Assembly (NCBI RefSeq): GCF_000194155.1
Contig: NZ_GL877883.1
Span: forward strand, 355,486 to 419,485
Source of the DNA: Saccharopolyspora spinosa NRRL 18395
GTDB taxonomy: Bacteria > Actinomycetota > Actinomycetes > Mycobacteriales > Pseudonocardiaceae
DNA: 64,000 nt
Reading direction: 5' to 3'
The translations under genes and the position numbers were made by a program. This document shows positions 1-64,000 of the stretch, piece by piece (position 1 is the stretch's first letter; every line of letters begins with the position of its first letter). The notes beneath the pieces are model-generated. The model had not been told where the DNA came from. It saw nothing but the letters and a program-made list of their open reading frames with translations, and searched no databases.

Positions 1-552
1 CCCCAGCCGCGCCGGGAAAGCGGCGCTCCCGTGCCGCCAGGTCCTGCACAGGGCCCGGTCGGCGGCGCGGAGCGGCGCCCGGGCCCGGGCGGACCCGGCA
101 TGGCCGGCCCGCACCGGCAGGGACCGCCGCCAGGGCCACCGCGTCCGCCGCAGGGCGGACAGCAAGGTCAACCGCATACGGGACAGCCGCAGGGCGGACA
201 GCAGATCCAGCCGCTCAGCGGTGAGCCGCCGCTGACGCTGTACCGGGACCGGCGGATCGTGATGTTGCAGCCGGGCACCGAACTGGACCGGTTCGGCGAG
301 CCGAACGGCAACGTCACGTACACGATCCGCACGCCGTACACGCATCGCTCGCTGCCGCCGCAGTGGTCGAACCGCTCGTACTTCGCGTACCGGGTGCAGC
401 GGCCGCTCCAGGCGCTGCGCGGCACCGCAGTGCCGTGGTTCGAACAGCCCGGTGGCGGCACGGCGTTCGTGCTCCCCGCGACGATCAGCGAACTCCTCGC
501 GGACGGCACGCTGGCCGAAATGCCGGCCAACGACCGCCCACCCATCGAGTAA
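1..552 (+). CDS. TNT-domain NAD+ glycohydrolase-like toxin, C-terminal part
   Basis: The frame is open from base 1, so only the last 183 codons are visible. The first ~70 residues are a Pro/Gly/Gln-rich linker. The remaining ~110 resemble the TNT domain of the M. tuberculosis CpnT toxin, an NAD(P)+ glycohydrolase: DRFGEPNG, RSLPPQWSNR, YFAYRV and WFEQPGGGTAF can be read in order. Such domains usually sit at the C-terminus of large secreted proteins, which fits the linker. Compared with the family as I remember it, the His expected just before VYRV is Phe and the Gln of GGGTQY is Ala, so activity is uncertain. No immunity gene follows on this strand; a strong hairpin ends the gene. Confidence 0.8.
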   Translation, partial: PQPRRESGAPVPPGPAQGPVGGAERRPGPGGPGMAGPHRQGPPPGPPRPPQGGQQGQPHTGQPQGGQQIQPLSGEPPLTLYRDRRIVMLQPGTELDRFGEPNGNVTYTIRTPYTHRSLPPQWSNRSYFAYRVQRPLQALRGTAVPWFEQPGGGTAFVLPATISELLADGTLAEMPANDRPPIE

Positions 553-566
553 CCCGATCTCATTAC

Positions 567-617
567 GAGTGAAGGGCATCTCTTGCCAAGCGAGTTGGCA
601 AGAGATGCCCTTCACTC
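567..617. terminator. Perfect 23-bp palindrome, probable bidirectional terminator
   Basis: Arms 567-589 and 595-617 are exact reverse complements around a 5-nt loop. It lies between the end of the TNT gene and the end of the opposing DUF397 gene, so it can serve both. The core GAAGGGCATC resembles the GAAGGGCACC core of the palindrome at 52665-52723. Confidence 0.8.
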
Positions 618-622
618 ATTCA

Positions 623-823
623 TCAGCGGTCGAAGCGGCCCGACTTCACCGCGACGAGGAAACCCCGCAGCTGGGTCGGGCTGAACACCAAAGCACCCTG
701 CTCCGGAGCCTTCGAATCCCGCACCGCGCCAACCCCCGGCACGTTCAACGCCAACTCCAAGCAAGTGCCCTTCTCCCTGCTGTGCGTGCTCTTCCGGCAT
801 AAGGCAATGGAAAGATCCGTCAC
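623..823 (-). CDS. DUF397 domain protein (66 aa)
   Basis: A small actinobacterial DUF397 protein: CRKSTHSREKGTCLELA near the N-terminus, VRDSKAPEQG in the middle and a C-terminal LRGFLVAVKSGRFD match the family pattern (RKSS..G..CVEVA, VRDSK, F..FL..VK.G.FD). These proteins are normally encoded just downstream of a DUF5753/XRE regulator, as here: 24 nt separate it from the HTH gene at 848-1708. Known pairs such as Scr1/Scr2-type systems in Streptomyces act in developmental control; the specific role here is unknown. Confidence 0.85.
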   Translation of the reverse strand: MTDLSIALCRKSTHSREKGTCLELALNVPGVGAVRDSKAPEQGALVFSPTQLRGFLVAVKSGRFDR

Positions 824-847
824 CTCGCGCTTCTCCCTCAGGCGTGT

Positions 848-1708
848 TCACAGGGACGAAGCCAGGTGATCCATGAAATCTGCGGTTTCATCCGCTGCAA
901 GCGCGATGTCGGTCATCCGCTCGAAGAGCCGGATGTAGTACGTAATGTCCGTGGGACGCTCCATCCAGACCGCGCCGCGCTGGTTCTCCAGGTAGACGGC
1001 GTCCAGGTCATCGAATCCCCCGGCGAACCGCAGCAGGTGGAACGGGCTCTGCATGCCGACGTACGCGCCCGCGTCAAACGGAACGACCTGGATCGTGATG
1101 TTGGGTCGCTCGGCGAGTTCCACGAGATGGCGGATCTGGTCGCGCAGGACATCAGTGCCGCCGACCTTCCGGCGCAGCGCCGCTTCATCGAGCACCACGC
1201 GGAGTTTGGCCGGGTCGTCTTCCCGATTGACCCGGTCCTGGCGTGCGCGGCGGAACTCGGCTTGCTGCTTGACGCTCTGCTCCGTCACCTTCTCGCCCAG
1301 TTCCAAGAAGGCGGCGGCGTACTCCGGGGTTTGCAGCAGGCCGTCGATGAAGTTCGGCGAGTACCGCCAGACCTCGGCGGCGTCGGATTCGAGGCCAACG
1401 AAGGATTCGAACCAGTCCGGGAGGCTGACGCTGAAGCCCGTCCACCAGCCCCGTTCATTGGATTGCTCCGCCAAACGGATCAGCGTGTCGAGCATCGGCT
1501 CACCGATGTCGTAGCACTGGCACAGCAGCCGCACGTTCCGCGTCAGGATCGTCTGCTTGCCGCCTTCGATCCGGCTGATCGTGGTGCTCGTCAGACCGGC
1601 GAACTTCGCCGCGTCCTTGAGGGTCATATCAGCCTTCTCCCGCAATTTCCGCAGTTCTCGGCCTAGCTGACGGCGCCGCACGTTCGGACCTGGACCTTCT
1701 TCGCTCAT
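848..1708 (-). CDS. XRE-family regulator with C-terminal DUF5753 domain
   Basis: 286 aa. Residues ~12-70 form a helix-turn-helix (LGRELRKLREKADMTLKDAA, then GLTSTTISRIEGGK). The rest is the DUF5753 sensor-like domain, with RYSPNFIDGLLQTPEYA, PNITIQVVPFDAGAY and FERMTDIALA. It is the upstream partner of the DUF397 gene, the usual XRE-DUF397 operon of actinobacteria, which carry many copies. It probably binds DNA and is antagonised by its small partner; this is inference from the family. The ATG start has GGGAGATCAG upstream, a plausible ribosome-binding site. Confidence 0.88.
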   Translation of the reverse strand: MSEEGPGPNVRRRQLGRELRKLREKADMTLKDAAKFAGLTSTTISRIEGGKQTILTRNVRLLCQCYDIGEPMLDTLIRLAEQSNERGWWTGFSVSLPDWFESFVGLESDAAEVWRYSPNFIDGLLQTPEYAAAFLELGEKVTEQSVKQQAEFRRARQDRVNREDDPAKLRVVLDEAALRRKVGGTDVLRDQIRHLVELAERPNITIQVVPFDAGAYVGMQSPFHLLRFAGGFDDLDAVYLENQRGAVWMERPTDITYYIRLFERMTDIALAADETADFMDHLASSL

Positions 1709-2049
1709 CGCTGATCTCCCAAAGTTCGGGGCTTTCGCAGGCTATTTCATGTCATCACACAAGGAAGTCCCACGATTGAGCGATCAATCCAGGTAATCAC
1801 AAGAGTCGCACAGCGCCTCGCATCGGTAGGTTGGAGCGAACGGAACTTTCGCGCCGAAGAACGAGACGAAAGTTCCGTTCGCTCCAACAAGTTTCGCGGT
1901 CTTCTCGCGAGGACAGCCCGGACGCCGTGTACTGGCCTCATACACAAGTCCGGGATCCCACAGCCGAGAAGACCGCTAAGGTTCCGCTACCCGCACCGCA
2001 ACGCAAGAAGAGGTTGGAAAACGCTCATTGAAATCGCGGGGAAGGGTGG
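1709..2049. other. Intergenic stretch with one large palindrome
   Basis: No coding frame looks real in these 341 bases. They hold the XRE gene's upstream region and the palindrome at 1831-1887; the rest shows nothing recognisable. Confidence 0.6.
1831..1887. repeat. Intergenic palindrome, GGAGCGAACGG type
   Basis: Perfect 21-bp arms (1831-1851 and 1867-1887) around a 15-nt loop. The GGAGCGAACGG core and the GAGACGA in the loop region recur in the palindrome at 55990-56048, suggesting a dispersed repeat family. It lies upstream of the XRE gene and downstream of nothing obvious on the + strand, so a pure terminator role is less clear than for other hairpins here. Confidence 0.75.
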
Positions 2050-2697
2050 TCAGTCGACCCGGAGACCGTGGGCGGCGGCGAAGGCGAGGGCCGTCATCGT
2101 GTCGATGCGGGCTCCCCTGAGGTTCGCCTGCACGAAGGCATCGGCGTCGATCCGGGATTCCCTCAGGTCCGCCTCTTCCAGGCGGGCACCGAGCAGGCGA
2201 GCACCCGTGAAGTCCGCTTCGCGCAGGTCGCAGCGGCGGAGGTCGCATTCGGTGAGATTGGCTTCGCGGAAGCGGATTCCGCGCAGGTCCAGACCGCGCA
2301 GATCCGCCTTCCCCATGCCCACCAGCGTCAGATCCGTCTCGCGCAGCGTCCACGCACGCAGGCGGCAGTCCGCGAAGCTCGACCCAAGCAGGCTGCATCC
2401 ATCCAAAGTGGACTTCCCGAGCACCGTGCGTTCGAACTTGCAGGACCGGAACGCCGTGGCGACGTGCTTCGAACCGTTGAGATCGGTGCCAGTAAACACG
2501 CAATCGGTGAACACGCAATTGCGGGTGCTCAGCCCGGACAGGTCGGCATCGGTGAAGTCGCAGCGCTCGAACGTCCGCCCGTCCCACTGCTCGTCCGTCA
2601 GCACCGCGTCCTGGAAGTCCTCGCCGACCGCGCTCGTCATGCCCATAGGGTGGCATGCGGCACCGACGTCCCCGGAGGCACCGTCTCGTGGGGTCAC
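2050..2697 (-). CDS. Pentapeptide-repeat protein
   Basis: 215 aa from a GTG at 2697; ATG codons at 2646 or 2640 are alternative starts. From about residue 35 it is built of A(D/N)LXX-type pentapeptides (CDFTDADLSGL, ADLRGLDLRG, ANLTECDLRRCDLREADF, ADLRESRIDADAF), which fold as a right-handed quadrilateral beta helix. Some relatives mimic DNA and protect gyrase (Qnr, MfpA), but most have no known role. The GTG overlaps the last possible stop of the degraded GrpB gene (GTGA), which would have coupled the two, although no clear ribosome-binding site precedes it. Confidence 0.82.
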   Translation of the reverse strand: MTPRDGASGDVGAACHPMGMTSAVGEDFQDAVLTDEQWDGRTFERCDFTDADLSGLSTRNCVFTDCVFTGTDLNGSKHVATAFRSCKFERTVLGKSTLDGCSLLGSSFADCRLRAWTLRETDLTLVGMGKADLRGLDLRGIRFREANLTECDLRRCDLREADFTGARLLGARLEEADLRESRIDADAFVQANLRGARIDTMTALAFAAAHGLRVD

Positions 2698-3286
2698 GAG
2701 ACGGTCCAGCCGGTGGCGGCGGCCCAGCCATCAGGACGTCGGTCGCGGGAGCCTTGATCTGCCCATAGTCCGACAGGTCCGACGCGCTCACCGCCAGCCG
2801 CTGCTTGAACGCTCCCCACGCTCGACGAGCAGGTTCGTCGGCTCACAGGTAGTCCCTGAACAACAACGCGTAGCGGGCGTTGGGGCCGGCGCCCACCCGG
2901 AGGTGGACGTTGCAGGGACGGGCACCGATCGGTGGCGCGAAGACGAGCTTGCGGCAGCGGATCCCACCCGGGACCTCGACGTGGTTCCACGGTTCGGGTC
3001 GACACCGGAAGCCGATCGCGGCGAACAGCGCACCATCCCGGGTCTCGTCGATGGAACGCACCCGGACCTGCACGTCGATGCAGTCCTTGGCCGGCAGGCC
3101 TGGCACCGAGGTCGAACCTACGTGGTCGATGGCGACCGGCAGGTCGCCCAGCGCCCCGCGCAACTGCTCGGACAACCGCTCGAACTCCCCAGGCCACTCC
3201 GGCCGGTAGTCCACCGCTGCAACGGGACGGACCTCGTCAGGAAACGGCACGTCGCGACACGTTACCCCAGCACTGCTAATAGCCAC
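2694..3286 (-). pseudogene. GrpB-family (UPF0157) nucleotidyltransferase-like pseudogene
   Basis: The frame from about 3286 (GTG; alternative GTG 3250) encodes a GrpB protein: DYRPEWPGEFERL, IDHVGSTSVPGLPAKD, KDCIDVQVRV, LLFRDYL. Translation stops at a TGA (2843-2845), but the same frame continues for 17 codons with the expected RRAWGAFKQRLA and then DLSDYGQIKAPATDVLMA. A frame change near 2747 is then needed to reach the family-like end WAAATGWTVS and the TGA at 2694. So it has one in-frame nonsense codon (CGA to TGA would explain it) plus one frameshift. Confidence 0.82.
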
Positions 3287-3394
3287 TGATTCGACCCAGG
3301 CGCCCCGCCCGTCGATGAGTATTAATAGCGAACCCTCGCGAGCGGAATAATTCATCCCACGCAGCAGGCGGCTCCGCCAGTCTGCGCCGGGTGA

Positions 3395-4083
3395 ATCCGG
3401 TCTTGCTCGCACAACGCAGACCTCGACTTCAACGCGCCAATGCCGGACGGCCGCGCCGAAGATCTCAGTACTGCGCCGGCGCCGCGCGACGCCGCCGAGG
3501 TCGTCGATCTCGGCTGCTGGTGGGGAGAGCTGCGGCTGCTCGAAGCGGAGCCGAGCGCGGACGGCACCGGCATCGACATCACCGACGAGGAACTGGCCAG
3601 GGGCCGCAACGCCGAGGTTCGTGGTGTCGCCGAGCGGGTGCGCTTCGTCCAAAGCGATGCCGCACGCTGGGCCGGAACCACGGACATCGCCATCTCGGTC
3701 AGCAGCAGCCATGCGTGGGCGGTATCCAGCAGGCGCTCGAAGCGATCCGGCCCCGGCTGCGAGGCGGTGGTCGGCTGCACTCCGGCGGGGCCTTCCGGGA
3801 CGAGACGCCGATGCGGAACGACTTCGGCGTAGACGTGTCGCTGGCCAATCTGGTCGAGCTCACTAAGAAATGCGGATTCCGCATGCTGCGGCTCGCGACT
3901 GCCAGCACCGACGAGTGGGACAGCTTCGAATCCCGCTGGTGCGGCGCCCTGGAGACGTGGCTGTTGGACGAACCCGGCGCAGCCGGACACGACGAAGTCC
4001 GCGCCCTCGCCGAGGAACATCGCGCCACGTGGCCGCGCGGATACCGCGGCGCCCTCGGCTTCGCCTACCTCGTGCTGACCCCG
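3395..4083 (+). pseudogene. SAM-dependent methyltransferase pseudogene (frameshifted)
   Basis: Frame 2 reads NADLDFNAPMPDG, VVDLGCWWGELRLL (motif I, one Gly replaced by Trp), GTGIDITDEELARG and SVSSSHAW. At about 3718 the match moves to frame 1: GGIQQALEAIRPRLRGGGRL, GFRMLRLATASTDEWDSFE, RGYRGALGFAYLVL. One G missing from a G run (SHAWGG expected) explains the shift. The start codon is not evident, and the expected stop after AYLVL is absent, so both ends also look damaged. It converges on the UspA gene. The family is a common actinobacterial class I methyltransferase of unknown substrate. Confidence 0.8.
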
Positions 4084-4096
4084 GACTCGAGACCGC

Positions 4097-4558
4097 TCAC
4101 GGCACGACGACCACCGGGCGGACCGCCTCCACCACCAGGGTCGCCGGCACGGTGCCGAGCAGGCCGCCGCGGCGGCGGGACCTGCCGACGACGATCAGAT
4201 CCGCCCGGTACTGCTCCGCGACCTGCTCCAGGCCGACCGCCGGGTCGCCGCGGTGGTGCACGAAGTCCCAGTCGATGTCCACCCACTTCAGGTGCGACAC
4301 GACCTCCTTCTTCAGCTCCTCGACCAGGCTCTCGGCGGCCTCGCTGGCCACCGCGACACCCATCGGCGACCAATAGGCCACGCCGCCCACCGCCTCGACG
4401 TAGACCAGCACCAGGCGGGCGCGCTCCCGCCTGGCAAGGCCGGCTGCCCACGCCGCGGCGTGGAAGCTCGCCGGGGAGCCGTCCATGCCCACGACGATGC
4501 CGCCCAGTCCGTCCTTGCCGATCTCGAATTCACGCTCGGTTTTGTCGCCTTCGGCCAC
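4097..4558 (-). CDS. UspA-family universal stress protein
   Basis: 153 aa from a GTG at 4558. A single Usp domain: IVVGMDGSPASFHAAAWA at the N-terminus, LVLVYVEAVGG, and the C-terminal nucleotide-binding stretch VVGRSRRRGGLLGTV followed by RPVVVVP. Usp domains bind ATP through a G-x2-G-x9-G(S/T) motif; this one is close to that pattern. It is the only intact gene between the methyltransferase and M20 pseudogenes. Its product is probably cytosolic and stress- or dormancy-related, by family only. Confidence 0.85.
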   Translation of the reverse strand: MAEGDKTEREFEIGKDGLGGIVVGMDGSPASFHAAAWAAGLARRERARLVLVYVEAVGGVAYWSPMGVAVASEAAESLVEELKKEVVSHLKWVDIDWDFVHHRGDPAVGLEQVAEQYRADLIVVGRSRRRGGLLGTVPATLVVEAVRPVVVVP

Positions 4559-4597
4559 GCGGAGATGGTAGTGGGCGCGCGCCGAGCAGTTGGACGC

Positions 4598-5893
4598 ATG
4601 CGACACACTCGAAACGTGAACGGCGCACAAACCCCCTCCGACCTGGAACGTCGCGCACTGGACGCGGTGGACGCGAACGGGATTCTGAACGACCTGCGAG
4701 AACTCGTCGCGATCCCCAGCGTCGGCGGCACCAGCGGCGAGCACGACGCCCAGCAGTGTGCGCAAACAAGCTCGGCGCGCTGGGACACCGGGTGGACCAC
4801 TGGCGCATCGACGTCCGGGCGCTCGCCGAGCAGCCCGACTTCCCAGGGCAGGAAGCCGACCGCGACGTCGCCTACGGTTGCGTCGGCGTGCACGGCGACG
4901 GCTCGGAGCCCGCGCTGGTGTTCTGCGGGCACACCGACGTCGTCCCGGCCGCTGACCTCGACCGGTGGCCGAATCGCGACCCGTACGCGTTGCGGGTCGA
5001 GAACGGTATCGCGGCTGGTCGAGGCACCTGCGACATGAAGGGCGGGCTGGCCGCGATCTTCGGCGCGCTGCAGGCCCTGCGCGCAGCCGGGATCGGGCTC
5101 GCCCGGCCGGTAGCCGTGCACACCGTCGTCGGCGAGGATGACGGCGGGCTGGGCACCTTCGCGACGCTCCAGCGCGGACATCGCGGTGCCGCTTGCGTCC
5201 TGGCCGAGCCGAGCTCGGGCACGATCGTGGCCGCGAACGCCGGGGCACTCACGTTCCGGCTCGAAATCACCGGTCAGAGCACGCACGGGTCCACCCGCTA
5301 CCGCGGCGTGAACGCGTTGGACAAGCTCGCTGGACTGCTGCCGGTGCTGCGCGAACTGGAGGCCCGCCGCAACACCGACCCCGACCCGCTGGTCGCGCAC
5401 CTCGAGGTGCCGTATCCGCTGTCCATCGGCATGGCGCGAGTCGGCGACTGGGCCAGCACGGTGCCGGACCTCGCGATCGTCGAAGGCCGCTACGGTGTCC
5501 GCATCGACGAGTCGCCCGACGCCGCAAAGGCCGACTTCGCCGAGACCATCGCGCAGGCGTGCGCCACGGACCCGTGGTTGGCGGAGCACCCCGTCCGGGT
5601 CTCCTGGGCCGGGCGGAATCTTCGCCAGCGGACGGCTGCCCGAAGGACATCAGCTGCTCGCCGAAACCCAGGACGCCGTCGCCGCGGCCGGGGCTCCCCG
5701 CCCGTCGGCGTTGGGCGCCCCGTACGGCACGGACCTGCGGCTCTACGCAGCCGCCGGAATCCCGACGCTCCAGTACGGGCCCGGCGACATCCGCTACGCG
5801 CACGCGCACGATGAACACGTCGCGATCAAGGAGCTGGAGCAGGCCGCGCGTGCCTACGCCCTGCTGGCCATCCGCCGCTGCGGCATCGCCTGA
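4598..5893 (+). pseudogene. M20-family metallopeptidase pseudogene (two frameshifts)
   Basis: Pieces of an acetylornithine deacetylase/succinyl-diaminopimelate desuccinylase-like M20 peptidase lie in two frames. Frame 2, from ATG 4598 or GTG 4616, gives LRELVAIPSVGGTSGEHDAQ. From ~4755 frame 1 carries the core: VFCGHTDVVP (metal His/Asp), GRGTCDMKGGLAA, HTVVGEDDGGLGTF. From ~5617 frame 2 resumes with GGIFASGRLPEGH, GAPYGTDLRLYAAAGIPTLQ and DEHVAIKEL. A lost G at the first joint and an extra G at the second explain both. All metal-ligand motifs are preserved in pieces, so either the decay is recent or the indels are sequence errors. Confidence 0.85.
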
Positions 5894-6126
5894 CGGCCCG
5901 CGATGCCCCGAGTCCTCTGCTCGGGCGGACTCACCGAACTTCCCGCGACGTCAGCGGTCACGAGCAACATCGCCCGGCAGCGCCATGTCGGAGACACCGC
6001 AGCATCGAACGCGGGCCACGAAAGACGGGCAGCCAAGGCGAACGACGTGCTGCACCGGCATGTTGAGCTGCCAAGGGCGCCTCCTGCGCATCCGGCTGGG
6101 CAAGGGGTGGACGGGGATTTCGAATG

Positions 6127-6165
6127 GCCCGGGCACGCGTGCCGGCACGCACGTCGTGCCCGGGC
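6127..6165. terminator. GC-rich hairpin between M20 pseudogene and dnaE2
   Basis: Arms 6127-6137 and 6155-6165 (GCCCGGGCACG and its complement) form an 11-bp stem in the 410-nt gap between converging genes. A second, smaller hairpin (6279-6285 with 6294-6300) lies directly after the dnaE2 stop and may be its own terminator. The rest of 5894-6303 shows nothing recognisable. Confidence 0.55.
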
Positions 6166-6303
6166 TCTGGCGTTTCCGGTGCCTCCGGTCAGGTTTCGGA
6201 ACCACACTCTGGGAGGGAGAAGTGTTCTTCCGCTGCCGGTCGGGCATGGTCGACGCCGGGTTCGGTGGCCACAGTGGCCGGCGAGATGCGAGGCTCGCCG
6301 TGG

Positions 6304-9300
6304 CTAGTGGAAGTCGCGCGAGGTCGAGGGGATGCGCACTTCCAGTTTCTGCAGCCGGTCAGCTCTCAGATTGATCACTCCTTCCGCTCGTTCGACGATT
6401 CCGCGCACCAGCAACGCCGCACTGGTGCGCCCGACCTTTCGGTAGCGCGCCCACAAACCCTGCGAGCACATGACGTTGACCATTCCGGTCTCGTCCTCCA
6501 GGTTCAGGAACGTGATGCCGCCCGCCGTGGCCGGTCGCTGCCGGTGGGTCACCGCACCGCCCACCAGCACCCGGGTTCCGTGCTCCACTTCGGACAGTTG
6601 TGATGCCGAGAGCGCCCCCAGCTCGTCCAACCTGGAGCGGACGAACTGCAAAGGGAAGCTGTCCGGCGACACCCCGGTGGCCCACACATCCGCGGCAGCC
6701 ATCTCCACGCCGTCCATCCCCGGCAACGCAGGGGCGGCGGCCGACGCGGTGGTGCCCGGCAACCGATCCGGCCGGTCGCCGGCAGCGGCGGCGGCGTTCC
6801 ACAGCGCCTCCCGCCGGGACAGGCCGAAGCAGTCGAATGCGCCGGCGGTCGCCAACGCCTCCATCTGCGCGGCAGTCAGATGCGTTCGGCGCGCCACATC
6901 GGCCATGTCGACGTACGGGCCGTTCTCCGCACGTTCGGTGACCAACCGCTCGGCGGCGCCTTCCCCGAGCTTGCGCACGGAAGCCAGCCCCAGGCGCACC
7001 GCCCGCTCGCCTTCGCTGGCCTCGTCCAGCTCCAGGTCGGCCTGGGCACGACTCGCGTTGACGTCCGGTCCGCGCACCCGCACCCCGTGCCGACGGGCGT
7101 CCGCGACCAACGACTGCGGCGAGTAGAAACCCATCGGCTGGGCCTTGAGCAGCGCCGCGCAGAACACCGCCGGGTAGTAGTGCTTGAACCACGCGCTGGC
7201 GAAGACCAGCAGCGCGAAGCTCAGGGCATGGCTCTCCGGGAAGCCGTAGTTCGCGAAGGCCAGCATCCGCTGGTAGATCCGCTCCGCCAGCTCCCCTGAA
7301 ATGTCCTTGGCCGCCATCCCCTCGAACAGCCGCCCCCGGAGTCGCTCCATCCGCTCCGCGGAACGCTTGGCCCCCATCGCCCGCCGCAGCTGGTCCGCCT
7401 CGGCCGGGGAGAAGCCCGCGACGTCGACCGCGAGCTGCATCAGCTGCTCCTGGAACAGCGGAACGCCAAGGGTCTTCTGCAGCGCACCGGCCATCGACGG
7501 ATGCTCGAAGTCCCACTCCTCCAGCCCGTTGCGGCGCCGGATGTACGGGTGCACCGAACCGCCCTGGATCGGGCCCGGCCGGATCAGCGCCACCTCCACC
7601 ACGAGGTCGTAGAACTCCCGCGGCTTCAACCTCGGCAGCGTGGCCAGCTGCGCGCGGCTTTCCACCTGGAACACTCCGACCGCATCGGCCCGCCGCAGCA
7701 TCTCGTACACCGCGTCGTCGTTCAGGTCCAACTCGCCGAGGTCGACCTCGATCCCGTGGTGCTCGAGGGCCATGTCGATCGCGTAGTGCAGCGCCGAGAG
7801 CATGCCCAGGCCCAGCAGGTCGAACTTGACCAGGCCGACCTCCGCGCAGTCGTCCTTGTCCCACTGCAGGACGGTGCGGCCGGGCATCCGCGCCCACTCC
7901 ACCGGGCAGACCTCGCTGACCGGCTGGTGGCAGATCACCATCCCGCCGGAGTGGATGCCCAGGTGCCGGGGGAAGCCCATCAACTCGTCGGCCAGCCCGC
8001 GCACCGGATCGGGGATCTCGGAGTCCTCGGGCAGCGGCCCCCAGTGCTCGATCTCCTTGCTCCAGGCGTCCTGCTGACCGGGCGAATAGCCGAGGGCCCG
8101 CGCGACGTCCCGCACCGCCGACCGCGGCCGGTAGCTGATCACGTTCGCGACCTGCGCGGCGTGCATCCGGCCGTACTTGCGGTAGACGTACTGGATCACC
8201 TCCTCGCGGCGGTCCGACTCGATGTCCAGGTCGATGTCGGGCGGCCCGTCCCGCGCCGGGGCGAGGAATCGCTCGAAGAGCAGCCGGTAGCGGACCGGGT
8301 CGGCGTTGGTGATCCGCAGCGCGAAGCACACCGCCGAGTTCGCCGCCGAACCCCGCCCCTGGCACAGAATCCGCTGGTTCCGGCAGAACTCCACGATGTC
8401 AGACACCACCAGGAAGTAGCCGGGGAACTCCAGCTGCTCGATCATCGCCAGCTCGTGCTCGATCTGCCGGTAGGCCGCAGGGTTGTCCTGCGGCAGGCCG
8501 TACCGGTCGAGCGCGCCCTGGTAGGTCAGTTCGCGCAGCCAGCTCGCCTCGGTGCGGCCCGTCGGCACGTCGAACGGGGGCAGTTTCGGGGCGACCAGCT
8601 TCAGGTCGAAGGCGAACTCCCGGCCGAGTTCGGCAGCCCGCTGCACGGCCCCCGGGTAGCGGGCGAACATCCCGGCCAGCTCCGCGCCGGAACGCAGGTA
8701 ATTGCCCGCCCAGGCGGGCAGCCAGCCGTCCATGTCGTCCAGGCTGCGGCGGGCCCGGATCGCCGCCACCGCGGCGGCCAGCCGAGCGCGTTCCGGCCGG
8801 GCGAGGTGCGCACCGGTGGTGGCCACTGTGGACACCCCCGCGCGGTCGGCGAGCTCGACCAGGGCGTCGTTGCGCTCCGAATCGGCGGGCAGCCCGTGGT
8901 CGGTCAGCTCTACCGTGACGCGGTCCCGGCCGAACAGCTCGATCAGCCGCTCCAACTCCGCGGTGGCCGCCGCCGGGCCGCTTTCGACGAGCGCCGCCGG
9001 GATGGCGCCCTTTCGGCACCCGGTGAGCACCTGCCAGTGCCCCGCTGCCGCACCCGGGAGCCGCTCCAGCTCGTACACCGGGCGTCCCTTCACCCCGCCT
9101 GCCAACTGGGCTTCGCTGATCGCCCGGCACAGGCTCGCGTAACCGGCCGGATCGCGGGCCAGCACCAGCAGGTGCCGGCCTTCCGGATCGGCGACCCCGT
9201 TCTGCGGCGCCGGAAGCCCCAGGCTCAGCTCCGCCCCGAACACGGTGCGCACCCCGTGCTCTGCCGCGGACTCGGCGAAACGCACCACCCCGTACAGCCC

Positions 9301-9588
9301 GTCGTGGTCGGTCAGTGCGATCGCCTCCAGCCCGAGCCGCGCCGCCTCCGCCGCCAGTTCCTCGGGGTGGCTCGCGCCGTCGAGGAAGCTGAAGTTGGAG
9401 TGCGCGTGCAGTTCCGCATAGGGCACCACTGGTGCGGCGTCCACGCGCTGCGGAGTCCACGCTGGACCGTCGTTCTCGCCGCCGGGCCGCCTCTCGTCGC
9501 GCAGCCGGCGCCCGGCGGGTAAAGGCGGTCGCCCGGAGAGCGCCTTCTCCAGGTCAGACCACGTCTGGGGCGGGTTGAACCAACTCAT
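6304..9588 (-). CDS. dnaE2: Error-prone DNA polymerase III alpha subunit DnaE2
   Basis: 1094 aa, full length for DnaE2. N-terminal PHP domain (AELHAHSNFSFLDGAS, LTDHDGLYG), polymerase core with the catalytic aspartates in PPDIDLDIESDRREEV (about residue 450) and QGRGSAANSAV, a helix-hairpin-helix region, and a C-terminal OB fold (GGITFLNLEDETGMVNV). It is the translesion polymerase of the actinobacterial SOS mutasome, acting with ImuB and ImuA'. It lies downstream of imuB in the same direction but has its own upstream region with two LexA-type boxes, so it can be induced separately by DNA damage. The ATG start opens MSWFNPPQTW, typical of the family. Confidence 0.95.
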   Translation of the reverse strand: MSWFNPPQTWSDLEKALSGRPPLPAGRRLRDERRPGGENDGPAWTPQRVDAAPVVPYAELHAHSNFSFLDGASHPEELAAEAARLGLEAIALTDHDGLYGVVRFAESAAEHGVRTVFGAELSLGLPAPQNGVADPEGRHLLVLARDPAGYASLCRAISEAQLAGGVKGRPVYELERLPGAAAGHWQVLTGCRKGAIPAALVESGPAAATAELERLIELFGRDRVTVELTDHGLPADSERNDALVELADRAGVSTVATTGAHLARPERARLAAAVAAIRARRSLDDMDGWLPAWAGNYLRSGAELAGMFARYPGAVQRAAELGREFAFDLKLVAPKLPPFDVPTGRTEASWLRELTYQGALDRYGLPQDNPAAYRQIEHELAMIEQLEFPGYFLVVSDIVEFCRNQRILCQGRGSAANSAVCFALRITNADPVRYRLLFERFLAPARDGPPDIDLDIESDRREEVIQYVYRKYGRMHAAQVANVISYRPRSAVRDVARALGYSPGQQDAWSKEIEHWGPLPEDSEIPDPVRGLADELMGFPRHLGIHSGGMVICHQPVSEVCPVEWARMPGRTVLQWDKDDCAEVGLVKFDLLGLGMLSALHYAIDMALEHHGIEVDLGELDLNDDAVYEMLRRADAVGVFQVESRAQLATLPRLKPREFYDLVVEVALIRPGPIQGGSVHPYIRRRNGLEEWDFEHPSMAGALQKTLGVPLFQEQLMQLAVDVAGFSPAEADQLRRAMGAKRSAERMERLRGRLFEGMAAKDISGELAERIYQRMLAFANYGFPESHALSFALLVFASAWFKHYYPAVFCAALLKAQPMGFYSPQSLVADARRHGVRVRGPDVNASRAQADLELDEASEGERAVRLGLASVRKLGEGAAERLVTERAENGPYVDMADVARRTHLTAAQMEALATAGAFDCFGLSRREALWNAAAAAGDRPDRLPGTTASAAAPALPGMDGVEMAAADVWATGVSPDSFPLQFVRSRLDELGALSASQLSEVEHGTRVLVGGAVTHRQRPATAGGITFLNLEDETGMVNVMCSQGLWARYRKVGRTSAALLVRGIVERAEGVINLRADRLQKLEVRIPSTSRDFH

Positions 9589-9595
9589 GAAGCTA

Positions 9596-9611
9596 GTGAA
9601 CTCCTGTTCGA
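9596..9611 (-). promoter_or_regulatory. LexA (SOS) box 1 upstream of dnaE2
   Basis: GTGAACTCCTGTTCGA, one mismatch from the actinobacterial SOS palindrome TCGAAC-N4-GTTCGA in the 5' half. It lies 8 bp upstream of the dnaE2 start codon, where it would overlap a leaderless or short-leader promoter. Confidence 0.75.
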
Positions 9612-9644
9612 ATCACCGACGCTACCAAATAAGCCACACTCCAC

Positions 9645-9660
9645 TCGAACGAGTGTTCGC
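9645..9660 (-). promoter_or_regulatory. LexA (SOS) box 2 upstream of dnaE2
   Basis: TCGAACGAGTGTTCGC matches TCGAAC-N4-GTTCGA except for the last base. It lies between the imuB stop and box 1, 57 bp upstream of dnaE2, a normal operator distance. Confidence 0.8.
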
Positions 9661-9662
9661 CA

Positions 9663-11333
9663 CTATCGATAGGCGCCCTGCACCCACCACCGGCCCCCTT
9701 CGTGCACCAGCAGCAGCGCCACCTCGCCCGCCGCATCGTCGGCACCGGCGGCCGCAGCCGGGTCCGCCTCCGGCTCGAGCACGACCTGGACCCGCACCGA
9801 CGACCGCGGCGGCACCTGCACCGTCGGCGCCGTCTGGCCCGCTCCGTCCGCCAGCAGCTCCGCCCACCAGCGCTCCGCCACCGGCCACGGCCCGGCCCAG
9901 CTGGACACCACTCGCGACCGCCCGCCCGACACCCCCACGCGACACGGCTCGGCGGTGAGCCGATGCCGGCCGGTGACGCCCACCGGGCAGCCGTCGCCGT
10001 CGAAAACCTCCGCAGGCCAAGGCGAATCCGGCACCACCGATGGCGACGGCGACGGAATGCGCCCCGGCCACGGCCGGTCGGCAGGCAGCGCGGGGCGGCG
10101 TTCATCGCCCCACGGCACGAACCGAACCTGGTCGCGCAGGTCCCGGCCGCCGCCGAGCACCCCGGTCAGGACCGCCTCCGGCCCGAGCATGCCCTGCACC
10201 CGCGCGAACGCACGTCCGGCGCGGGCGTCCGCTTCCCCGGTCGCGGCGTTGAGCAGGTCGAGCTGCAGCCCACCTGCCCCGACGACCTCTTCCGGCCGCA
10301 GGCTCAGCACGCTCACCCCGGCCGTCGGGCGCTGCCGACCGCTGCGGCCGTTCAACCAACCGTCGAGCTGCCAGCGCACCCGGTCCGCGGTGGCCGCCGG
10401 CGTCAACGGCTCCGCGCACCGCCACGCCCGGTGTAGTTCCTCGCCGTGCTCGGTGCGGGCCGAAATCCCCAGCCTGGTGCAGGCCAGCCCGAGTTCGCCC
10501 AGCCTGGCGTGCAGCTGGTCCGCCAGGATCTTCGCCACGAACGCGGCCTGGTCCACCCGGTCCAGCGGCGGATCGAGTTCCTCTTCCACCACCAGGTCCG
10601 ACGGCGGACGGCGCCGCTCGACCGGCCGCTCTTCCCCTCCGCCGGCCACGCGGTGCACCAGCAGCGCGGCCCGCCCGAACCGGGTGGACACGTCCGACGA
10701 AGACAGCGCCGCGAACTCGCCCAACGCGCGAATCCCCAACCGCCGCAACAGATCCACCAGTTCCGCCTGATCGGCGGCACGCTGTCCGTTGAGCTGATCG
10801 GTCAGCTGGTCGATCTCCTCGATCGGCAGCGGGGCGAGGAATTCCCGGCTGCGCCCGGGCGCCACGTGCTCGCTGCGCCGAGCCGCCAGAACGGCCGCGA
10901 ACAGCCCGTCCGCAACGCCGATCCGGCACTCGACACCGACCTGCGCGTCCAACTGGTCCACCACTCGCTCGGCGACGGCCTCCTCGGATCCGAAGTAGCG
11001 GGCAGGCCCCCGCGCCGGGACCGCCACCAGTCCCGGCCGCACGACCTCCACGCCCGGCATCAGCTCTTCAACCGCCGCCACGACCGGCTCGAACAACCGC
11101 ACATCCCGGGCCGGGTCGTGTTCACACACCACCAGTTCCGGACACCGGCCCTGCGCTTCGCGGCGGCGCATCCCGCGACGCACCCCGCTGCCGCGAGCCG
11201 TTTCCGAGCAGGCCACCACCCGGTTGGCCGCGAACACCGCAGCAGGCACCAGCGGTCCGAGCTCGGCGGCGCGAGCGGCGGCAACCACCGGCCAGTCCGG
11301 ACACCAGATGACGAGGCGACGAGGCGGCATCAT
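9663..11333 (-). CDS. imuB: ImuB, Y-family polymerase-like mutasome adapter
   Basis: 556 aa from ATG 11333, which has GGGG at a 6-nt spacing; a GTG at 11339 overlaps the imuA' stop. The start LVIWCPDWPVVAAARA replaces the first metal-binding Asp region of active Y-family polymerases, and no S-x-D-E motif is seen, as expected for the catalytically dead ImuB. GLQLDLLN (about residue 360) resembles a beta-clamp binding motif. The C-terminal region includes RFVPWGD and an ImuB-type tail that recruits partners. Known role: it bridges the beta clamp, ImuA' and DnaE2 in damage-induced mutagenesis. It is translationally coupled to imuA'. Confidence 0.9.
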   Translation of the reverse strand: MMPPRRLVIWCPDWPVVAAARAAELGPLVPAAVFAANRVVACSETARGSGVRRGMRRREAQGRCPELVVCEHDPARDVRLFEPVVAAVEELMPGVEVVRPGLVAVPARGPARYFGSEEAVAERVVDQLDAQVGVECRIGVADGLFAAVLAARRSEHVAPGRSREFLAPLPIEEIDQLTDQLNGQRAADQAELVDLLRRLGIRALGEFAALSSSDVSTRFGRAALLVHRVAGGGEERPVERRRPPSDLVVEEELDPPLDRVDQAAFVAKILADQLHARLGELGLACTRLGISARTEHGEELHRAWRCAEPLTPAATADRVRWQLDGWLNGRSGRQRPTAGVSVLSLRPEEVVGAGGLQLDLLNAATGEADARAGRAFARVQGMLGPEAVLTGVLGGGRDLRDQVRFVPWGDERRPALPADRPWPGRIPSPSPSVVPDSPWPAEVFDGDGCPVGVTGRHRLTAEPCRVGVSGGRSRVVSSWAGPWPVAERWWAELLADGAGQTAPTVQVPPRSSVRVQVVLEPEADPAAAAGADDAAGEVALLLVHEGGRWWVQGAYR

Positions 11334-11335
11334 CT

Positions 11336-12049
11336 TCACCCCGCCACCGGCCTCAGTTGCGGCCGGACGACCTCGTCCGGTTCGTCCGCGGGCACCCCGA
11401 TCGTCCCGTCCCGCGCCGGGAGCAGCAATCGGCACGAACGCGGCCGGGACGCCGCACCGCGCCCACCCGCGCGTACCGTGACGGCACGTTCCCGCAGGTA
11501 GCCATGACCCTGCCCAAGTCCTTGCCAACTGGCATCGGCGCACCGCAGCTGCACCTCGGCCCCAGACCACGGACCGAACGGCAGCAGCACCGAACCTCGA
11601 TTGCGCGCCCGCGCCGACAACCGGCGGGCATCCGAATCGGCCACCTGCCTGGTGCCGCCCACCGCCACCAGGTCGACCCCGTCGAGCAGCGCGGCGATCA
11701 CACCCACCGGATCGCCGCCCGGCCGCGGCACCACCGCGAGTCTGGCGAGCTCCACCCCGGCCTCGGCCGCCGCGACCAGACTGATGCCGGACAACCCCAC
11801 CACCGCTGCCCACGACCCGTTCGCCGTCGCCTTCGACAGCAGCGCGAACAGCAGCGAAACCGATCCGTGCACCGCCACCGTGCTGCCACGGCGCAAACCT
11901 GGCCACGGCAGCACGGCGGCGAGCTCCGTCCGCGTGGGCAGCACCCGGCCCGCTCCCGGGACACCACCCGCCTCGACGGCCGGCACACCCACGGACACCC
12001 CGTCAGCCGTGGACGTGCCCAGCGCCGCCAAGGACGCCATCGCGGACAT
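11336..12049 (-). CDS. imuA': ImuA' (RecA/SulA-like mutasome protein)
   Basis: 237 aa from ATG 12049, preceded by GGGAGG at 5 nt; a frame extension to 12100 is possible but lacks such a site. The fold is RecA-like: GLRRGSTVAVHGSVSLLFAL, WAAVVGLSGISLVAAAEAGV, and DLVAVGGTRQVADSDARRLS. It is the first gene of the imuA'-imuB operon, overlapping imuB by a GTGA junction. In mycobacteria ImuA' binds ImuB and is required for DnaE2-dependent mutagenesis. The LexA box at 12213-12228 lies 164 bp upstream. Confidence 0.85.
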   Translation of the reverse strand: MSAMASLAALGTSTADGVSVGVPAVEAGGVPGAGRVLPTRTELAAVLPWPGLRRGSTVAVHGSVSLLFALLSKATANGSWAAVVGLSGISLVAAAEAGVELARLAVVPRPGGDPVGVIAALLDGVDLVAVGGTRQVADSDARRLSARARNRGSVLLPFGPWSGAEVQLRCADASWQGLGQGHGYLRERAVTVRAGGRGAASRPRSCRLLLPARDGTIGVPADEPDEVVRPQLRPVAG

Positions 12050-12212
12050 CGCTGCCTCCCCACATGTGACCGCATGGGTGCCCGACCCCGGCGCGGGCAC
12101 CCATCAGCCGCTGTGGGGAAGACAGCGGTGGAGTCTGCGCTGCGCCTGCACCTGGAACACAGCGCCGACTCCATCGGAGTAGCCGACCCCGACACCGGCC
12201 ACTTCCGTTATC

Positions 12213-12228
12213 TCGAACCTCAGTTCGA
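12213..12228 (-). promoter_or_regulatory. LexA (SOS) box, consensus, upstream of imuA'
   Basis: TCGAACCTCAGTTCGA is a perfect TCGAAC-N4-GTTCGA palindrome in the divergent region between imuA' and the toxin-antitoxin genes, so it presumably controls the mutasome operon. Confidence 0.85.
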
Positions 12229-12284
12229 ACAAGGTTAAGTAAACCCTGCGCAGCGGCCCGCGTCAAGACCAATCGCCAGATTGA

Positions 12285-12300
12285 GTGAACATCTGTTCGA
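12285..12300 (+). promoter_or_regulatory. LexA-like box upstream of the Phd/RelE module
   Basis: GTGAACATCTGTTCGA has the same right half and N4 spacing as the box at dnaE2 (9596-9611). It ends 37 bp before the antitoxin ATG, an operator position for that module, though it could also extend the mutasome's control region. Confidence 0.65.
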
Positions 12301-12337
12301 GAAAGATTTTCGCCAAACTTCTGGCTACACTCGGCTT

Positions 12338-12604
12338 ATGACGACGATCCCATTAGGAGAAGCCCGCGACCGGTTGTCAGAGGTAGTCGCGCAGGTCGAG
12401 AGCACCCATGATCGAGTTGCCATCACCCGGCATGGTCGGCCCGCCGCGGTCCTCATCTCCCCCGACGACCTTTCGTCCCTCGAAGAGACCCTGGACCTAC
12501 TGACCACTCCCGGCGAGGCGGAGGCCATCCGGGAGGGCGTGGCGGACGCCGCAGCGGGGCGCTTCGTTGACACCGAAGAGATCAAGAGGCACTACCTGCA
12601 GTGA
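12338..12604 (+). CDS. Phd/YefM-family antitoxin
   Basis: 88 aa. MTTIPLGEARDRLSEVVAQV is the typical Phd/YefM DNA-binding start, followed by VAITRHGRPAAVLISPDDL and a C-terminal helix (AIREGVADAAAGRFV) that would wrap the toxin. The ATG at 12338 has TTAGGAGA only downstream, and no strong site upstream. Phd-type antitoxins neutralise the toxin and repress their own promoter. The stop overlaps the toxin start (GTGA). A LexA-like box sits just upstream. Confidence 0.9.
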   Translation: MTTIPLGEARDRLSEVVAQVESTHDRVAITRHGRPAAVLISPDDLSSLEETLDLLTTPGEAEAIREGVADAAAGRFVDTEEIKRHYLQ

Positions 12605-12861
12605 CCTACACCATCAAGATCACCGCACGTGCAGGGCGTGATCTCGCGCTACTCCCGGAGAAGGTCGCGGCGGCTTGCGCCGAGTTCATCTTCGGGCCGC
12701 TGGCCGAAAGCCCGCACCGGCTCGGCAAACCATTGTTCGGAGAGTTCAAGGGCCTGCACTCGGCCCGCCGGAGCGCATACCGCGTGGTGTACGCGATTCA
12801 AGATGACACCGTGGTGGTCGAAGTTGTCCGGATCGCCCATCGAGCCGACGTCTACCGATAG
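12601..12861 (+). CDS. RelE/ParE-family toxin
   Basis: 86 aa from a GTG that overlaps the antitoxin stop by 4 nt. TYTIKITARAGRDLALLPEK, LGKPLFGEFKGLHSARRSAY and YRVVYAIQDDTVVVEVVRIA are characteristic of RelE/YoeB-type toxins, most of which cleave mRNA on the ribosome; ParE relatives instead poison gyrase. The basic RRSAYRVVY strand and C-terminal HRADVYR fit the RelE branch better. It is complete and apparently intact. Confidence 0.9.
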   Translation: MTYTIKITARAGRDLALLPEKVAAACAEFIFGPLAESPHRLGKPLFGEFKGLHSARRSAYRVVYAIQDDTVVVEVVRIAHRADVYR

Positions 12862-13037
12862 GAAGCAAACGCCAGGAACCGCACACAGCCGCCCTGTCGA
12901 AGAGGCGGCCGTCCTGCACGCCTACGCCCAGCTGCGGCGGAACCGCGGAATGGGTGGCATACCTCGACGAGCTTCGACAGACGGACCACGGCCGCGGCGG
13001 CGGGGTGGAAAGTGCGTTCGCCGAGTACCCGGATACC

Positions 13038-13080
13038 AAAAAATGGGGCGCCGGACCAGTAGCAACGGCCCGGCACCCCA
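13038..13080 (-). terminator. Rho-independent terminator of purH
   Basis: Read on the minus strand, a GC-rich stem (TGGGGTGCCGGG paired with CCGGCGCCCCA) is followed by TTTTTTGG. It begins about 10 nt after the purH stop. Confidence 0.85.
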
Positions 13081-13090
13081 CTCGCGATGA

Positions 13091-14656
13091 TCAGTGCGCG
13101 AAGTGGCGCGTCCCCGTGAAGTAGAGGGGCACTCCCACCGCCTCCGCCACCGCGATGGTTTCGTCGTCACGGACCGAACCGCCGGGCTGCACGATCGCAC
13201 GAACCCCGGCGTCCAGCAGCACCTGCGGGCCGTCCGCGAACGGGAAGAACGCGTCGGACGCGGCCACCGAGCCCTTCGCCCGGTCGCCCGCCCGCGACAC
13301 CGCGAGGCGCGCCGAGTCGACCCGGTTCACCTGACCCATGCCCACGCCGACGGTCGCCCCATCATTGGCCAGCAGGATCGCGTTGGACTTCACCGCGCGG
13401 CAGGCGCGCCAGGCGAACTTCAGGTCCGCCAGCGTGGCCTCGTCCACCGGCGAGCCGGTCGCCAGCGTCCAGTTCGCGGGGTCGTCGCCCTCGGCGTCGA
13501 TGGCGTCGGAGCCCTGCACCAGCATGCCGCCGGAGATCGCCCGCATCTCGATCCGGCCGCTCTTGGGCGGCTGCGCGGTCAGGATCCGGATGTTCTTCTT
13601 CTTGCTCAGCACGTCCACCGCGCCGTCGGCGTAGCCCGGCGCCACGATCACCTCGGTGAAGATCTCGGCGACCTGCTGGGCCATCTCCAGCGACACCTCG
13701 CGGTTCGTCGCGATCACGCCGCCGTACGCGCTCACCGAGTCGCACTCGTGCGCCTTGCGGTGCGCTGCGGCGATATCGTCGGCCACCGCGATCCCGCACG
13801 GGTTGGCGTGCTTGATGATCGCCACACACGGCTCGCTGTGGTCGTGCGCAGCGCGCCACGCGGCGTCGGCGTCGACGTAGTTGTTGTACGACATCTCCTT
13901 GCCGTGCAGCTGCGCTGCGGCCGCCAGCCCGGTCGCTTCACCGCCGGAGACGTACAGCGCGGCGGGCTGGTGCGGGTTCTCGCCGTAGCGCAGCGCGGAG
14001 CGGCGCTCCCAGGTCTCCCCGATCCAGCCGGGAAACACCGAGGCGTCCCCGGTCGGCACCTTGCTCATCCAGGACGCGACCGCGACGTCGTAGGACGCGG
14101 TGTGCCGGAACGCGGCCGCGGCCAGCTCGACCCGGTCGGCCAGCGTGAAGCCGCCATCGCGGACCTGCTCCAGCACCCACTCGTAGCGGCTCGGGTCGAC
14201 CACGACGGCGACGTTCGCGTGGTTCTTGGCGGAGGCCCGGACCATCGCCGGCCCGCCGATGTCGATCTGCTCGATCACCTCATCCGGCGCGGCACCCGAG
14301 GCCACCGTCTGCACGAACGGGTACAGGTTCACGATCAGCAGCTCGAACGGCGCGATGTCCAGGTCGCGCAACTGGCCGGCGTGCTCCGGGCGGCGCAGGT
14401 CGGCGAGCAGCCCGGCATGCACCCGCGGGTGCAGGGTCTTGACCCGGCCGTCGAGCGCCTCCGGGAACCCGGTGAGCTCCTCGACCGGGGTGACCGGCAC
14501 GCCCGCAGCTGCGATCGTGCGGGCCGTGCCGCCGGTGGACACGATCTCCACGCCTGCGGCGTGCAGTCCGGTTGCCAGCTCCAGCAGGCCCGACTTGTCC
14601 GACACGCCGATCAGCGCGCGGCGAACGGCTCGCCGCTCCTGCGAGTTCGCGGTCAC
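13091..14656 (-). CDS. purH: Bifunctional AICAR formyltransferase / IMP cyclohydrolase
   Basis: 521 aa, normal for PurH. The N-terminal MGS-like cyclohydrolase domain shows [20 protein letters not shown] and [14 protein letters not shown]; the C-terminal transformylase domain shows [23 protein letters not shown] and [10 protein letters not shown]. It carries out the last two steps of de novo IMP synthesis. GTG start at 14656 with AAGGTGAG upstream, overlapping the purN stop (GTGA), so the two are coupled. IMP then feeds the guaB/guaA genes elsewhere in this window. Confidence 0.96.
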
Positions 14657-15327
14657 GGGATACTCACCTTCCGTCCCTGCACGGTCCAACCGTGCAACGC
14701 CAGCTCTTCCAGGGTCTCGACCAGCAGCCGCCGTTCGACGGCTTTGATCCGCTCGTGGAGGCTCGCCTCGTCGTCGCCGGACCGCACCTCGACGGTTTCC
14801 TGCGCCAGGATTGGCCCGGTGTCCACGCCGGCGTCCACCACGAACAACGTGCAGCCGGTGACCCGAACCCCATACTCCAGCGCATCCCGCACCCCGTGCA
14901 TGCCGGGGAACGACGGCAGTAGCGCCGGGTGGCTGTTGAGGTACCGGCCGGCGAAGCGGGCCAAGAAGTCGTCGCCGACGAGCTTCATGAACCCGGCGGA
15001 GACCACCAGGTCCGGCTCGTGCTCGGCACATGCCTCGGTCAGCGCCCGGTCCCAGTCCGCACGACTGGCGTGGTCCTTGATCCGGCGTACGAAGGTCGGC
15101 ACCCCGGCGCGCTTGGCGCGGGCCAGCCCCTCGATGCCGTCGCGATCGGCGCCCACCGCGACCACCTGCACCGGGAAGTCGGGTGAGCTCGTCGCATCGA
15201 GCAGGGCCTGCAGCAGGGTGCCGGAGCCGGATACCAGCACGACGACCCGCGCTGGGCCAGCGGTGGCGAACCGGGTGTGTTGCGAGTGCGCGGCGGCGCT
15301 CGGCTGGTCGGGCGTACTCGGGTTCAG
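14653..15327 (-). CDS. purN: Phosphoribosylglycinamide formyltransferase
   Basis: 224 aa if read from CTG 15327. [63 protein letters not shown] (catalytic Asn-His region) and [11 protein letters not shown] identify GART. No ATG/GTG/TTG lies in frame before the conserved core; the frame has strong GC bias at third positions from the CTG, which follows AGGAG at a 6-nt spacing. A non-canonical CTG start is therefore likely. The enzyme uses 10-formyl-THF to formylate GAR in purine synthesis. Confidence 0.88.
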
Positions 15328-15424
15328 CGTTCGCTCCTGACATGCCTCGGCACGATCTCTCGCAGCAGCGTAAGCGCTGATTGCGGTGCCGACGCCGCCA
15401 GGGCCCTGGCGAGTGGCGCAGCCC

Positions 15425-16885
15425 TCACCTCCGGTCGTCCCCGGAGAGGTCGCCGTCGAACTCGGTGGGGTCGATCTCGCTGACCTTACGCACGGGCGGC
15501 TCCGCATCCGCGGCCATGCGGGCTTGCGGAATCGCCGGTTCCGAGTCGTCCGGTTCCTTCTCCGCGAATGCGGCGTCGGGCCTCGGGTCGGCGTGATCGC
15601 CGTCGGCATCGGCGGTGCTGTCCGCGGCGTCGTCGGCGGTGTCGGCTGCATCTGCGTTCGCGCCTTCGGGCGCCTCGCCGTCGGCCTCCGGACCAGCGGT
15701 TTCCTCGGTGGCGGGCACGTCGATGTCCGGCCCGGCGAGCCAGGTGACGGCGGCGGCCGGAATCGCGACCCAGCACAGCGTCGCGGTGGCCAGTGCGACG
15801 GGCCGCAGCGTCACCTGCCCGAACGGACCATTGCCCAGATCGCCTCCCGCGACGTACGCGAGCAGCAACGTCCCGAGCGCCGCGACCACGGCGGCCACAC
15901 CGACCGCGAGCAGCCTGCGCGCCAGGCTGCCGGGCACCCGGCGGCAGGCGGCTCCGACGAGGAGCCCGACGACGAGCGGCAGCGCCAGCACGATCGCCCA
16001 CCAGGCCGCCGAATCGTGCGTCGGCAGGACTGCGAGCAGCGGCAGGTCCGGCACCGGGCCGGGCACGACGTGCAGCGGCTGGACATCGAGCCGACCGATC
16101 GACAAGCCCGTCCCGGCGGCGAAGGACCAGCCCGCCAGCACCGCGTTCGGGAGGTACAGGATCGACGCCAGCGTAGTGCCGACCGCGTCACCTGCGGTAT
16201 TCCCGAGGCTCGCCATCGCGGCGACCATCGCCGAGCCCGACAGGCAGATCCCGGCCAGCAGCACCACGCCACCGGCCCCGACGAGCGCCGCCAGCGCCAG
16301 CAGGCCGAGGCGCATGCCCGACCAGACCTCGGCTTCGACCCGCTCCCAGACCAGGTAGATCAGCCCGCACCGGTTCGCCACACCGGCCGCCGAGGCGGTC
16401 GTGGCGGTCAACCCGCAGCTCACGAACGCATCCACCGGGATCGCGTGCACTGGCCCGCCCAGCACCACTCCGATGCCGGCACCTACGAAGGCGTGCACCA
16501 GACCCATCGCCGTGATCAACGGCCATGCCTGGTCCGGGCGTCGCAGGCGGGAGCGCCGCGCGACCCAGGCCGATGCGATGGCGATCAGCAGCATCACCAG
16601 CGCGGTCGGCAGCAGCGGCAGGACGCTCAGCGGGGCGCCCGTGATCTTCAGCGCCGTCTGGTGCAGCGCGAGCCACCCTGGCAGGGCTCCCAACAGCACC
16701 ACGACCGGGTTGAACTGCGCGCCGTCGGCGGTCGCCATCACCAGCGCGATCAGCCCCGCGGCGATCAGATAGCCGGCGAGCAGGACCACGACGACGGCCA
16801 CCGCGAGCAACCACCAGCGGATTCCGAGCCGGCGTTCGCGGGGGCCGTCGGCGATGGCGTGGGGGATCGAGTCGAGCACGGACAC
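15425..16885 (-). CDS. DUF6350 integral membrane protein (PerM-like)
   Basis: 486 aa. About ten hydrophobic segments span residues ~25-400 (e.g. LLAVAVVVVLLAGYLIAAGL, VVVGLLVGAACRRVPG region), followed by an acidic Asp/Ala-rich cytosolic tail. Position between the DUF5336 antigen gene and purN matches Rv0955 (perM), which supports cell division and persistence in M. tuberculosis; that function is known there, inferred here. About 100 nt separate it from purN, so it may head the purine genes' transcription unit. Confidence 0.85.
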   Translation of the reverse strand: MSVLDSIPHAIADGPRERRLGIRWWLLAVAVVVVLLAGYLIAAGLIALVMATADGAQFNPVVVLLGALPGWLALHQTALKITGAPLSVLPLLPTALVMLLIAIASAWVARRSRLRRPDQAWPLITAMGLVHAFVGAGIGVVLGGPVHAIPVDAFVSCGLTATTASAAGVANRCGLIYLVWERVEAEVWSGMRLGLLALAALVGAGGVVLLAGICLSGSAMVAAMASLGNTAGDAVGTTLASILYLPNAVLAGWSFAAGTGLSIGRLDVQPLHVVPGPVPDLPLLAVLPTHDSAAWWAIVLALPLVVGLLVGAACRRVPGSLARRLLAVGVAAVVAALGTLLLAYVAGGDLGNGPFGQVTLRPVALATATLCWVAIPAAAVTWLAGPDIDVPATEETAGPEADGEAPEGANADAADTADDAADSTADADGDHADPRPDAAFAEKEPDDSEPAIPQARMAADAEPPVRKVSEIDPTEFDGDLSGDDRR

Positions 16886-17117
16886 GCAGCTGAATGTCGC
16901 ACTGGCATTCCGCCGAACGGGTCACAACACGCCGCAATCTCCGCCCATCGAGCGACACCCTTGGTCCACATTGGACATCCGTGCCGAGCCGTCTGCCCCG
17001 AACGAGACCGACGCTTGGGGCATGCCGGGCGGATCACGTCCTAGTCGTCCGACCTCCTCCGAACGGATCCCGCAACGAGGCCGCTTAGCTCGATCGCGAA
17101 CCGCGAGCCGGTAAAGA

Positions 17118-17150
17118 ACGAGCGCGGGCGGCAGTGCCGCCCGCGCTCGT
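17118..17150 (-). terminator. Perfect 15-bp stem after the DUF5336 gene
   Basis: Arms 17118-17132 and 17136-17150 with a 3-nt loop; on the minus strand TTCTTTAC follows. It lies 15 nt downstream of the stop at 17165. The remaining DUF6350 upstream region (16886-17117) shows nothing else clear. Confidence 0.85.
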
Positions 17151-17164
17151 CCAGGTCGAACCGA

Positions 17165-18151
17165 TCAGAAGCTGGGTGGGTTGGCGCCCGGGTGCGGCAT
17201 CTGCTGGGTGCCCTGTGGGCCCGCGCCCTGGCTGGATTGACCCGATTGACCCGATTTACCGGGCTGGGTCGGCTGACCGGACTGACCGGACACTCCTGGC
17301 TGACCGGATTGACCGGAGGGTCCACTATGACCGGACTGACCGGAGGGTCCACTCTGACCGGACTGACCGGACGGTCCAGACTGACCGGACTGACCGGACG
17401 CTCCTGGCTGACCGGACTGGCTTGGCTGACCGGACGAGCTCGGCTGACCGGACTGGCCCGACGGGCCGGGCTGCCCCGGCTGGTTAGGGGTCTGGAAACC
17501 ACCGGAGGCGGGCTCCCAACCACCGGGCTGCTGGGGCTGGGAACCGGACGCCGGGCTCCAACCGCCACCCGGCTGACCGAACTGACCGGGCTGGTTCCAA
17601 GCAGGCGCACCGGGTCCGCCCGGACCACCGGGTCCGCCCGGACCGCTCGGTCCACCGGGCCCACCGGGGCCGGACGGGCCACCGCGCTTGCCCGGCTGGA
17701 ACGGGCCGGACCGCCCGAACGGCGGCTTCGAGGGCTGCGCGGGCTTCGACGGCGCGTTGACGATGCCAGCCTCGATGAGCAGGATGCCGACCACAGCACC
17801 CAACTGCGCGATCGACAGCAGCAGGAGCACCACGACGATCCCGCCCGAGGCACCACCGACCAGGTCCTGCAGCAGCGCGAGCGTCGCGTAGGCGGACAGC
17901 GGCGCGGCGGCGAACAGCGCGTCCGGCGTCTTCGGGAGGAACCGCAGGCCCGCCAGCGACGCGGAGACGATCAGGGAAAAACCGACGAGGCTGCCGATCG
18001 CCACCCCGGCGACCCCGTCGAAGAAGCCGATCAGGTAGCCGATCAGACCGGCGCCTGCCGCCACCAGGACCAGGATCTCGTTGAGACCGAGCGAAACGCC
18101 GGAGCTTCCCTGGGCTCCCGGCGGCGACTGTCGGGGGAAGGGCGCGGACAT
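17165..18151 (-). CDS. DUF5336 membrane protein with long collagen-like tail
   Basis: 328 aa from ATG 18151. Residues ~18-145 form four membrane helices (LGLNEILVLVAAGAGLIGYL, IGSLVGFSLIVSASLAGL, IVVVLLLLSIAQLGAVVGIL), matching the mycobacterial 34-kDa antigenic protein Rv0954, which sits in the same place next to sucD. The C-terminal ~180 residues are Pro/Gly/Ser/Gln-rich, including a run of Gly-X-Y triplets (GPS GQS GQP type) that resembles collagen. Its DNA is a degenerate tandem repeat. Rv0954 interacts with the divisome; the tail's role is unknown. Confidence 0.85.
   Translation of the reverse strand: MSAPFPRQSPPGAQGSSGVSLGLNEILVLVAAGAGLIGYLIGFFDGVAGVAIGSLVGFSLIVSASLAGLRFLPKTPDALFAAAPLSAYATLALLQDLVGGASGGIVVVLLLLSIAQLGAVVGILLIEAGIVNAPSKPAQPSKPPFGRSGPFQPGKRGGPSGPGGPGGPSGPGGPGGPGGPGAPAWNQPGQFGQPGGGWSPASGSQPQQPGGWEPASGGFQTPNQPGQPGPSGQSGQPSSSGQPSQSGQPGASGQSGQSGPSGQSGQSGPSGQSGHSGPSGQSGQPGVSGQSGQPTQPGKSGQSGQSSQGAGPQGTQQMPHPGANPPSF
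17240..17470 (-). repeat. Degenerate tandem repeat coding for Gly-X-Y triplets
   Basis: The + strand repeats TGACCGGACTGACCGGA-like units with small variations, giving SGQSGQ/SGPSGQ on the coding strand. Such arrays change length by slippage, so copy number may vary between strains. Confidence 0.75.
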
Positions 18152-18364
18152 GGCTGGACGGACTCCTCGCTTGAACACTCGGGGGCGGAGCTTTGCTGAC
18201 GGTATTGAATCAACCGGACTTGGTGTGCCGGAAGACCGCAAAACCGGTACTTGTCAACGGTATCGGCCGGGCACGCGCCCCGGCACCGCCGCAAGATCTC
18301 GGACGTCGGGGCGGCACTCGAAGTTCCGCCGGCCGCTTCGCCCAAAAGTTTTCAGAAAGCCACC

Positions 18365-18394
18365 GGGGCCGGACTCCCGAAGGCGTCCGGCCCC
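18365..18394 (-). terminator. Terminator hairpin after sucD
   Basis: GGGGCCGGAC (18365-18374) pairs with GTCCGGCCCC (18385-18394). On the minus strand it lies 27 nt after the sucD stop and ends the sucCD operon. Confidence 0.75.
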
Positions 18395-18420
18395 GAAAAC
18401 GATGTGCCGAGATCGGGCGC

Positions 18421-19305
<885 letters not shown>

Positions 19306-19308
19306 GCC

Positions 19309-20475
19309 TCATGCCCCCGCAGCCAGCTCGGCGGCCTTGTCGGCCGCACCGTCCATGGTGTCCACCATCGTCACGACCGGGTGGTTGGCCTCAGCCAGGA
19401 TGCGGCGACCCTCTTCGACGTTGTTGCCGTCGAGGCGGACGACCAGCGGCTTGGTGGCCTCGTCGCCCAGGATCTTCAGCGCCTGCACGATGCCGTTGGC
19501 AACCGCGTCGCAGGCGGTGATGCCGCCGAAGACGTTGACGAACACCGACTTCACGGCCGGGTCGCCGAGGATGACGTCCAGGCCCGCGGCCATGACCTCG
19601 GCAGAGGCGCCACCGCCGATGTCCAGGAAGTTCGCCGGCTTCACACCGTTGTGCTTCTCGCCGGCGTAGGCGACCACGTCGAGGGTGGACATGACCAGCC
19701 CGGCACCGTTGCCGATGATGCCGACCTCGCCGTCCAGCTTGACGTAGTTGAGGCCCTTCTCCTTGGCCTTGGCCTCGAGCGGGTTCTCCGCTTCCTTGTC
19801 CACCAGCTCGGCCTGCTTGGCCTGGCGGAACGCGGCGTTCTCGTCGAGGGTGACCTTGCCGTCCAGCGCGATGATCTTGCCCTGCGGGTCCTTGACCAAC
19901 GGGTTGACCTCGACCAGCGTGGCGTCCTCGGCGACGAACGTCTCCCACAGCTGGACGATCACGTCGGCGACCTGGTCGGCGACGTCGGCCGGGAACTTGG
20001 CGGCGGTGACGATCTCTCGCGCCTTGTCCTGGTCGACACCCTCGATCGGGTCGATCGCGATCTTGGCCAGCGCCTCGGGCTTGGTCGCCGCGACCTCTTC
20101 GATCTCCATGCCGCCTTCGACGGAGGCCATCGCGAGGAAGTTGCGGTTGGCACGGTCGAGGAGGAACGAGAAGTAGTACTCGTCGGCGATGTCGGAGGCG
20201 GTGGTGACCAGCACCTTGCGGGTGATGTGGCCCTTGATGTCCAGACCGAGGATCGCCTCGGCCTTGGTCTCGGCCTCATCCGGGTTCTCGGCCAGCTTCA
20301 CGCCGCCGGCCTTACCGCGGCCCCCGGTCTTCACCTGGGCCTTGATCACAACGGGCCCGCCCAGTTCTGCGGCGGCTGCCTTGGCCCCTTGCGGCTCGGT
20401 TACCACGGCGCCGGGCAGCGTCGGCACACCGTGGGAGGCGAAGAGCTCCTTCGCCTGGTACTCGTACAGGTCCAC
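19309..20475 (-). CDS. sucC: Succinyl-CoA synthetase beta subunit
   Basis: 388 aa from GTG 20475, which is preceded by [42 protein letters not shown] (ATP-grasp) and [16 protein letters not shown] are family hallmarks; VEVNPLV contributes Mg2+/nucleotide ligands. With SucD it forms the TCA-cycle ligase. The order sucC-sucD-DUF5336-DUF6350-purN-purH is the same as in mycobacteria, although all these genes are on one strand here. Confidence 0.96.
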
Positions 20476-20851
20476 TCGACTCTCCTGCGACGTCGGTGTC
20501 AGACTCGGTGACGATATCGACCTGCGACGACGCATGGGGCGGCGCACCTGGTGAACTGCCTCACCTGAGGTTGGGGCATTAGGCCTGGTCGGACCGTCCT
20601 ACACGGGGATTCGCCTGCTCCGCAGGCTTCTATGTCGACGTCCGTGGTGACGAACGGAACAGCGCGCCGTGACGGTGTGCCACGCATTCTCGACCGCTCT
20701 TACGGCGTCAGCAAGACGGCAAATCGGGGAATTCGGCGCAGCCTCACGCTCGTGGACCGGATGGACGTTTCCGCAGGTCGTGGCCTGTGAGCGCGTTGGG
20801 GTGCGACCGCGCCGAAAAGCACTCGCGGGCCCTGAGCAGGCAAGCTCCTCG
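20476..20851. other. sucC upstream region, no gene seen
   Basis: 376 nt between the sucC start and the stop of the membrane-protein gene, both on the minus strand. It must hold the sucCD promoter, but I cannot pick -10/-35 elements with confidence and see no coding frame or strong hairpin. Confidence 0.4.
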
Positions 20852-22573
20852 TCAGTGCCGGTCCTGCGACACGCGGGCCGCGGCGAGGGCGGTGACGAGC
20901 AACACGGCCGCGCAGGCCGCGCCGAACCACAGCCCCAGGCCCGGCGCCGCGCCCGGGAACCGCTCGGCGGTCAGCGGGAACTCCAGCACCCGGACCGCCA
21001 CGACGAGCGCAGCTCCGATGAGCAGCGCCGCAGCACGGGCGGGCCGGCACATCGGGGCCAACACCGCAGCACCGACCACCGCGGCCAGCGCGACCACCAG
21101 GCCCCAGGATGTCGTCCCGAAGTCGGTGAACACCCCCGGCGCCGCGTAGTCCGGGGCCGTGACCACCGGGAAGCTGAACGCACCGGCCGCGAGTAGCAGC
21201 GCGACGAGCGACGGGAACAGCACCAACCGGTGCATCGCGATCTCTGTGAGATCCACCTCGTCGCGCTCCACCGCACCGGCGATGCCGGCGACGACCGCCG
21301 CGAGCGCGGCGAACAGCACCGCGATCCCGGCCGCCCAGGCACCGATTCCGGCCTGCGCGTCCGCGGCCTGCACCGCGGTGAACACCGCGTCGAGCACCCC
21401 GGCCGCCGCGAACGGGATCACCACCCAGACCACCGGCAGCATCGGGCGAAGCCACCTGGAGGCGCGCGGCAGCAGCAGCCCGCCCCCCAGCACCACCAGC
21501 AGGAACCCGGCCGGCCACAACATCCGCGCCGGGTACGGCGACGGGTCGCGCAGCCCGTAGGGCATCTCCACCTGCGGCACCGCCGCCGCCAGCAGCGCCA
21601 ACGCGCCGGCCGCCAGCGCGAGCGCGGCCGAGACGGTGATCAACCGGGTCAGCGCGGGCAGGCGCAGGTCGTCGACCGGCTCGGCGGATCCGGCTCGTCC
21701 CGCTGGCACTGCCAGGACCACCAACGCGATCGCCGCGACCAGGCCGAACACGGGCCCCCAGGCGAACCGGATGTCGTCGAGCACCGCCGCCGCGACCAGT
21801 GGCGGTACGACCACGCACGCCACCGCGGCGGCCACGCCGAGCAGCCCGCCGCGGGCGAACTCCGGGTCGGTGGAGCCCGCCAGGAATCCTGTGGCGCTCG
21901 GCACTGCGACGGCGAGCAGGAAGCTGCCGATCAGCACCGTTACAGGTCCGTCGAGGGCCGGGTTCGGCAGTAGATATGGATCGTCGGAGACGAACGGTGC
22001 CATCAGGACGCCGACGGCAGCGATCACGCCGGCGCACAGCACGAGCGTGAGCAGGCCCTGCCGGTGGGAACCGGTGCCCTCGTCGCCGTGCTCGACACCC
22101 CGGACCGCTAGAAAACCGGCGATGATCGCCGCGACGTGCCCGGCGATCAGCAGCCAGACCCCGGTCGACGGGGCGAAGGAGTCGAGGCTTTCCACCCGGA
22201 GCAGTTCGGGTCGGGTGGCCAGCCCCGCGTCGACGACGAACTGCAGGTCCAGCACCAATCGGCCGGGAGCGAGCGCCGCTGGGCCGACGAGCACGGCTGC
22301 CGCCGCCCCGAGCCGCCCGCGCCGGGCGAAGACGAACGCCATCGCGGGGGCGAGCAGTGTGAGCACCAGCAGGAGCGGCCATGCCAGGAATGCGGCGGGA
22401 GCGCTGGGAACGACGAGCCCGAGCAGCGGCCCCAGGCCGACGAGCACGGAGCTGCCGGCGGCGACGACGATCGCCGCTCTCAGCCACATCGGGGGATCGG
22501 GATCGGGGTCGGGCTGCGGATTCGTGGCGGGAGCCGAGGAACCGCCGGACGGGAGGTCGGGCCGCGCAGTCAC
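20852..22573 (-). CDS. Polytopic membrane protein of unknown function
   Basis: 573 aa from GTG 22573 (the frame extends upstream without a better start). A Pro/Asp-rich N-terminus (PATNPQPDPDPDPP) precedes about 14-16 hydrophobic segments covering the rest, for example AAFLAWPLLLVLTLLAPAMA and LLIAGHVAAIIAGFLAV. I recognise no transporter or enzyme motif. It lies between sucC and the M23 peptidase, the slot that is empty between Rv0950c and sucC in mycobacteria. Confidence 0.75.
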   Translation of the reverse strand: MTARPDLPSGGSSAPATNPQPDPDPDPPMWLRAAIVVAAGSSVLVGLGPLLGLVVPSAPAAFLAWPLLLVLTLLAPAMAFVFARRGRLGAAAAVLVGPAALAPGRLVLDLQFVVDAGLATRPELLRVESLDSFAPSTGVWLLIAGHVAAIIAGFLAVRGVEHGDEGTGSHRQGLLTLVLCAGVIAAVGVLMAPFVSDDPYLLPNPALDGPVTVLIGSFLLAVAVPSATGFLAGSTDPEFARGGLLGVAAAVACVVVPPLVAAAVLDDIRFAWGPVFGLVAAIALVVLAVPAGRAGSAEPVDDLRLPALTRLITVSAALALAAGALALLAAAVPQVEMPYGLRDPSPYPARMLWPAGFLLVVLGGGLLLPRASRWLRPMLPVVWVVIPFAAAGVLDAVFTAVQAADAQAGIGAWAAGIAVLFAALAAVVAGIAGAVERDEVDLTEIAMHRLVLFPSLVALLLAAGAFSFPVVTAPDYAAPGVFTDFGTTSWGLVVALAAVVGAAVLAPMCRPARAAALLIGAALVVAVRVLEFPLTAERFPGAAPGLGLWFGAACAAVLLVTALAAARVSQDRH

Positions 22574-23051
22574 CGCGCAGACGCTAGCAACCCCGGGCGC
22601 GAATGCCACCCGCCGGTCACACCCTCCGGGACGTCCCCTAGGGCCCACCGAACGGAGCACTTGCGGTTGCCCATCAAGCGGCTCTTCGAGTGTGACTCGC
22701 ATCACGTCTCACTACCGCGAGCTGCCTGGATCGAGGCAGCCCGGAGCCCGCCAAGGCCCGATCGAACCGCCCCGCGTCGATCACGAAGCCGCAGGCAGCT
22801 TCGCTGTGCGACGACCACGCCCAGTATCCGCGCACGCCTGACAATGAGGCCCGCGGACCATCTTCCGAACACACTCCGTGTCCAAGACACCACGGACGGG
22901 GATTTGCCCCTAGGGGATCAGCTTGGTTACTGTCCCCCGGTCCGTTGTCACGGTCTGATCACGAAGGACAACCTTCGGCCGGTTCCCCGACCGGCCCCCG
23001 GGATCCCCGCCCCGGAACGTGATCCGGCTCCCCGAGACGGAAGGGCAGGCA
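22574..23051. other. Divergent region before the M23 peptidase gene
   Basis: 478 nt with no convincing coding frame. A hairpin (GGCCGGT 22977-22983 with ACCGGCC 22990-22996) lies in the likely 5' leader of the peptidase gene, and a GATTTGCCCCTAGGGG block lies at 22899-22917. I compared it with the actinobacterial c-di-AMP (ydaO) riboswitch often found before cell-wall hydrolase genes and saw no match. Confidence 0.35.
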
Positions 23052-23873
23052 TTGGCTCGACACCGCTCCCCCGGCGGCGAAGAACACTCCCCGGGCTACG
23101 CGGAGGCGTCCCCCGACGACCCCTCCAGTAACCCGGCGAAGACCCGGGGCTCCTCACCCGCATCGGTGTGGCGCGGCCGCGTGGTCGTCGCTGCCGTCGC
23201 CGCTGGCGCCTTCGCAGCCGCCGGGCAATCGATGGCCGCAGGTGAAGGGCACGCCGCCCCGGACCACGACGACTTCAACCCCTCTGACGCTTCGGCCTCG
23301 TTCAACACCGCGATGGCCGAGCAGACCTACACCGGAGTCGGCGGCAGCGCCCCGGCCCCGGCGATGCTCCCGGTGGCGAAGGCCACCGACGTCAGCTCCG
23401 AGATGGAGAAGCTCGAGAAAAGCGAGCGGATCGCCCAGGAGCGCGACGCGGCCCGCATCGCCGCCGAGGAAGCGGCGCGGGCACCCAAATACGTCATCCC
23501 CGCCGCCGGCACATTCACCTCCGGTTTCGGTGGCCGCTGGGGCACCACGCACTACGGCATCGACATCGCCAACGCCAAGGGCACCGCGATCTATTCCGTC
23601 GCCGACGGCGTCGTGATCGAAGCGGGCCCGGCCAGCGGTTTCGGCCTGTGGGTGCGGGTTCAGCACGAGGACGGCACGATCACCGTCTACGGGCACGTCA
23701 ACACCATCACGGCCAAGCAGGGCACCAAGGTCAAGGCCGGCGACCAGATCGCCACGATGGGCAACCGCGGCTTCTCCACCGGCCCGCACCTGCACTTCGA
23801 GGTGTGGAACACCAGCGGCAAGAAGATCAACCCGCTGCCCTGGATGCAGGCCCGAGGGATCTCGCCCGCGTAA
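23052..23873 (+). CDS. Secreted M23-family (LytM) peptidoglycan endopeptidase
   Basis: 273 aa from TTG 23052, which has GGAAGGGCAGG upstream (a GTG at 23019 is an alternative). An N-terminal basic stretch and hydrophobic segment (VVVAAVAAGAFAAAGQSMAA, residues ~45-64) direct export. A Lys/Glu/Ala helix follows (MEKLEKSERIAQERDAARIA), then the M23 domain: HYGIDIANAKGT, IEAGPASGFGLWV and GPHLHFEVW, giving the H-x3-D and HLH zinc ligands. It probably cleaves cross-links in peptidoglycan. It corresponds to Rv0950c by position. Confidence 0.88.
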   Translation: MARHRSPGGEEHSPGYAEASPDDPSSNPAKTRGSSPASVWRGRVVVAAVAAGAFAAAGQSMAAGEGHAAPDHDDFNPSDASASFNTAMAEQTYTGVGGSAPAPAMLPVAKATDVSSEMEKLEKSERIAQERDAARIAAEEAARAPKYVIPAAGTFTSGFGGRWGTTHYGIDIANAKGTAIYSVADGVVIEAGPASGFGLWVRVQHEDGTITVYGHVNTITAKQGTKVKAGDQIATMGNRGFSTGPHLHFEVWNTSGKKINPLPWMQARGISPA

Positions 23874-24099
23874 ACCTTGCACCCCAGCTCAGTTTGCGCA
23901 GCGATGCCGGTAGCGGGTTCTCAGCCGCCGTCTGGATTCCGGGCCGACTCATGGACCAATGCGCCACGTCGGGGCTGTCCTCTCCAGACGACCTCTGGGA
24001 ATCCGCGGCGGTGCGCTAGGTGGGCTAGGCGGCTGGTGCCGCTTGAAAACAGACCAAACCTGAGATCCCGGACCTCGCGGAATGGCGCGGCTGGCGCGG

Positions 24100-24567
24100 C
24101 TACGGCCGTCGCTGCCGGCGCCACTTCTGCATGAGCTCCGGGATCTCGGCGCGGAGGAACTCGAAGAACTGCCGCGTCTCGTCGAGGCGCAGCCCGGCCC
24201 GCGTGCTCGCGCCCACTGCGGCCACGCCTTCGGCGAGGGTGCGTTCCCAGCCGATCAGTTCCGCATCGCGCTGCATGATGCTGGCGTACCAGACGTCGTC
24301 CAGCACCCGGTAATGGTCGCGCCGCTCGCCGGGGTCGCGCTCCCGCACCACCAGCTTGACCTGGACCAGGTAGCGGACCGCTCCGGACACCGCGGCCGGG
24401 CTCACGTCCAGGACCTCGGCCAGCTCGCTCGCCGTCCGCCGCCCCTCGTCGGCGACCAGCAGGCTCGCGAGCACGCGCGCCGCCATGCGCGGGAAGCCGA
24501 CGCCGGTCAGGTCTAGGGCGAACCGTTCGACGAACCGCGGCAACTCGTCGCCGGAGCCTTCCGTCAT
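24100..24567 (-). CDS. GbsR/MarR-family transcriptional regulator
   Basis: 155 aa from ATG 24567. The winged helix spans ~residues 25-85: GFPRMAARVLASLLVADEG, RTASELAEVLDVSPAAVSGA, RYLVQVKLVVRERDPGERRD, followed by a helical dimerisation part with MQRDAELIGWERTLAEG. This GbsR-type layout is common in actinobacteria. It faces the tandem methyltransferase gene across 91 bp that contain an AT-rich inverted repeat, so it probably represses that gene and itself. Confidence 0.85.
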   Translation of the reverse strand: MTEGSGDELPRFVERFALDLTGVGFPRMAARVLASLLVADEGRRTASELAEVLDVSPAAVSGAVRYLVQVKLVVRERDPGERRDHYRVLDDVWYASIMQRDAELIGWERTLAEGVAAVGASTRAGLRLDETRQFFEFLRAEIPELMQKWRRQRRP

Positions 24568-24621
24568 GTTCCGATCCTCACCAGCCGCATCGATCACCTG
24601 AAAGATTTTAACGTTTTCCTT

Positions 24622-24641
24622 ATTTCACGAATTTGTGAAAT
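24622..24641. promoter_or_regulatory. Inverted-repeat operator candidate between GbsR/MarR gene and methyltransferase
   Basis: ATTTCACGAATTTGTGAAAT, an 18/20 palindrome in unusually AT-rich sequence for this genome. A -10-like TAGCTT (24647-24652) lies next to it, 6 nt before the methyltransferase GTG, so bound repressor would cover a leaderless promoter. Confidence 0.6.
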
Positions 24642-24658
24642 CACTGTAGCTTGACAGC

Positions 24659-26299
24659 GTGACCGAACGAACCGAACAGATCCGGTTGACCGGCGCGCAG
24701 CAGACGCTCCTCGGCCCCCTCCACGCCCGGGCCCTGGACAACCGCAGGCCCGACCCGGTGCTCGGCGACGAGACCGCGGATCGACTGCTCGACCGCATCG
24801 ACTTCGACTTCCGCGGCCTGCACCTCGGCTCCGGGGACCGGATGGCGGTGGTCCTGCGGGCCAAGCAGCTCGACGACTGGGCGGCGCACTACCTCGCGCA
24901 ACACCCCGACGCGGTGGTGCTGCACCTGGCGTGCGGCCTGGACAGCCGGGCGTTCCGGCTCGCCATCCCCGCTGGCGCGCACTGGTACGACATCGACCAG
25001 CCCGACGTGATCGAACTGCGGAACCGGCTCTACCCGCAGGCCCGGGCGAACTACCACACGATCGCGGCGTCGGTGACCGATCGGGACTGGCTCGACGAGA
25101 TCCCGACAGGGCGGCCCACGCTGGTCATCGCCGAGGGACTGACGATGTACCTGACCGAAGCGGACGGCGTGGACCTGCTGCGGCGATTGGTCGAGCGCTT
25201 CGAGGTCGGCGAGATGATGTTCGACGCGGTGCTGCCGTGGACCGTCCGGGCCGCCCGCTACTCCTGGTTCCTGCAACGGACCGGTGCCGAGTTCCACTGG
25301 GGGATCGGCGATCCGCACGCCCTCGAACTGCGCGTCCCCGGTCTCCGGCTGCGGCAGGAACTGCCGATGATGGATCTGCCGGGCCTGGCGAAGATGGACG
25401 CGACCGACCTGGCGATCGCGAAGTTCATGAACGCCTTTCCGCCGCTGCGCAAGGCCATGCGGCTGCTGCGCTACAGCTTCGAGTACAAGCAGCAGGAGAA
25501 GGTCGAGCTGACCGGGGCGCAGGCGACCATGCTCGCGACGCTCTACCTGCGCGCGCTGGACAACCGATCGGCCGAGCCAATGCTCGGCGACCGGTACGCC
25601 GACGAGGCCGTGCAGCGCATCGACTTCGACTTCGGCAAGTTCAAGATGGGTGCCCGCAACGCGGGTTCGGTGGTGATCCGCGCCAATGCGCTGGACCGCT
25701 GGGTCAAGGAGGCGCTGCGGCCCGGCATGACCGTCCTGCACCTGGGTTGCGGGCTGGACAGCAGGTTCGAGCGGATAGACCCGCCGGAGGGGGTCGAGTG
25801 GTACGACATCGACCAGCCCGACGTCATCGAGCTGCGCCGGCGTCTCTTCCCGGAACGCCCGCACCACCACACCATCGGCTCGTCGGTGACCGCGCCCGAC
25901 CTGCTCGACGACATCCCCGGCGACCGGCCGGTGCTGGTGGTCGCCGAAGGACTCACGATGTATCTGCCCGAAGTGGACGGTCTCGCGCTGCTGCGCCGCA
26001 TCACCGAGCACTTCCCCCGCGGGGAGCTGCTCTTCGACGCCTTCAGCAGCCTGGGGGTCCGGGTGTCCAACCGGCTCAACCCGGCGGTGGTGCACGCCGG
26101 GGCGCACCTGCACTGGGGCATCGACGACCCGCAGTCGCTGGAATCCAGCGTGCCCGGGCTGCGGCTGGTCACGGAGTGGTCGTTCACCGATGCGCCCGAG
26201 CTGGACCGCTACCCGCAGCCCGTTCGGGCCGCCTTCCGCGCGTCCGGACGCATCACCGCCATCCGCCGCCTGGGCCGGATGCTCCGCTACCGCTTCTGA
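24659..26299 (+). CDS. Tandem-domain O-methyltransferase (two LCM-like domains)
   Basis: 546 aa with two copies of a class I SAM-dependent methyltransferase domain of the leucine carboxyl methyltransferase (LCM) type. Copy 1 is ~residues 7-275 and copy 2 ~282-546. Each has GAQ(Q/A)T(L/M)L..L..RALDNR, a motif I (HLACGLDSRAFRL and HLGCGLDSRFERI), the shared WYDIDQPDVIELR, and AEGLTMYL. Known members are single-domain (~270 aa), often in natural-product or lipid pathways, so this is a duplication fused in one chain. It starts at GTG 24659, probably leaderless, and is divergent from the GbsR/MarR regulator. The substrate is unknown. Confidence 0.85.
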   Translation: MTERTEQIRLTGAQQTLLGPLHARALDNRRPDPVLGDETADRLLDRIDFDFRGLHLGSGDRMAVVLRAKQLDDWAAHYLAQHPDAVVLHLACGLDSRAFRLAIPAGAHWYDIDQPDVIELRNRLYPQARANYHTIAASVTDRDWLDEIPTGRPTLVIAEGLTMYLTEADGVDLLRRLVERFEVGEMMFDAVLPWTVRAARYSWFLQRTGAEFHWGIGDPHALELRVPGLRLRQELPMMDLPGLAKMDATDLAIAKFMNAFPPLRKAMRLLRYSFEYKQQEKVELTGAQATMLATLYLRALDNRSAEPMLGDRYADEAVQRIDFDFGKFKMGARNAGSVVIRANALDRWVKEALRPGMTVLHLGCGLDSRFERIDPPEGVEWYDIDQPDVIELRRRLFPERPHHHTIGSSVTAPDLLDDIPGDRPVLVVAEGLTMYLPEVDGLALLRRITEHFPRGELLFDAFSSLGVRVSNRLNPAVVHAGAHLHWGIDDPQSLESSVPGLRLVTEWSFTDAPELDRYPQPVRAAFRASGRITAIRRLGRMLRYRF

Positions 26300-26380
26300 C
26301 TCAGCAGGACGGCGCCAAGTCCAAGTGCCGGTGCACGCCGGGCGACTCGATCGGGAAGTGCCCGACGGCCGGGTTTTCAG

Positions 26381-26888
26381 CGCGAACGGCTCAGCGCGAC
26401 GACGGGTCGCATCGCCGAACGGGCCGGGGTCTCCACCGCCTCGGTGGACCAGTACGTACCGAACAAACGCGCCATCCTGCAGTCGCTCAGCGAGCAGCAC
26501 CTCCAGCAGCTCGAAGACGATCTGGCCGGGTTGTTGCGCGAAATGTCAGACCCGCCTCCGCGGTGGAGCGAGGTGGTGCGCGTGCTGGTGGTCGGCGTGC
26601 TGGTGGTCGCGTGCTGGATGTCCGCGCCAGGCACTCCGGCCTGCACACCGTAACTTTTCGAGCACACTCCGCGGACCGCCGAGGGGTCGGGCGGCTCCGA
26701 CGGTTGTTCGACTCGCTGACCCCGGAGATAGCGAACCAACTCCGCCGGCGCCCCATCGGCGGGCCGGACCACGAGTTGACCGCGAGCTGCTCGTGCCAGG
26801 AATGGATGCGCAGATCCACCGCGTGGCCCTGGCCTGCGACGATGACCCGGCGCGGTCCGAGCGCACCGAGGCGCTGATCGCGTTGTGA
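26381..26888 (+). pseudogene. TetR-family regulator pseudogene
   Basis: GRIAERAGVSTASVDQYVPN and KRAILQSLSEQHLQQLEDDL are the HTH and helix 4 of a TetR regulator in frame 2. Downstream pieces lie in other frames: VRARHSGLHTV in frame 3, LFEHTPRTAEGSG back in frame 2, then GRLRRLFDSLTPEIANQLRR in frame 1 and SERTEALIAL at the end. At least three indels are needed, one of them a lost G in a G run near 26690. No intact start is visible. This looks like a truly dead gene. Confidence 0.8.
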
Positions 26889-26995
26889 AGCGCGCTGCCC
26901 GCACGCCTCTGAAGATGCCCGCTCGATGCGCTCGCAGCGCGTGGAACGGCGCCCTGCCCCTCGGCGTGGCACGGTTTCGTAAGGAGGTGGTGGCG

Positions 26996-27346
26996 ATGAT
27001 CAACGGGGCGCACTTGTTGTTGTTCAGCCGGGACGCCGAGCGGGATCGGGCGTTCCTCCGCGACGTGCTCGGGTTCGAGTCCGTCGACGCCGGGGGCGGG
27101 TGGCTGATCTTCGGGCTGCCGCCCGCCGAACTCGCCACCCACCCCACCCACGAGGAGCCCACCTGCCAGCTCTACCTGATGTGCGACGACATCGCGGTCA
27201 CCATCGGTGAACTGCAGGAGAGCGGCGTCGAGATCACCCGACCGGTCAGCAACGAGGGCTGGGGACTGCTCACCGCCCTCCGCCTGCCCAGCGGTGCCGA
27301 GATCGGGCTCTACGAGCCCAAGCACCCCCGACCTGCCGGGATGTAA
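26996..27346 (+). CDS. VOC-superfamily (glyoxalase/dioxygenase-like) protein
   Basis: 116 aa from ATG 26996, with an excellent AAGGAGGTGG ribosome-binding site. A single VOC unit pair: GAHLLLFSRDAERDRAFLRD, LGFESVDAGGGWLIFGLPP, YLMCDDIAVTIGEL and LPSGAEIGLYEPKHP. The likely metal ligands are the N-terminal His and the C-terminal Glu. Substrate cannot be told; homologues include resistance and glyoxalase proteins. Its last 37 bases overlap the 3' end of the convergent propeller gene. Confidence 0.85.
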   Translation: MINGAHLLLFSRDAERDRAFLRDVLGFESVDAGGGWLIFGLPPAELATHPTHEEPTCQLYLMCDDIAVTIGELQESGVEITRPVSNEGWGLLTALRLPSGAEIGLYEPKHPRPAGM

Positions 27347-28332
27347 GCGAGACCGTGCGCGCCGGCCTCGCCGCGCCGATCGATCGGCAACGTAGCCACC
27401 GTCCGATGGGTTTCGAGGTCGATGACGGAGACCGTTGAGGACGCGACGGCGGAAACGTAGGCGCGCGTGCCGTCGGGCGAGGACGCGATGGTGAGCGGGA
27501 AGGTGCCCACCTCGACGCTACCGAGCGGTTCGTAGGTGCCCGGCGCGTAGCCCAGCAGCCGCCCGGGTTCCTGCCGGCCGAACGGCGAGCCGCCGGCGAA
27601 CCGGGACTCGCCGATGAGCAGGACCCCGGCACTGGTGATGTGGACCGGGAGCACCAGCCCCTCGGTGGGGATCGTCCGGACGACGGCGTTGGTCTCGGTG
27701 TCGATCACCTCGATGCTGGTCGGCGCGTCGAGCCCGGCCTTCGGCGTGGCCACGCAGATGTGCTTGCCGTCCGGGGTGGCGGCGATGCCTTCGCTGCCCG
27801 GTACCGGCACCTGGTGCACCAGCCGGTCGGTCTCCAGGTCGACCACCGAGACGAACGGGGCTTCCTTGTTGCTGGCGTAACCGCGACGCCCATCCGGTGT
27901 GATCACGAACCAGTGCGGGCCCGGCGCTCCGGTGTCGATGCGTCCGACCTGCTTGCGGGTCTTCGTGTCGAGCACGAGCACGCCGCCCGGTCCCGCGGGC
28001 CCGGCCTCGACGCTGACGTACAGCCGCCGGTTCTCGGCGTCCAGCGCCAGGCCGTGCGGGCCGTGCTCCGGCGCGAGGTCGACGACATCGACGACCTCGC
28101 GCGCATCGGCGTCGATGACCACTATCTCGTGGGCTCGGCCGCTGTTCTCGTCGTAGTAACCCGAGCGGTAGGTGATCGTGCAGTACAGCACCCGGTGCTC
28201 GGGATCGAAGCAGAGCTCGTGCGGTTCCGAGGGCAGTTCGAGGATGCCGAGCGGCTGGTAGGTGATCGCGTCGAAGAAGCTCGCGGTGGGGCCGCTCTGG
28301 CTGACCACTACCAGCACGTCGCCGTTGCGCAT
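27310..28332 (-). CDS. YVTN-type beta-propeller protein
   Basis: 340 aa from ATG 28332. Repeated blades contain HELCFDPEHRVLYCTITYRS, PHGLALDAENRRLYVSVEAG, IAATPDGKHICVATPKAG and VSVIDLETHRTVATLPI, as in YncE/surface-antigen propellers. No signal peptide is evident, so it may be cytosolic. It is divergent from the LysR gene at 28509, which may regulate it. Function is unknown. Confidence 0.82.
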   Translation of the reverse strand: MRNGDVLVVVSQSGPTASFFDAITYQPLGILELPSEPHELCFDPEHRVLYCTITYRSGYYDENSGRAHEIVVIDADAREVVDVVDLAPEHGPHGLALDAENRRLYVSVEAGPAGPGGVLVLDTKTRKQVGRIDTGAPGPHWFVITPDGRRGYASNKEAPFVSVVDLETDRLVHQVPVPGSEGIAATPDGKHICVATPKAGLDAPTSIEVIDTETNAVVRTIPTEGLVLPVHITSAGVLLIGESRFAGGSPFGRQEPGRLLGYAPGTYEPLGSVEVGTFPLTIASSPDGTRAYVSAVASSTVSVIDLETHRTVATLPIDRRGEAGAHGLAYIPAGRGCLGS

Positions 28333-28508
28333 CGGTCGGTTCTCCTCAGGTCGAGAGGCGCCCGCTGGTGCGGGATCATCTCCACCTTGGGCCGGGAAAA
28401 TCGTTGCCGCGATAGCAAAGTCGGCACGCAACCCTTGCTCGACGCGCAATACTGCTGGTGGCGAACAACCTTCGCGACAACTGTGAGCGACGTCATAGTG
28501 GAGTTTGA

Positions 28509-29426
28509 ATGTCCACGCTGGACTTGAACCTGCTGGTCGCGCTGGATGCGCTGCTGCGCGAGCAAAGCGTGACGCGTGCCGCAGAACAGCTGCAGACCTC
28601 GCCCGCGGCCGTGAGCCGAACGCTCGCCCGGATCCGCCGCGTGCTGCACGACCCGATCCTGGTGCGCGCCGGTCAAGGCATGGTGATGACGCCACGCGCC
28701 GCAGCGATGCGAGACGACGTGCATGCAGTTATCGAGAAAACGCGCGCACTGCTCACTCGCGACGCCCCGTTCGACCCCGCTTCGCTGTCCCGCTCCTTCA
28801 CCTTGCAGGCCAGCGATCTCCTGGTCGACGCACTGACTCCCAGGCTGCTCGCGGCGACCGGCCGCGACGCGCCGGGAGTGACTATGCGGTTCGCTTCCGA
28901 AGCCTCGGAGGGCACTTCCGCCCTGCGCGACGGACTGATCGACGTCGAACTCGGGGTGCTCAAGCACCTCGATCCCGAAACCCGCACGGAACCGTTGATC
29001 TCGCTGCGCCTGGTCGGCGCGGTGCGCTGCGAACATCCGCTGGCTCGCGGTCCGGTCACTCCGCAGCGATTCGGCGCGGCCGAGCACATCAGCGTTTCGC
29101 GGCGCGGTCAGGCGCGAGGGCCGATGGACGAGCGATTGGCCGCGTTGGGAATCCAGCGGCGGGTCTCGGTCGTGCTGCCCAGCCACACCGCCGCACTGCT
29201 GCTTGCCCGGGAGACCGATCTCGTCTGCCTCACAACGGAATCCGCGGCGCGACGTCTCGGCATGCACACCTTCGAAGTACCGTTGGACCTCCCGGCGCCG
29301 GAGGTGGGCATGGCTTGGCACCCCCGCAACGACGCGGACGCGGCCCACCAGTGGCTGCGGGCTCGGATCCGGGATGCCATCGCCAGCCTCGGCGACTCCG
29401 CTTCCACCGGTGCTGCGGCTTCCTGA
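28509..29426 (+). CDS. LysR-family transcriptional regulator
   Basis: 305 aa. The N-terminal winged HTH reads LDLNLLVALDALLREQSVTR, AAEQLQTSPAAVSRTLARIR, and the rest is the periplasmic-binding-like effector domain. LysR proteins usually control a divergent neighbour, here the beta-propeller gene across 176 bp. No operator could be singled out. It resembles the NodD/LeuO-like branch starting LDLNLL. Confidence 0.88.
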   Translation: MSTLDLNLLVALDALLREQSVTRAAEQLQTSPAAVSRTLARIRRVLHDPILVRAGQGMVMTPRAAAMRDDVHAVIEKTRALLTRDAPFDPASLSRSFTLQASDLLVDALTPRLLAATGRDAPGVTMRFASEASEGTSALRDGLIDVELGVLKHLDPETRTEPLISLRLVGAVRCEHPLARGPVTPQRFGAAEHISVSRRGQARGPMDERLAALGIQRRVSVVLPSHTAALLLARETDLVCLTTESAARRLGMHTFEVPLDLPAPEVGMAWHPRNDADAAHQWLRARIRDAIASLGDSASTGAAAS

Positions 29427-29507
29427 CCAATCCTCTCCAGGCACCTCCCCTCCGGGCACCGCGAGTTAGTTCGCCTCGCATGCGGTGGGTCCGCGAGGAT
29501 CGCGTCC

Positions 29508-29889
29508 GTGGAATCCGGTGCTGATCAGCCTTTGCCGGGGCCATTCGTCGGGACCAGTGCGGTCGTGGTTCGCGACGGCCTGGTGCTGTTGGGACGGCGG
29601 TTGGGGGCGCACGACGCCGGGGAATGATCGGTCCCCGGCGGCAAGGACGACCCCGGGGAGCGGGGAGTCACCGGAGAGCGCCGCCGCACGCGAGTTGGCG
29701 GAGGAAACGGGCCTGGTCGCCAACGCCGGCACGCCGATCGGTTGGACCAGCGACGTCTTCGCCGCCGAGGGGCTGCACTTCGTCCCGCTGCACCACCTCG
29801 TGGACCCCACCGGCGAGCCATCGGTCCTCGAACCGGGGAAGGTGGCGGGCCGGAGCGCGAACCCGAATATCGTCCACTTAGGACTATGA
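29508..29889 (+). pseudogene. Nudix hydrolase pseudogene
   Basis: From GTG 29508, GTSAVVVRDGLVLLGRRLGA and AHDAGE run into a TGA where the family has Trp (GEWSVPGGK), and SVPGGKDDPGE continues in the same frame. A 7-nt tandem duplication (CGGGGAG twice, ~29654-29667) then shifts the frame; the rest of the Nudix box, SPESAAARELAEETGLV, is in frame 1. The C-terminal stretch no longer resembles the family. So it has a nonsense codon and a slippage-type duplication. Confidence 0.8.
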
Positions 29890-29905
29890 ACTGCCCGTCA
29901 TCGGA

Positions 29906-32389
29906 TCAGAGCTTGCTGATCGGCACGCTGCCGATCAGCATCAAGCGGACCGTGCCGGAGCTGCCGAAGTCGATCGTCGCGGTGGCCCGTGGTCCCTCAC
30001 CGTCGGTGGACAGCACCGTGCCCAGCCCGTACTTGTCGTGGGTGACCCGGTCACCGGCGGCCAGCTTGATGGCGACGGTGTCCTTCCAGCCCTTCATGCC
30101 GGTGCTGCGCATCCCGCGCGCCGCCAGCCCGGCTTGGGCCGAATCCGAGCCGGCGCGGTCGAAACCGCCACGGCTGCCCCAGGTGCTGCGCACCTGCGGT
30201 GCGGCGCGCTCCGGTTCGATCCGGCGCCAGTGCATCAGCTCGTCCGGGATCTCGGTGAGGAACCGGGAAGCCGGGTTGGTCATCGGCTGCCCCCACGCGG
30301 AACGCATGAGCGCCCGCGACAGGTACAGCCGCTGCCTGGCGCGGGTGATGCCCACGTACGCCAGCCGCCGCTCCTCGGCCAGCTCGGCCGGGTCGCCGAG
30401 CGCCCGCGAGTGCGGGAACACCCCGTCCTCCCAGCCGGTGCAGAACACCACCGGGAACTCCAGGCCCTTCGCGGTGTGCAGGGTCATCAGGGTGACGACC
30501 CCGTCGCCGGATTCGGGCAGCGAGTCCGCGTCCGCCACCAGCGAGACACGCTCCAGGAACGCCGACAGCGAGTCGTCGGCGGGCAGCCCCAGCGCCGCCT
30601 CCTCCGCGTCCTCCGCCGCTGGCACCGCAGCCGCGACCACGGCCTCGGCCGACGGGTCGACCTCGGCCGCGGGCTCGCCGACCGGAGCGCCCGCTTGGAT
30701 CTCGGTGAACTCCCGCGCGACCGTCACGAGCTCGGTCAGGTTCTCCACCCGCGTGGCGTCCTGCGGGTCGTCACTGGCCTCCAGCTCGGCGCGGTAGCCG
30801 GAGCGCTCCAGCACCTGCTCCAGGATCTCGGCGACATCGGACTCCGCCGCGACCGCCTGGAGCTCGTCCAGCAGCGCCACGAAACCCGAGATGGCGTTGC
30901 GCGCCCGGGTGTTGAGCAGCGGGACCTGCCCAGCCGCCGCCTTCCGCAGCGCAGCGGCGAACGAGATCCGCTCCTGCTCGGCGTGCACGGCGACCACGGC
31001 CTCCGCCCGGTCCCCGATGCCGCGCCTCGGCACGTTGAGGATGCGGCGCAAGCTCACCGTGTCGTCCGGGTTGTCCAGCACCCGCAGGTAGGCCAGCGCG
31101 TCCCGCACCTCGCGACGCTCGTAGAAGCGCACCCCGCCGACGACCCGGTACGGCAGGCCCAGCCGGATGAACACCTCCTCGAACACCCGGGACTGGTTGT
31201 TCGTTCGGTAGAACACCGCGATGTCGTTGAACGTCGCGTCGCCCTCGTCCACCAGCCGGTCGATCTCGCCGGCCACGAACGCCGCCTCGTCGTGCTCGTT
31301 GTCCGAGACGTAGCCGACGATCTGCTCGCCGTCCCCGGCGTCGCTCCACAACCGCTTGTCGCGCCGGTTCGGGTTGCGCCGGATCACCGCGTTCGCCGCG
31401 GACAGGATCGTCTGCGTGGAGCGGTAGTTCTGCTCCAGCAGGATCGTCCTGGTCTGCGGGTAGTCGCGCTCGAACTCCTCGATGTTGCGGATCGTCGCGC
31501 CCCGGAAGGCGTAGATCGACTGGTCCGCGTCACCGACCACGCAGAGCTCGGCGGGCTCGATGCCGCTGTCGGTCGCCTCGGTGCCGACCAGCTCACGCAC
31601 CAGCACGTACTGCGCGTGGTTGGTGTCCTGGTACTCGTCGACGAGCACGTGCCGGAAGCGCCGCCGGTAGTACTCCGCGACCGCGGGGTGTTCCTGCAGC
31701 AGTTCGACCGTGCGCATGATCAGATCGTCGAAGTCCATCGCGTTGGAGTCGACGAGCCGGCGCTGGTAGGCGGCGTAGACCTGGGCGACCTTGCGCTCCA
31801 TGTCGTTGCCCACCTGCTCGGCGGCGGTCTCCGGGGACAGCAGTTCGTTCTTCAGGTTCGAGATGTGCACCGCGAGCGTGCGCGCCGGGTAGCGCTTGGA
31901 GTCCAGGTCCTGCTCTCGCGCGATCATGGTGATCAGCCGCCGGGAGTCGTCCGAGTCGTAGATCGAGAAGTTGGACGACAGGCCCAGCGCCTTGGCCTCG
32001 CGGCGCAACACCCGGACGCACATCGAGTGGAACGTCGACACCCACATCACGTTGGCCCGCCGACCCACCAACTCGACGACACGTTCCTTCATCTCGGCCG
32101 CGGCCTTGTTGGTGAAGGTGATCGCCATGATCTGGCCCGGGTGCGCGCCCCCCGCCAGCAGGTACGCGATCCGATTAGTCAGGACCCGCGTCTTGCCCGA
32201 CCCGGCACCCGCCACCACCAGCAGCGGCGAGCCGGTGTGCACCACGGCGTCGCGCTGCTGCGGGTTCAGACCAGCGAGCAGGGTGTCCGGATCCGGACCG
32301 GACCGCGAGGCGCGCCCGGATTCGTCCGATTGCAGCGATCCGTGCGGCGGTAGATCGCTCTGCCACTGGAGGTCGAGTGGGGTGCTCAT
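29906..32389 (-). CDS. pcrA: ATP-dependent DNA helicase PcrA/UvrD1 (superfamily 1)
   Basis: 827 aa. LNPQQRDAVVHTGSPLLVVA is the Q motif, AGAGSGKTRVLTNRIAYLL the Walker A, VLVDEYQDTNHAQYVLV the DExx motif, VGDADQSIYAFRGA motif III, and VTLMTLHTAKGLEFPVVF and RLAYVGITRARQRLYL motifs V-VI. The C-terminus (TLEDGDRVTHDKYGLGTVLS-like) is a Tudor-type RNA polymerase-binding domain. It acts in nucleotide-excision repair and replication-conflict resolution. It occupies the Rv0949 position. Confidence 0.95.
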   Translation of the reverse strand: MSTPLDLQWQSDLPPHGSLQSDESGRASRSGPDPDTLLAGLNPQQRDAVVHTGSPLLVVAGAGSGKTRVLTNRIAYLLAGGAHPGQIMAITFTNKAAAEMKERVVELVGRRANVMWVSTFHSMCVRVLRREAKALGLSSNFSIYDSDDSRRLITMIAREQDLDSKRYPARTLAVHISNLKNELLSPETAAEQVGNDMERKVAQVYAAYQRRLVDSNAMDFDDLIMRTVELLQEHPAVAEYYRRRFRHVLVDEYQDTNHAQYVLVRELVGTEATDSGIEPAELCVVGDADQSIYAFRGATIRNIEEFERDYPQTRTILLEQNYRSTQTILSAANAVIRRNPNRRDKRLWSDAGDGEQIVGYVSDNEHDEAAFVAGEIDRLVDEGDATFNDIAVFYRTNNQSRVFEEVFIRLGLPYRVVGGVRFYERREVRDALAYLRVLDNPDDTVSLRRILNVPRRGIGDRAEAVVAVHAEQERISFAAALRKAAAGQVPLLNTRARNAISGFVALLDELQAVAAESDVAEILEQVLERSGYRAELEASDDPQDATRVENLTELVTVAREFTEIQAGAPVGEPAAEVDPSAEAVVAAAVPAAEDAEEAALGLPADDSLSAFLERVSLVADADSLPESGDGVVTLMTLHTAKGLEFPVVFCTGWEDGVFPHSRALGDPAELAEERRLAYVGITRARQRLYLSRALMRSAWGQPMTNPASRFLTEIPDELMHWRRIEPERAAPQVRSTWGSRGGFDRAGSDSAQAGLAARGMRSTGMKGWKDTVAIKLAAGDRVTHDKYGLGTVLSTDGEGPRATATIDFGSSGTVRLMLIGSVPISKL

Positions 32390-32769
32390 CGTTGCTCCAC
32401 GTTACCGGCGAGCCCAGACAAAACCCGAATCCCGGTGCCCGGGGCTACAGATCGCACCGCCGCACGAGCCGGTCCGCGCGGCTCCAAGCCGCTGCACCGG
32501 CTGCAGCTGCCTGGGCGGATGATGCGTCGAGCATGGCAGCGGCGGCTGTTGCCCTTGTGACGAAGGGAAAGCAGCTCCGCCGTGCCCAACGCAGTCCCCG
32601 CAGTCCCCGCATCGGCCCCACTGGTAGGCCCCGCCGACCTGCCCGGACCGCCCCTTGGACCCCGAAAGGTTCAGGGGGCAGCCAGGGGATACCCGGATCC
32701 GCCCCGCGCAGCAGGCCTGGACGGTGAATTCCGACCGCCGTACCCGCCACAAAACGGAATGAGCCGCAC
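32390..32769. other. Divergent region between pcrA and dedA, no gene seen
   Basis: 380 nt upstream of both genes. Short frames exist but none has a family match or convincing start. I cannot assign promoter elements. Confidence 0.4.
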
Positions 32770-33471
32770 ATGGAGTGGGTCAACCAGATCGATGCCGCGA
32801 TCCGGGACGTCATCGCGTGGGCCGCGACGCTGAACCCGTGGCTGTGCGTGCTGCTGGCCCTGGTCCTGCTCTCATTGGAAACCTCCATTTTCATCGGCTT
32901 GTTGGTCCCGGGCGAAGCAACGCTGCTGCTCACCGTCGCCGTCTTGGGCGTCAGGTGGGCACCGGCACTGTTCGCCGCGGCGGTGGTGGGCAACGTCATC
33001 GGGCAGAGCGGGGGCTGCTGGCTGGGCCGCCTGATCGGCCCCGGGCTCCGCAACACGTGGGCCGGGCGCAAGATCGGCGCACACCGCTGGCAGGCCGCCG
33101 AGGCGGTCGTGCAGGACACCGGCGGGCGCGCGATGATCACGACGCGCTTCGTCGCCGTGGTGCACGCCGTGGTCCCGGCCGTGGTGGGCACCTTGCGGTT
33201 GCCGTTCCGCCGCTTCCTGGGGCTCTCGGCGTTCGGCGCCGTGTTGTGGGCGGGGGCGCAGACCGCCGTCGCGGTGGCGCTCGGCGAGGCCGCCCGGGCG
33301 GTCGGCTACGGCTGGACGGTGCTGGCGTTGACTTGTGCGGGCGGCGTGGCGGCGGGCGTCGTCGTGATCCGCAGCACGCGTCGGCAGTCCGCTCGACGAG
33401 CTGCCGAGCTGGTCGACGTCGAGCCCGGTCGGGGTGCCGTTCGGGGTGCCGGTGGGCACGAGGTTCGGTAG
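32770..33471 (+). CDS. DedA-family membrane protein
   Basis: 233 aa. WLCVLLALVLLSLETSIFIG, LLVPGEATLLLTVAVLGV (the PGE motif of DedA), GQSGGCWLGRLIGPGL and ITTRFVAVVHAVVPAVVGT (R-F...P...G) are diagnostic. DedA proteins are half-transporters that move undecaprenyl phosphate or other lipids across the membrane. The C-terminal ~35 residues are hydrophilic and basic. It does not appear to be co-transcribed with chorismate mutase, as the leader region intervenes. Confidence 0.85.
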   Translation: MEWVNQIDAAIRDVIAWAATLNPWLCVLLALVLLSLETSIFIGLLVPGEATLLLTVAVLGVRWAPALFAAAVVGNVIGQSGGCWLGRLIGPGLRNTWAGRKIGAHRWQAAEAVVQDTGGRAMITTRFVAVVHAVVPAVVGTLRLPFRRFLGLSAFGAVLWAGAQTAVAVALGEAARAVGYGWTVLALTCAGGVAAGVVVIRSTRRQSARRAAELVDVEPGRGAVRGAGGHEVR

Positions 33472-33548
33472 TCATGGCTCCAAGATCCACGCCGGCCCCG
33501 CCGCAATCCAGGGGAATAACTCGAACTGGTGATCGAATTGATTGGAGT

Positions 33549-33568
33549 CCACTCGTTGGAATGAGTGG
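33549..33568 (+). promoter_or_regulatory. Inverted repeat upstream of the chorismate mutase leader
   Basis: CCACTC (33549-33554) and GAGTGG (33563-33568) separated by 8 nt. It lies ~30 bp before a -10-like TATGGC (33597-33602), so it may be an operator. No family can be assigned. Confidence 0.35.
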
Positions 33569-33613
33569 CCCACGTCACAGCAAACGGGATGCCAGCTATG
33601 GCAGACTGAGCGC

Positions 33614-33676
33614 GTGCAAACGCAGACTTACGAGTTTTTCTACGGGACCGGGAGTCCGGTGCCCGTAGCTGCGTGA
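33614..33676 (+). CDS. Putative leader peptide of the chorismate mutase gene (20 aa)
   Basis: GTG at 33614 opens a 20-codon frame ending at TGA 33674-33676. Its codons 6-10 read Tyr-Glu-Phe-Phe-Tyr (33629-33643), so four of five are aromatic end products of the chorismate branch, in a genome where UUU is rare. A weak ribosome-binding site (GAG at 33608-33610) precedes it, and a -10-like TATGGC ends 12 nt upstream. The codon cluster runs straight into hairpin 33640-33668. This is the arrangement of attenuator leaders such as pheA in enteric bacteria. Function is inferred; nothing but sequence supports it. Confidence 0.6.
   Translation: MQTQTYEFFYGTGSPVPVAA
33640..33668 (+). promoter_or_regulatory. 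Leader hairpin 1 (pause or anti-antiterminator candidate)
   Basis: CTACGGGACCGG (33640-33651) pairs with CCGGTGCCCGTAG (33656-33668), 12 pairs with a single bulged G and a 4-nt loop. Its 5' arm begins inside the second Phe codon, so a ribosome stalled on the Phe/Tyr codons would prevent it. The 3' end CGTAG is complementary to CTACG at 33690-33694, next to hairpin 2. Confidence 0.6.
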
Positions 33677-33694
33677 GCTCAAAATCCCACTACG

Positions 33695-33723
33695 ACGCCC
33701 CGGGGTCCTCGGACTCGGGGCGT
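33695..33723 (+). terminator. Leader hairpin 2 (attenuator terminator candidate)
   Basis: ACGCCCCG (33695-33702) pairs with CGGGGCGT (33716-33723), and inner GTCC/GGAC can extend it. It lies between the leader peptide stop and the chorismate mutase ATG. No U tract follows, which is common for actinobacterial terminators. Confidence 0.5.
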
Positions 33724-33773
33724 TCGCGCGTTCCGGGGCTGGGGCAGGGGCCGAAGCCGGAGGACAACGCCCG

Positions 33774-34079
33774 ATGAACGCCACTGTGGACGGTGACCAG
33801 CAGCAGTCCGAGTCCGCCTCGGCCAAGCAGGCCGCCGCGGAGGCCATCAGCAACTTCCGCGAGGAGATCGATCACCTGGACGCCGAGATCCTGCGCCTGG
33901 TCAAGCGCCGCGCCGAGGTTTCCCGACAGGTCGGCCAGGCCCGGATGGCGGCTGGTGGACCCCGCATCGTCTACAACCGCGAGATGGACGTGCTCGCGCG
34001 CTACCGGGAGCTCGGGCCGGAAGGCCGCGAACTCGCGATGATCCTGCTGCGCCTGGGCCGCGGCCGTCTCGGCCACTGA
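33774..34079 (+). CDS. AroQ-class chorismate mutase
   Basis: 101 aa from ATG 33774, with GGAGGA upstream. An all-helical AroQ delta domain: ISNFREEIDHLDAEILRLVK, RRAEVSRQVGQARMAAGGPR and VYNREMDVLARYRELG. Arg, Lys and Glu residues of these helices form the active site. It converts chorismate to prephenate, the first step to Phe and Tyr. Mycobacterial homologue Rv0948c is weak alone and is activated by DAHP synthase through its C-terminus; the C-terminal LLRLGRGRLGH here is similar. Regulation is probably by the leader described at 33614-33723. Confidence 0.9.
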   Translation: MNATVDGDQQQSESASAKQAAAEAISNFREEIDHLDAEILRLVKRRAEVSRQVGQARMAAGGPRIVYNREMDVLARYRELGPEGRELAMILLRLGRGRLGH

Positions 34080-34198
34080 CGAACCCACGACGCAGGCGCA
34101 GTCGTCGGTCGTGCGCACCCCCAACGCGTCCACGACCGGACGAGACCCACCTGCCCAAAGCGGCACCGGCGGATCCCACCGGTGCCGCAGCGGGGAGC

Positions 34199-34993
34199 TC
34201 AGTGCGCGGTCCAGCCGCCGTCGATCGGGAACGAGGCGCCGGTGATCGACGTCGTGCCCGGTCCGCACAACCACACCGCGAGCTCGGCGACCTCGACCGG
34301 TTCCACCAGGCGTTTGATCGGCGTGCGGGCCAGCAGCACGTCCTCGACGACCTGGTCCTCCGGCACCCGGAGCAGCTCCGCCTGCTCCGCGACTTGGCGC
34401 TCCACCAACGGGGTCCGCGCGAAACCCGGGCAGACGCAGTTGGATGTCACGCCGTGGGGCGCACCCTCCAGCGCGGTCGTCTTGGACAGCCCTTCGATCG
34501 CGTGCTTCGCGGTCACGTAGGCACTCTTGAACGGCGAGGCGCGCAGACCGTGCACGGATGAGATGTTGATGATCCGCCCCCAGCCCCGGTCGTACATTCC
34601 CGGCAGCGCGGCACGCACGATCCGGAACGGCGCCTCCACCATCACCCGCAGCATCGTGCTGAAGGTGTCCGCCGGGAACCGGTGGATCGGCGCGACGTGC
34701 TGGAAGCCCGCGTTGTTGACCACGATGTCCGCCTGGGCGCCCAACTCCGCGGCGGCGTCGAGGTCGACGAGGTCGACGACTCTGGCCTCGGCGCCGATCT
34801 CGGCCGCGACCGCCTCGACCCCTTCCGCCCGGTCCACCGCGACCACCTCGGCCCCGGCGTCGGCCAATCGGCGGGCGACCGCCGCGCCGATCCCGCTCGC
34901 CGCGCCCGTGACCACTGCTCGTTTGTCCCCCAGGTCCAGGCCGCTGGATCGCGCAGAGCTCGCACCAACCGACCCGGCCAACCGATCGCTCAT
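34199..34993 (-). CDS. SDR-family 3-hydroxybutyrate dehydrogenase
   Basis: 264 aa. Classical short-chain dehydrogenase: VVTGAASGIGAAVARRLADA (NAD-binding), DIVVNNAGFQHVAPIHRFP, IINISSVHGLRASPFKSAYV, then YVTAKHAIEG (catalytic Tyr-x3-Lys) and CPGFARTPLVERQVAEQAEL. The HGL...PFKSAY and the final GASFPIDGGWTAH are typical of D-3-hydroxybutyrate dehydrogenase (BdhA), which oxidises 3-hydroxybutyrate to acetoacetate. The product assignment is strong at subfamily level, not proven. It converges on chorismate mutase. Confidence 0.85.
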   Translation of the reverse strand: MSDRLAGSVGASSARSSGLDLGDKRAVVTGAASGIGAAVARRLADAGAEVVAVDRAEGVEAVAAEIGAEARVVDLVDLDAAAELGAQADIVVNNAGFQHVAPIHRFPADTFSTMLRVMVEAPFRIVRAALPGMYDRGWGRIINISSVHGLRASPFKSAYVTAKHAIEGLSKTTALEGAPHGVTSNCVCPGFARTPLVERQVAEQAELLRVPEDQVVEDVLLARTPIKRLVEPVEVAELAVWLCGPGTTSITGASFPIDGGWTAH

Positions 34994-35223
34994 AGCCTGA
35001 GAACCTAGGGCGTGAGTCCAGTCTCAATCCAGGCCAAACCACAACCTTTTCCGCCTGCCACCGCGGCGATGCTGCTGACCGGGCGTTTTCCGCAGTAGTG
35101 CGTTCGGCGGAACTTCCGACGCCACCCCGGAACCCCCGGCGTTCGGCTACCTGCAGCAGCCTGCGAGGTATATCCGGGATATCACCCATACCGGGCACGG
35201 GGGAAACAAGGCAGACTGTGGTC

Positions 35224-35538
35224 ATGGTTCTCGGTCTAGTGGCCTTTCTCGTGACACTGGCCGGCGTGCTCGTAGCCGCCGGACACGCGGGCTACCTCGC
35301 CATGCTGACTTCGGCTGCGAAGAAGCGCGCAGGCGGCCAGCCCGCCGTCGACTTCGCCCGGAAGCGGTTCCCGATCGCCGGGGTCGGCCTGGGCGTGACC
35401 CTGCTGGCACTGCTGATCAGCATCGGCGACTCGCCCAGCGCGGACATCGTCGCGATCCTGCTCGGCGGGGGCGGCGGCGTCGCCTCGCTGAAGGCGCTGC
35501 AGTCCACGCAGGGCAAGTTCCGCAAGGGGCAGTTCTGA
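35224..35538 (+). CDS. Small membrane protein of unknown function
   Basis: 104 aa from ATG 35224 (a GTG at 35218 is an alternative). Two clear helices (VLGLVAFLVTLAGVLVAAGH and IAGVGLGVTLLALLISIG) and a shorter third (DIVAILLGGGGGVASLKAL), with a basic loop between the first two. No family recognised. The end QSTQGKFRKGQF is basic and probably cytosolic. Confidence 0.7.
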   Translation: MVLGLVAFLVTLAGVLVAAGHAGYLAMLTSAAKKRAGGQPAVDFARKRFPIAGVGLGVTLLALLISIGDSPSADIVAILLGGGGGVASLKALQSTQGKFRKGQF

Positions 35539-35717
35539 TCGACGCTCGGGGTCGCGTCGCGCGGTGACGGCTGGCGCCGGGCGTGATGAAGCACGCCGCG
35601 CGCCTATCCGCGCGAGCAACAGTGGGCCTTTCACCCGCACCGCAGCGCACCGAAATGCCTTTTGGTCACAATGAGTAGTTGTTCGACCCCGCACCGGAGT
35701 CGTGGCGCCTGTCCCCC

Positions 35718-35723
35718 TAGGCT
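35718..35723 (+). promoter_or_regulatory. -10 element of a leaderless PIG-L transcript
   Basis: TAGGCT ends 6 nt before the ATG at 35730, placing the expected transcription start on the A of the start codon. Confidence 0.5.
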
Positions 35724-35729
35724 GTGACC

Positions 35730-36458
35730 ATGACCACTTCGCCGGAAGCGTCCACAGCAGCTCGGCGCGCTTTGGTGGTCACCGCGCACCCCGACGACGT
35801 CGACTTCGGGTCCGCGGGCACCATCGCCTCCTGGGTCGCCGACGGCGTGCAGGTCACCTACTGCGTGTGCACCGCGGGCGATGCCGGGGGCTTCGACGAC
35901 ACGCCGCGGGCGGACATGCCGCGCATCCGGCAGGACGAGCAGCGTTCCGCCGCGGCCGCCGTAGGCGTCACCGACGTGCAGTTCCTCGGCTACGAGGACG
36001 GGCGGGTCACCGCGAACCTGCAGCTGCGGCGGGACATCACCAGGGTGATCCGCCAGGTCCGCCCGCACCGGGTCATCAGCCACTCCCCGGAGATCAACTG
36101 GGCCCACCTCCCGACCTCGCACCCGGACCACCGCGCGGTCGGCGAGGCCACCCTCGCCGCGATCTACCCGGACGCGCGCAACGGCTTCGCCCACCCCGAG
36201 TTGCTGCAAGAAGGGCTGCAGCCGTGGACGGTGAGCGAGCTGTGGATGTCGGAATCACCCGAAGAACGGATCAACCATGCGGTCGACATCACCGATTTCT
36301 TCGACGCGAAGCTCGCGGCGCTGTCCGCACACCGGTCACAAACCGAGCATCTCGACGACCTCCAGGGCATGATCCGGCGGCACCTCGCACGGACGGCCGA
36401 GCGGCACGGCATGGCCGGTCGACTAGCCGAGGCATTCCACGTAGTCGACACGTCGTGA
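35730..36458 (+). CDS. PIG-L/LmbE-family deacetylase
   Basis: 242 aa from ATG 35730. ALVVTAHPDDVDFGSAGTIA contains the AHPDD zinc site, and LPTSHPDHRAVGEATLAAIY carries the HPDH ligand. These zinc-dependent N-deacetylases act on GlcNAc-type substrates; MshB and Mca of the mycothiol pathway are the best-known actinobacterial members. Several paralogues per genome are usual, so I do not assign MshB. The transcript is probably leaderless. Confidence 0.85.
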   Translation: MTTSPEASTAARRALVVTAHPDDVDFGSAGTIASWVADGVQVTYCVCTAGDAGGFDDTPRADMPRIRQDEQRSAAAAVGVTDVQFLGYEDGRVTANLQLRRDITRVIRQVRPHRVISHSPEINWAHLPTSHPDHRAVGEATLAAIYPDARNGFAHPELLQEGLQPWTVSELWMSESPEERINHAVDITDFFDAKLAALSAHRSQTEHLDDLQGMIRRHLARTAERHGMAGRLAEAFHVVDTS

Positions 36459-36492
36459 ACTCCCCGCGAGTCGCAGAAAGTCGAGACCTCCG

Positions 36493-37431
36493 ATGCACAG
36501 CGGCAGAACCTTCGGCTGGAACGACCAGCTCGACCGGCCGCCGACGCCGGAACCGCCCGCGCACGGCCGGCACCGCAAGACCGGAGCAGCGGTCTCGTGG
36601 ACACCGGTGCCCCGCCAGCGCCAGGCGTCGCACGCGCTCGCCGCGGGACTGGTGACCGACCCGCTGGTCGACACCGTGCCGGTGGGCGGGTTGCACAAGT
36701 TCGACCTGGGCATGGTCCCGGCCTCGGTCACCCCGCCGCGGACTTGGCGGCAGGCGGCCTGGTTCGCGATCGCCTCGTCGGCCGCCGCGCTGGGTGGGCT
36801 GATGTTCGTCACGACCTTGCTGGCCGACAGAACGACGACGATCGAGGGCCTGGAGCTGCCGAGCATGCCGCGCGGCGGCGACTACCCGCCGCTGCCGCCT
36901 TCGGACCCGTACTACCTGACCGGCAATCCGACCCGGCCGGAGGCCGTGCGGACGACGGGCTCGGTGCAGGCGCTGCCGCCGATGGCCATGTCCGAAGGCG
37001 CCCCGAGCCCGTCGAGCTCCGCCAGCGGCACGGTTCCGGCTCCAGGCATGCCCGGCTGGTCGACCTCCAGCGCCGCGCCGACCTCGACCAGCGGGACGCG
37101 GGCGCTCGCGGTCCCGCAGCTGCTGCTCGGCGACACCGAGGCGATCAAGCAGCGCAGCCGGGAGTACTACGCCGCGATCAGCCGCAGCGACCTGCGGGAC
37201 GCCTACTCGATGACCACCGGATCGTTGCGGGCCGAGGGCTACGAGGCGTTCGCCGCCCGGTACTCGGGTACCGAGTCGGTCGAGATCGTAGACGGCTACG
37301 CGACACCGGACAGCACGGTGCACACCCTCCGGGTGACCATGACGGACGGCACCGTGCGGACCCAGCGCCGGGAACTGCGGTACACACTGGAGGACGAACC
37401 GCTGATCACCTCCGACAAACGAACCTCCTGA
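36493..37431 (+). CDS. Membrane-anchored protein with extracellular NTF2-like domain
   Basis: 312 aa. A cytosolic Arg/Pro-rich part (~residues 1-95), one helix (WFAIASSAAALGGLMFVTTL), a Pro/Ser/Thr linker of ~80 residues, and a ~100-residue C-terminal domain beginning IKQRSREYYAAISRSDLRDA and ending DEPLITSDKR. That domain aligns with the extracellular domain of the kinase at 40412 (YY.., AY/AW, Y.EAF/YEGFW, PLI-(T/N)-(S/T)D(K/R)R). Function unknown; a secreted binding or sensory role with the kinase cluster is inferred. Confidence 0.75.
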   Translation: MHSGRTFGWNDQLDRPPTPEPPAHGRHRKTGAAVSWTPVPRQRQASHALAAGLVTDPLVDTVPVGGLHKFDLGMVPASVTPPRTWRQAAWFAIASSAAALGGLMFVTTLLADRTTTIEGLELPSMPRGGDYPPLPPSDPYYLTGNPTRPEAVRTTGSVQALPPMAMSEGAPSPSSSASGTVPAPGMPGWSTSSAAPTSTSGTRALAVPQLLLGDTEAIKQRSREYYAAISRSDLRDAYSMTTGSLRAEGYEAFAARYSGTESVEIVDGYATPDSTVHTLRVTMTDGTVRTQRRELRYTLEDEPLITSDKRTS

Positions 37432-37567
37432 TCACGGATCCTGATCCACTGCCCCGTTCGAGACTTCGCAACGTTCCCTTCCGGTGAACTTGACGGCAAG
37501 GCTTCTCGATCAGGGCATCGGCGCGGTACGAGTTCGGCGGAGCCAACTCACGAGGACGGGCCAGCAA

Positions 37568-38326
37568 GTGCAGCATCACCCTTCGACCGGCAGACGCAAC
37601 GACCACGCCGACTCGGGTGCGGGCGCGATCACCGTGGCCGAGTTGATGAAGCGGATCCCGCTGTCCCCGGAACACGAGCGCCTCGCCGACCAACTCCTCA
37701 AGACGCCTGATCCGGCGGATGCCGCGCTGCCGTTGCGCAGCCGGATCGTCCTCGGCTCGCTGGGTGCTCTGCTGCTCCTCGGGGCCGCTTCGGTAGGCGC
37801 GAAGATCATCGTGGAACCTGCCGCCGAGCCGCACCCCGCTTCCTCCGCCGCCCCGATTGACGGCGCGTCGGCGCTTCGACCGGACCTGGTGCGCAACGCC
37901 GGCTGGCCGTTCACCGACAACGGCGGCTTCGCCGCAGCGGCCGGTTCGGGTGGTACCACCGACGCGCCGGAACCTGGGGAGCAGACCACCGCCAACCCCG
38001 CGGCGGGCAGCCAGGGATCGGCGCTCAGCCTGGTCAACGAGTTCTACCGCCGCTTGCAGCACGACCCGAGCTCGGCCGCGCGGCTGGTGGCCCCGGGGCT
38101 GCTCGCCGGGCAGCGGGCGGAGCTGGTCCGGGGGTGGGAAGCCGTCGAATCGCTGCAGCTGCGGGCGCGGACGAGGTCGGTCGGCGTGGTGCTGGCCGAG
38201 GTCGAGGCCCGCTATCCAGACGGGCACCGGGTGGTGCTCCGCCAGCTGCTCACCGTCGAATCGGGTGCCCACCCGAAGATCGTCGAGGCCGAACTGCTCG
38301 GCGCCCGGCACGTCTCTCCCTGGTAG
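37568..38326 (+). CDS. Membrane-anchored protein, paralogous layout to its upstream neighbour
   Basis: 252 aa from GTG 37568; an upstream in-frame start at 37484 would add 28 residues. A hydrophilic N-terminus with AGAITVAELMKRIP is followed by one helix (RIVLGSLGALLLLGAASVGA), a Pro/Ala/Thr linker, and a ~95-residue exterior domain (ALSLVNEFYRRLQHDPSSAA, EVEARYPDGHRVVLRQLLTV). The layout parallels the gene before it and the kinase at 40412, but the sequence is more divergent. No function recognised. Confidence 0.7.
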   Translation: MQHHPSTGRRNDHADSGAGAITVAELMKRIPLSPEHERLADQLLKTPDPADAALPLRSRIVLGSLGALLLLGAASVGAKIIVEPAAEPHPASSAAPIDGASALRPDLVRNAGWPFTDNGGFAAAAGSGGTTDAPEPGEQTTANPAAGSQGSALSLVNEFYRRLQHDPSSAARLVAPGLLAGQRAELVRGWEAVESLQLRARTRSVGVVLAEVEARYPDGHRVVLRQLLTVESGAHPKIVEAELLGARHVSPW

Positions 38327-38794
38327 CGGCGCGGGAACGGTTCCGCACAACAATGCGACAACGACCGAGCCCGCGGAAACGCCCGCCGCTGTACCGGGAT
38401 GAATCGGACAGCAGCGATATCGTTGCTCCGTGCAACTGGCACACGTCCCCGCGCGAACGCCTCGGCGGACCCGATAGGCCCAACATCACCAGCGGAAAGG
38501 CTGTGAGACGGATCCGGTTCGGCCGACCGCACGAGGTCGGCAGCGTAACGTCGGATTGGGTTGCACCGATCTTTTCGACTTCGGGCCTACGCCAACACGG
38601 CGTGGGCTAGGCTCCCGTATCGCGGTTCGATTCGAGCCATTCGGCCAACCGGACCGCGTCGAGAACGTGTACATATCGGGGGGCCGGAGCCGGCCCGCCT
38701 AATCCGCCGATGTTTGGTGGGGCCGTGCCCGGGACGATCCTCCCGGGTTCATGCGGTGCCCGTTGAGCATCGATAGCAGTACGGGGAGACGTCG
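38327..38794. other. Upstream region of the first kinase gene
   Basis: 468 nt. A -10-like TAGGCT (38608-38613) could start a ~180-nt leader for the kinase gene. A short GGCCGGAGCCGGCC inverted repeat lies near 38684. No coding frame is convincing, and the GGTTCGATTCGAGCC near 38624 is not part of a tRNA. Confidence 0.35.
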
Positions 38795-40210
38795 GTGAGC
38801 GACGAAGGTCGCCTGGTCGCCGGACGCTACCGAGTGCAGCGACGCATCGGCAGTGGCGCGATGGGCGTGGTGTGGGAGTGTGTCGACGAACGCCTGCACC
38901 GCACAATCGCGGTCAAGCAGTTGTTGCTGCAGCCCGGATTGGATCCGGGTGAGGCCGAGGAAGCGCGGCAGCGGGCAATGCGGGAAGGCCGCATCGCGGC
39001 CCGCCTCCAGCACCCAAACGCCATCTCGGTGTACGACGTGGCCGAGGACGAGGGTCAGCCGGTCCTGGTCATGGAGTACCTGCCGTCCACCAGCCTCGCC
39101 GGGATGATGTCCGATCACGGGCCGCTGCCGCCGCGCGAGGTGGCGCGGATCGGTGCGCAGGTCGCCTCGGCACTGGGTGCGGCGCACGCCGCCGGTGTCG
39201 TGCACCGCGACATCAAGCCCGGCAACATCCTGCTCGGCGAAAACGGCCAGGTGAAGATCACCGACTTCGGGATCTCGCGGGCGCAGGGCGACGTCCAGGT
39301 CACCAAGACCGGGATGCTCGCGGGCACGCCCGCCTACCTGTCCCCCGACGTGGCGATGGGCCAGGAGCCGACTCCCGCCTCCGACGTGTTCTCGCTCGGC
39401 GCGACGCTGTACGCGGCCATCGAGGGCCGCCCGCCGTTCGGGCTGAACGAGAACACCCTCGCGCTGCTGCACGCGGTGGCCGCCGGGAAGATCGAGCCGC
39501 CGCAGCAGGCCGGCCCGATGGTGCCGCCGCTGATGGCGATGATGGCTGCCCGCGTCGAGGACCGACCGGACATGGCCCAGGTCCGGGACATGCTGCAGGC
39601 GGTGGCCGACGGCGGTTCGGTGACCTCGGTCCCGACTATGGCGGCGCCGATCCCGCCTGCGCTGACCCCGGAGTCCAGCCAGCCCAATCTGGCCGCGACC
39701 AGCGTCGTCGGCTCGAACGGCACCACCGTCGCGTCCTACTACGAGGACGAGCCCTACTCCGAGCAGGCCTACGAGGACGCCACCTCGTACATGGGTTCCG
39801 ATAACCGTGGCGACGCGGCGATCTACGAGAAGCCGCGCAAGAGCAAGCGGCCCGTGGTGATCTCGGGCATCGCGCTGGTGGCCGTCGCGGTGATCGCGGT
39901 GCTGGTGACCTCTGCGCTGATGAACAGCCAGAAGCCGCCGGAGAACGCCGGGAACACGACGACCTCGCAGGTGAACCCGATGCCTCCGCCGCCGCCGCCG
40001 GAGACCACCAGCGAGGAAGAACCGACCGCGACGAAGACCAACGCCCCGAGCACGAAGACCAACACACCCACCTTGGCACCGTCGACGACACCGCAGACGA
40101 CGCCGCCGTCGACTACGAAGACGCCGCCGTCCACGTCGAAGACGACGCCCACCACGGAACCCGACGACACGCCTACGAGCGAGCCGAACAGCACCGGGTC
40201 CGGGGAGTAG
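38795..40210 (+). CDS. Transmembrane Ser/Thr protein kinase (PknB type, no sensor domain)
   Basis: 471 aa from GTG 38795, with GGGGAG at 9 nt. Kinase domain residues ~10-270: GSGAMGVVWE (P-loop), catalytic Lys41 in AVKQLLLQ, VVHRDIKPGNILL, KITDFGISRA and GTPAYLSPD, where the usual APE Glu is Asp. One helix (ISGIALVAVAVIAVLVTSAL, ~residue 355) leads to a ~90-residue Thr/Pro-rich exterior tail with no fold, likely O-glycosylated. It lacks PASTA domains. It precedes a second, related kinase by 200 nt. Confidence 0.9.
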   Translation: MSDEGRLVAGRYRVQRRIGSGAMGVVWECVDERLHRTIAVKQLLLQPGLDPGEAEEARQRAMREGRIAARLQHPNAISVYDVAEDEGQPVLVMEYLPSTSLAGMMSDHGPLPPREVARIGAQVASALGAAHAAGVVHRDIKPGNILLGENGQVKITDFGISRAQGDVQVTKTGMLAGTPAYLSPDVAMGQEPTPASDVFSLGATLYAAIEGRPPFGLNENTLALLHAVAAGKIEPPQQAGPMVPPLMAMMAARVEDRPDMAQVRDMLQAVADGGSVTSVPTMAAPIPPALTPESSQPNLAATSVVGSNGTTVASYYEDEPYSEQAYEDATSYMGSDNRGDAAIYEKPRKSKRPVVISGIALVAVAVIAVLVTSALMNSQKPPENAGNTTTSQVNPMPPPPPPETTSEEEPTATKTNAPSTKTNTPTLAPSTTPQTTPPSTTKTPPSTSKTTPTTEPDDTPTSEPNSTGSGE

Positions 40211-40411
40211 GATCCGCTCGCGGACACGGGCTGGCCGGGGCGTTCACCACGCGGTGAGCTCCCCGGCCACGAGTGTGTTCGGGCACGGGTGGCCCCGGTG
40301 TGCGATCGGGTGCGAGACGCCCAGTAACGTTGCACACCGTCGGGTGAAAGCTGGCCACGGGGGTCCGGTCAGTACTGTCCAAGTAGGCACAGCCAGTACC
40401 AGGAGACACCG

Positions 40412-41947
<1,536 letters not shown>

Positions 41948-42027
41948 CCGCCCCGCCAGAGACTGTTTCCAAACTCGTTCTGCGCAGCGGTGCGGGTGCG
42001 CCACGAGAGCGAGCCCGGAACAGGTTT

Positions 42028-42924
42028 TCAGGCTTGGGCGATCTCCAGGAGGGTGTTGAGCATGGACTGGGTGGCCGGGCGGTCGGCCACCGTTTCCCGC
42101 ACCGCGACGTACAGGCGGCGGGCCGGCTCCGGATTGCGCACCGGCCTCACCACCACTCCGGGGTGCACGACGTCAAGTCCCAGGCGCGGGACCAGCGCGA
42201 CGCCCAGTCCCGCGGCCACGAAGCCCTGCGCTGAGTAGCTGCCGTCGGTCTCCAGCACCACCTTGGGCGTGAACCCGGCGCTGGCGTAGGCGTCCCTGAG
42301 CAGCATCGAGCAGACGTCATCGCTGGTCACGGCGCTGTTGATCCAGGATTCGCGGGCCAGCTGGACCAGGTCCACGCAGTCCTGGGCGGCCATCGGGTGC
42401 GATTTCGGCAGCACCAGCCGGTACGGGTCGTCGCCGAGGTGCACGATCCGCACCCCGCGTCGTTCGGGCACCGCTCGCCCCATCACGATGATCGCCAGGT
42501 CGGCCTCGCCGCGGGCCACCTCGTCGAGCGGCCCGACCTCCTGCGTCCGCAGGTCGAGCTGGACTTCGGGATGCTCGGCCCGGAACTTGGCGACCGCGGG
42601 CGGGATCAGCCCGACGCTGGCGGTGTGGAAGAACCGCACCCGCAGCAGGCCGGTGCGCCCGGCGCGGATGTCGGCCAGCTCCGCTTCGGTGCTGCTGAGC
42701 AGCTCGGCGATCCGCCCGGCGCGCTCGGCCAGCAGGGTGCCCGCCGGGGTCGGCCGGAGCCCGCGCCCGACCTTCTCCAGCAGCGGTGTGCCCGCCTCCT
42801 TCTCCAGCGTGGACAGCTGCTGGCTGATCGCGGACGGGGTGTACCCGAGGTTCGTCGCGGCCGCGCTGACCGAGCCGCTGGTGACCACGGCGCGCAGCAC
42901 ATGCATCCGGCGTACGTCCAACAC
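42028..42924 (-). CDS. LysR-family transcriptional regulator
   Basis: 298 aa from GTG 42924. N-terminal HTH: LDVRRMHVLRAVVTSGSVSA, AATNLGYTPSAISQQLSTLE; effector domain from ~residue 90 (GLLRVRFFHTASVGLIPPAV). It is divergent from the EamA transporter at 43098 over an AT-rich 173 bp, the normal LysR-target layout, so it probably controls export of some metabolite by that transporter. Confidence 0.88.
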   Translation of the reverse strand: MLDVRRMHVLRAVVTSGSVSAAATNLGYTPSAISQQLSTLEKEAGTPLLEKVGRGLRPTPAGTLLAERAGRIAELLSSTEAELADIRAGRTGLLRVRFFHTASVGLIPPAVAKFRAEHPEVQLDLRTQEVGPLDEVARGEADLAIIVMGRAVPERRGVRIVHLGDDPYRLVLPKSHPMAAQDCVDLVQLARESWINSAVTSDDVCSMLLRDAYASAGFTPKVVLETDGSYSAQGFVAAGLGVALVPRLGLDVVHPGVVVRPVRNPEPARRLYVAVRETVADRPATQSMLNTLLEIAQA

Positions 42925-43097
42925 GACTCCACGATACAGCAATCCTAAAGCATCGGTTGATTTTATTTCACTTGTTCTTATGTCTTGATTGGCGCAACGT
43001 GGTAGGCGGAAATCGGTTCGGCGGGCGCCGAAACATCGACGACCTACCTTCACGGCGACACCTCGACCACGCGATTCCCCGCGAGACCGGAGAGGAC

Positions 43098-44180
43098 ATG
43101 AACAACCCGACCAACTACGTCCGACTGGGCGTGCTGGCGCTGCTGTGGGGCTCCAGCTTCCTGCTGATCAAGCTCGCGCTGGGGGCGCTCTCCCCGACCC
43201 AGATCGCGCTGACCCGCATCGTGCTCGGCGCCGCGGTCCTCCTCGCGCTGTGCGCGCTGCGCGGCATGCGACCGAGCCGCGACCGCAAGCTGTGGCGGCA
43301 CGTCGCCGTCGCCGCGCTGTTCGGCAGCGCGCTGCCGTGGGTGCTGTTCGGTCTCGGCGAGCAAACCGTCGACTCCGGCCTGACCGGCGTGCTGAACGCG
43401 ACGACGCCGCTGTGGACGGTGCTGTTCGGGCTGTTCGCGGGTCGTGAGGCGATGCCGCCGACCCGGCTCGGCGGGCTGCTGCTGGGGTTCCTCGGGGTGC
43501 TGCTGATCTTCGCCCCGTGGCAGGGCGGCAGCCTGCTCGGCTGGGGCGTGCTCGCCTGCCTGGGCGCGGCTGTCAGCTACGGGGTCGGCTACGTCTACAT
43601 CGGTCGGAACCTCACCGGGAACCACGGCCTGCCACCGCTGGCGCTGGCCGCCATGCAGATGGTGGCCGCCACCGGATATGCGCTGCTGGCGCTCCCGCTC
43701 GACGGCCTGCAGCCGGTGCGCTGGGAGCCCCTCGCGCTGCTCGCGGTCGCGGTCCTGGGCATCTTCGGCACCGGACTCGCGTTCGCGATCAACTACCGGA
43801 TCATCGGCGACGAAGGCGCGACGACGGCGTCCACGGTGGCCTATCTGATGCCGATCGTGTCGGTGCTGCTCGGTTGGTTGCTGCTCGGCGAAGAACTGGG
43901 CCTGCGGGTCCTGCTGGGCATGGCGATCGTGCTGCTGGGGGTAGCCCTGACCCGCCGCTCCGCCACCACGAAGTACGTTGCCTCACCCGCTCCGGAGGAG
44001 GACGAGATGTCGAACCAGCTCCGCACCGAGGCCGCCCGCACCACCCGCACCGCCCGCACCGCCCGCACCGACGAACTCCCGCCGATCGAGCCGCCCGGCG
44101 CCTGGACGAGGTTCCGCCTCGCGCTGATGCGCGGCTCCCAGCTCTACGCCGACCTGGCCACCAACCACCCGCTGAAATGA
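43098..44180 (+). CDS. EamA/DMT-family transporter with C-terminal extension
   Basis: 360 aa from ATG 43098 (AGAGGA upstream). Ten helices in two EamA repeats: YVRLGVLALLWGSSFLLIKL starts repeat one and LGWGVLACLGAAVSYGVGYV repeat two; helix ten ends LLGMAIVLLGVALTRRS. The last ~70 residues are hydrophilic, with Thr-Arg repeats (RTTRTARTARTD) and a helix FRLALMRGSQLYADLATNHP, not part of the usual fold. Its segment from 44007 has its own good ribosome-binding site. Substrate unknown (amino acids or drugs in relatives). Confidence 0.85.
   Translation: MNNPTNYVRLGVLALLWGSSFLLIKLALGALSPTQIALTRIVLGAAVLLALCALRGMRPSRDRKLWRHVAVAALFGSALPWVLFGLGEQTVDSGLTGVLNATTPLWTVLFGLFAGREAMPPTRLGGLLLGFLGVLLIFAPWQGGSLLGWGVLACLGAAVSYGVGYVYIGRNLTGNHGLPPLALAAMQMVAATGYALLALPLDGLQPVRWEPLALLAVAVLGIFGTGLAFAINYRIIGDEGATTASTVAYLMPIVSVLLGWLLLGEELGLRVLLGMAIVLLGVALTRRSATTKYVASPAPEEDEMSNQLRTEAARTTRTARTARTDELPPIEPPGAWTRFRLALMRGSQLYADLATNHPLK
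44007..44180 (+). CDS. Possible in-frame internal ORF (57 aa) of the EamA gene
   Basis: ATG 44007 follows GGAGGAGG at 5 nt, far better than most sites in this window, and starts MSNQLRTEAARTTRTARTAR. It is in frame with the transporter, so either a separate small protein is also made or an older separate gene became fused by loss of the transporter's stop codon. Confidence 0.35.
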   Translation: MSNQLRTEAARTTRTARTARTDELPPIEPPGAWTRFRLALMRGSQLYADLATNHPLK

Positions 44181-44202
44181 CCTGGTCCGGGGAGTTCCTG
44201 GT

Positions 44203-44420
44203 CTAGAAGCGGCAACTTCCCGGAGGCCGCGGTGGGTAAATCTCGGACGTGTAGGCGTACAGCGACCCGGCGACGCCGTTCATGGAGAACGACAGCGCAA
44301 CGGTGAACCAGAAGATCATCACGTTGTCGCTCACGGTACCCAGCCGGGCGGCGCAGCCGATGCCGCAGCGCAGGAACACGACGATCGTCCACTTGCGGTC
44401 GAGGCGTGGTCGAGGCGTTC
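44203..44420 (-). pseudogene. Remnant of an MFS sugar-transporter gene
   Basis: One frame reads RLDRKWTIVVFLRCGIG, LGTVSDNVMIFWF and MNGVAGSLYAYTSEIYP, which match the loop 8-9 to helix 11 region (D-R-x-x-R-K and AYTPE-YPT) of the sugar-porter family. The frame stops at TAG 44203, and neither start nor the rest of the 12-helix protein remains. Confidence 0.7.
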
Positions 44421-44437
44421 GCCGATGGAGACCCGAG

Positions 44438-45124
44438 TCACACCAGGCGGCGGTCTGAGGCCCAGCGGGACAGCTCGTAGCGGTTCGACAGCTGGGTCTT
44501 GCGGAGCACGCTGGACACGTGCGTCTCTACCGTCTTCACCGAGATGAACAGCTCGGACGCGATCTCCTTGTACGCGTAGCCGCGCGCCAGCAGCCGCAGC
44601 ACCTCGCGCTCCCGCGGGGTCAGCAGGTCGAGCTCCGGGTCGCCGACCGGGGCCGAGTTCGGGCCCTCCGAGAAGGCGTCCAGCACGAAGCCCGCCAGCC
44701 GCGGCGAGAACACCGCGTCGCCCGCCCGCACCCGCTCGACCGCGTCCGCGAGCTCCCGCCCGGAGATCGTCTTGGTGACGTAACCGCGCGCCCCGCTGCG
44801 GATCACCGCGATGACGTCCTCCGCCGCGTCCGACACCGACAGCGCCAGGAACACCACTTCGGTGTTCTTGCTGCGCACCTGCCGGAGCACCTCGGCTCCG
44901 CCGCCGTCGGGCATGTGCACGTCGAGCAGCACAACCTCGGGGCGGTAGTGGTCGATCCCGGTGACTGCCTCGGCCACCGATCCCGCCTCGCCGACCACCT
45001 CGACCCGGTCGGCGGACGCGCCGAGCTCGGCGCGCACCCCGGCGCGGAACAACGCGTGGTCGTCGACCAGGAACACCCGGACCGGCCGGGCTTCGCTGAC
45101 CTCGGGTGTCGCTTCACCGGTCAC
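44438..45124 (-). CDS. NarL/DesR-family response regulator
   Basis: 228 aa from GTG 45124, with GGAGG nine nt upstream (ATG 45133 is an alternative). Receiver: VRVFLVDDHALFRAGVRAEL and the phospho-Asp in VVLLDVHMPDGGG; output: LLTPREREVLRLLARGYAYK, EIASELFISVKTVETHVSSV. It is the partner of the sensor kinase 46 nt upstream. It presumably binds the paired boxes at 46530-46576 between the kinase and the PspC operon. Confidence 0.92.
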   Translation of the reverse strand: MTGEATPEVSEARPVRVFLVDDHALFRAGVRAELGASADRVEVVGEAGSVAEAVTGIDHYRPEVVLLDVHMPDGGGAEVLRQVRSKNTEVVFLALSVSDAAEDVIAVIRSGARGYVTKTISGRELADAVERVRAGDAVFSPRLAGFVLDAFSEGPNSAPVGDPELDLLTPREREVLRLLARGYAYKEIASELFISVKTVETHVSSVLRKTQLSNRYELSRWASDRRLV

Positions 45125-45170
45125 GATCAACATCCTCCATCGCTGGGTTCGTCCCGCAGGGTACGCGAGT

Positions 45171-46508
45171 TCACGCCGCCGCCCTGGGCATTTCCATCTG
45201 CACCTCGGTGCCCGAGCCGGGCGAGGTGCGCACCTTGACCCGGCCGCCGTGCCGCTGCATGCGGCCGTGGATCGAGTCGGCGAGGCCGTGCCGGTCGTCG
45301 GGCACGCGGTCCGGGTCGAACCCCGTGCCGCGGTCCCGCACGTACACCGAGACCTGCTCGGACTCCACCTCCGCGTAGACGCTGACCTCCGCGACCCCCG
45401 CGTGCTTGGCGGCATTGACGACCGCTTCTCGGGCCGCGGCGAGCTGCGCGGTCAGCCGCTCGTCGAGGTCGCAGTCTCCGACGACGACCTGCTGGACCTT
45501 GATCGCGAAGACGTCCTCGACCTCGCCGCAGACCCGGCCCAGCTCGGCCGCGAACCGGGCGGCAGGCGCGTCGTCGATCGCCGCCTCCCGCTCGGAACCG
45601 TAGCCGTCGGGGCCGTACAGCCAGTTCCGCAGCTCGCGTTCCTGGCCCCGCGCCAGGCGGCGCACTTCGCGATCGGAGTCGGCCTGCTTCTGGATCAGCG
45701 CGAGGGTCTGCAGCACGGAGTCGTGCAGGTGCGCGGCGATCTCGGCGCGCTCCTGGGAGCGGATGCGGCTGGCCCGCTCGACGTTGAGATCGCGCACCAG
45801 CCGCACCCACCACGGCACGGTCAGCACCGCGACGCCGATCAGCGTGGCGAGCACCGAAAGCAATCCGAAGCGGACGTCGTCGATGGAGGAGGTGCCGACC
45901 AGGAAGATCACGAGGCCCAGGACCACCAGCGCCGCCCCGGCCGAGATGCGCACCAGCGCCGCCCGCCCGCCGCCGCCGAGTAGCGCGCCCGCCACCCCGG
46001 ACCGGGCGCCCTGCCGCCACCGGCGGCGCTGCGACTCGTCGGCTTCCCGCCAGACCACGGCGGCCCCGACCAGCACCACCACCAGCGGGGCGACGACCCA
46101 CGTCGGCGCCGCTATGAACGACCCGGCCGCCACCATCGCCCCGATGCAGAGCAGGATCATCCCGACGCCCTGCTGGCGCTCCTTGCCGGAGATGGGCTGT
46201 TCCGCGCCGCTGCTCTGCGGCACGAACACCCAGAGCAGCGCGTACGCGAGGATTCCCGCCCCGCCGCACACGGCTAGCGCTGCGAAGGCGCCGCGCACCC
46301 ACAGAACCGGGAGGTTCAGGTGCTCTGCGACACCGCCGGCGACCCCTGCCACCAGCCGTCCGGTGCGTCGGCGTCGCAACTGCCCGGACGACGTGGACTG
46401 CGTCGCCAGCGGCACTGTCGGCCGCTCCGCCAGCGGCGTCGCATCGGCCGCTTCCGCCTGATGAGTCCGTTTCCGCTTAAACCGGGCCGTCACGACAACG
46501 ATCGTCAC
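45171..46508 (-). CDS. Sensor histidine kinase with N-terminal PspC domain (DesK type)
   Basis: 445 aa from GTG 46508; a GTG at 46493 is possible. Residues ~45-105 are a PspC domain (RRRTGRLVAGVAGGVAEHLN, VRGAFAALAVCGGAGILAYA), followed by further helices, HisKA_3 with ERAEIAAHLHDSVLQTLALI (phospho-His in AHLHDSVLQ), and HATPase_c with AAREAVVNAAKHAGVAEV and RDRGTGFDPDRV. PspC fused to a DesK-type kinase is the usual actinobacterial envelope-stress sensor (LiaS-like). It forms an operon with the response regulator. Confidence 0.92.
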   Translation of the reverse strand: MTIVVVTARFKRKRTHQAEAADATPLAERPTVPLATQSTSSGQLRRRRTGRLVAGVAGGVAEHLNLPVLWVRGAFAALAVCGGAGILAYALLWVFVPQSSGAEQPISGKERQQGVGMILLCIGAMVAAGSFIAAPTWVVAPLVVVLVGAAVVWREADESQRRRWRQGARSGVAGALLGGGGRAALVRISAGAALVVLGLVIFLVGTSSIDDVRFGLLSVLATLIGVAVLTVPWWVRLVRDLNVERASRIRSQERAEIAAHLHDSVLQTLALIQKQADSDREVRRLARGQERELRNWLYGPDGYGSEREAAIDDAPAARFAAELGRVCGEVEDVFAIKVQQVVVGDCDLDERLTAQLAAAREAVVNAAKHAGVAEVSVYAEVESEQVSVYVRDRGTGFDPDRVPDDRHGLADSIHGRMQRHGGRVKVRTSPGSGTEVQMEMPRAAA

Positions 46509-46529
46509 ACGCCCGCATGCGCGCGGGCA

Positions 46530-46576
46530 TCGGGGACGGCCCCTGACTTTCCGGGCAGTCTCAGGGGCGTCCCTGA
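46530..46576. promoter_or_regulatory. Pair of operator-like boxes between sensor kinase and PspC operon
   Basis: TCAGGGGCGTCCCTGA (46561-46576) is a palindrome, and the reverse complement of 46530-46546 (TCAGGGGCCGTCCCCGA) is nearly the same. They fill the divergent promoter region and are likely binding sites of the linked response regulator. Confidence 0.55.
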
Positions 46577-46612
46577 TGCGTCCGTGGACATCGCTCTCGG
46601 ATAGTGGCAGCT

Positions 46613-47860
46613 ATGAGCAGCACGAAGTTATCCGGCGCCGCCGGTTTCGAGGACACCTTGCGGAGCTTCTGGGCTACCCGCCCGGTGCGGCCTCGCAGGG
46701 GCGGCAAGCTTGGTGGTGTGTCCGCCGCGATCGGCACGCGGTACGGCATCGATCCGATCCTTGTTCGCGTCGCCTTCGTGCTGGCCACGATCTACGGCGG
46801 CGCCGGGGTGGTGCTCTATCTGCTGGGCTGGTTGGTGTTCCCGAAGGAAGGCGATCTGCTGCCGGGTTCGACCGAGCCGACCCGGGAGCCGACGTCAACC
46901 GGGTTGGCCGTGGTCCTCGTGCTGCTGCTGATCCCTGGCGTGTTCTGGCTGACGAGTTCGCCGTCGATCATCGGCGTGGCCCTCGGTCTCGGCGCGCTCT
47001 ACCTCCTGCACCGCAACTACGGCGACCGCGGCGTCACGCCGACGGCGACAGCACCGGCCGCAGCGGCTCCCGTCGCCGGTCCGCAGCCGGCGGTTCCGGT
47101 GGCCGAGAACACCTGGGTCTACCCCGGCGTCGCATCGACCACGACGAACGCAGCGCAGGGCGAACAGCCGCCGCAGCAGCCGCCGGCCTGGGATCCCCTG
47201 GGGGCCGCACCGTTCGCCTGGGATCTACCCGAACCGAGCGAACCCGAGGAACCCCAACCGCAGCGGCCCAAACGGCGCTGGATCACCATCGCGACCCTGG
47301 CGCTGGCGGCATTCGCATCGGTACTGGCCGCGGCGATCGGCGCGCGGCCGGAGTCGGCGCTGGCGATCGCACTCGCCGTGCTAGGACTCGGCATGATCGG
47401 CGGCGCGTTCCTGCGGGGCGGTCGCGGGCTGATCGGGGCGGCGATCCCGGTCGGCGCGTTGGCCGTGGCGACGGCGGTGCTGCCGATGGGCGACTTCACC
47501 GGGAACATGGGCAGCGACGAGGTCCGGCCCACCTCGATCGAGAACGTGCTCCCGCACTACCAGCGGTCGGCCGGTTCCGTCCTGTTCGACCTGCGGAACC
47601 TGCAGATCACCGACGGTCAGGAGCTGCGCACCGGAGCCAACGTCGGGTTGGGCGACGTCACCGTCCAGCTGCCGCCGAACGTGGACGTGACGGCGCGGTG
47701 CGCGTCGCAGCTGGGCGACGTGCGGTGCTTCAACGACACGGCGGACGGCCGGGGGGCGGACATCTCGGTCACCGACCAGGGCGAAGACGGCCCCGGCGGT
47801 GGGCACATCGTGCTCGACCTCGTGGTGGGCACTGGAAGCGTGGAGGTCACCCGTGGCTGA
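46613..47860 (+). CDS. PspC-domain membrane protein
   Basis: 415 aa from ATG 46613, 7 nt after a -10-like GATAGT, so probably leaderless. PspC domain ~25-90: RRGGKLGGVSAAIGTRYGID, LVRVAFVLATIYGGAGVVLY, LLGWLVFPKEGD. Further helices follow (GLAVVLVLLLIPGVFWLTSS), a Pro-rich linker, three more helices (~220-300), and an exterior C-terminal beta-rich domain (GSVLFDLRNLQITDGQELRT, VTVQLPPNVDVTARCASQLG) like the cell-wall-active antibiotics response domain. It is the likely output of the adjacent two-component system. Confidence 0.85.
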   Translation: MSSTKLSGAAGFEDTLRSFWATRPVRPRRGGKLGGVSAAIGTRYGIDPILVRVAFVLATIYGGAGVVLYLLGWLVFPKEGDLLPGSTEPTREPTSTGLAVVLVLLLIPGVFWLTSSPSIIGVALGLGALYLLHRNYGDRGVTPTATAPAAAAPVAGPQPAVPVAENTWVYPGVASTTTNAAQGEQPPQQPPAWDPLGAAPFAWDLPEPSEPEEPQPQRPKRRWITIATLALAAFASVLAAAIGARPESALAIALAVLGLGMIGGAFLRGGRGLIGAAIPVGALAVATAVLPMGDFTGNMGSDEVRPTSIENVLPHYQRSAGSVLFDLRNLQITDGQELRTGANVGLGDVTVQLPPNVDVTARCASQLGDVRCFNDTADGRGADISVTDQGEDGPGGGHIVLDLVVGTGSVEVTRG

Positions 47861-48056
47861 CAACGAGATCAACCCTCGTCCCGACCGGGACGGTCCGGAC
47901 GTGATGACGCTGGTCGCCGGCCTGCTCTCGGTCGCTGTCGCGGGCGGCCTGCTGTTCGGCTTCGGCGGTCACATCCAATGGCTGCTGGCGGTCGCCGCCG
48001 TCGTGATCGGCGTCGTCATGCTGATCGCCTCGTTCCGCACCCGCCGCGACACCTGA
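47853..48056 (+). CDS. Small two-helix membrane protein of the PspC operon
   Basis: 67 aa from GTG 47853, overlapping the end of the PspC gene by 8 nt, with GGAGG upstream. Two helices: MTLVAGLLSVAVAGGLLFGF and WLLAVAAVVIGVVMLIASF. Similar small proteins follow PspC genes in other actinobacteria. The ISL3 element starts 28 nt after its stop. Confidence 0.8.
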   Translation: MADNEINPRPDRDGPDVMTLVAGLLSVAVAGGLLFGFGGHIQWLLAVAAVVIGVVMLIASFRTRRDT

Positions 48057-48076
48057 GGTCGGAAATCGAAGGCCCG

Positions 48077-48084
48077 CGATTTCC
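48077..48084. repeat. 8-bp target-site duplication, left copy
   Basis: CGATTTCC directly abuts the left end of the ISL3 element; the same 8 bases abut its right end at 49537-49544. Confidence 0.9.
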
Positions 48085-49536
48085 GGCTCTCCTGACGTAT
48101 GTGTGGGTTAAGTGCGCCCGGGGAGGGTGAGTGTCGGGCCGCCGAGGTTGAGCATGACGAGGGCGATCAGGGCCTGGGGCGTGTGGAACCCGAAGGCCAT
48201 GCGGGTGAAGAGTCTGATCTTGGTGTTAGTGGACTCGATCAGGCCCTGAGACAGCCCGTGCTCCAGGCTGGCCTCGATGGACGCGCGGATGCGGACCACG
48301 GACTTGCAGAGCTTCTGGATGGGTTCCAGGGTGCTGCGCCCGGCCTCTTTGATCCAGGCGTCGAGGATGCGTTTGCCCTGCTTACCCCTGGCTTGGAAGA
48401 CGATGCGGAGTTTCTCTTTGAACGCGTAGGCCTCGTGGAGGCGGGGGCTGGAAGCCGTGATCCACTTCAGGGTGAGGCTTTGGTCCTGGGTGAGGTTGTC
48501 GGGATTTTTCAGCAGGGAGTAGCGGGCGTTTTTGAACTCCCTGGCCAGGTCCTGCCGTGGGGTTTCCGGCTTCGGATCATCGGCAGTGGGGCGGCCGACA
48601 CGACGGTCCTGTTCTGCGCGTTCGGTGTCGGCGAGTGCTTTGAGGGCACGCCATTCCTGGCGGCGGACGGTATCGATGGCGTCGGTGGCCCAGGCCACGA
48701 TGTGAAACGGGTCGGCGCACAAGATCGCTTGCGGGGCGCGTTGTGTGACCGTCGAGGCGATCCAGTGCGCCGCGTCAGCGCTGACGTGGGTCAAGGCCGC
48801 GGTGCGTTCGGGTCCGAGTTCGTCGAAGAACGTGCTCAACGTGGCGGCGCCCAGGCCCGGCGCGGCCCAGATGACCCGACCGGTGTCGTGGTCGACCACG
48901 ATCGTCAGATAGCGATGGTTCTTCTTATAGGAAACCTCGTCGATCCCGATCTTGCGGACCCCGTCGAGCAGGTCGATCTCAGCGGAGATGTCGGCCCAGA
49001 CCCGGTCGATGACCGACCCGACCGTTTTCCATGCGATTCGCAGCAACTCCCGCACGGTTGACTTCGAGGTTCGCACCGCCAGCCACGCCACCTGGGCGTC
49101 AAAGACAAGCGTGTGCCCGGCACCATGCCGAGCCCAGGGCACCCGAGCCACAGTCACCCCGTGCTCGGCACAGCGCACCCTGGGCGCGTCGGCTGCCAGC
49201 CACATCTGCGTCAGCCCGCAATCCACACTCCGCCACTCACGGCGCCTCCCGCCGTCGTATCCAGGGCTTCTCCGACCGCACCGGCCGCACCGGTCATGCT
49301 CGCCCTTACGGCGGCTGGGCCGCACATGCAGCACTACCCGCTCAGAGCCACACGCTCGATCACGGTCCTGTCGTCCAGACCCGCCATCGCGCGCCATACA
49401 CTGACATCCGGCACGTCGTTCGCTCCCTGATCAGCTTGTTGATCTCGCAACCAACAACCTAGCCCAAAGCGACGGCGTGCCTTCATCTTCCGGACCCAAC
49501 CCCAGGCCACACGCCCACTAATCGATCACAAGAGCC
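48085..49536 (-). mobile_element. ISL3-family insertion sequence (1452 bp)
   Basis: Both ends start GGCTCT (48085-48090 and, reversed, 49536-49531), with imperfect similarity over ~23 bp (GTGGG shared further in), and CGATTTCC is duplicated on both sides; 8-bp duplications and GGCTCT-like ends are ISL3 traits. One transposase gene fills it. It sits between the convergent PspC operon and the GIDE gene, harming neither. The exact duplication suggests recent insertion. Confidence 0.92.
48108..49397 (-). CDS. ISL3-family transposase, probably frameshifted near its N-terminus
   Basis: 429-aa frame. Zinc-finger-like CGRCG, then the DDE domain: IGIDEVSYKKNHRYLTIVVD (first Asp), ILCADPFHIVAWATDAIDTV (second Asp) and GLIESTNTKIRLFTRMAFG (Glu). 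The first ~20 residues have poor codon bias, while another frame from ATG 49387 (MAGLDDRTVIERVALSG) has strong bias and reaches a stop at ~49334. One G missing in a G run there would join MAGL... to VVLHVRPSRRK. So the native start is probably 49387, and the element may no longer make full transposase. Confidence 0.85.
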   Translation of the reverse strand: MARDGGSGRQDRDRACGSERVVLHVRPSRRKGEHDRCGRCGRRSPGYDGGRRREWRSVDCGLTQMWLAADAPRVRCAEHGVTVARVPWARHGAGHTLVFDAQVAWLAVRTSKSTVRELLRIAWKTVGSVIDRVWADISAEIDLLDGVRKIGIDEVSYKKNHRYLTIVVDHDTGRVIWAAPGLGAATLSTFFDELGPERTAALTHVSADAAHWIASTVTQRAPQAILCADPFHIVAWATDAIDTVRRQEWRALKALADTERAEQDRRVGRPTADDPKPETPRQDLAREFKNARYSLLKNPDNLTQDQSLTLKWITASSPRLHEAYAFKEKLRIVFQARGKQGKRILDAWIKEAGRSTLEPIQKLCKSVVRIRASIEASLEHGLSQGLIESTNTKIRLFTRMAFGFHTPQALIALVMLNLGGPTLTLPGRT

Positions 49537-49544
49537 CGATTTCC
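49537..49544. repeat. 8-bp target-site duplication, right copy
   Basis: CGATTTCC, identical to 48077-48084. Confidence 0.9.
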
Positions 49545-49591
49545 GTTGAAATTGCGGAGCCGCACCTCGGGGTGGGGCTGGGCACGACCCG

Positions 49592-50371
49592 TCAGAGCAC
49601 GATGCCGAGGACGATGCAGACGATCGCGGCCAGCGCGGCCGCCGGAATCCCGAATGCCAGCAACCGGTGTTGGGTCCGGAGGCTGTCGCGAACCTCCTGC
49701 TCGCTGCGGGTGGAGATGATGAAGAAGCCCTTCTGCTCGGGCTTGCCGATCACCAGCGGACCGATCTTGTCGTGCACCTCGCCGAGGATGTACAGCCGCC
49801 GACCGGGCCGGATCACCCACTCCTTGTACTCGTAGCCGACCGTGCCGCTGTTGTCGAGGATGTTCGGCAGCTGGAAACCGAACACGGTCGGCCCCTGCGG
49901 GTTGTGCGGCTCGAACCGGTCGACGACCTGCTCCGGCCGATCCGGTTTGGTGCCGTTGGGATCGACGCCGATCAGCACGCTGTGGTCATCGCGCAACGCG
50001 TAGCCCTCCCACGACGTGTGCTCGGCGACGGTTTCGCTGCCCCGGTCGACGTGCCGACGACCGTCCCGGTAGCGCACCCGCTCGTAGCGCCGCTTGACGA
50101 CGTAGCGGAACCAAACACATACGGTCTTGCTGAGCTCGGAGATGAGCACGCCTTCCGGGCGCGGGTGGGCCGCGCCGACGACCTCGCACTCCTTGCGGAA
50201 TCCGCCCCGCGCGCCGACGTCGTCGGAAGCCTTGCGCAGCAGCTCCAACTGGTTGACCGGCAGGGTTTCCGCGCCGATCATCGCGTGCAGCTCGTCGCGG
50301 GCACGACGCATGAAGTAGAACCCGACGGCGGCCGCGACCAGCAGCACGACCCCGATGATGATCACGGCCAT
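49592..50371 (-). CDS. GIDE-domain (E3 ligase-like) membrane protein
   Basis: 259 aa. An N-terminal helix (IIIGVVLLVAAAVGFYFMRR), a ~200-residue domain with GGFRKECEVVGAAHPRPEGV, SKTVCVWFRYVVKRRYERVR, GYEYKEWVIRPGRRLYILGE, and a C-terminal helix (LAFGIPAAALAAIVCIVLGI). This is the GIDE domain known from mitochondrial MUL1; bacterial copies lack a RING finger, so ligase activity is not implied. Function unknown. Its 3' end is 56 nt from the IS. Confidence 0.82.
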   Translation of the reverse strand: MAVIIIGVVLLVAAAVGFYFMRRARDELHAMIGAETLPVNQLELLRKASDDVGARGGFRKECEVVGAAHPRPEGVLISELSKTVCVWFRYVVKRRYERVRYRDGRRHVDRGSETVAEHTSWEGYALRDDHSVLIGVDPNGTKPDRPEQVVDRFEPHNPQGPTVFGFQLPNILDNSGTVGYEYKEWVIRPGRRLYILGEVHDKIGPLVIGKPEQKGFFIISTRSEQEVRDSLRTQHRLLAFGIPAAALAAIVCIVLGIVL

Positions 50372-50668
50372 CGCCCCTCCCCAGATCAGTCCCGCCCGAC
50401 CCTAGTTCCGCACGCCCGGCTCGGGCATCGATTTCGGCAGAACAGCAACGCTCGCCACAACTCCGCCCGGGACCGCGATCCGCGGGCTACCGCGATTTCG
50501 CGAGAGATCGCCGCAGCCCTTCCCGACCGCTGCGCGGGATCTGAACGCGTTTCCAAAACACGCCACGCGCGGGACCTGATGCGGAACCGGTGGGCATACT
50601 CGATCGATCCACTCGGACCGCTGGGTGCGCGGGAGTGGGGCGCTCCCAGCTACTTGGAAGGAGCCGAC

Positions 50669-51559
50669 ATGGCCCCGAGACGACGGCTCGTGGCCGGTGC
50701 CGCGCTCGCCCTGGTCGCCTCCGCGCCGCTGTTCGAAGCCGATGCGACGCCCCGCGCCGAGGTGTTCTTCGACGACTTCTCCGGGTCGGAGCTCGACCGT
50801 TCCAAGTGGACGGTCGAGGTCACCGGCGAGAACTTCGGCACCGTCAACCAGGAACAGCAGGCATACGTCGATTCGCCCGAGACCATCTACCTCGACCAGG
50901 ACCCGTCGACCGGGGCGAACAACGGTGCGCTGGCGCTGCACCCCCGGTTCGAGCCCGGTCACCAGGCGCCGGACGGCCAGACCTACGACTTCATCTCCGG
51001 CCGGATCAAGACCCAGGACAAGGCCGAGTTCACCTATGGCAGGTATTTGGCGCGGCTCAAGCTCCCCGAGAACGCCACCGCATCCGGGCTGTGGCCCGCG
51101 TGGTGGTCACTGGGCGCGAACATCGACGCGGGCAAGCCGTGGCCGGAGTGCGGCGAGATCGACGGGATGGAGCACGTCGGCGAGCCGTGGACGAGCTCGG
51201 CGCTGCACGGCCCGGAGTACCACGGCGACACCCCGTTCACCAAGCGCCAGAACTTCGAGAGCACGGACCCGGCGGACTGGCACGTGTACGAAGTGGACTG
51301 GACGCAGGACGGGTTGACCTTCTTCGTGGACGACACCGAGACGTACCGGGTCACCAAGCAGGAAATCCAGTCCAAAGGCTGGACGTGGGCGTACGACGAC
51401 CCGCAGTTCCTGATCCTGAACTTCGCGCTCGGCGGCGGATACCCGAACGGCGTCAACGGCGTGACGGAACCGTACTTTGGCCTACCGCAGTCCACGGTGG
51501 ACAAGGTCGCCGCGGGCGACGTCCGCTACCTCGTCGACTGGGTCCGCGTCGAGCAGTGA
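50669..51559 (+). CDS. Secreted glycoside hydrolase family 16 (beta-glucanase)
   Basis: 296 aa from ATG 50669 with GGAAGGAG upstream. Signal peptide RRRLVAGAALALVASAPLFE (residues 4-23). The GH16 domain shows FFDDFSGSELDRSKWTVE, WPAWWSLGANIDAG and the catalytic E-x-D-x-x-E in ECGEIDGMEHVG (~residue 165), then FALGGGYPNGVNG and DWVRVEQ at the end. It probably hydrolyses 1,3- or 1,3-1,4-beta-glucans outside the cell. Complete and intact. Confidence 0.92.
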   Translation: MAPRRRLVAGAALALVASAPLFEADATPRAEVFFDDFSGSELDRSKWTVEVTGENFGTVNQEQQAYVDSPETIYLDQDPSTGANNGALALHPRFEPGHQAPDGQTYDFISGRIKTQDKAEFTYGRYLARLKLPENATASGLWPAWWSLGANIDAGKPWPECGEIDGMEHVGEPWTSSALHGPEYHGDTPFTKRQNFESTDPADWHVYEVDWTQDGLTFFVDDTETYRVTKQEIQSKGWTWAYDDPQFLILNFALGGGYPNGVNGVTEPYFGLPQSTVDKVAAGDVRYLVDWVRVEQ

Positions 51560-51591
51560 CCGCGCGATTCCACGAAAGCGATGAGCTCTTG

Positions 51592-51620
51592 CGCCCTACC
51601 TGGAAATCTCTGGTAGGGCG
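51592..51620. terminator. Bidirectional terminator between GH16 and nitrilase genes
   Basis: CGCCCTACC (51592-51600) and GGTAGGGCG (51612-51620) with an 11-nt loop, placed between two converging genes. Confidence 0.75.
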
Positions 51621-51623
51621 TCG

Positions 51624-52454
51624 TCAGAGCCGACCGGAGCCCCGCGGTTCTCCCCCGTGCCCGGCAGGCGGAGCCGGGACGGCGAGGACGCGGTCCCGGA
51701 GGACCGGCAGCTCGGCCCGGATCGCCGCAACCGAACCCACGTCGACGTCGGCGGTCAGGACTTCCTCGTCCGCACCCGCCTCGGCGAGCACGGTGCCCCA
51801 CGGGTCGACGACCAGGCTTCCGCCAGCCTGGTCGACGCCGCTGTGCGAGCCCGCGGCGCAGCACGCCAGGACGACGGCCTGCTCCTCGACCGCGCGGGCG
51901 CGCACCAGGATCCGCCACTGCTCGCGTCGCCGGGCCGGCCACGCGGCGGGCACGACCAGGATCTCCGTCCCGGCATCGACCAACGCGCGGAACAACTCGG
52001 GGAAGCGCAGGTCATAGCAGGTGGCGAGGCCGAGGTCGCCGAACTCGGTAGGGATCGTCACGACATCTCGCCCGGCGGCCATCAGCACGGCCTCACCGGT
52101 GTCGAAGCCGTAGCGGTGGATCTTGCGGTACGTGGCGCGCAGCGCCCCCGTCCGGTCGAAGACCAACGCTGTGTTGTAGAGCGCACCGTTGCCGTCTCGC
52201 TCCACCAAGGTCCCTGCGTGCAACCACACGGCCGCAGATCTGGCCGCCGCCGCCATGACTTGCACCGTCGGACCGTCCACCGGTTCGGCGCCAGCCTGCC
52301 AATCGACGTAGGCCCAGGCGCCGGTCGTCCAGAGTTCCGGCAGCACGACGACGTCATCGCCCACCCGGCGCCGGACCAGCCCGGCGACCCGCGCTCGGCG
52401 TTCGTCGACGGATTCGGTGTCCGAGACCGAGAGCTGAACCAGGGAGACGCGCAT
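51624..52454 (-). CDS. Carbon-nitrogen (nitrilase-superfamily) hydrolase
   Basis: 276 aa from ATG 52454. MRVSLVQLSVSDTESVDERR is the usual start. The Glu-Lys-Cys triad lies in VVVLPELWTTGAW, ATYRKIHRYGF and LGLATCYDLRFPELFRAL; a second Glu lies near WPARRREQW. The branch resembles omega-amidase/NIT2-type amidohydrolases, but the substrate is open. Separated from guaA by a strong palindrome, so probably its own unit. Confidence 0.88.
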   Translation of the reverse strand: MRVSLVQLSVSDTESVDERRARVAGLVRRRVGDDVVVLPELWTTGAWAYVDWQAGAEPVDGPTVQVMAAAARSAAVWLHAGTLVERDGNGALYNTALVFDRTGALRATYRKIHRYGFDTGEAVLMAAGRDVVTIPTEFGDLGLATCYDLRFPELFRALVDAGTEILVVPAAWPARRREQWRILVRARAVEEQAVVLACCAAGSHSGVDQAGGSLVVDPWGTVLAEAGADEEVLTADVDVGSVAAIRAELPVLRDRVLAVPAPPAGHGGEPRGSGRL

Positions 52455-52664
52455 TTCCGGGCCCCCTTCCACGAGCGTCCAGGCGAACGGCGGGAGCGAT
52501 GCCATTCTCGCCCCGCCGGCCGAACCGCACTCCGCGGACCGGTGCCCCATCGGATGTGCAGCAGCTCAGGCGGCGAAACATGCTGGCGGCCCCGGACGCT
52601 CCGGCACCGGCCGACTCCGCAACGGCCGACTCCGCAACGGCGCTTCGACCCACTCCGGTGATGC

Positions 52665-52723
52665 GCGAAGGGCACCTTCGACCGACATGCCGGTTGACCA
52701 TCCCGGTCGAAGGTGCCCTTCGC
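52665..52723. terminator. 20-bp perfect palindrome after guaA
   Basis: Arms 52665-52684 and 52704-52723, core GAAGGGCACCTTCG. It follows the guaA stop by 17 nt. The core GAAGGGCA resembles that of 567-617. A 16-nt tandem direct repeat (CCGACTCCGCAACGG units at ~52612-52642) lies just beyond. Confidence 0.8.
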
Positions 52724-52740
52724 TCAACAGACCTCGGGGG

Positions 52741-54342
<1,602 letters not shown>

Positions 54343-54468
54343 GTCGTCGAAACCTCCTGGCGAGAGCGGTGGCGCCCATTGTCCCAGGTAACCGAGGCCA
54401 CAACGGCACCGCCCCGGGCCTCCCGCAAGGCCGCGCGCCCCGGGGTCGCCACCGCAACGGTGCGCGGG

Positions 54469-54751
54469 TCAGCTGAGTTCGCGCTGCCAGCAGCAAGAGC
54501 CCGGCGACGTGTTCACCGATGACATCGCCCCAGCCGCCGAGAAGCGCCTGGGTCGCCCGCTCGGCGTTGGCCAGCGCCTCGGTGTCAGGGGGCAGGAACG
54601 CAGCCGTGCCCATGAAGAGGCTGCTGGCCAGCATGCTGAGCACCACGACGCCGTACACCACGGCGGCGACGCGCAGCGCGGTTCGATCGCTGACCCCCGC
54701 GACACCGGGCTGGACCTGGGGGACGCAGGTGGGCGTGCTGAACGCCGTCAG
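54469..54751 (-). pseudogene. Small membrane protein ORF between guaB3 and guaA, possibly frameshifted
   Basis: Right after guaB3 a frame reads GVSDRTALRVAAVVYGVVVL, SMLASSLFMGTAAFLPPDTE, ERATQALLGGWGDVIGEHVA with strong codon bias. It has one membrane helix and then a second, short hydrophobic stretch. The first start candidates are CTG 54751 and GTG 54661. The frame does not stop before running through guaA, whereas a one-base shift near its end would stop at 54469. So it is either a real small membrane protein with a frameshift or an eroding one. Confidence 0.45.
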
Positions 54752-54757
54752 CCGCGA

Positions 54758-55888
54758 TCAACCTCGGAGCATCAGGCCGACCTTCTGGAACTCCTTGAGG
54801 TCCCGGTAACCCGTCTTGGCCATCGCGCGGCGTAGGCCGCCGAAGAGGTTCAGCGTGCCGTACGGGTCGCTGCTCGGGCCGAACAGCAGCTGCTCCAGGT
54901 CCGCTCCGGAACTGGCGAAGCCGACGATCTCGCTGCGCGGCAGGCTCGGGTGCGCGGCGGCGGACGTCCAGTAGTAGCCCTGCGCCGGCGTCTCGGCCGA
55001 CTCGGTCAACGCCTCGCCGAGCATCACGGCGTCGGCACCGCAGGCGATCGCCTTCGCGATGTCCCCCGAGTACGACAGGGCACCGTCGGCGATCACGTGC
55101 ACGTAGCGCCCGCCGGTCTCGTCCAGGTAGTCGCGGCGGGCCGCGGCGGCATCGGCAATCGCGGTCGCCATCGGCACCCCGATGCCCAGCACCTGCGTGG
55201 TGGTGGCTGCGCGGGACTGCCCGAAGCCGACGATCACCCCGGCCGCGCCGGTGCGCATCAGGTGCATCGCGGTGCGGTAGTCGCCGACCCCACCGGCGAT
55301 CACCGGCACGTCGAGCTCGGCGATGAACCGCTTGAGGTTCAGCGGCTCGCCGTCCCGGGCCACGTGCTCGGCGGAGATGATGGTGCCCTGCACGACCAGC
55401 AGCTCGACGCCGGCCGCGAGCAGGTCCGGGGTCAGCTCCTCGGCGTGCTGCGGACTGACCCGCGCCGCCACGGTGACACCGGAGTCCTTGATCTGCTTCA
55501 GCGCGGTGGCCAGCAGGTCCGCCCGGATCGGCGCGGCGTGCAGCTGCTGCAGCAGCCGGATCGCGGCCTCCGGGTCGCTGTTCTCCTCGGCGGCGCGGAC
55601 CACCTCGAACAGCTTCTCCTCGACGTTCTCGTGCCGCGCCCACAGCCCCTCGGCGTTCAGCACGCCTAGACCGCCGAGCTCGCCGATGCGCACCGCGGTG
55701 GCCGGCGAGACGATCGCATCCGTCGGGTGCGTGACCAGCGGGATGTCGAAGCGGTAGGCGTCGATCTGCCAGGACAACGAAACGTCCTTCGACGACCGGG
55801 TCCGCCGGGACGGCACGATCTCCACGTCGTCCAAGTCGTAGCCGCGCATGGCCGTCCGGCCCATGCCGATCTCAACCTGATCCCGCAC
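54758..55888 (-). CDS. guaB3: GuaB3-family IMP dehydrogenase-related protein
   Basis: 376 aa from GTG 55888 with GGAGGGA at 5 nt. A TIM-barrel related to IMPDH: DLDDVEIVPSRRTRSSKDVS, VPVIAGGVGDYRTAMHLMRT, VHVIADGALSYSGDIAKAIA, CGADAVMLGEAL. There are no CBS domains, and the loop that carries the catalytic Cys in IMPDH (GPGSICTTR in guaB here) reads GFGQSRAATTTQ, without Cys. So IMPDH activity is unlikely. The gene is conserved beside guaB in actinobacteria, and its role is unsettled. Confidence 0.9.
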   Translation of the reverse strand: MRDQVEIGMGRTAMRGYDLDDVEIVPSRRTRSSKDVSLSWQIDAYRFDIPLVTHPTDAIVSPATAVRIGELGGLGVLNAEGLWARHENVEEKLFEVVRAAEENSDPEAAIRLLQQLHAAPIRADLLATALKQIKDSGVTVAARVSPQHAEELTPDLLAAGVELLVVQGTIISAEHVARDGEPLNLKRFIAELDVPVIAGGVGDYRTAMHLMRTGAAGVIVGFGQSRAATTTQVLGIGVPMATAIADAAAARRDYLDETGGRYVHVIADGALSYSGDIAKAIACGADAVMLGEALTESAETPAQGYYWTSAAAHPSLPRSEIVGFASSGADLEQLLFGPSSDPYGTLNLFGGLRRAMAKTGYRDLKEFQKVGLMLRG

Positions 55889-55989
55889 GTCAGTCCCTCC
55901 TCGCAGCACCGCTGTCCGACGGAACATTCTCGCTGCGGCATCCGGGCGACGTACAACTGGGGCACCTAAGCTCGCGCTGCCGCCGGTGA

Positions 55990-56048
55990 GGTGGAGCGAA
56001 CGGCCCGTTCGCCTGCGCTAGCGAGACGAGCGGTCCGTTCACCCCACC
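55990..56048. repeat. Imperfect intergenic palindrome between guaB3 and guaB
   Basis: Arms 55990-56013 and 56025-56048 match at 19 of 24 positions around GTGGAGCGAACGG. Sequence and loop resemble the palindrome at 1831-1887. It may end guaB transcription before guaB3. Confidence 0.7.
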
Positions 56049-56111
56049 ATCCCGCGCCGAAGACGACCCGGCCGCCGCCTCGCGGGGAGACGGCGGCCGG
56101 GTCGGTGGTGC

Positions 56112-57731
<1,620 letters not shown>

Positions 57732-57845
57732 TCAATGATAGAGACCACAGGTCAGGGCCCGTTTGCCCCGTCTGCGGAGGCGTGTGCCACGCCACGGCAG
57801 GCACCAAAACCCGCCCCGACAACCCCACGCGGTCGACGCAGCCGG

Positions 57846-57851
57846 TACCGT
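57846..57851 (+). promoter_or_regulatory. -10 element of a leaderless DUF5319 transcript
   Basis: TACCGT ends 7 nt before GTG 57859, so the message may start at the start codon. Confidence 0.4.
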
Positions 57852-57858
57852 GCGGGCC

Positions 57859-58245
57859 GTGCCGCACGATCCGATGCCACCAGACCCGTTCGCGGGTGAC
57901 CCGGAAGATCCGAGCATGGCACTCGGCGATCACGACGCCGACGACGGCCCGCCGCTCGGCGACGAGGAGCGGGCCGAATTGCTCGCCGACCTGACCGATC
58001 TCGCCGTCTACCAGGCACTGCTGGAGCCCCGCGGGCTCCGCGGCATCGTGGTGGACTGCGCGGACTGCGGCGAATGCCATTACCACGACTGGGAGTTGCT
58101 GCGTGCCAGCCTGGAGCAGTTGCTGCGCGACGGCCAGATGCGCCCGCACGAGCCGGCGTTCGACCCGAACCCGAGCGACTACGTCACCTGGGAGTACTGC
58201 CGCGGCTACGCGGACGGCGTGACGGAAAGCGAAACCACCCGCTGA
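57859..58245 (+). CDS. DUF5319 protein
   Basis: 128 aa from GTG 57859 (ATG 57874 possible). Starts PHDPMPPDPFAGDPEDPS; an acidic helical region (DEERAELLADLTDLAVYQAL) and a C-x2-C-x2-C cluster in VVDCADCGECHYHDWELL follow; ends YCRGYADGVTESETTR. Homologue of Rv3412, conserved between rsdA and guaB; function unknown. The Cys/His cluster could bind zinc or another metal. Confidence 0.85.
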   Translation: MPHDPMPPDPFAGDPEDPSMALGDHDADDGPPLGDEERAELLADLTDLAVYQALLEPRGLRGIVVDCADCGECHYHDWELLRASLEQLLRDGQMRPHEPAFDPNPSDYVTWEYCRGYADGVTESETTR

Positions 58246-58270
58246 CGTTTTCCACCGCGCACGAACGAAA

Positions 58271-58298
58271 AGAGGGGCTTCCCACCGGGAGCCCCTCT
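58271..58298. terminator. Bidirectional terminator between DUF5319 and rsdA
   Basis: AGAGGGGCT (58271-58279) pairs with AGCCCCTCT (58290-58298); on the minus strand TTTTCG follows. Confidence 0.85.
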
Positions 58299-58329
58299 GC
58301 TGCTTCAGGAGTACTGGGCAGTCATTCCG

Positions 58330-59424
58330 TCACGGATTGCTGGTGCTCTTCTCGGGGAGTACATCCGAGCCCGAGCCGCTGGACGGATGTTCCGAGCTGC
58401 CGCTGGTCTCGCTCGGCGATGTGCTCGACAGCGGCGGCGTGGACGACGACGGTGGCTGCGACGAGCTGTCCGTCGGCTGCACCGGCGGCGGGGGCAGCGG
58501 CTGCGACGGCGACGGCGAAGTGCTCGGCGTCGGCGGCGTCTCGGAAGTCGGCTGCTGCGAGGGCTGCTCGTGCTCGTGGTCCATCCGCGCGGTCAACGAG
58601 GCGTGTGCGGCGCGCAGGTCGGACAGGCCGTGCTCGTCGTCGACGCCCCGCATCTGCTCCTGCGCGGAGCGCAGCGCGGCCTCGGCAACGGTGCGGTTGC
58701 CCTGCTCGATCGCACCCTCCGCGGTGTTCAGCTCGTCGCGAGCCGAGCTCGCGGCCACGACCGCGCGGGTGTGGTCGGTGTAGAGGACCTGGGCGACGCC
58801 CCACAGCATGTCGCCGGGCTGCGCGTCGCGAGCGGCCACGCCAACGCCGGTGAACGTGATCATCAGGACCGCGGCGGCGGTGGCGACCGGCACCAGGTGC
58901 CGGCGCTTTAGCCTGCGGCGCGGGCGATTGCCCGCCTCGATCGCCGAGGCTGCGGTCTCCACGTCGACGAGATCGCCGATCGGCGCGGCGTCGATGTCCT
59001 GGCGCCACGCGACCAGCAGCGCCTCCAGACTGGGGCGCTCGTCGGCCTGCGCGGCCACATCGGGGTTGGTCCCGCCCAGCACGTCCAGCAACGCGTCGTC
59101 GGCCTGCAGCGCACTCAGGTCGATCAGCTCTTCGCCGAAGTCGTCGAAGTCGACCAGCTCGTCGCTCCCGTCGGCCGGGCGCGGCCGGAAATCGAGCACG
59201 TCAGCACCACCCGTCTCGACGGACGCGGTGTCGGATTCGGTGGTTTCGGACTCGGCCGAGTCGGAATCCCGATGGTTGTCGATCAGTTCCGTTCCCTCGT
59301 CTGCGGACCCCTCAGCGGGCGTCAGATCCCGCTCGTCTGCACCGCGCGAACGGTCCTCGTGCCGACCGGACTCGACAGGGTCGCGTCCCGTCGGCTCCCC
59401 CTCGGGCCCCTTCCGCTCAGCCAT
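58330..59424 (-). CDS. rsdA: Anti-sigma-D factor RsdA
   Basis: 364 aa. An acidic N-terminal region, then the sigma-binding segment (LDFRPRPADGSDELVDFDDF, SLEALLVAWRQDIDAAPIGD), one membrane helix (LVPVATAAAVLMITFTGVGV, ~residue 175) and an exterior part ending in a Ser/Pro-rich tail. In mycobacteria RsdA holds SigD and is released by proteolysis. The ATG follows the sigD stop directly, with GAGGAGGTGG as ribosome-binding site, so the two are tightly co-translated. Confidence 0.9.
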   Translation of the reverse strand: MAERKGPEGEPTGRDPVESGRHEDRSRGADERDLTPAEGSADEGTELIDNHRDSDSAESETTESDTASVETGGADVLDFRPRPADGSDELVDFDDFGEELIDLSALQADDALLDVLGGTNPDVAAQADERPSLEALLVAWRQDIDAAPIGDLVDVETAASAIEAGNRPRRRLKRRHLVPVATAAAVLMITFTGVGVAARDAQPGDMLWGVAQVLYTDHTRAVVAASSARDELNTAEGAIEQGNRTVAEAALRSAQEQMRGVDDEHGLSDLRAAHASLTARMDHEHEQPSQQPTSETPPTPSTSPSPSQPLPPPPVQPTDSSSQPPSSSTPPLSSTSPSETSGSSEHPSSGSGSDVLPEKSTSNP

Positions 59425-59997
59425 TCAGACCACCTCCTCCGCGGACAGCGTCTTTCGCAGCCGGGCCAACGCGCGGTGTTGAGCCACGCGCACCGCGCCC
59501 GGCGTAGAACCGACCGCTTCGGCGGTTTCCTCCGCCGACAACCCGACGACCACCCGGAGCAGCAGAATCTCCCGCTGCTTGGCCGGGAGGACGCGAAGCA
59601 GTTGCGCCATCCTGCCCGAGAGCTCACCCTGCATGGCCCGTTGCTCTGGCCCAGCCTCGGATTCCGGGGTGTCCGGAACGTCTGCGACCGGTTCGGAGCG
59701 GTTGCGTGCCAACGCACGATGCGCATCAGCCACCTTGTGTGCGGCGATGCCGTACACGAACGCCAGGAATGGACGACCCTGATCCCGGTAGGTGGGCAGC
59801 GCGGTCAGCACCGCAAGGCACACTTCTTGGGCCACGTCGTCCGCCGAAGCGAACGACCTCTCGTTTCGTCCGACTCTGGCGCGGCAGTACCGCACCACCA
59901 AAGGACGGATTTCGGCCAGCAAGCGCTCGATCGACTGACGATCGCCGTCGACGGCGGCGCCTACTAGAGCGTCCAGCCCGTCCCCCACGTTGGTCAT
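59425..59997 (-). CDS. sigD: ECF-type sigma factor SigD
   Basis: 190 aa from ATG 59997. Region 2: LVVRYCRARVGRNERSFASA, DDVAQEVCLAVLTALPTYRD, FLAFVYGIAAHKVADAHRAL; region 4: LLRVLPAKQREILLLRVVVG, LSAEETAEAVGSTPGAVRVA. Position next to rsdA and whiB3/groEL1 matches SigD of M. tuberculosis, active in stationary phase and on ribosomal/lipid genes. Regulated by RsdA. Confidence 0.93.
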   Translation of the reverse strand: MTNVGDGLDALVGAAVDGDRQSIERLLAEIRPLVVRYCRARVGRNERSFASADDVAQEVCLAVLTALPTYRDQGRPFLAFVYGIAAHKVADAHRALARNRSEPVADVPDTPESEAGPEQRAMQGELSGRMAQLLRVLPAKQREILLLRVVVGLSAEETAEAVGSTPGAVRVAQHRALARLRKTLSAEEVV

Positions 59998-60523
59998 CGC
60001 AGACAGCAGCCCTGGTGTTACGCGTTCAAGCGATTCGGATTTGTCCGGCGGAAATCGCGTGCCTCGCACGCCACGCCGAGCTCACCGTACCGGGCAAGGG
60101 AAGATCGTTGAACAGCGAGTGGGGGGAGGGGGCCGTCATCGTCACACATTCAGAGATACCAGACGCCGTGCCCGGCGGCGTTTGACCAGGCCACCGGAAT
60201 GGAGGTGGGACCACGAGCGAAGATCCGAGACGATCTTCACAAGGGCAGTAGGGCAGGACGATCACGACGTTTCGGGGTGTCTGCGACGGTTTGCCGCGAA
60301 CGCCGGTTTCGGCCCGCCGTGTCCGACTGGGCGGACCGTGGTTCGCGCCACGCTCGCGGCCGCGGCCCGGGAATCCGGGCCGCGCCGAAGTGGCGCGGAC
60401 CACCGCCGCGCTCGTAACGTCAGCTCGCTTCAAGCCAACGCCCTCGCCGGGCACCGGCAGCCCGGGATCGTCCTGCCGGTGCGCTCCGATCGGCAGCCGC
60501 GCGGTGATCACCGCGCGCGGCGA
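59998..60523. other. sigD upstream region, no gene seen
   Basis: 526 nt between the sigD start and the BldM-like stop, both minus strand. GCGCGGTGATCACCGCGC (60499-60516) is a palindrome just past the regulator's stop and a likely terminator. A GTAACA block ~25 nt before sigD might belong to a SigD-type -35, but no -10 is clear. Confidence 0.4.
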
Positions 60524-61120
60524 TCACGCGACGAGGCCGCGGCGGAAACCGTGCGCCACCGCTTGCGCGCGGTCTCGCACGCCGAGCTTCCGGAACAGCC
60601 GGCGCGCGTGGGTCTTGACCGTGTCCTCCGAGAGGTAGAGCTCCCGGCCGATCTGGCCGTTGCTCTTTCCCTGGCTCATGCCCCGCAGCACTTGGAGCTC
60701 GCGCTCCGTCAGCTGCACGCCGGGGTCGGACGGCTGCCGGGGTGCGGGCACCGAAGTGCTCGCCAACGTGTGCGCCAGCGCCGCGACCAACTCCGGCCGG
60801 GAAGCATCCCAGCGGAGGTAGCCACGGGCTCCACCGGCGATCGCGGCGGCGATGCTCGCCGCGTCGTCCGGCGCACCGAACACGATCACGTTCGCTTGCG
60901 GATGCGCAGAGACGAGCCGACGGGTGGCCTCGACGCCGTTGGGCACCGCACGCTGGGTGCCCACCAGCACGACGTCGACGGCCTGCCGCGAGAAGCGGGC
61001 CAACAGCTCGTCACCATGCGCAACGCAATCGATTCGACTCACTCCGGGGACAGCAGACATCACACGAGTGAGCCCTTCCCGGACGCTACGTCGGTCATCG
61101 CAGATCAGGACCGTCGTCAC
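60524..61120 (-). CDS. BldM-like orphan response regulator (no phospho-Asp)
   Basis: 198 aa from GTG 61120, with AAAGGAG at 6 nt. Receiver-like domain TTVLICDDRRSVREGLTRVM; where BldM has Asp54, this reads Gly54 (VVLVGTQRAVPNG), so it cannot be phosphorylated there. LuxR-type output: LTERELQVLRGMSQGKSNGQ, IGRELYLSEDTVKTHARRLF, RKLGVRDRAQAVAHGFRRGL. The C-terminal half closely resembles Streptomyces BldM, encoded beside sigD too. BldM controls aerial development as homodimer or with WhiI. Function here is inferred. Confidence 0.85.
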   Translation of the reverse strand: MTTVLICDDRRSVREGLTRVMSAVPGVSRIDCVAHGDELLARFSRQAVDVVLVGTQRAVPNGVEATRRLVSAHPQANVIVFGAPDDAASIAAAIAGGARGYLRWDASRPELVAALAHTLASTSVPAPRQPSDPGVQLTERELQVLRGMSQGKSNGQIGRELYLSEDTVKTHARRLFRKLGVRDRAQAVAHGFRRGLVA

Positions 61121-61184
61121 GGGAACTCCTTTCCTGCAGGCGAGTGACGTTCCACCTCCCCTATCGGACGCAGGGGCCAAAACC

Positions 61185-61213
61185 TTGACACGATCCGGTG
61201 CTTAATCCGTCAA
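61185..61213 (-). promoter_or_regulatory. Promoter candidate of the BldM-like gene
   Basis: On the minus strand TTGACG (61213-61208), 17 nt, TGTCAA (61190-61185), ~65 bp before the GTG. The pair also forms an inverted TTGAC/GTCAA repeat. The -10 match is modest. Confidence 0.4.
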
Positions 61214-61429
61214 GAAATTTTGCGCCCCCCACGTCGGAGGAGGTTTCACCGGAACGGAGCAAGCCGCCAAAACCGGGTGGTTCACCGCCCGAGAGGCCGT
61301 CGGCCACGCCCCGTACCTGCAGTATTCACCCGATTGCACACAGTCGTGACCGCCGTTTCGCCCGTCCGCACGAAGATTGTCACCCCACCCGTACAGCGCA
61401 ATGTGATTTGTAACACAATCGTGCTCGAT

Positions 61430-61549
61430 TCAACCCAGAACGGTCTCCGAAACACGCGCCACAGCGGCATCGAGCGAATCGAGGAGCTCCACGTGCGCGG
61501 GCAGCGTCTGCTGCGCCCAGCCGCCGCCAGCCACGAAGGCGCGGACGCG
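61430..61549 (-). pseudogene. Orphaned C-terminal codons of the MerR/B12-type regulator
   Basis: 39 sense codons in frame beyond TAA 61550, ending ARVSETVLG and TGA. Codon bias and fold expectation say this was translated. A CAA-to-TAA change would explain the stop. The rest of 61121-61429 holds the BldM-like promoter and a TGTGATTTGTAACACA inverted repeat at 61402-61417. Confidence 0.7.
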
Positions 61550-62533
61550 TTACCGGGTGATCGGGATGTCATCCAAGACGCGCGGCGAGGCGTAGTACGA
61601 CTGGTCCGCCCAGAGCACCACGGCAGCCGGCGCGGAGCGGCGCACCGCCGCTGCCAGCCCTTCCCTCGGCAGCGCGGCACCGAACAGCCGGTGGCCGACG
61701 CGGTTGGCCGCGAGCGCCGCGGCGAGCGCCACGAGCTCGAGTTCCTGCGCTTCGCCGGGCACCGGCGCGAGCACCACCGGGCGCGGGTTGATCGGCGCCG
61801 ACGCGTTCGCGATCACCGACCGCAGCGCGGTTGACGCGCAGTCGACCAGCAGCTGCAGGACCTCGATGCCGGAGCCGGACCGCTGCCGACGTTCGCTGAC
61901 CGCGCGCAGCACCGGCTGCAGCATGCCCTGCCAGGTCTCCACGACCCCTTCGCTGTCCATCGACTCGATCAGCAGCCGGTGCACGGACCAGGAGTCCAGC
62001 GCGAGCGCCGCACGCCCCAGGCCGCGGGCGCGGGGCCCGGCTCCGGTGAGCTTCAGCCCGCGTCCGCCGGTGTTGGAGCCGCCGACCAACTTGATGTCAC
62101 CCGCGCCGTCGAGCACACCGGACAACATCATCGGTCCGTCGCCGGATTCCTCGGGCTGCGTTTGCTGCTTGGCCGCATCGGGGTATCGCTGCGGCAGCGG
62201 TGCGGCGACGGCGCGCGCGTAGCGGGCCGCCTCCATAGGCGAGGCGCCTCGCAGCAGAGCACGTTGCATCTGCTCCAGGCGCGCGATGTCGTCCGGGCCG
62301 TACCGACGGTGCCGACCACTGGTGTGATCGCTGGGGCCGAGCCCGTACCGGCGATCCCAGGTGCGCAGCGTGGCGGGAGCCACACCGAGCCGGCGGGCCA
62401 CCGCAGCGACGCTGAGACGCGGCTGGCCGTCCGACGCAGCGCCGTCGGGGCCTTCGGCTGGCCCCGGATCGTCGCTCGGATTGGAGGTGTCCTGCCCCTG
62501 CACAGGTTCCGGCCGCGTCGTCACGCGGGACAT
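61550..62533 (-). CDS. MerR/B12-binding-type regulator with premature stop
   Basis: 327 aa from ATG 62533. MerR-type HTH: LSVAAVARRLGVAPATLRTW, DRRYGLGPSDHTSGRHRRYG; a helical part (LIESMDSEGVVETWQGMLQP) and a Rossmann-like domain related to cobalamin-binding domains (PVVLAPVPGEAQELELVALA, LAANRVGHRLFGAAL), though no D-x-H-x2-G is visible. A TAA at 61550 ends it, but the same frame continues for 39 well-biased codons to TGA 61430 with FVAGGGWAQQTLPAHVELLD, the expected C-terminus. So one in-frame nonsense codon removes the last strand and helix. Confidence 0.82.
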   Translation of the reverse strand: MSRVTTRPEPVQGQDTSNPSDDPGPAEGPDGAASDGQPRLSVAAVARRLGVAPATLRTWDRRYGLGPSDHTSGRHRRYGPDDIARLEQMQRALLRGASPMEAARYARAVAAPLPQRYPDAAKQQTQPEESGDGPMMLSGVLDGAGDIKLVGGSNTGGRGLKLTGAGPRARGLGRAALALDSWSVHRLLIESMDSEGVVETWQGMLQPVLRAVSERRQRSGSGIEVLQLLVDCASTALRSVIANASAPINPRPVVLAPVPGEAQELELVALAAALAANRVGHRLFGAALPREGLAAAVRRSAPAAVVLWADQSYYASPRVLDDIPITR

Positions 62534-62612
62534 GTTCCGGTTCCGGCTCGTGGAGGGCAAGCCATTAGGCGTCGATCTTCGTCACCCAAAGATCACTCCA
62601 ATGATGAACAGC

Positions 62613-62647
62613 TTTTGGCGCAATAAGGGTTGAACAAGTTTTGGCGC
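62613..62647. promoter_or_regulatory. Direct repeat TTTTGGCGC in the MerR-type/whiB3 divergent region
   Basis: TTTTGGCGC at 62613-62621 and 62639-62647, 26 bp apart start to start. Two-and-a-half helical turns place both on roughly opposite to equal faces; a regulator site is possible. Confidence 0.35.
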
Positions 62648-62726
62648 GGTTCTACGGTCGGATCATGCGAGGCTGCGGCGCCGCCGCAGCGGGGAGGGGA
62701 CCCACCGCTAGGAGGTGGTTTGCGCA

Positions 62727-63032
62727 ATGGCAGACACTCGACGTCTTCCAGGACCGAACGCCGATATCTGGGATTGGCAGATACGGGGCTCCTGTCGAGG
62801 CATGGACAGCGCGTACTTCTTTCATCCGGACGGCGAGCGCGGCCCGGCGCGAGCCCGGCGCGAGGCGAAGGCGAAAGAGGTGTGTCAACACTGCCCGGTG
62901 ATCGCGCAGTGCCGGACCCATGCACTTGCCGTGCAGGAGCCGTACGGCATCTGGGGCGGACTGTCGGAATCGGAGCGAGAAGTGATCATCAAGGCGCGCA
63001 AGCGTCAGCAGCTGGCGGTCGCGGCCAGCTGA
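62727..63032 (+). CDS. whiB3: WhiB3-like iron-sulfur transcription factor
   Basis: 101 aa from ATG 62727, with AGGAGGTGG upstream. LPGPNADIWDWQIRGSCRGM begins the Wbl domain; Cys23, Cys53, Cys56 and Cys62 (VCQHCPVIAQC) bind a 4Fe-4S cluster; GIWGG (74-78) is the beta-turn that contacts sigma-A; RKRQQLAV gives the basic DNA-binding end. N-terminus and position next to groEL1 and sigD match WhiB3, a redox regulator in mycobacteria. Confidence 0.9.
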   Translation: MADTRRLPGPNADIWDWQIRGSCRGMDSAYFFHPDGERGPARARREAKAKEVCQHCPVIAQCRTHALAVQEPYGIWGGLSESEREVIIKARKRQQLAVAAS

Positions 63033-63077
63033 TGCGCTTGCGTCGGCCGCCGCGGCAAGGACCGCGAACGGCCACCA

Positions 63078-63111
63078 GAGTCGAATGACCACGAGGGGCG
63101 TCATTCGACTC
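63078..63111. repeat. Palindrome downstream of whiB3
   Basis: GAGTCGAATGAC (63078-63089) and its complement (63100-63111) with a 10-nt loop, likely ending whiB3 transcription. Confidence 0.7.
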
Positions 63112-63128
63112 CGGGCAGGGCGAAAGAG

Positions 63129-63169
63129 AGATCGGGGCGGCACCCAGGATGTGGGTGCCGCCCCGATCT
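63129..63169. terminator. 18-bp stem terminator between whiB3 and groEL1
   Basis: Arms 63129-63146 and 63152-63169, perfect, 5-nt loop, flanked by CGAAAG/CTTTCG that extend it. It is placed to stop groEL1 on the minus strand. Confidence 0.85.
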
Positions 63170-63209
63170 TTCGCGCGTGCCGGTCTGGCTACGCGGTCAC
63201 GAGCCCGGC

Positions 63210-64000
<791 letters not shown>

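Follow-up and report, generated by a model that had tools for sequence, protein, structure and literature searches.

A conserved candidate Phe/Tyr attenuator upstream of the chorismate mutase gene in Saccharopolyspora spinosa and other actinomycetes

Comparative evidence supports the view that the chorismate mutase gene of Saccharopolyspora spinosa NRRL 18395 is very probably controlled by a ribosome-dependent attenuator, although we are less confident about the share that transcriptional control has in this genus than about the attenuator as such. The element lies at positions 33597–33773 of the window, the 64,000 nt stretch of DNA that we analysed, in the gap between a VTT-domain (DedA-like) gene and the gene for a 101-aa chorismate mutase, both on the + strand (Table 1). 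Its anatomy, its conservation, the covariation of pairings 1:2, 2:3 and 3:4, and the match between leader codons and target gene were obtained by computation.

The product of the downstream gene scored over the cut-offs of profiles NF005894 (124.8 bits, cut-off 73), TIGR01808 (103.7, cut-off 52.15) and PF01817 (46.7 bits, cut-off 27). We take it to be an AroQ-delta enzyme; NF005894 and TIGR01808 name it just chorismate mutase. Within the leader ORF, Tyr (33629–33631) and Glu (33632–33634) precede two Phe codons (TTT, 33635–33637, and TTC, 33638–33640) and a second Tyr (33641–33643). The frame has an alternative, longer start at TTG 33542, and GTG 33614 was favoured because of the position of the promoter-like hexamer. 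The sequence, the ORF list and a minimum free energy (MFE) fold agreed with the coordinates that the original prediction, made from the sequence, had given for the leader ORF, its aromatic codons and two hairpins. Hairpin 1 indeed has 12 bp, between 33640–33651 and 33656–33668 with one bulge, and hairpin 2, G+C-rich and terminator-like, spans 33695–33723 as proposed, the MFE fold adding one G-U pair (33694–33724). Both occur in the MFE structure of 33614–33773 (−76.8 kcal/mol, z −2.06; 5 of 200 shuffles were equally stable). A simple consensus scan of 33480–33800, of a type that requires a −35 box, found neither a −35/−10 promoter nor a U-rich terminator.

Table 1. Map of the locus, in positions of the window.
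Feature	Position	Strand	Basis or remark
VTT-domain (DedA-like) gene	ends 33471	+	profile match and ORF list
Promoter-like box TATGGCAGACT	33597–33607	+	contains −10-like hexamer CAGACT (33602–33607), 6 nt ahead of the leader start codon
Leader ORF MQTQTYEFFYGTGSPVPVAA, 20 codons, GTG 33614, stop TGA 33674–33676	33614–33676	+	sequence, ORF list, conservation
Likely sensor triad TTT TTC TAC (Phe-Phe-Tyr)	33635–33643	+	triad pattern in 105 of 113 distinct leaders
Segment 1, 5' arm of hairpin 1	33640–33651	+	MFE fold, pair counts
Segment 2, 3' arm of hairpin 1 and 5' arm of the antiterminator	33656–33668	+	folds, pair counts
Segment 3, 3' arm of the antiterminator (33690–33694, 33697–33698, 33700–33703) and 5' arm of the terminator (from 33695)	33688–33708	+	folds, pair counts
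Segment 4, 3' arm of the terminator hairpin; then TTCGCGCG, a poor U-tract	33711–33723	+	fold, covariation
Segment 5, post-terminator motif, can pair with segment 4 (hairpin 33707–33744, −23.1 kcal/mol)	33724–33744	+	swap tests
Shine-Dalgarno GGAGG of chorismate mutase	33759–33763	+	read from sequence
Chorismate mutase, 101 aa	33774–34079	+	profile matches over cut-off

We examined the leader in two sets of loci that overlap in some genomes: 61 genomes, the source genome included, all of which contained a chorismate mutase orthologue, and 80 named loci, the best 80 of 488 confirmed matches and nearly all from one family. Loss of the ORF or of its aromatic codons among relatives had been named in the original prediction as what would speak against it. 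On the contrary, at least three Phe or Tyr within six leader residues were present upstream of the orthologue in 58 of the 61 genomes, the exceptions having two (L050 and L061) or one (L039), and all 80 named loci (best 80 of 488) contained an ORF of 10–35 codons with at least three Phe or Tyr in five residues, behind a hexamer with A at its second and T at its sixth position (A2/T6). This combination of ORF and hexamer occurred in only 2 of 640 control windows taken from both strands at these loci and in none of 80 antisense windows; the control matches increased to 30 of 640 when the hexamer was no longer required. The 141 loci yielded 113 distinct leaders, starting with GTG (91) or ATG (22), and the triad pattern was found in 105 of them, mostly as FFYG (91) or FYYG (8). 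Trp occurred in three of the 113, never inside the triad, and the residues ahead of the triad varied widely. The leader thus has what is expected of a candidate attenuator, a short predicted ORF with codons for the end products of the pathway.

The A2/T6 hexamer was located 5–7 nt ahead of the leader start in 59 of the 61 genomes (all except L040 and L041) and in all of the best 80 of 488 loci, and TGGCANACT itself was found at most 25 nt before the leader start in 39 of the 61. The same spacing separates −10 boxes from transcript starts in Streptomyces lividans, according to the accessible portion of PMC8079986, from which we infer that the mRNA begins at the leader start codon. The leader mRNA is therefore probably leaderless, starting at 33614.

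We compared the position of the aromatic codons with that of hairpin 1, using the general footprint size of the ribosome. A ribosome that holds the codon for Phe8, Phe9 or Tyr10 in its A-site would have its front at about 33647–33653, covering most or all of segment 1, and one at the stop codon would cover segment 2. The proposal that stalling blocks hairpin 1 thus fits the Phe-Phe-Tyr triad; it fails for the first Tyr codon (33629), where a ribosome would leave hairpin 1 uncovered, indicating that the triad is the likely sensor. The first triad codon was TTT in 98 of the 105 matching leaders, a codon that is otherwise rare: five genes in the window contain 0 TTT versus 44 TTC, and the 80 named mutase genes 1 versus 24. 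TTT and TAT were likewise the late sensor codons in the six leaders of family f33 and the seven of family f31 that were examined. We read this near-exclusive use of TTT as suggesting selection for slow wobble decoding or, alternatively, for an unpaired U-run. Such codon use lends itself to a natural test of how attenuator sensitivity depends on the codon chosen, at a sensor site open to direct testing.

The original prediction had placed the alternative pairing at CTACG (33690–33694) and had seen its shortness as the weak point. The location stands, whereas the helix continues beyond it through 33697–33698 and 33700–33703. Folding the RNA only as far as the start of segment 4, with segment 1 masked, gave as the best structure an interrupted helix of 13 bp (−16.6 kcal/mol), pairing 33656–33659 with 33700–33703, 33661–33662 with 33697–33698, 33664–33668 with 33690–33694 and 33670–33671 with 33688–33689. 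Helices 2:3 of 7–13 bp were obtained, under the same masking and truncation, in all 32 genus representatives (a count without shuffled control), so that shortness no longer weakens the case.

Covariation was evaluated in alignment A1, comprising 47 of the 61 genomes after leaving out near duplicates (L006, L007, L009, L012, L017 and L019) and divergent leaders (L039, L046, L047, L049, L051, L058, L059 and L061); the figures consequently describe typical forms, and the permutation statistics leave part of the relatedness in. A second alignment, A2, and the RNA model R1 contained 41 sequences each. As the original prediction had suggested should be checked across relatives, hairpin 1, the antiterminator and the terminator all had more double changes that preserve pairing than their shuffled and slid versions. 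For the 11 antiterminator pairs, 84.3% of cells were paired, versus 24.2–43.3% in slid and 80.9% in shuffled versions (0 of 500), and the score was 0.116 versus 0.013–0.052 for slid versions. Six of these pairs showed double changes, in 19 cells versus 6.6 in shuffles (0 of 500); further pair types gave no clear excess over shuffles (69 of 500). In the alignment, the arms alternate between genera as CGTAG/CTACG, CGTGG/CCACG and CGTCG/CGACG, and segment 3 lies outside the leader coding region, so that coding constraint cannot account for the 2:3 covariation. In hairpin 1 and the terminator taken together, 83.0% of cells pair, versus at most 60.1% in slid and 79.1% in shuffled versions, and 35 cells had changed on both sides versus 12.8 in shuffles; the number of pairs with a double change showed no clear excess over shuffles (58 of 500). 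Three of the 12 hairpin 1 pairs drawn from this species (34-47, 35-46 and 37-44), near the top of the hairpin, were not paired in many of the sequences, from about one half up to most of them.

An alignment-free swap test gave concordant results. In 32 representatives of the 47 genomes, segments paired better with their own partners than with swapped ones for 1:2 (z −7.9), 2:3 (z −5.7) and 3:4 (z −9.0), with 0 of 5000 permutations in each case, compared with z from −2.1 (1:4, 98 of 5000) to 1.7 for ten non-adjacent segment pairs. In a smaller set of named loci, 12 of 79 after filtering at 80% similarity, pair 2:4, likewise non-adjacent, had z −1.9 (71 of 3000). Pairings 1:2 and 3:4 are thus predicted to be mutually exclusive with 2:3, with the codons placed for masking of segment 1. 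When the whole leader was folded with segment 1 masked, terminator pairs outnumbered antiterminator pairs in 29 of the 32 representatives, indicating that the switch must be kinetic, as in classical attenuation.

We infer the following course of events in vivo for transcription start, ribosome stalling and termination. Transcription would begin at or beside the leader GTG, and a ribosome would load onto the leaderless mRNA. A shortage of charged tRNA-Phe or tRNA-Tyr would make this ribosome pause with its A-site on TTT-TTC-TAC and mask segment 1; segment 2, left free, would pair with the emerging segment 3 and so deprive the terminator stem of its base, letting RNA polymerase continue into the gene. 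With ample Phe and Tyr, the ribosome would get to the stop codon and mask segment 2, or hairpin 1:2 would form, in either case allowing terminator 3:4 to form and end the transcript. Segments 4 and 5 may pair with each other in RNA from polymerases that have read through.

The same refolding under ribosome control might instead act mainly on translation, setting access to the Shine-Dalgarno sequence through 4:5 or through 5:6, where 6 denotes the nucleotides ahead of that sequence, with little termination of transcription. This would agree with the U-tract, which is poor in this genus, merely TT(C/T), although 3:4 is a strong stem with covariation. It would also agree with the pairing of segments 4 and 5, which was better than with swapped partners in the 32 representatives (z −3.4, 4 of 5000) and in the partly overlapping set of 12 named loci (z −2.8, 16 of 3000), and with the 5:6 pairings that can be drawn. 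Nevertheless, the 5:6 helix, which gave z −3.3 (3 of 3000) when the segments overlapped, faded to z −1.9 (173 of 5000) and z −1.05 (450 of 3000) with non-overlapping segments and is thus unsupported. Additionally, TTT follows the 3:4 stem in 17 of the 32 representatives and is absent from 15, the former resembling intrinsic terminators; this count replaces that of an automatic terminator finder (10 of 55), which often chose hairpin 4:5 over 3:4. We consider a mainly translational mechanism unlikely. Hairpin 4:5 holds the U-tract in its loop, and segment 5 could keep segment 4 paired in read-through RNA.

The high conservation of the leader amino acids (FFYG.R.P.PV) could alternatively reflect a peptide that acts itself, either arresting the ribosome from within the exit tunnel or serving as a functional product. 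We regard this as very improbable, considering that the C-terminal half is frame-shifted in six distinct FFYG leaders (L018, L023/L128, L024, L037, L130 and L137), with tails such as GPGLRRP, GTGLRLP and YWIRCP after the triad, and that hairpin 1 is retained there, as seen in the folds of L018, L023, L024 and L037 and the R1 matches of L130 and L137. The survival of hairpin 1 after the frame change indicates that the conserved peptide tail is probably a shadow of the RNA hairpin, whose 3' arm it overlaps and some of whose pairs covary; the variation ahead of the triad also argues against a functional peptide. Finally, the leader ORF might merely boost translation by reinitiation, the hairpin serving to terminate the upstream DedA-family gene, which is indeed on the same strand and ends shortly before the element. 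This reading is the least plausible, in view of the promoter-like hexamer that separates both genes in 59 of 61 genomes, the covariation of mutually exclusive pairings and the leader codons matching the pathway of the target gene. Attenuation governed by the ribosome on the leader remains our preferred reading.

Among described systems, the nearest published case is aroR-aroF of Corynebacterium glutamicum (Neshat et al. 2014, as cited in PMC7356990 and PMC11802643), which we liken by its description in the accessible text of these papers. It is likewise actinobacterial and ribosome-mediated, has a leader peptide with Phe-Tyr-Phe and concerns an aromatic-pathway gene. Its target is the DAHP synthase gene aroF instead of chorismate mutase. 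Phe limitation is reported to enhance aroF transcription, and Tyr availability is said in the available part of PMC11802643 to have no effect, a point against our reading. Enteric pheA, with its leader peptide PheL (mentioned also in PMC11802643), shares a Phe-coding leader, alternative hairpins and a chorismate mutase target, there chorismate mutase-prephenate dehydratase, whereas the mutase gene is separate here. The element further differs from pheA in its phylum, in having Tyr as well as Phe codons, in its probably leaderless leader mRNA and in having no Rfam match: none of the 4227 models of Rfam release 15 reached its gathering score anywhere in the window, and within 33500–33800, up to E 5, there was raiA-hairpin alone (E 3, minus strand, 14.7 bits versus a cut-off of 43.7).

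Leaders of the same general type are described in other actinobacteria. In the accessible portion of PMC8079986, leaderless leaders of S. lividans include leuL, ilvL and trpL, in a list of eight without a Phe/Tyr example; as proposed for our element, hairpins come after a short ORF that is leaderless and contains codons for the amino acid that the pathway makes. Mycobacterial poly-Cys leaderless short ORFs (Canestrari 2020, as cited in the available text of PMC13236596) are comparable, and so are the trp, ilvB and leuS candidates of Seliverstov et al. 2005 (PMC1262725). The passages available from that comparative survey report none for phenylalanine or tyrosine operons in Actinobacteria, and also that a Streptomyces ilvB look-alike attenuator was unresponsive to codon mutations, which counts against our reading. 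For C. diphtheriae, trp, ilvB and leu leaders alone are named in the accessible part of PMC5784534; the main text of PMC13236596, on Mycobacterium tuberculosis, does not contain phenylalanine, tyrosine or chorismate, and PMC7247131, as far as its text is available, concerns ribosomal-protein leaders. Among the matches listed, a full-text search, covering mostly literature outside subscription and partial texts, gave no description of a leader of this kind ahead of chorismate mutase in any actinobacterium. The conserved Phe/Tyr attenuator would join a known attenuator type, of which its rare-codon sensor and fifth segment may make a variant. Located before most sampled orthologues in its order and many in other families of the class, it would be a main candidate for regulating the Phe/Tyr branch point in organisms exploited to make antibiotics and amino acids; the available text of the one comparative survey found (PMC1262725) reported no RNA control of Phe/Tyr synthesis in Actinobacteria.

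Model R1 matched all 80 named loci (best 80 of 488) at the leader with E 1.2e-12 or better, some of these genomes being also in the model; 108 weak minus-strand matches in these loci were ignored. We then ran R1 on 246 genomes of the class, alongside a chorismate mutase search of equally many genomes. There were 129 genomes with a match at E 0.1 or better, and we used the 48 matches that reached E 7.4e-5 or better, together with some of the weaker matches. Thirty-two of the 48 were situated 21–241 nt upstream of a chorismate mutase gene (three of them, in G000, G043 and G050, being in the model), 13 were upstream of a DAHP synthase gene, and three were spurious. The latter (L103, L107 and L110), as well as the weaker L109 and L111, had no aromatic leader, and matches confined to the terminator part of the model (positions 76–111), as in family f34, were also considered spurious.

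The 13 DAHP-side matches, 12 from f31 and one from f41, precede proteins starting like MVIVM.P.AT or MVVVMSP. All four proteins tested, three from the 13 and one behind a weaker match, were DAHP synthases by profile (NF006421 and TIGR01361, over cut-off), and the remainder of the 13 were assigned from their N-termini. The f31 leaders (L092–L102, L104 and L105) read NFWRFYGYR or S/W-F-W-Y-G and contained Trp plus Phe and Tyr in 13 of 13 cases, which suits DAHP synthase because the enzyme feeds all three amino acids; those from f41 (L106 and L108) had Phe/Tyr codons and no Trp. Leader codons thus follow the target, with Phe/Tyr before chorismate mutase and Phe/Tyr/Trp before the f31 DAHP synthase. 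A class-wide domino of five segments, in which stalling would select 2:3 plus 4:5 (read-through) over 1:2 plus 3:4 (terminated), perhaps reaching the Shine-Dalgarno through 5:6, with wobble-decoded rare TTT (and TAT) as sensor and the module re-tuned by Trp before DAHP synthase elsewhere, is a tentative and rather doubtful extension.

The chorismate mutase search gave 76 matches over cut-off in 72 genomes, 44 of which had no R1 neighbour. Forty of these 44, besides L039 described above, were inspected with a loose search for two aromatic residues in five, run without control windows. By this uncontrolled search, aromatic leaders were found in eight of eight f33 loci, mostly with FLFTYG or FVFTYG, in four of four evaluable f28 loci (one more was too short) and in the single f26 locus, and 17 of 19 f32 loci had only a cluster of two or three aromatic residues, mostly FYG, with none in the other two. 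One second copy from f33 had just a two-residue match and no hexamer. In f8, a family of the same order, the loose search found an aromatic leader in none of six loci, making, with L039, seven chorismate mutases without a clear Phe/Tyr leader. Judging from these sequences, the leader is present in most lineages sampled and appears to be lost in some f8 genera.

Two of these f8 genera differ in what they contain. In g40 (L220, L226 and L227), there is no leader ORF, and a box like TGGCA(A/G)(A/G)AT directly precedes the likely mutase start codon, which would fit loss of the leader and a mutase that has turned leaderless. In g35 (L039 and L214), the promoter-like box is retained with few aromatic leader codons (MVCPFVKQPLRLC..., MVRAPARHLYRMSPEYRDRGLCT), and these leaders are possibly retuned or decaying.

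We also searched upstream of type II DAHP synthase genes for a promoter followed by an aromatic leader. The 22 regions, which came from 21 genomes of the order, contained none; L199 and L204 were uninformative, because contig ends cut these loci and a fixed offset misses the gene start. Two genomes contained a second chorismate mutase match beside a type II DAHP synthase match, a weak one at G000:C2:110625-110940, where the synthase match is partial, and a similar pair at G007:C110:36524-37975. These second mutase copies are perhaps secondary-metabolism copies or remnants.
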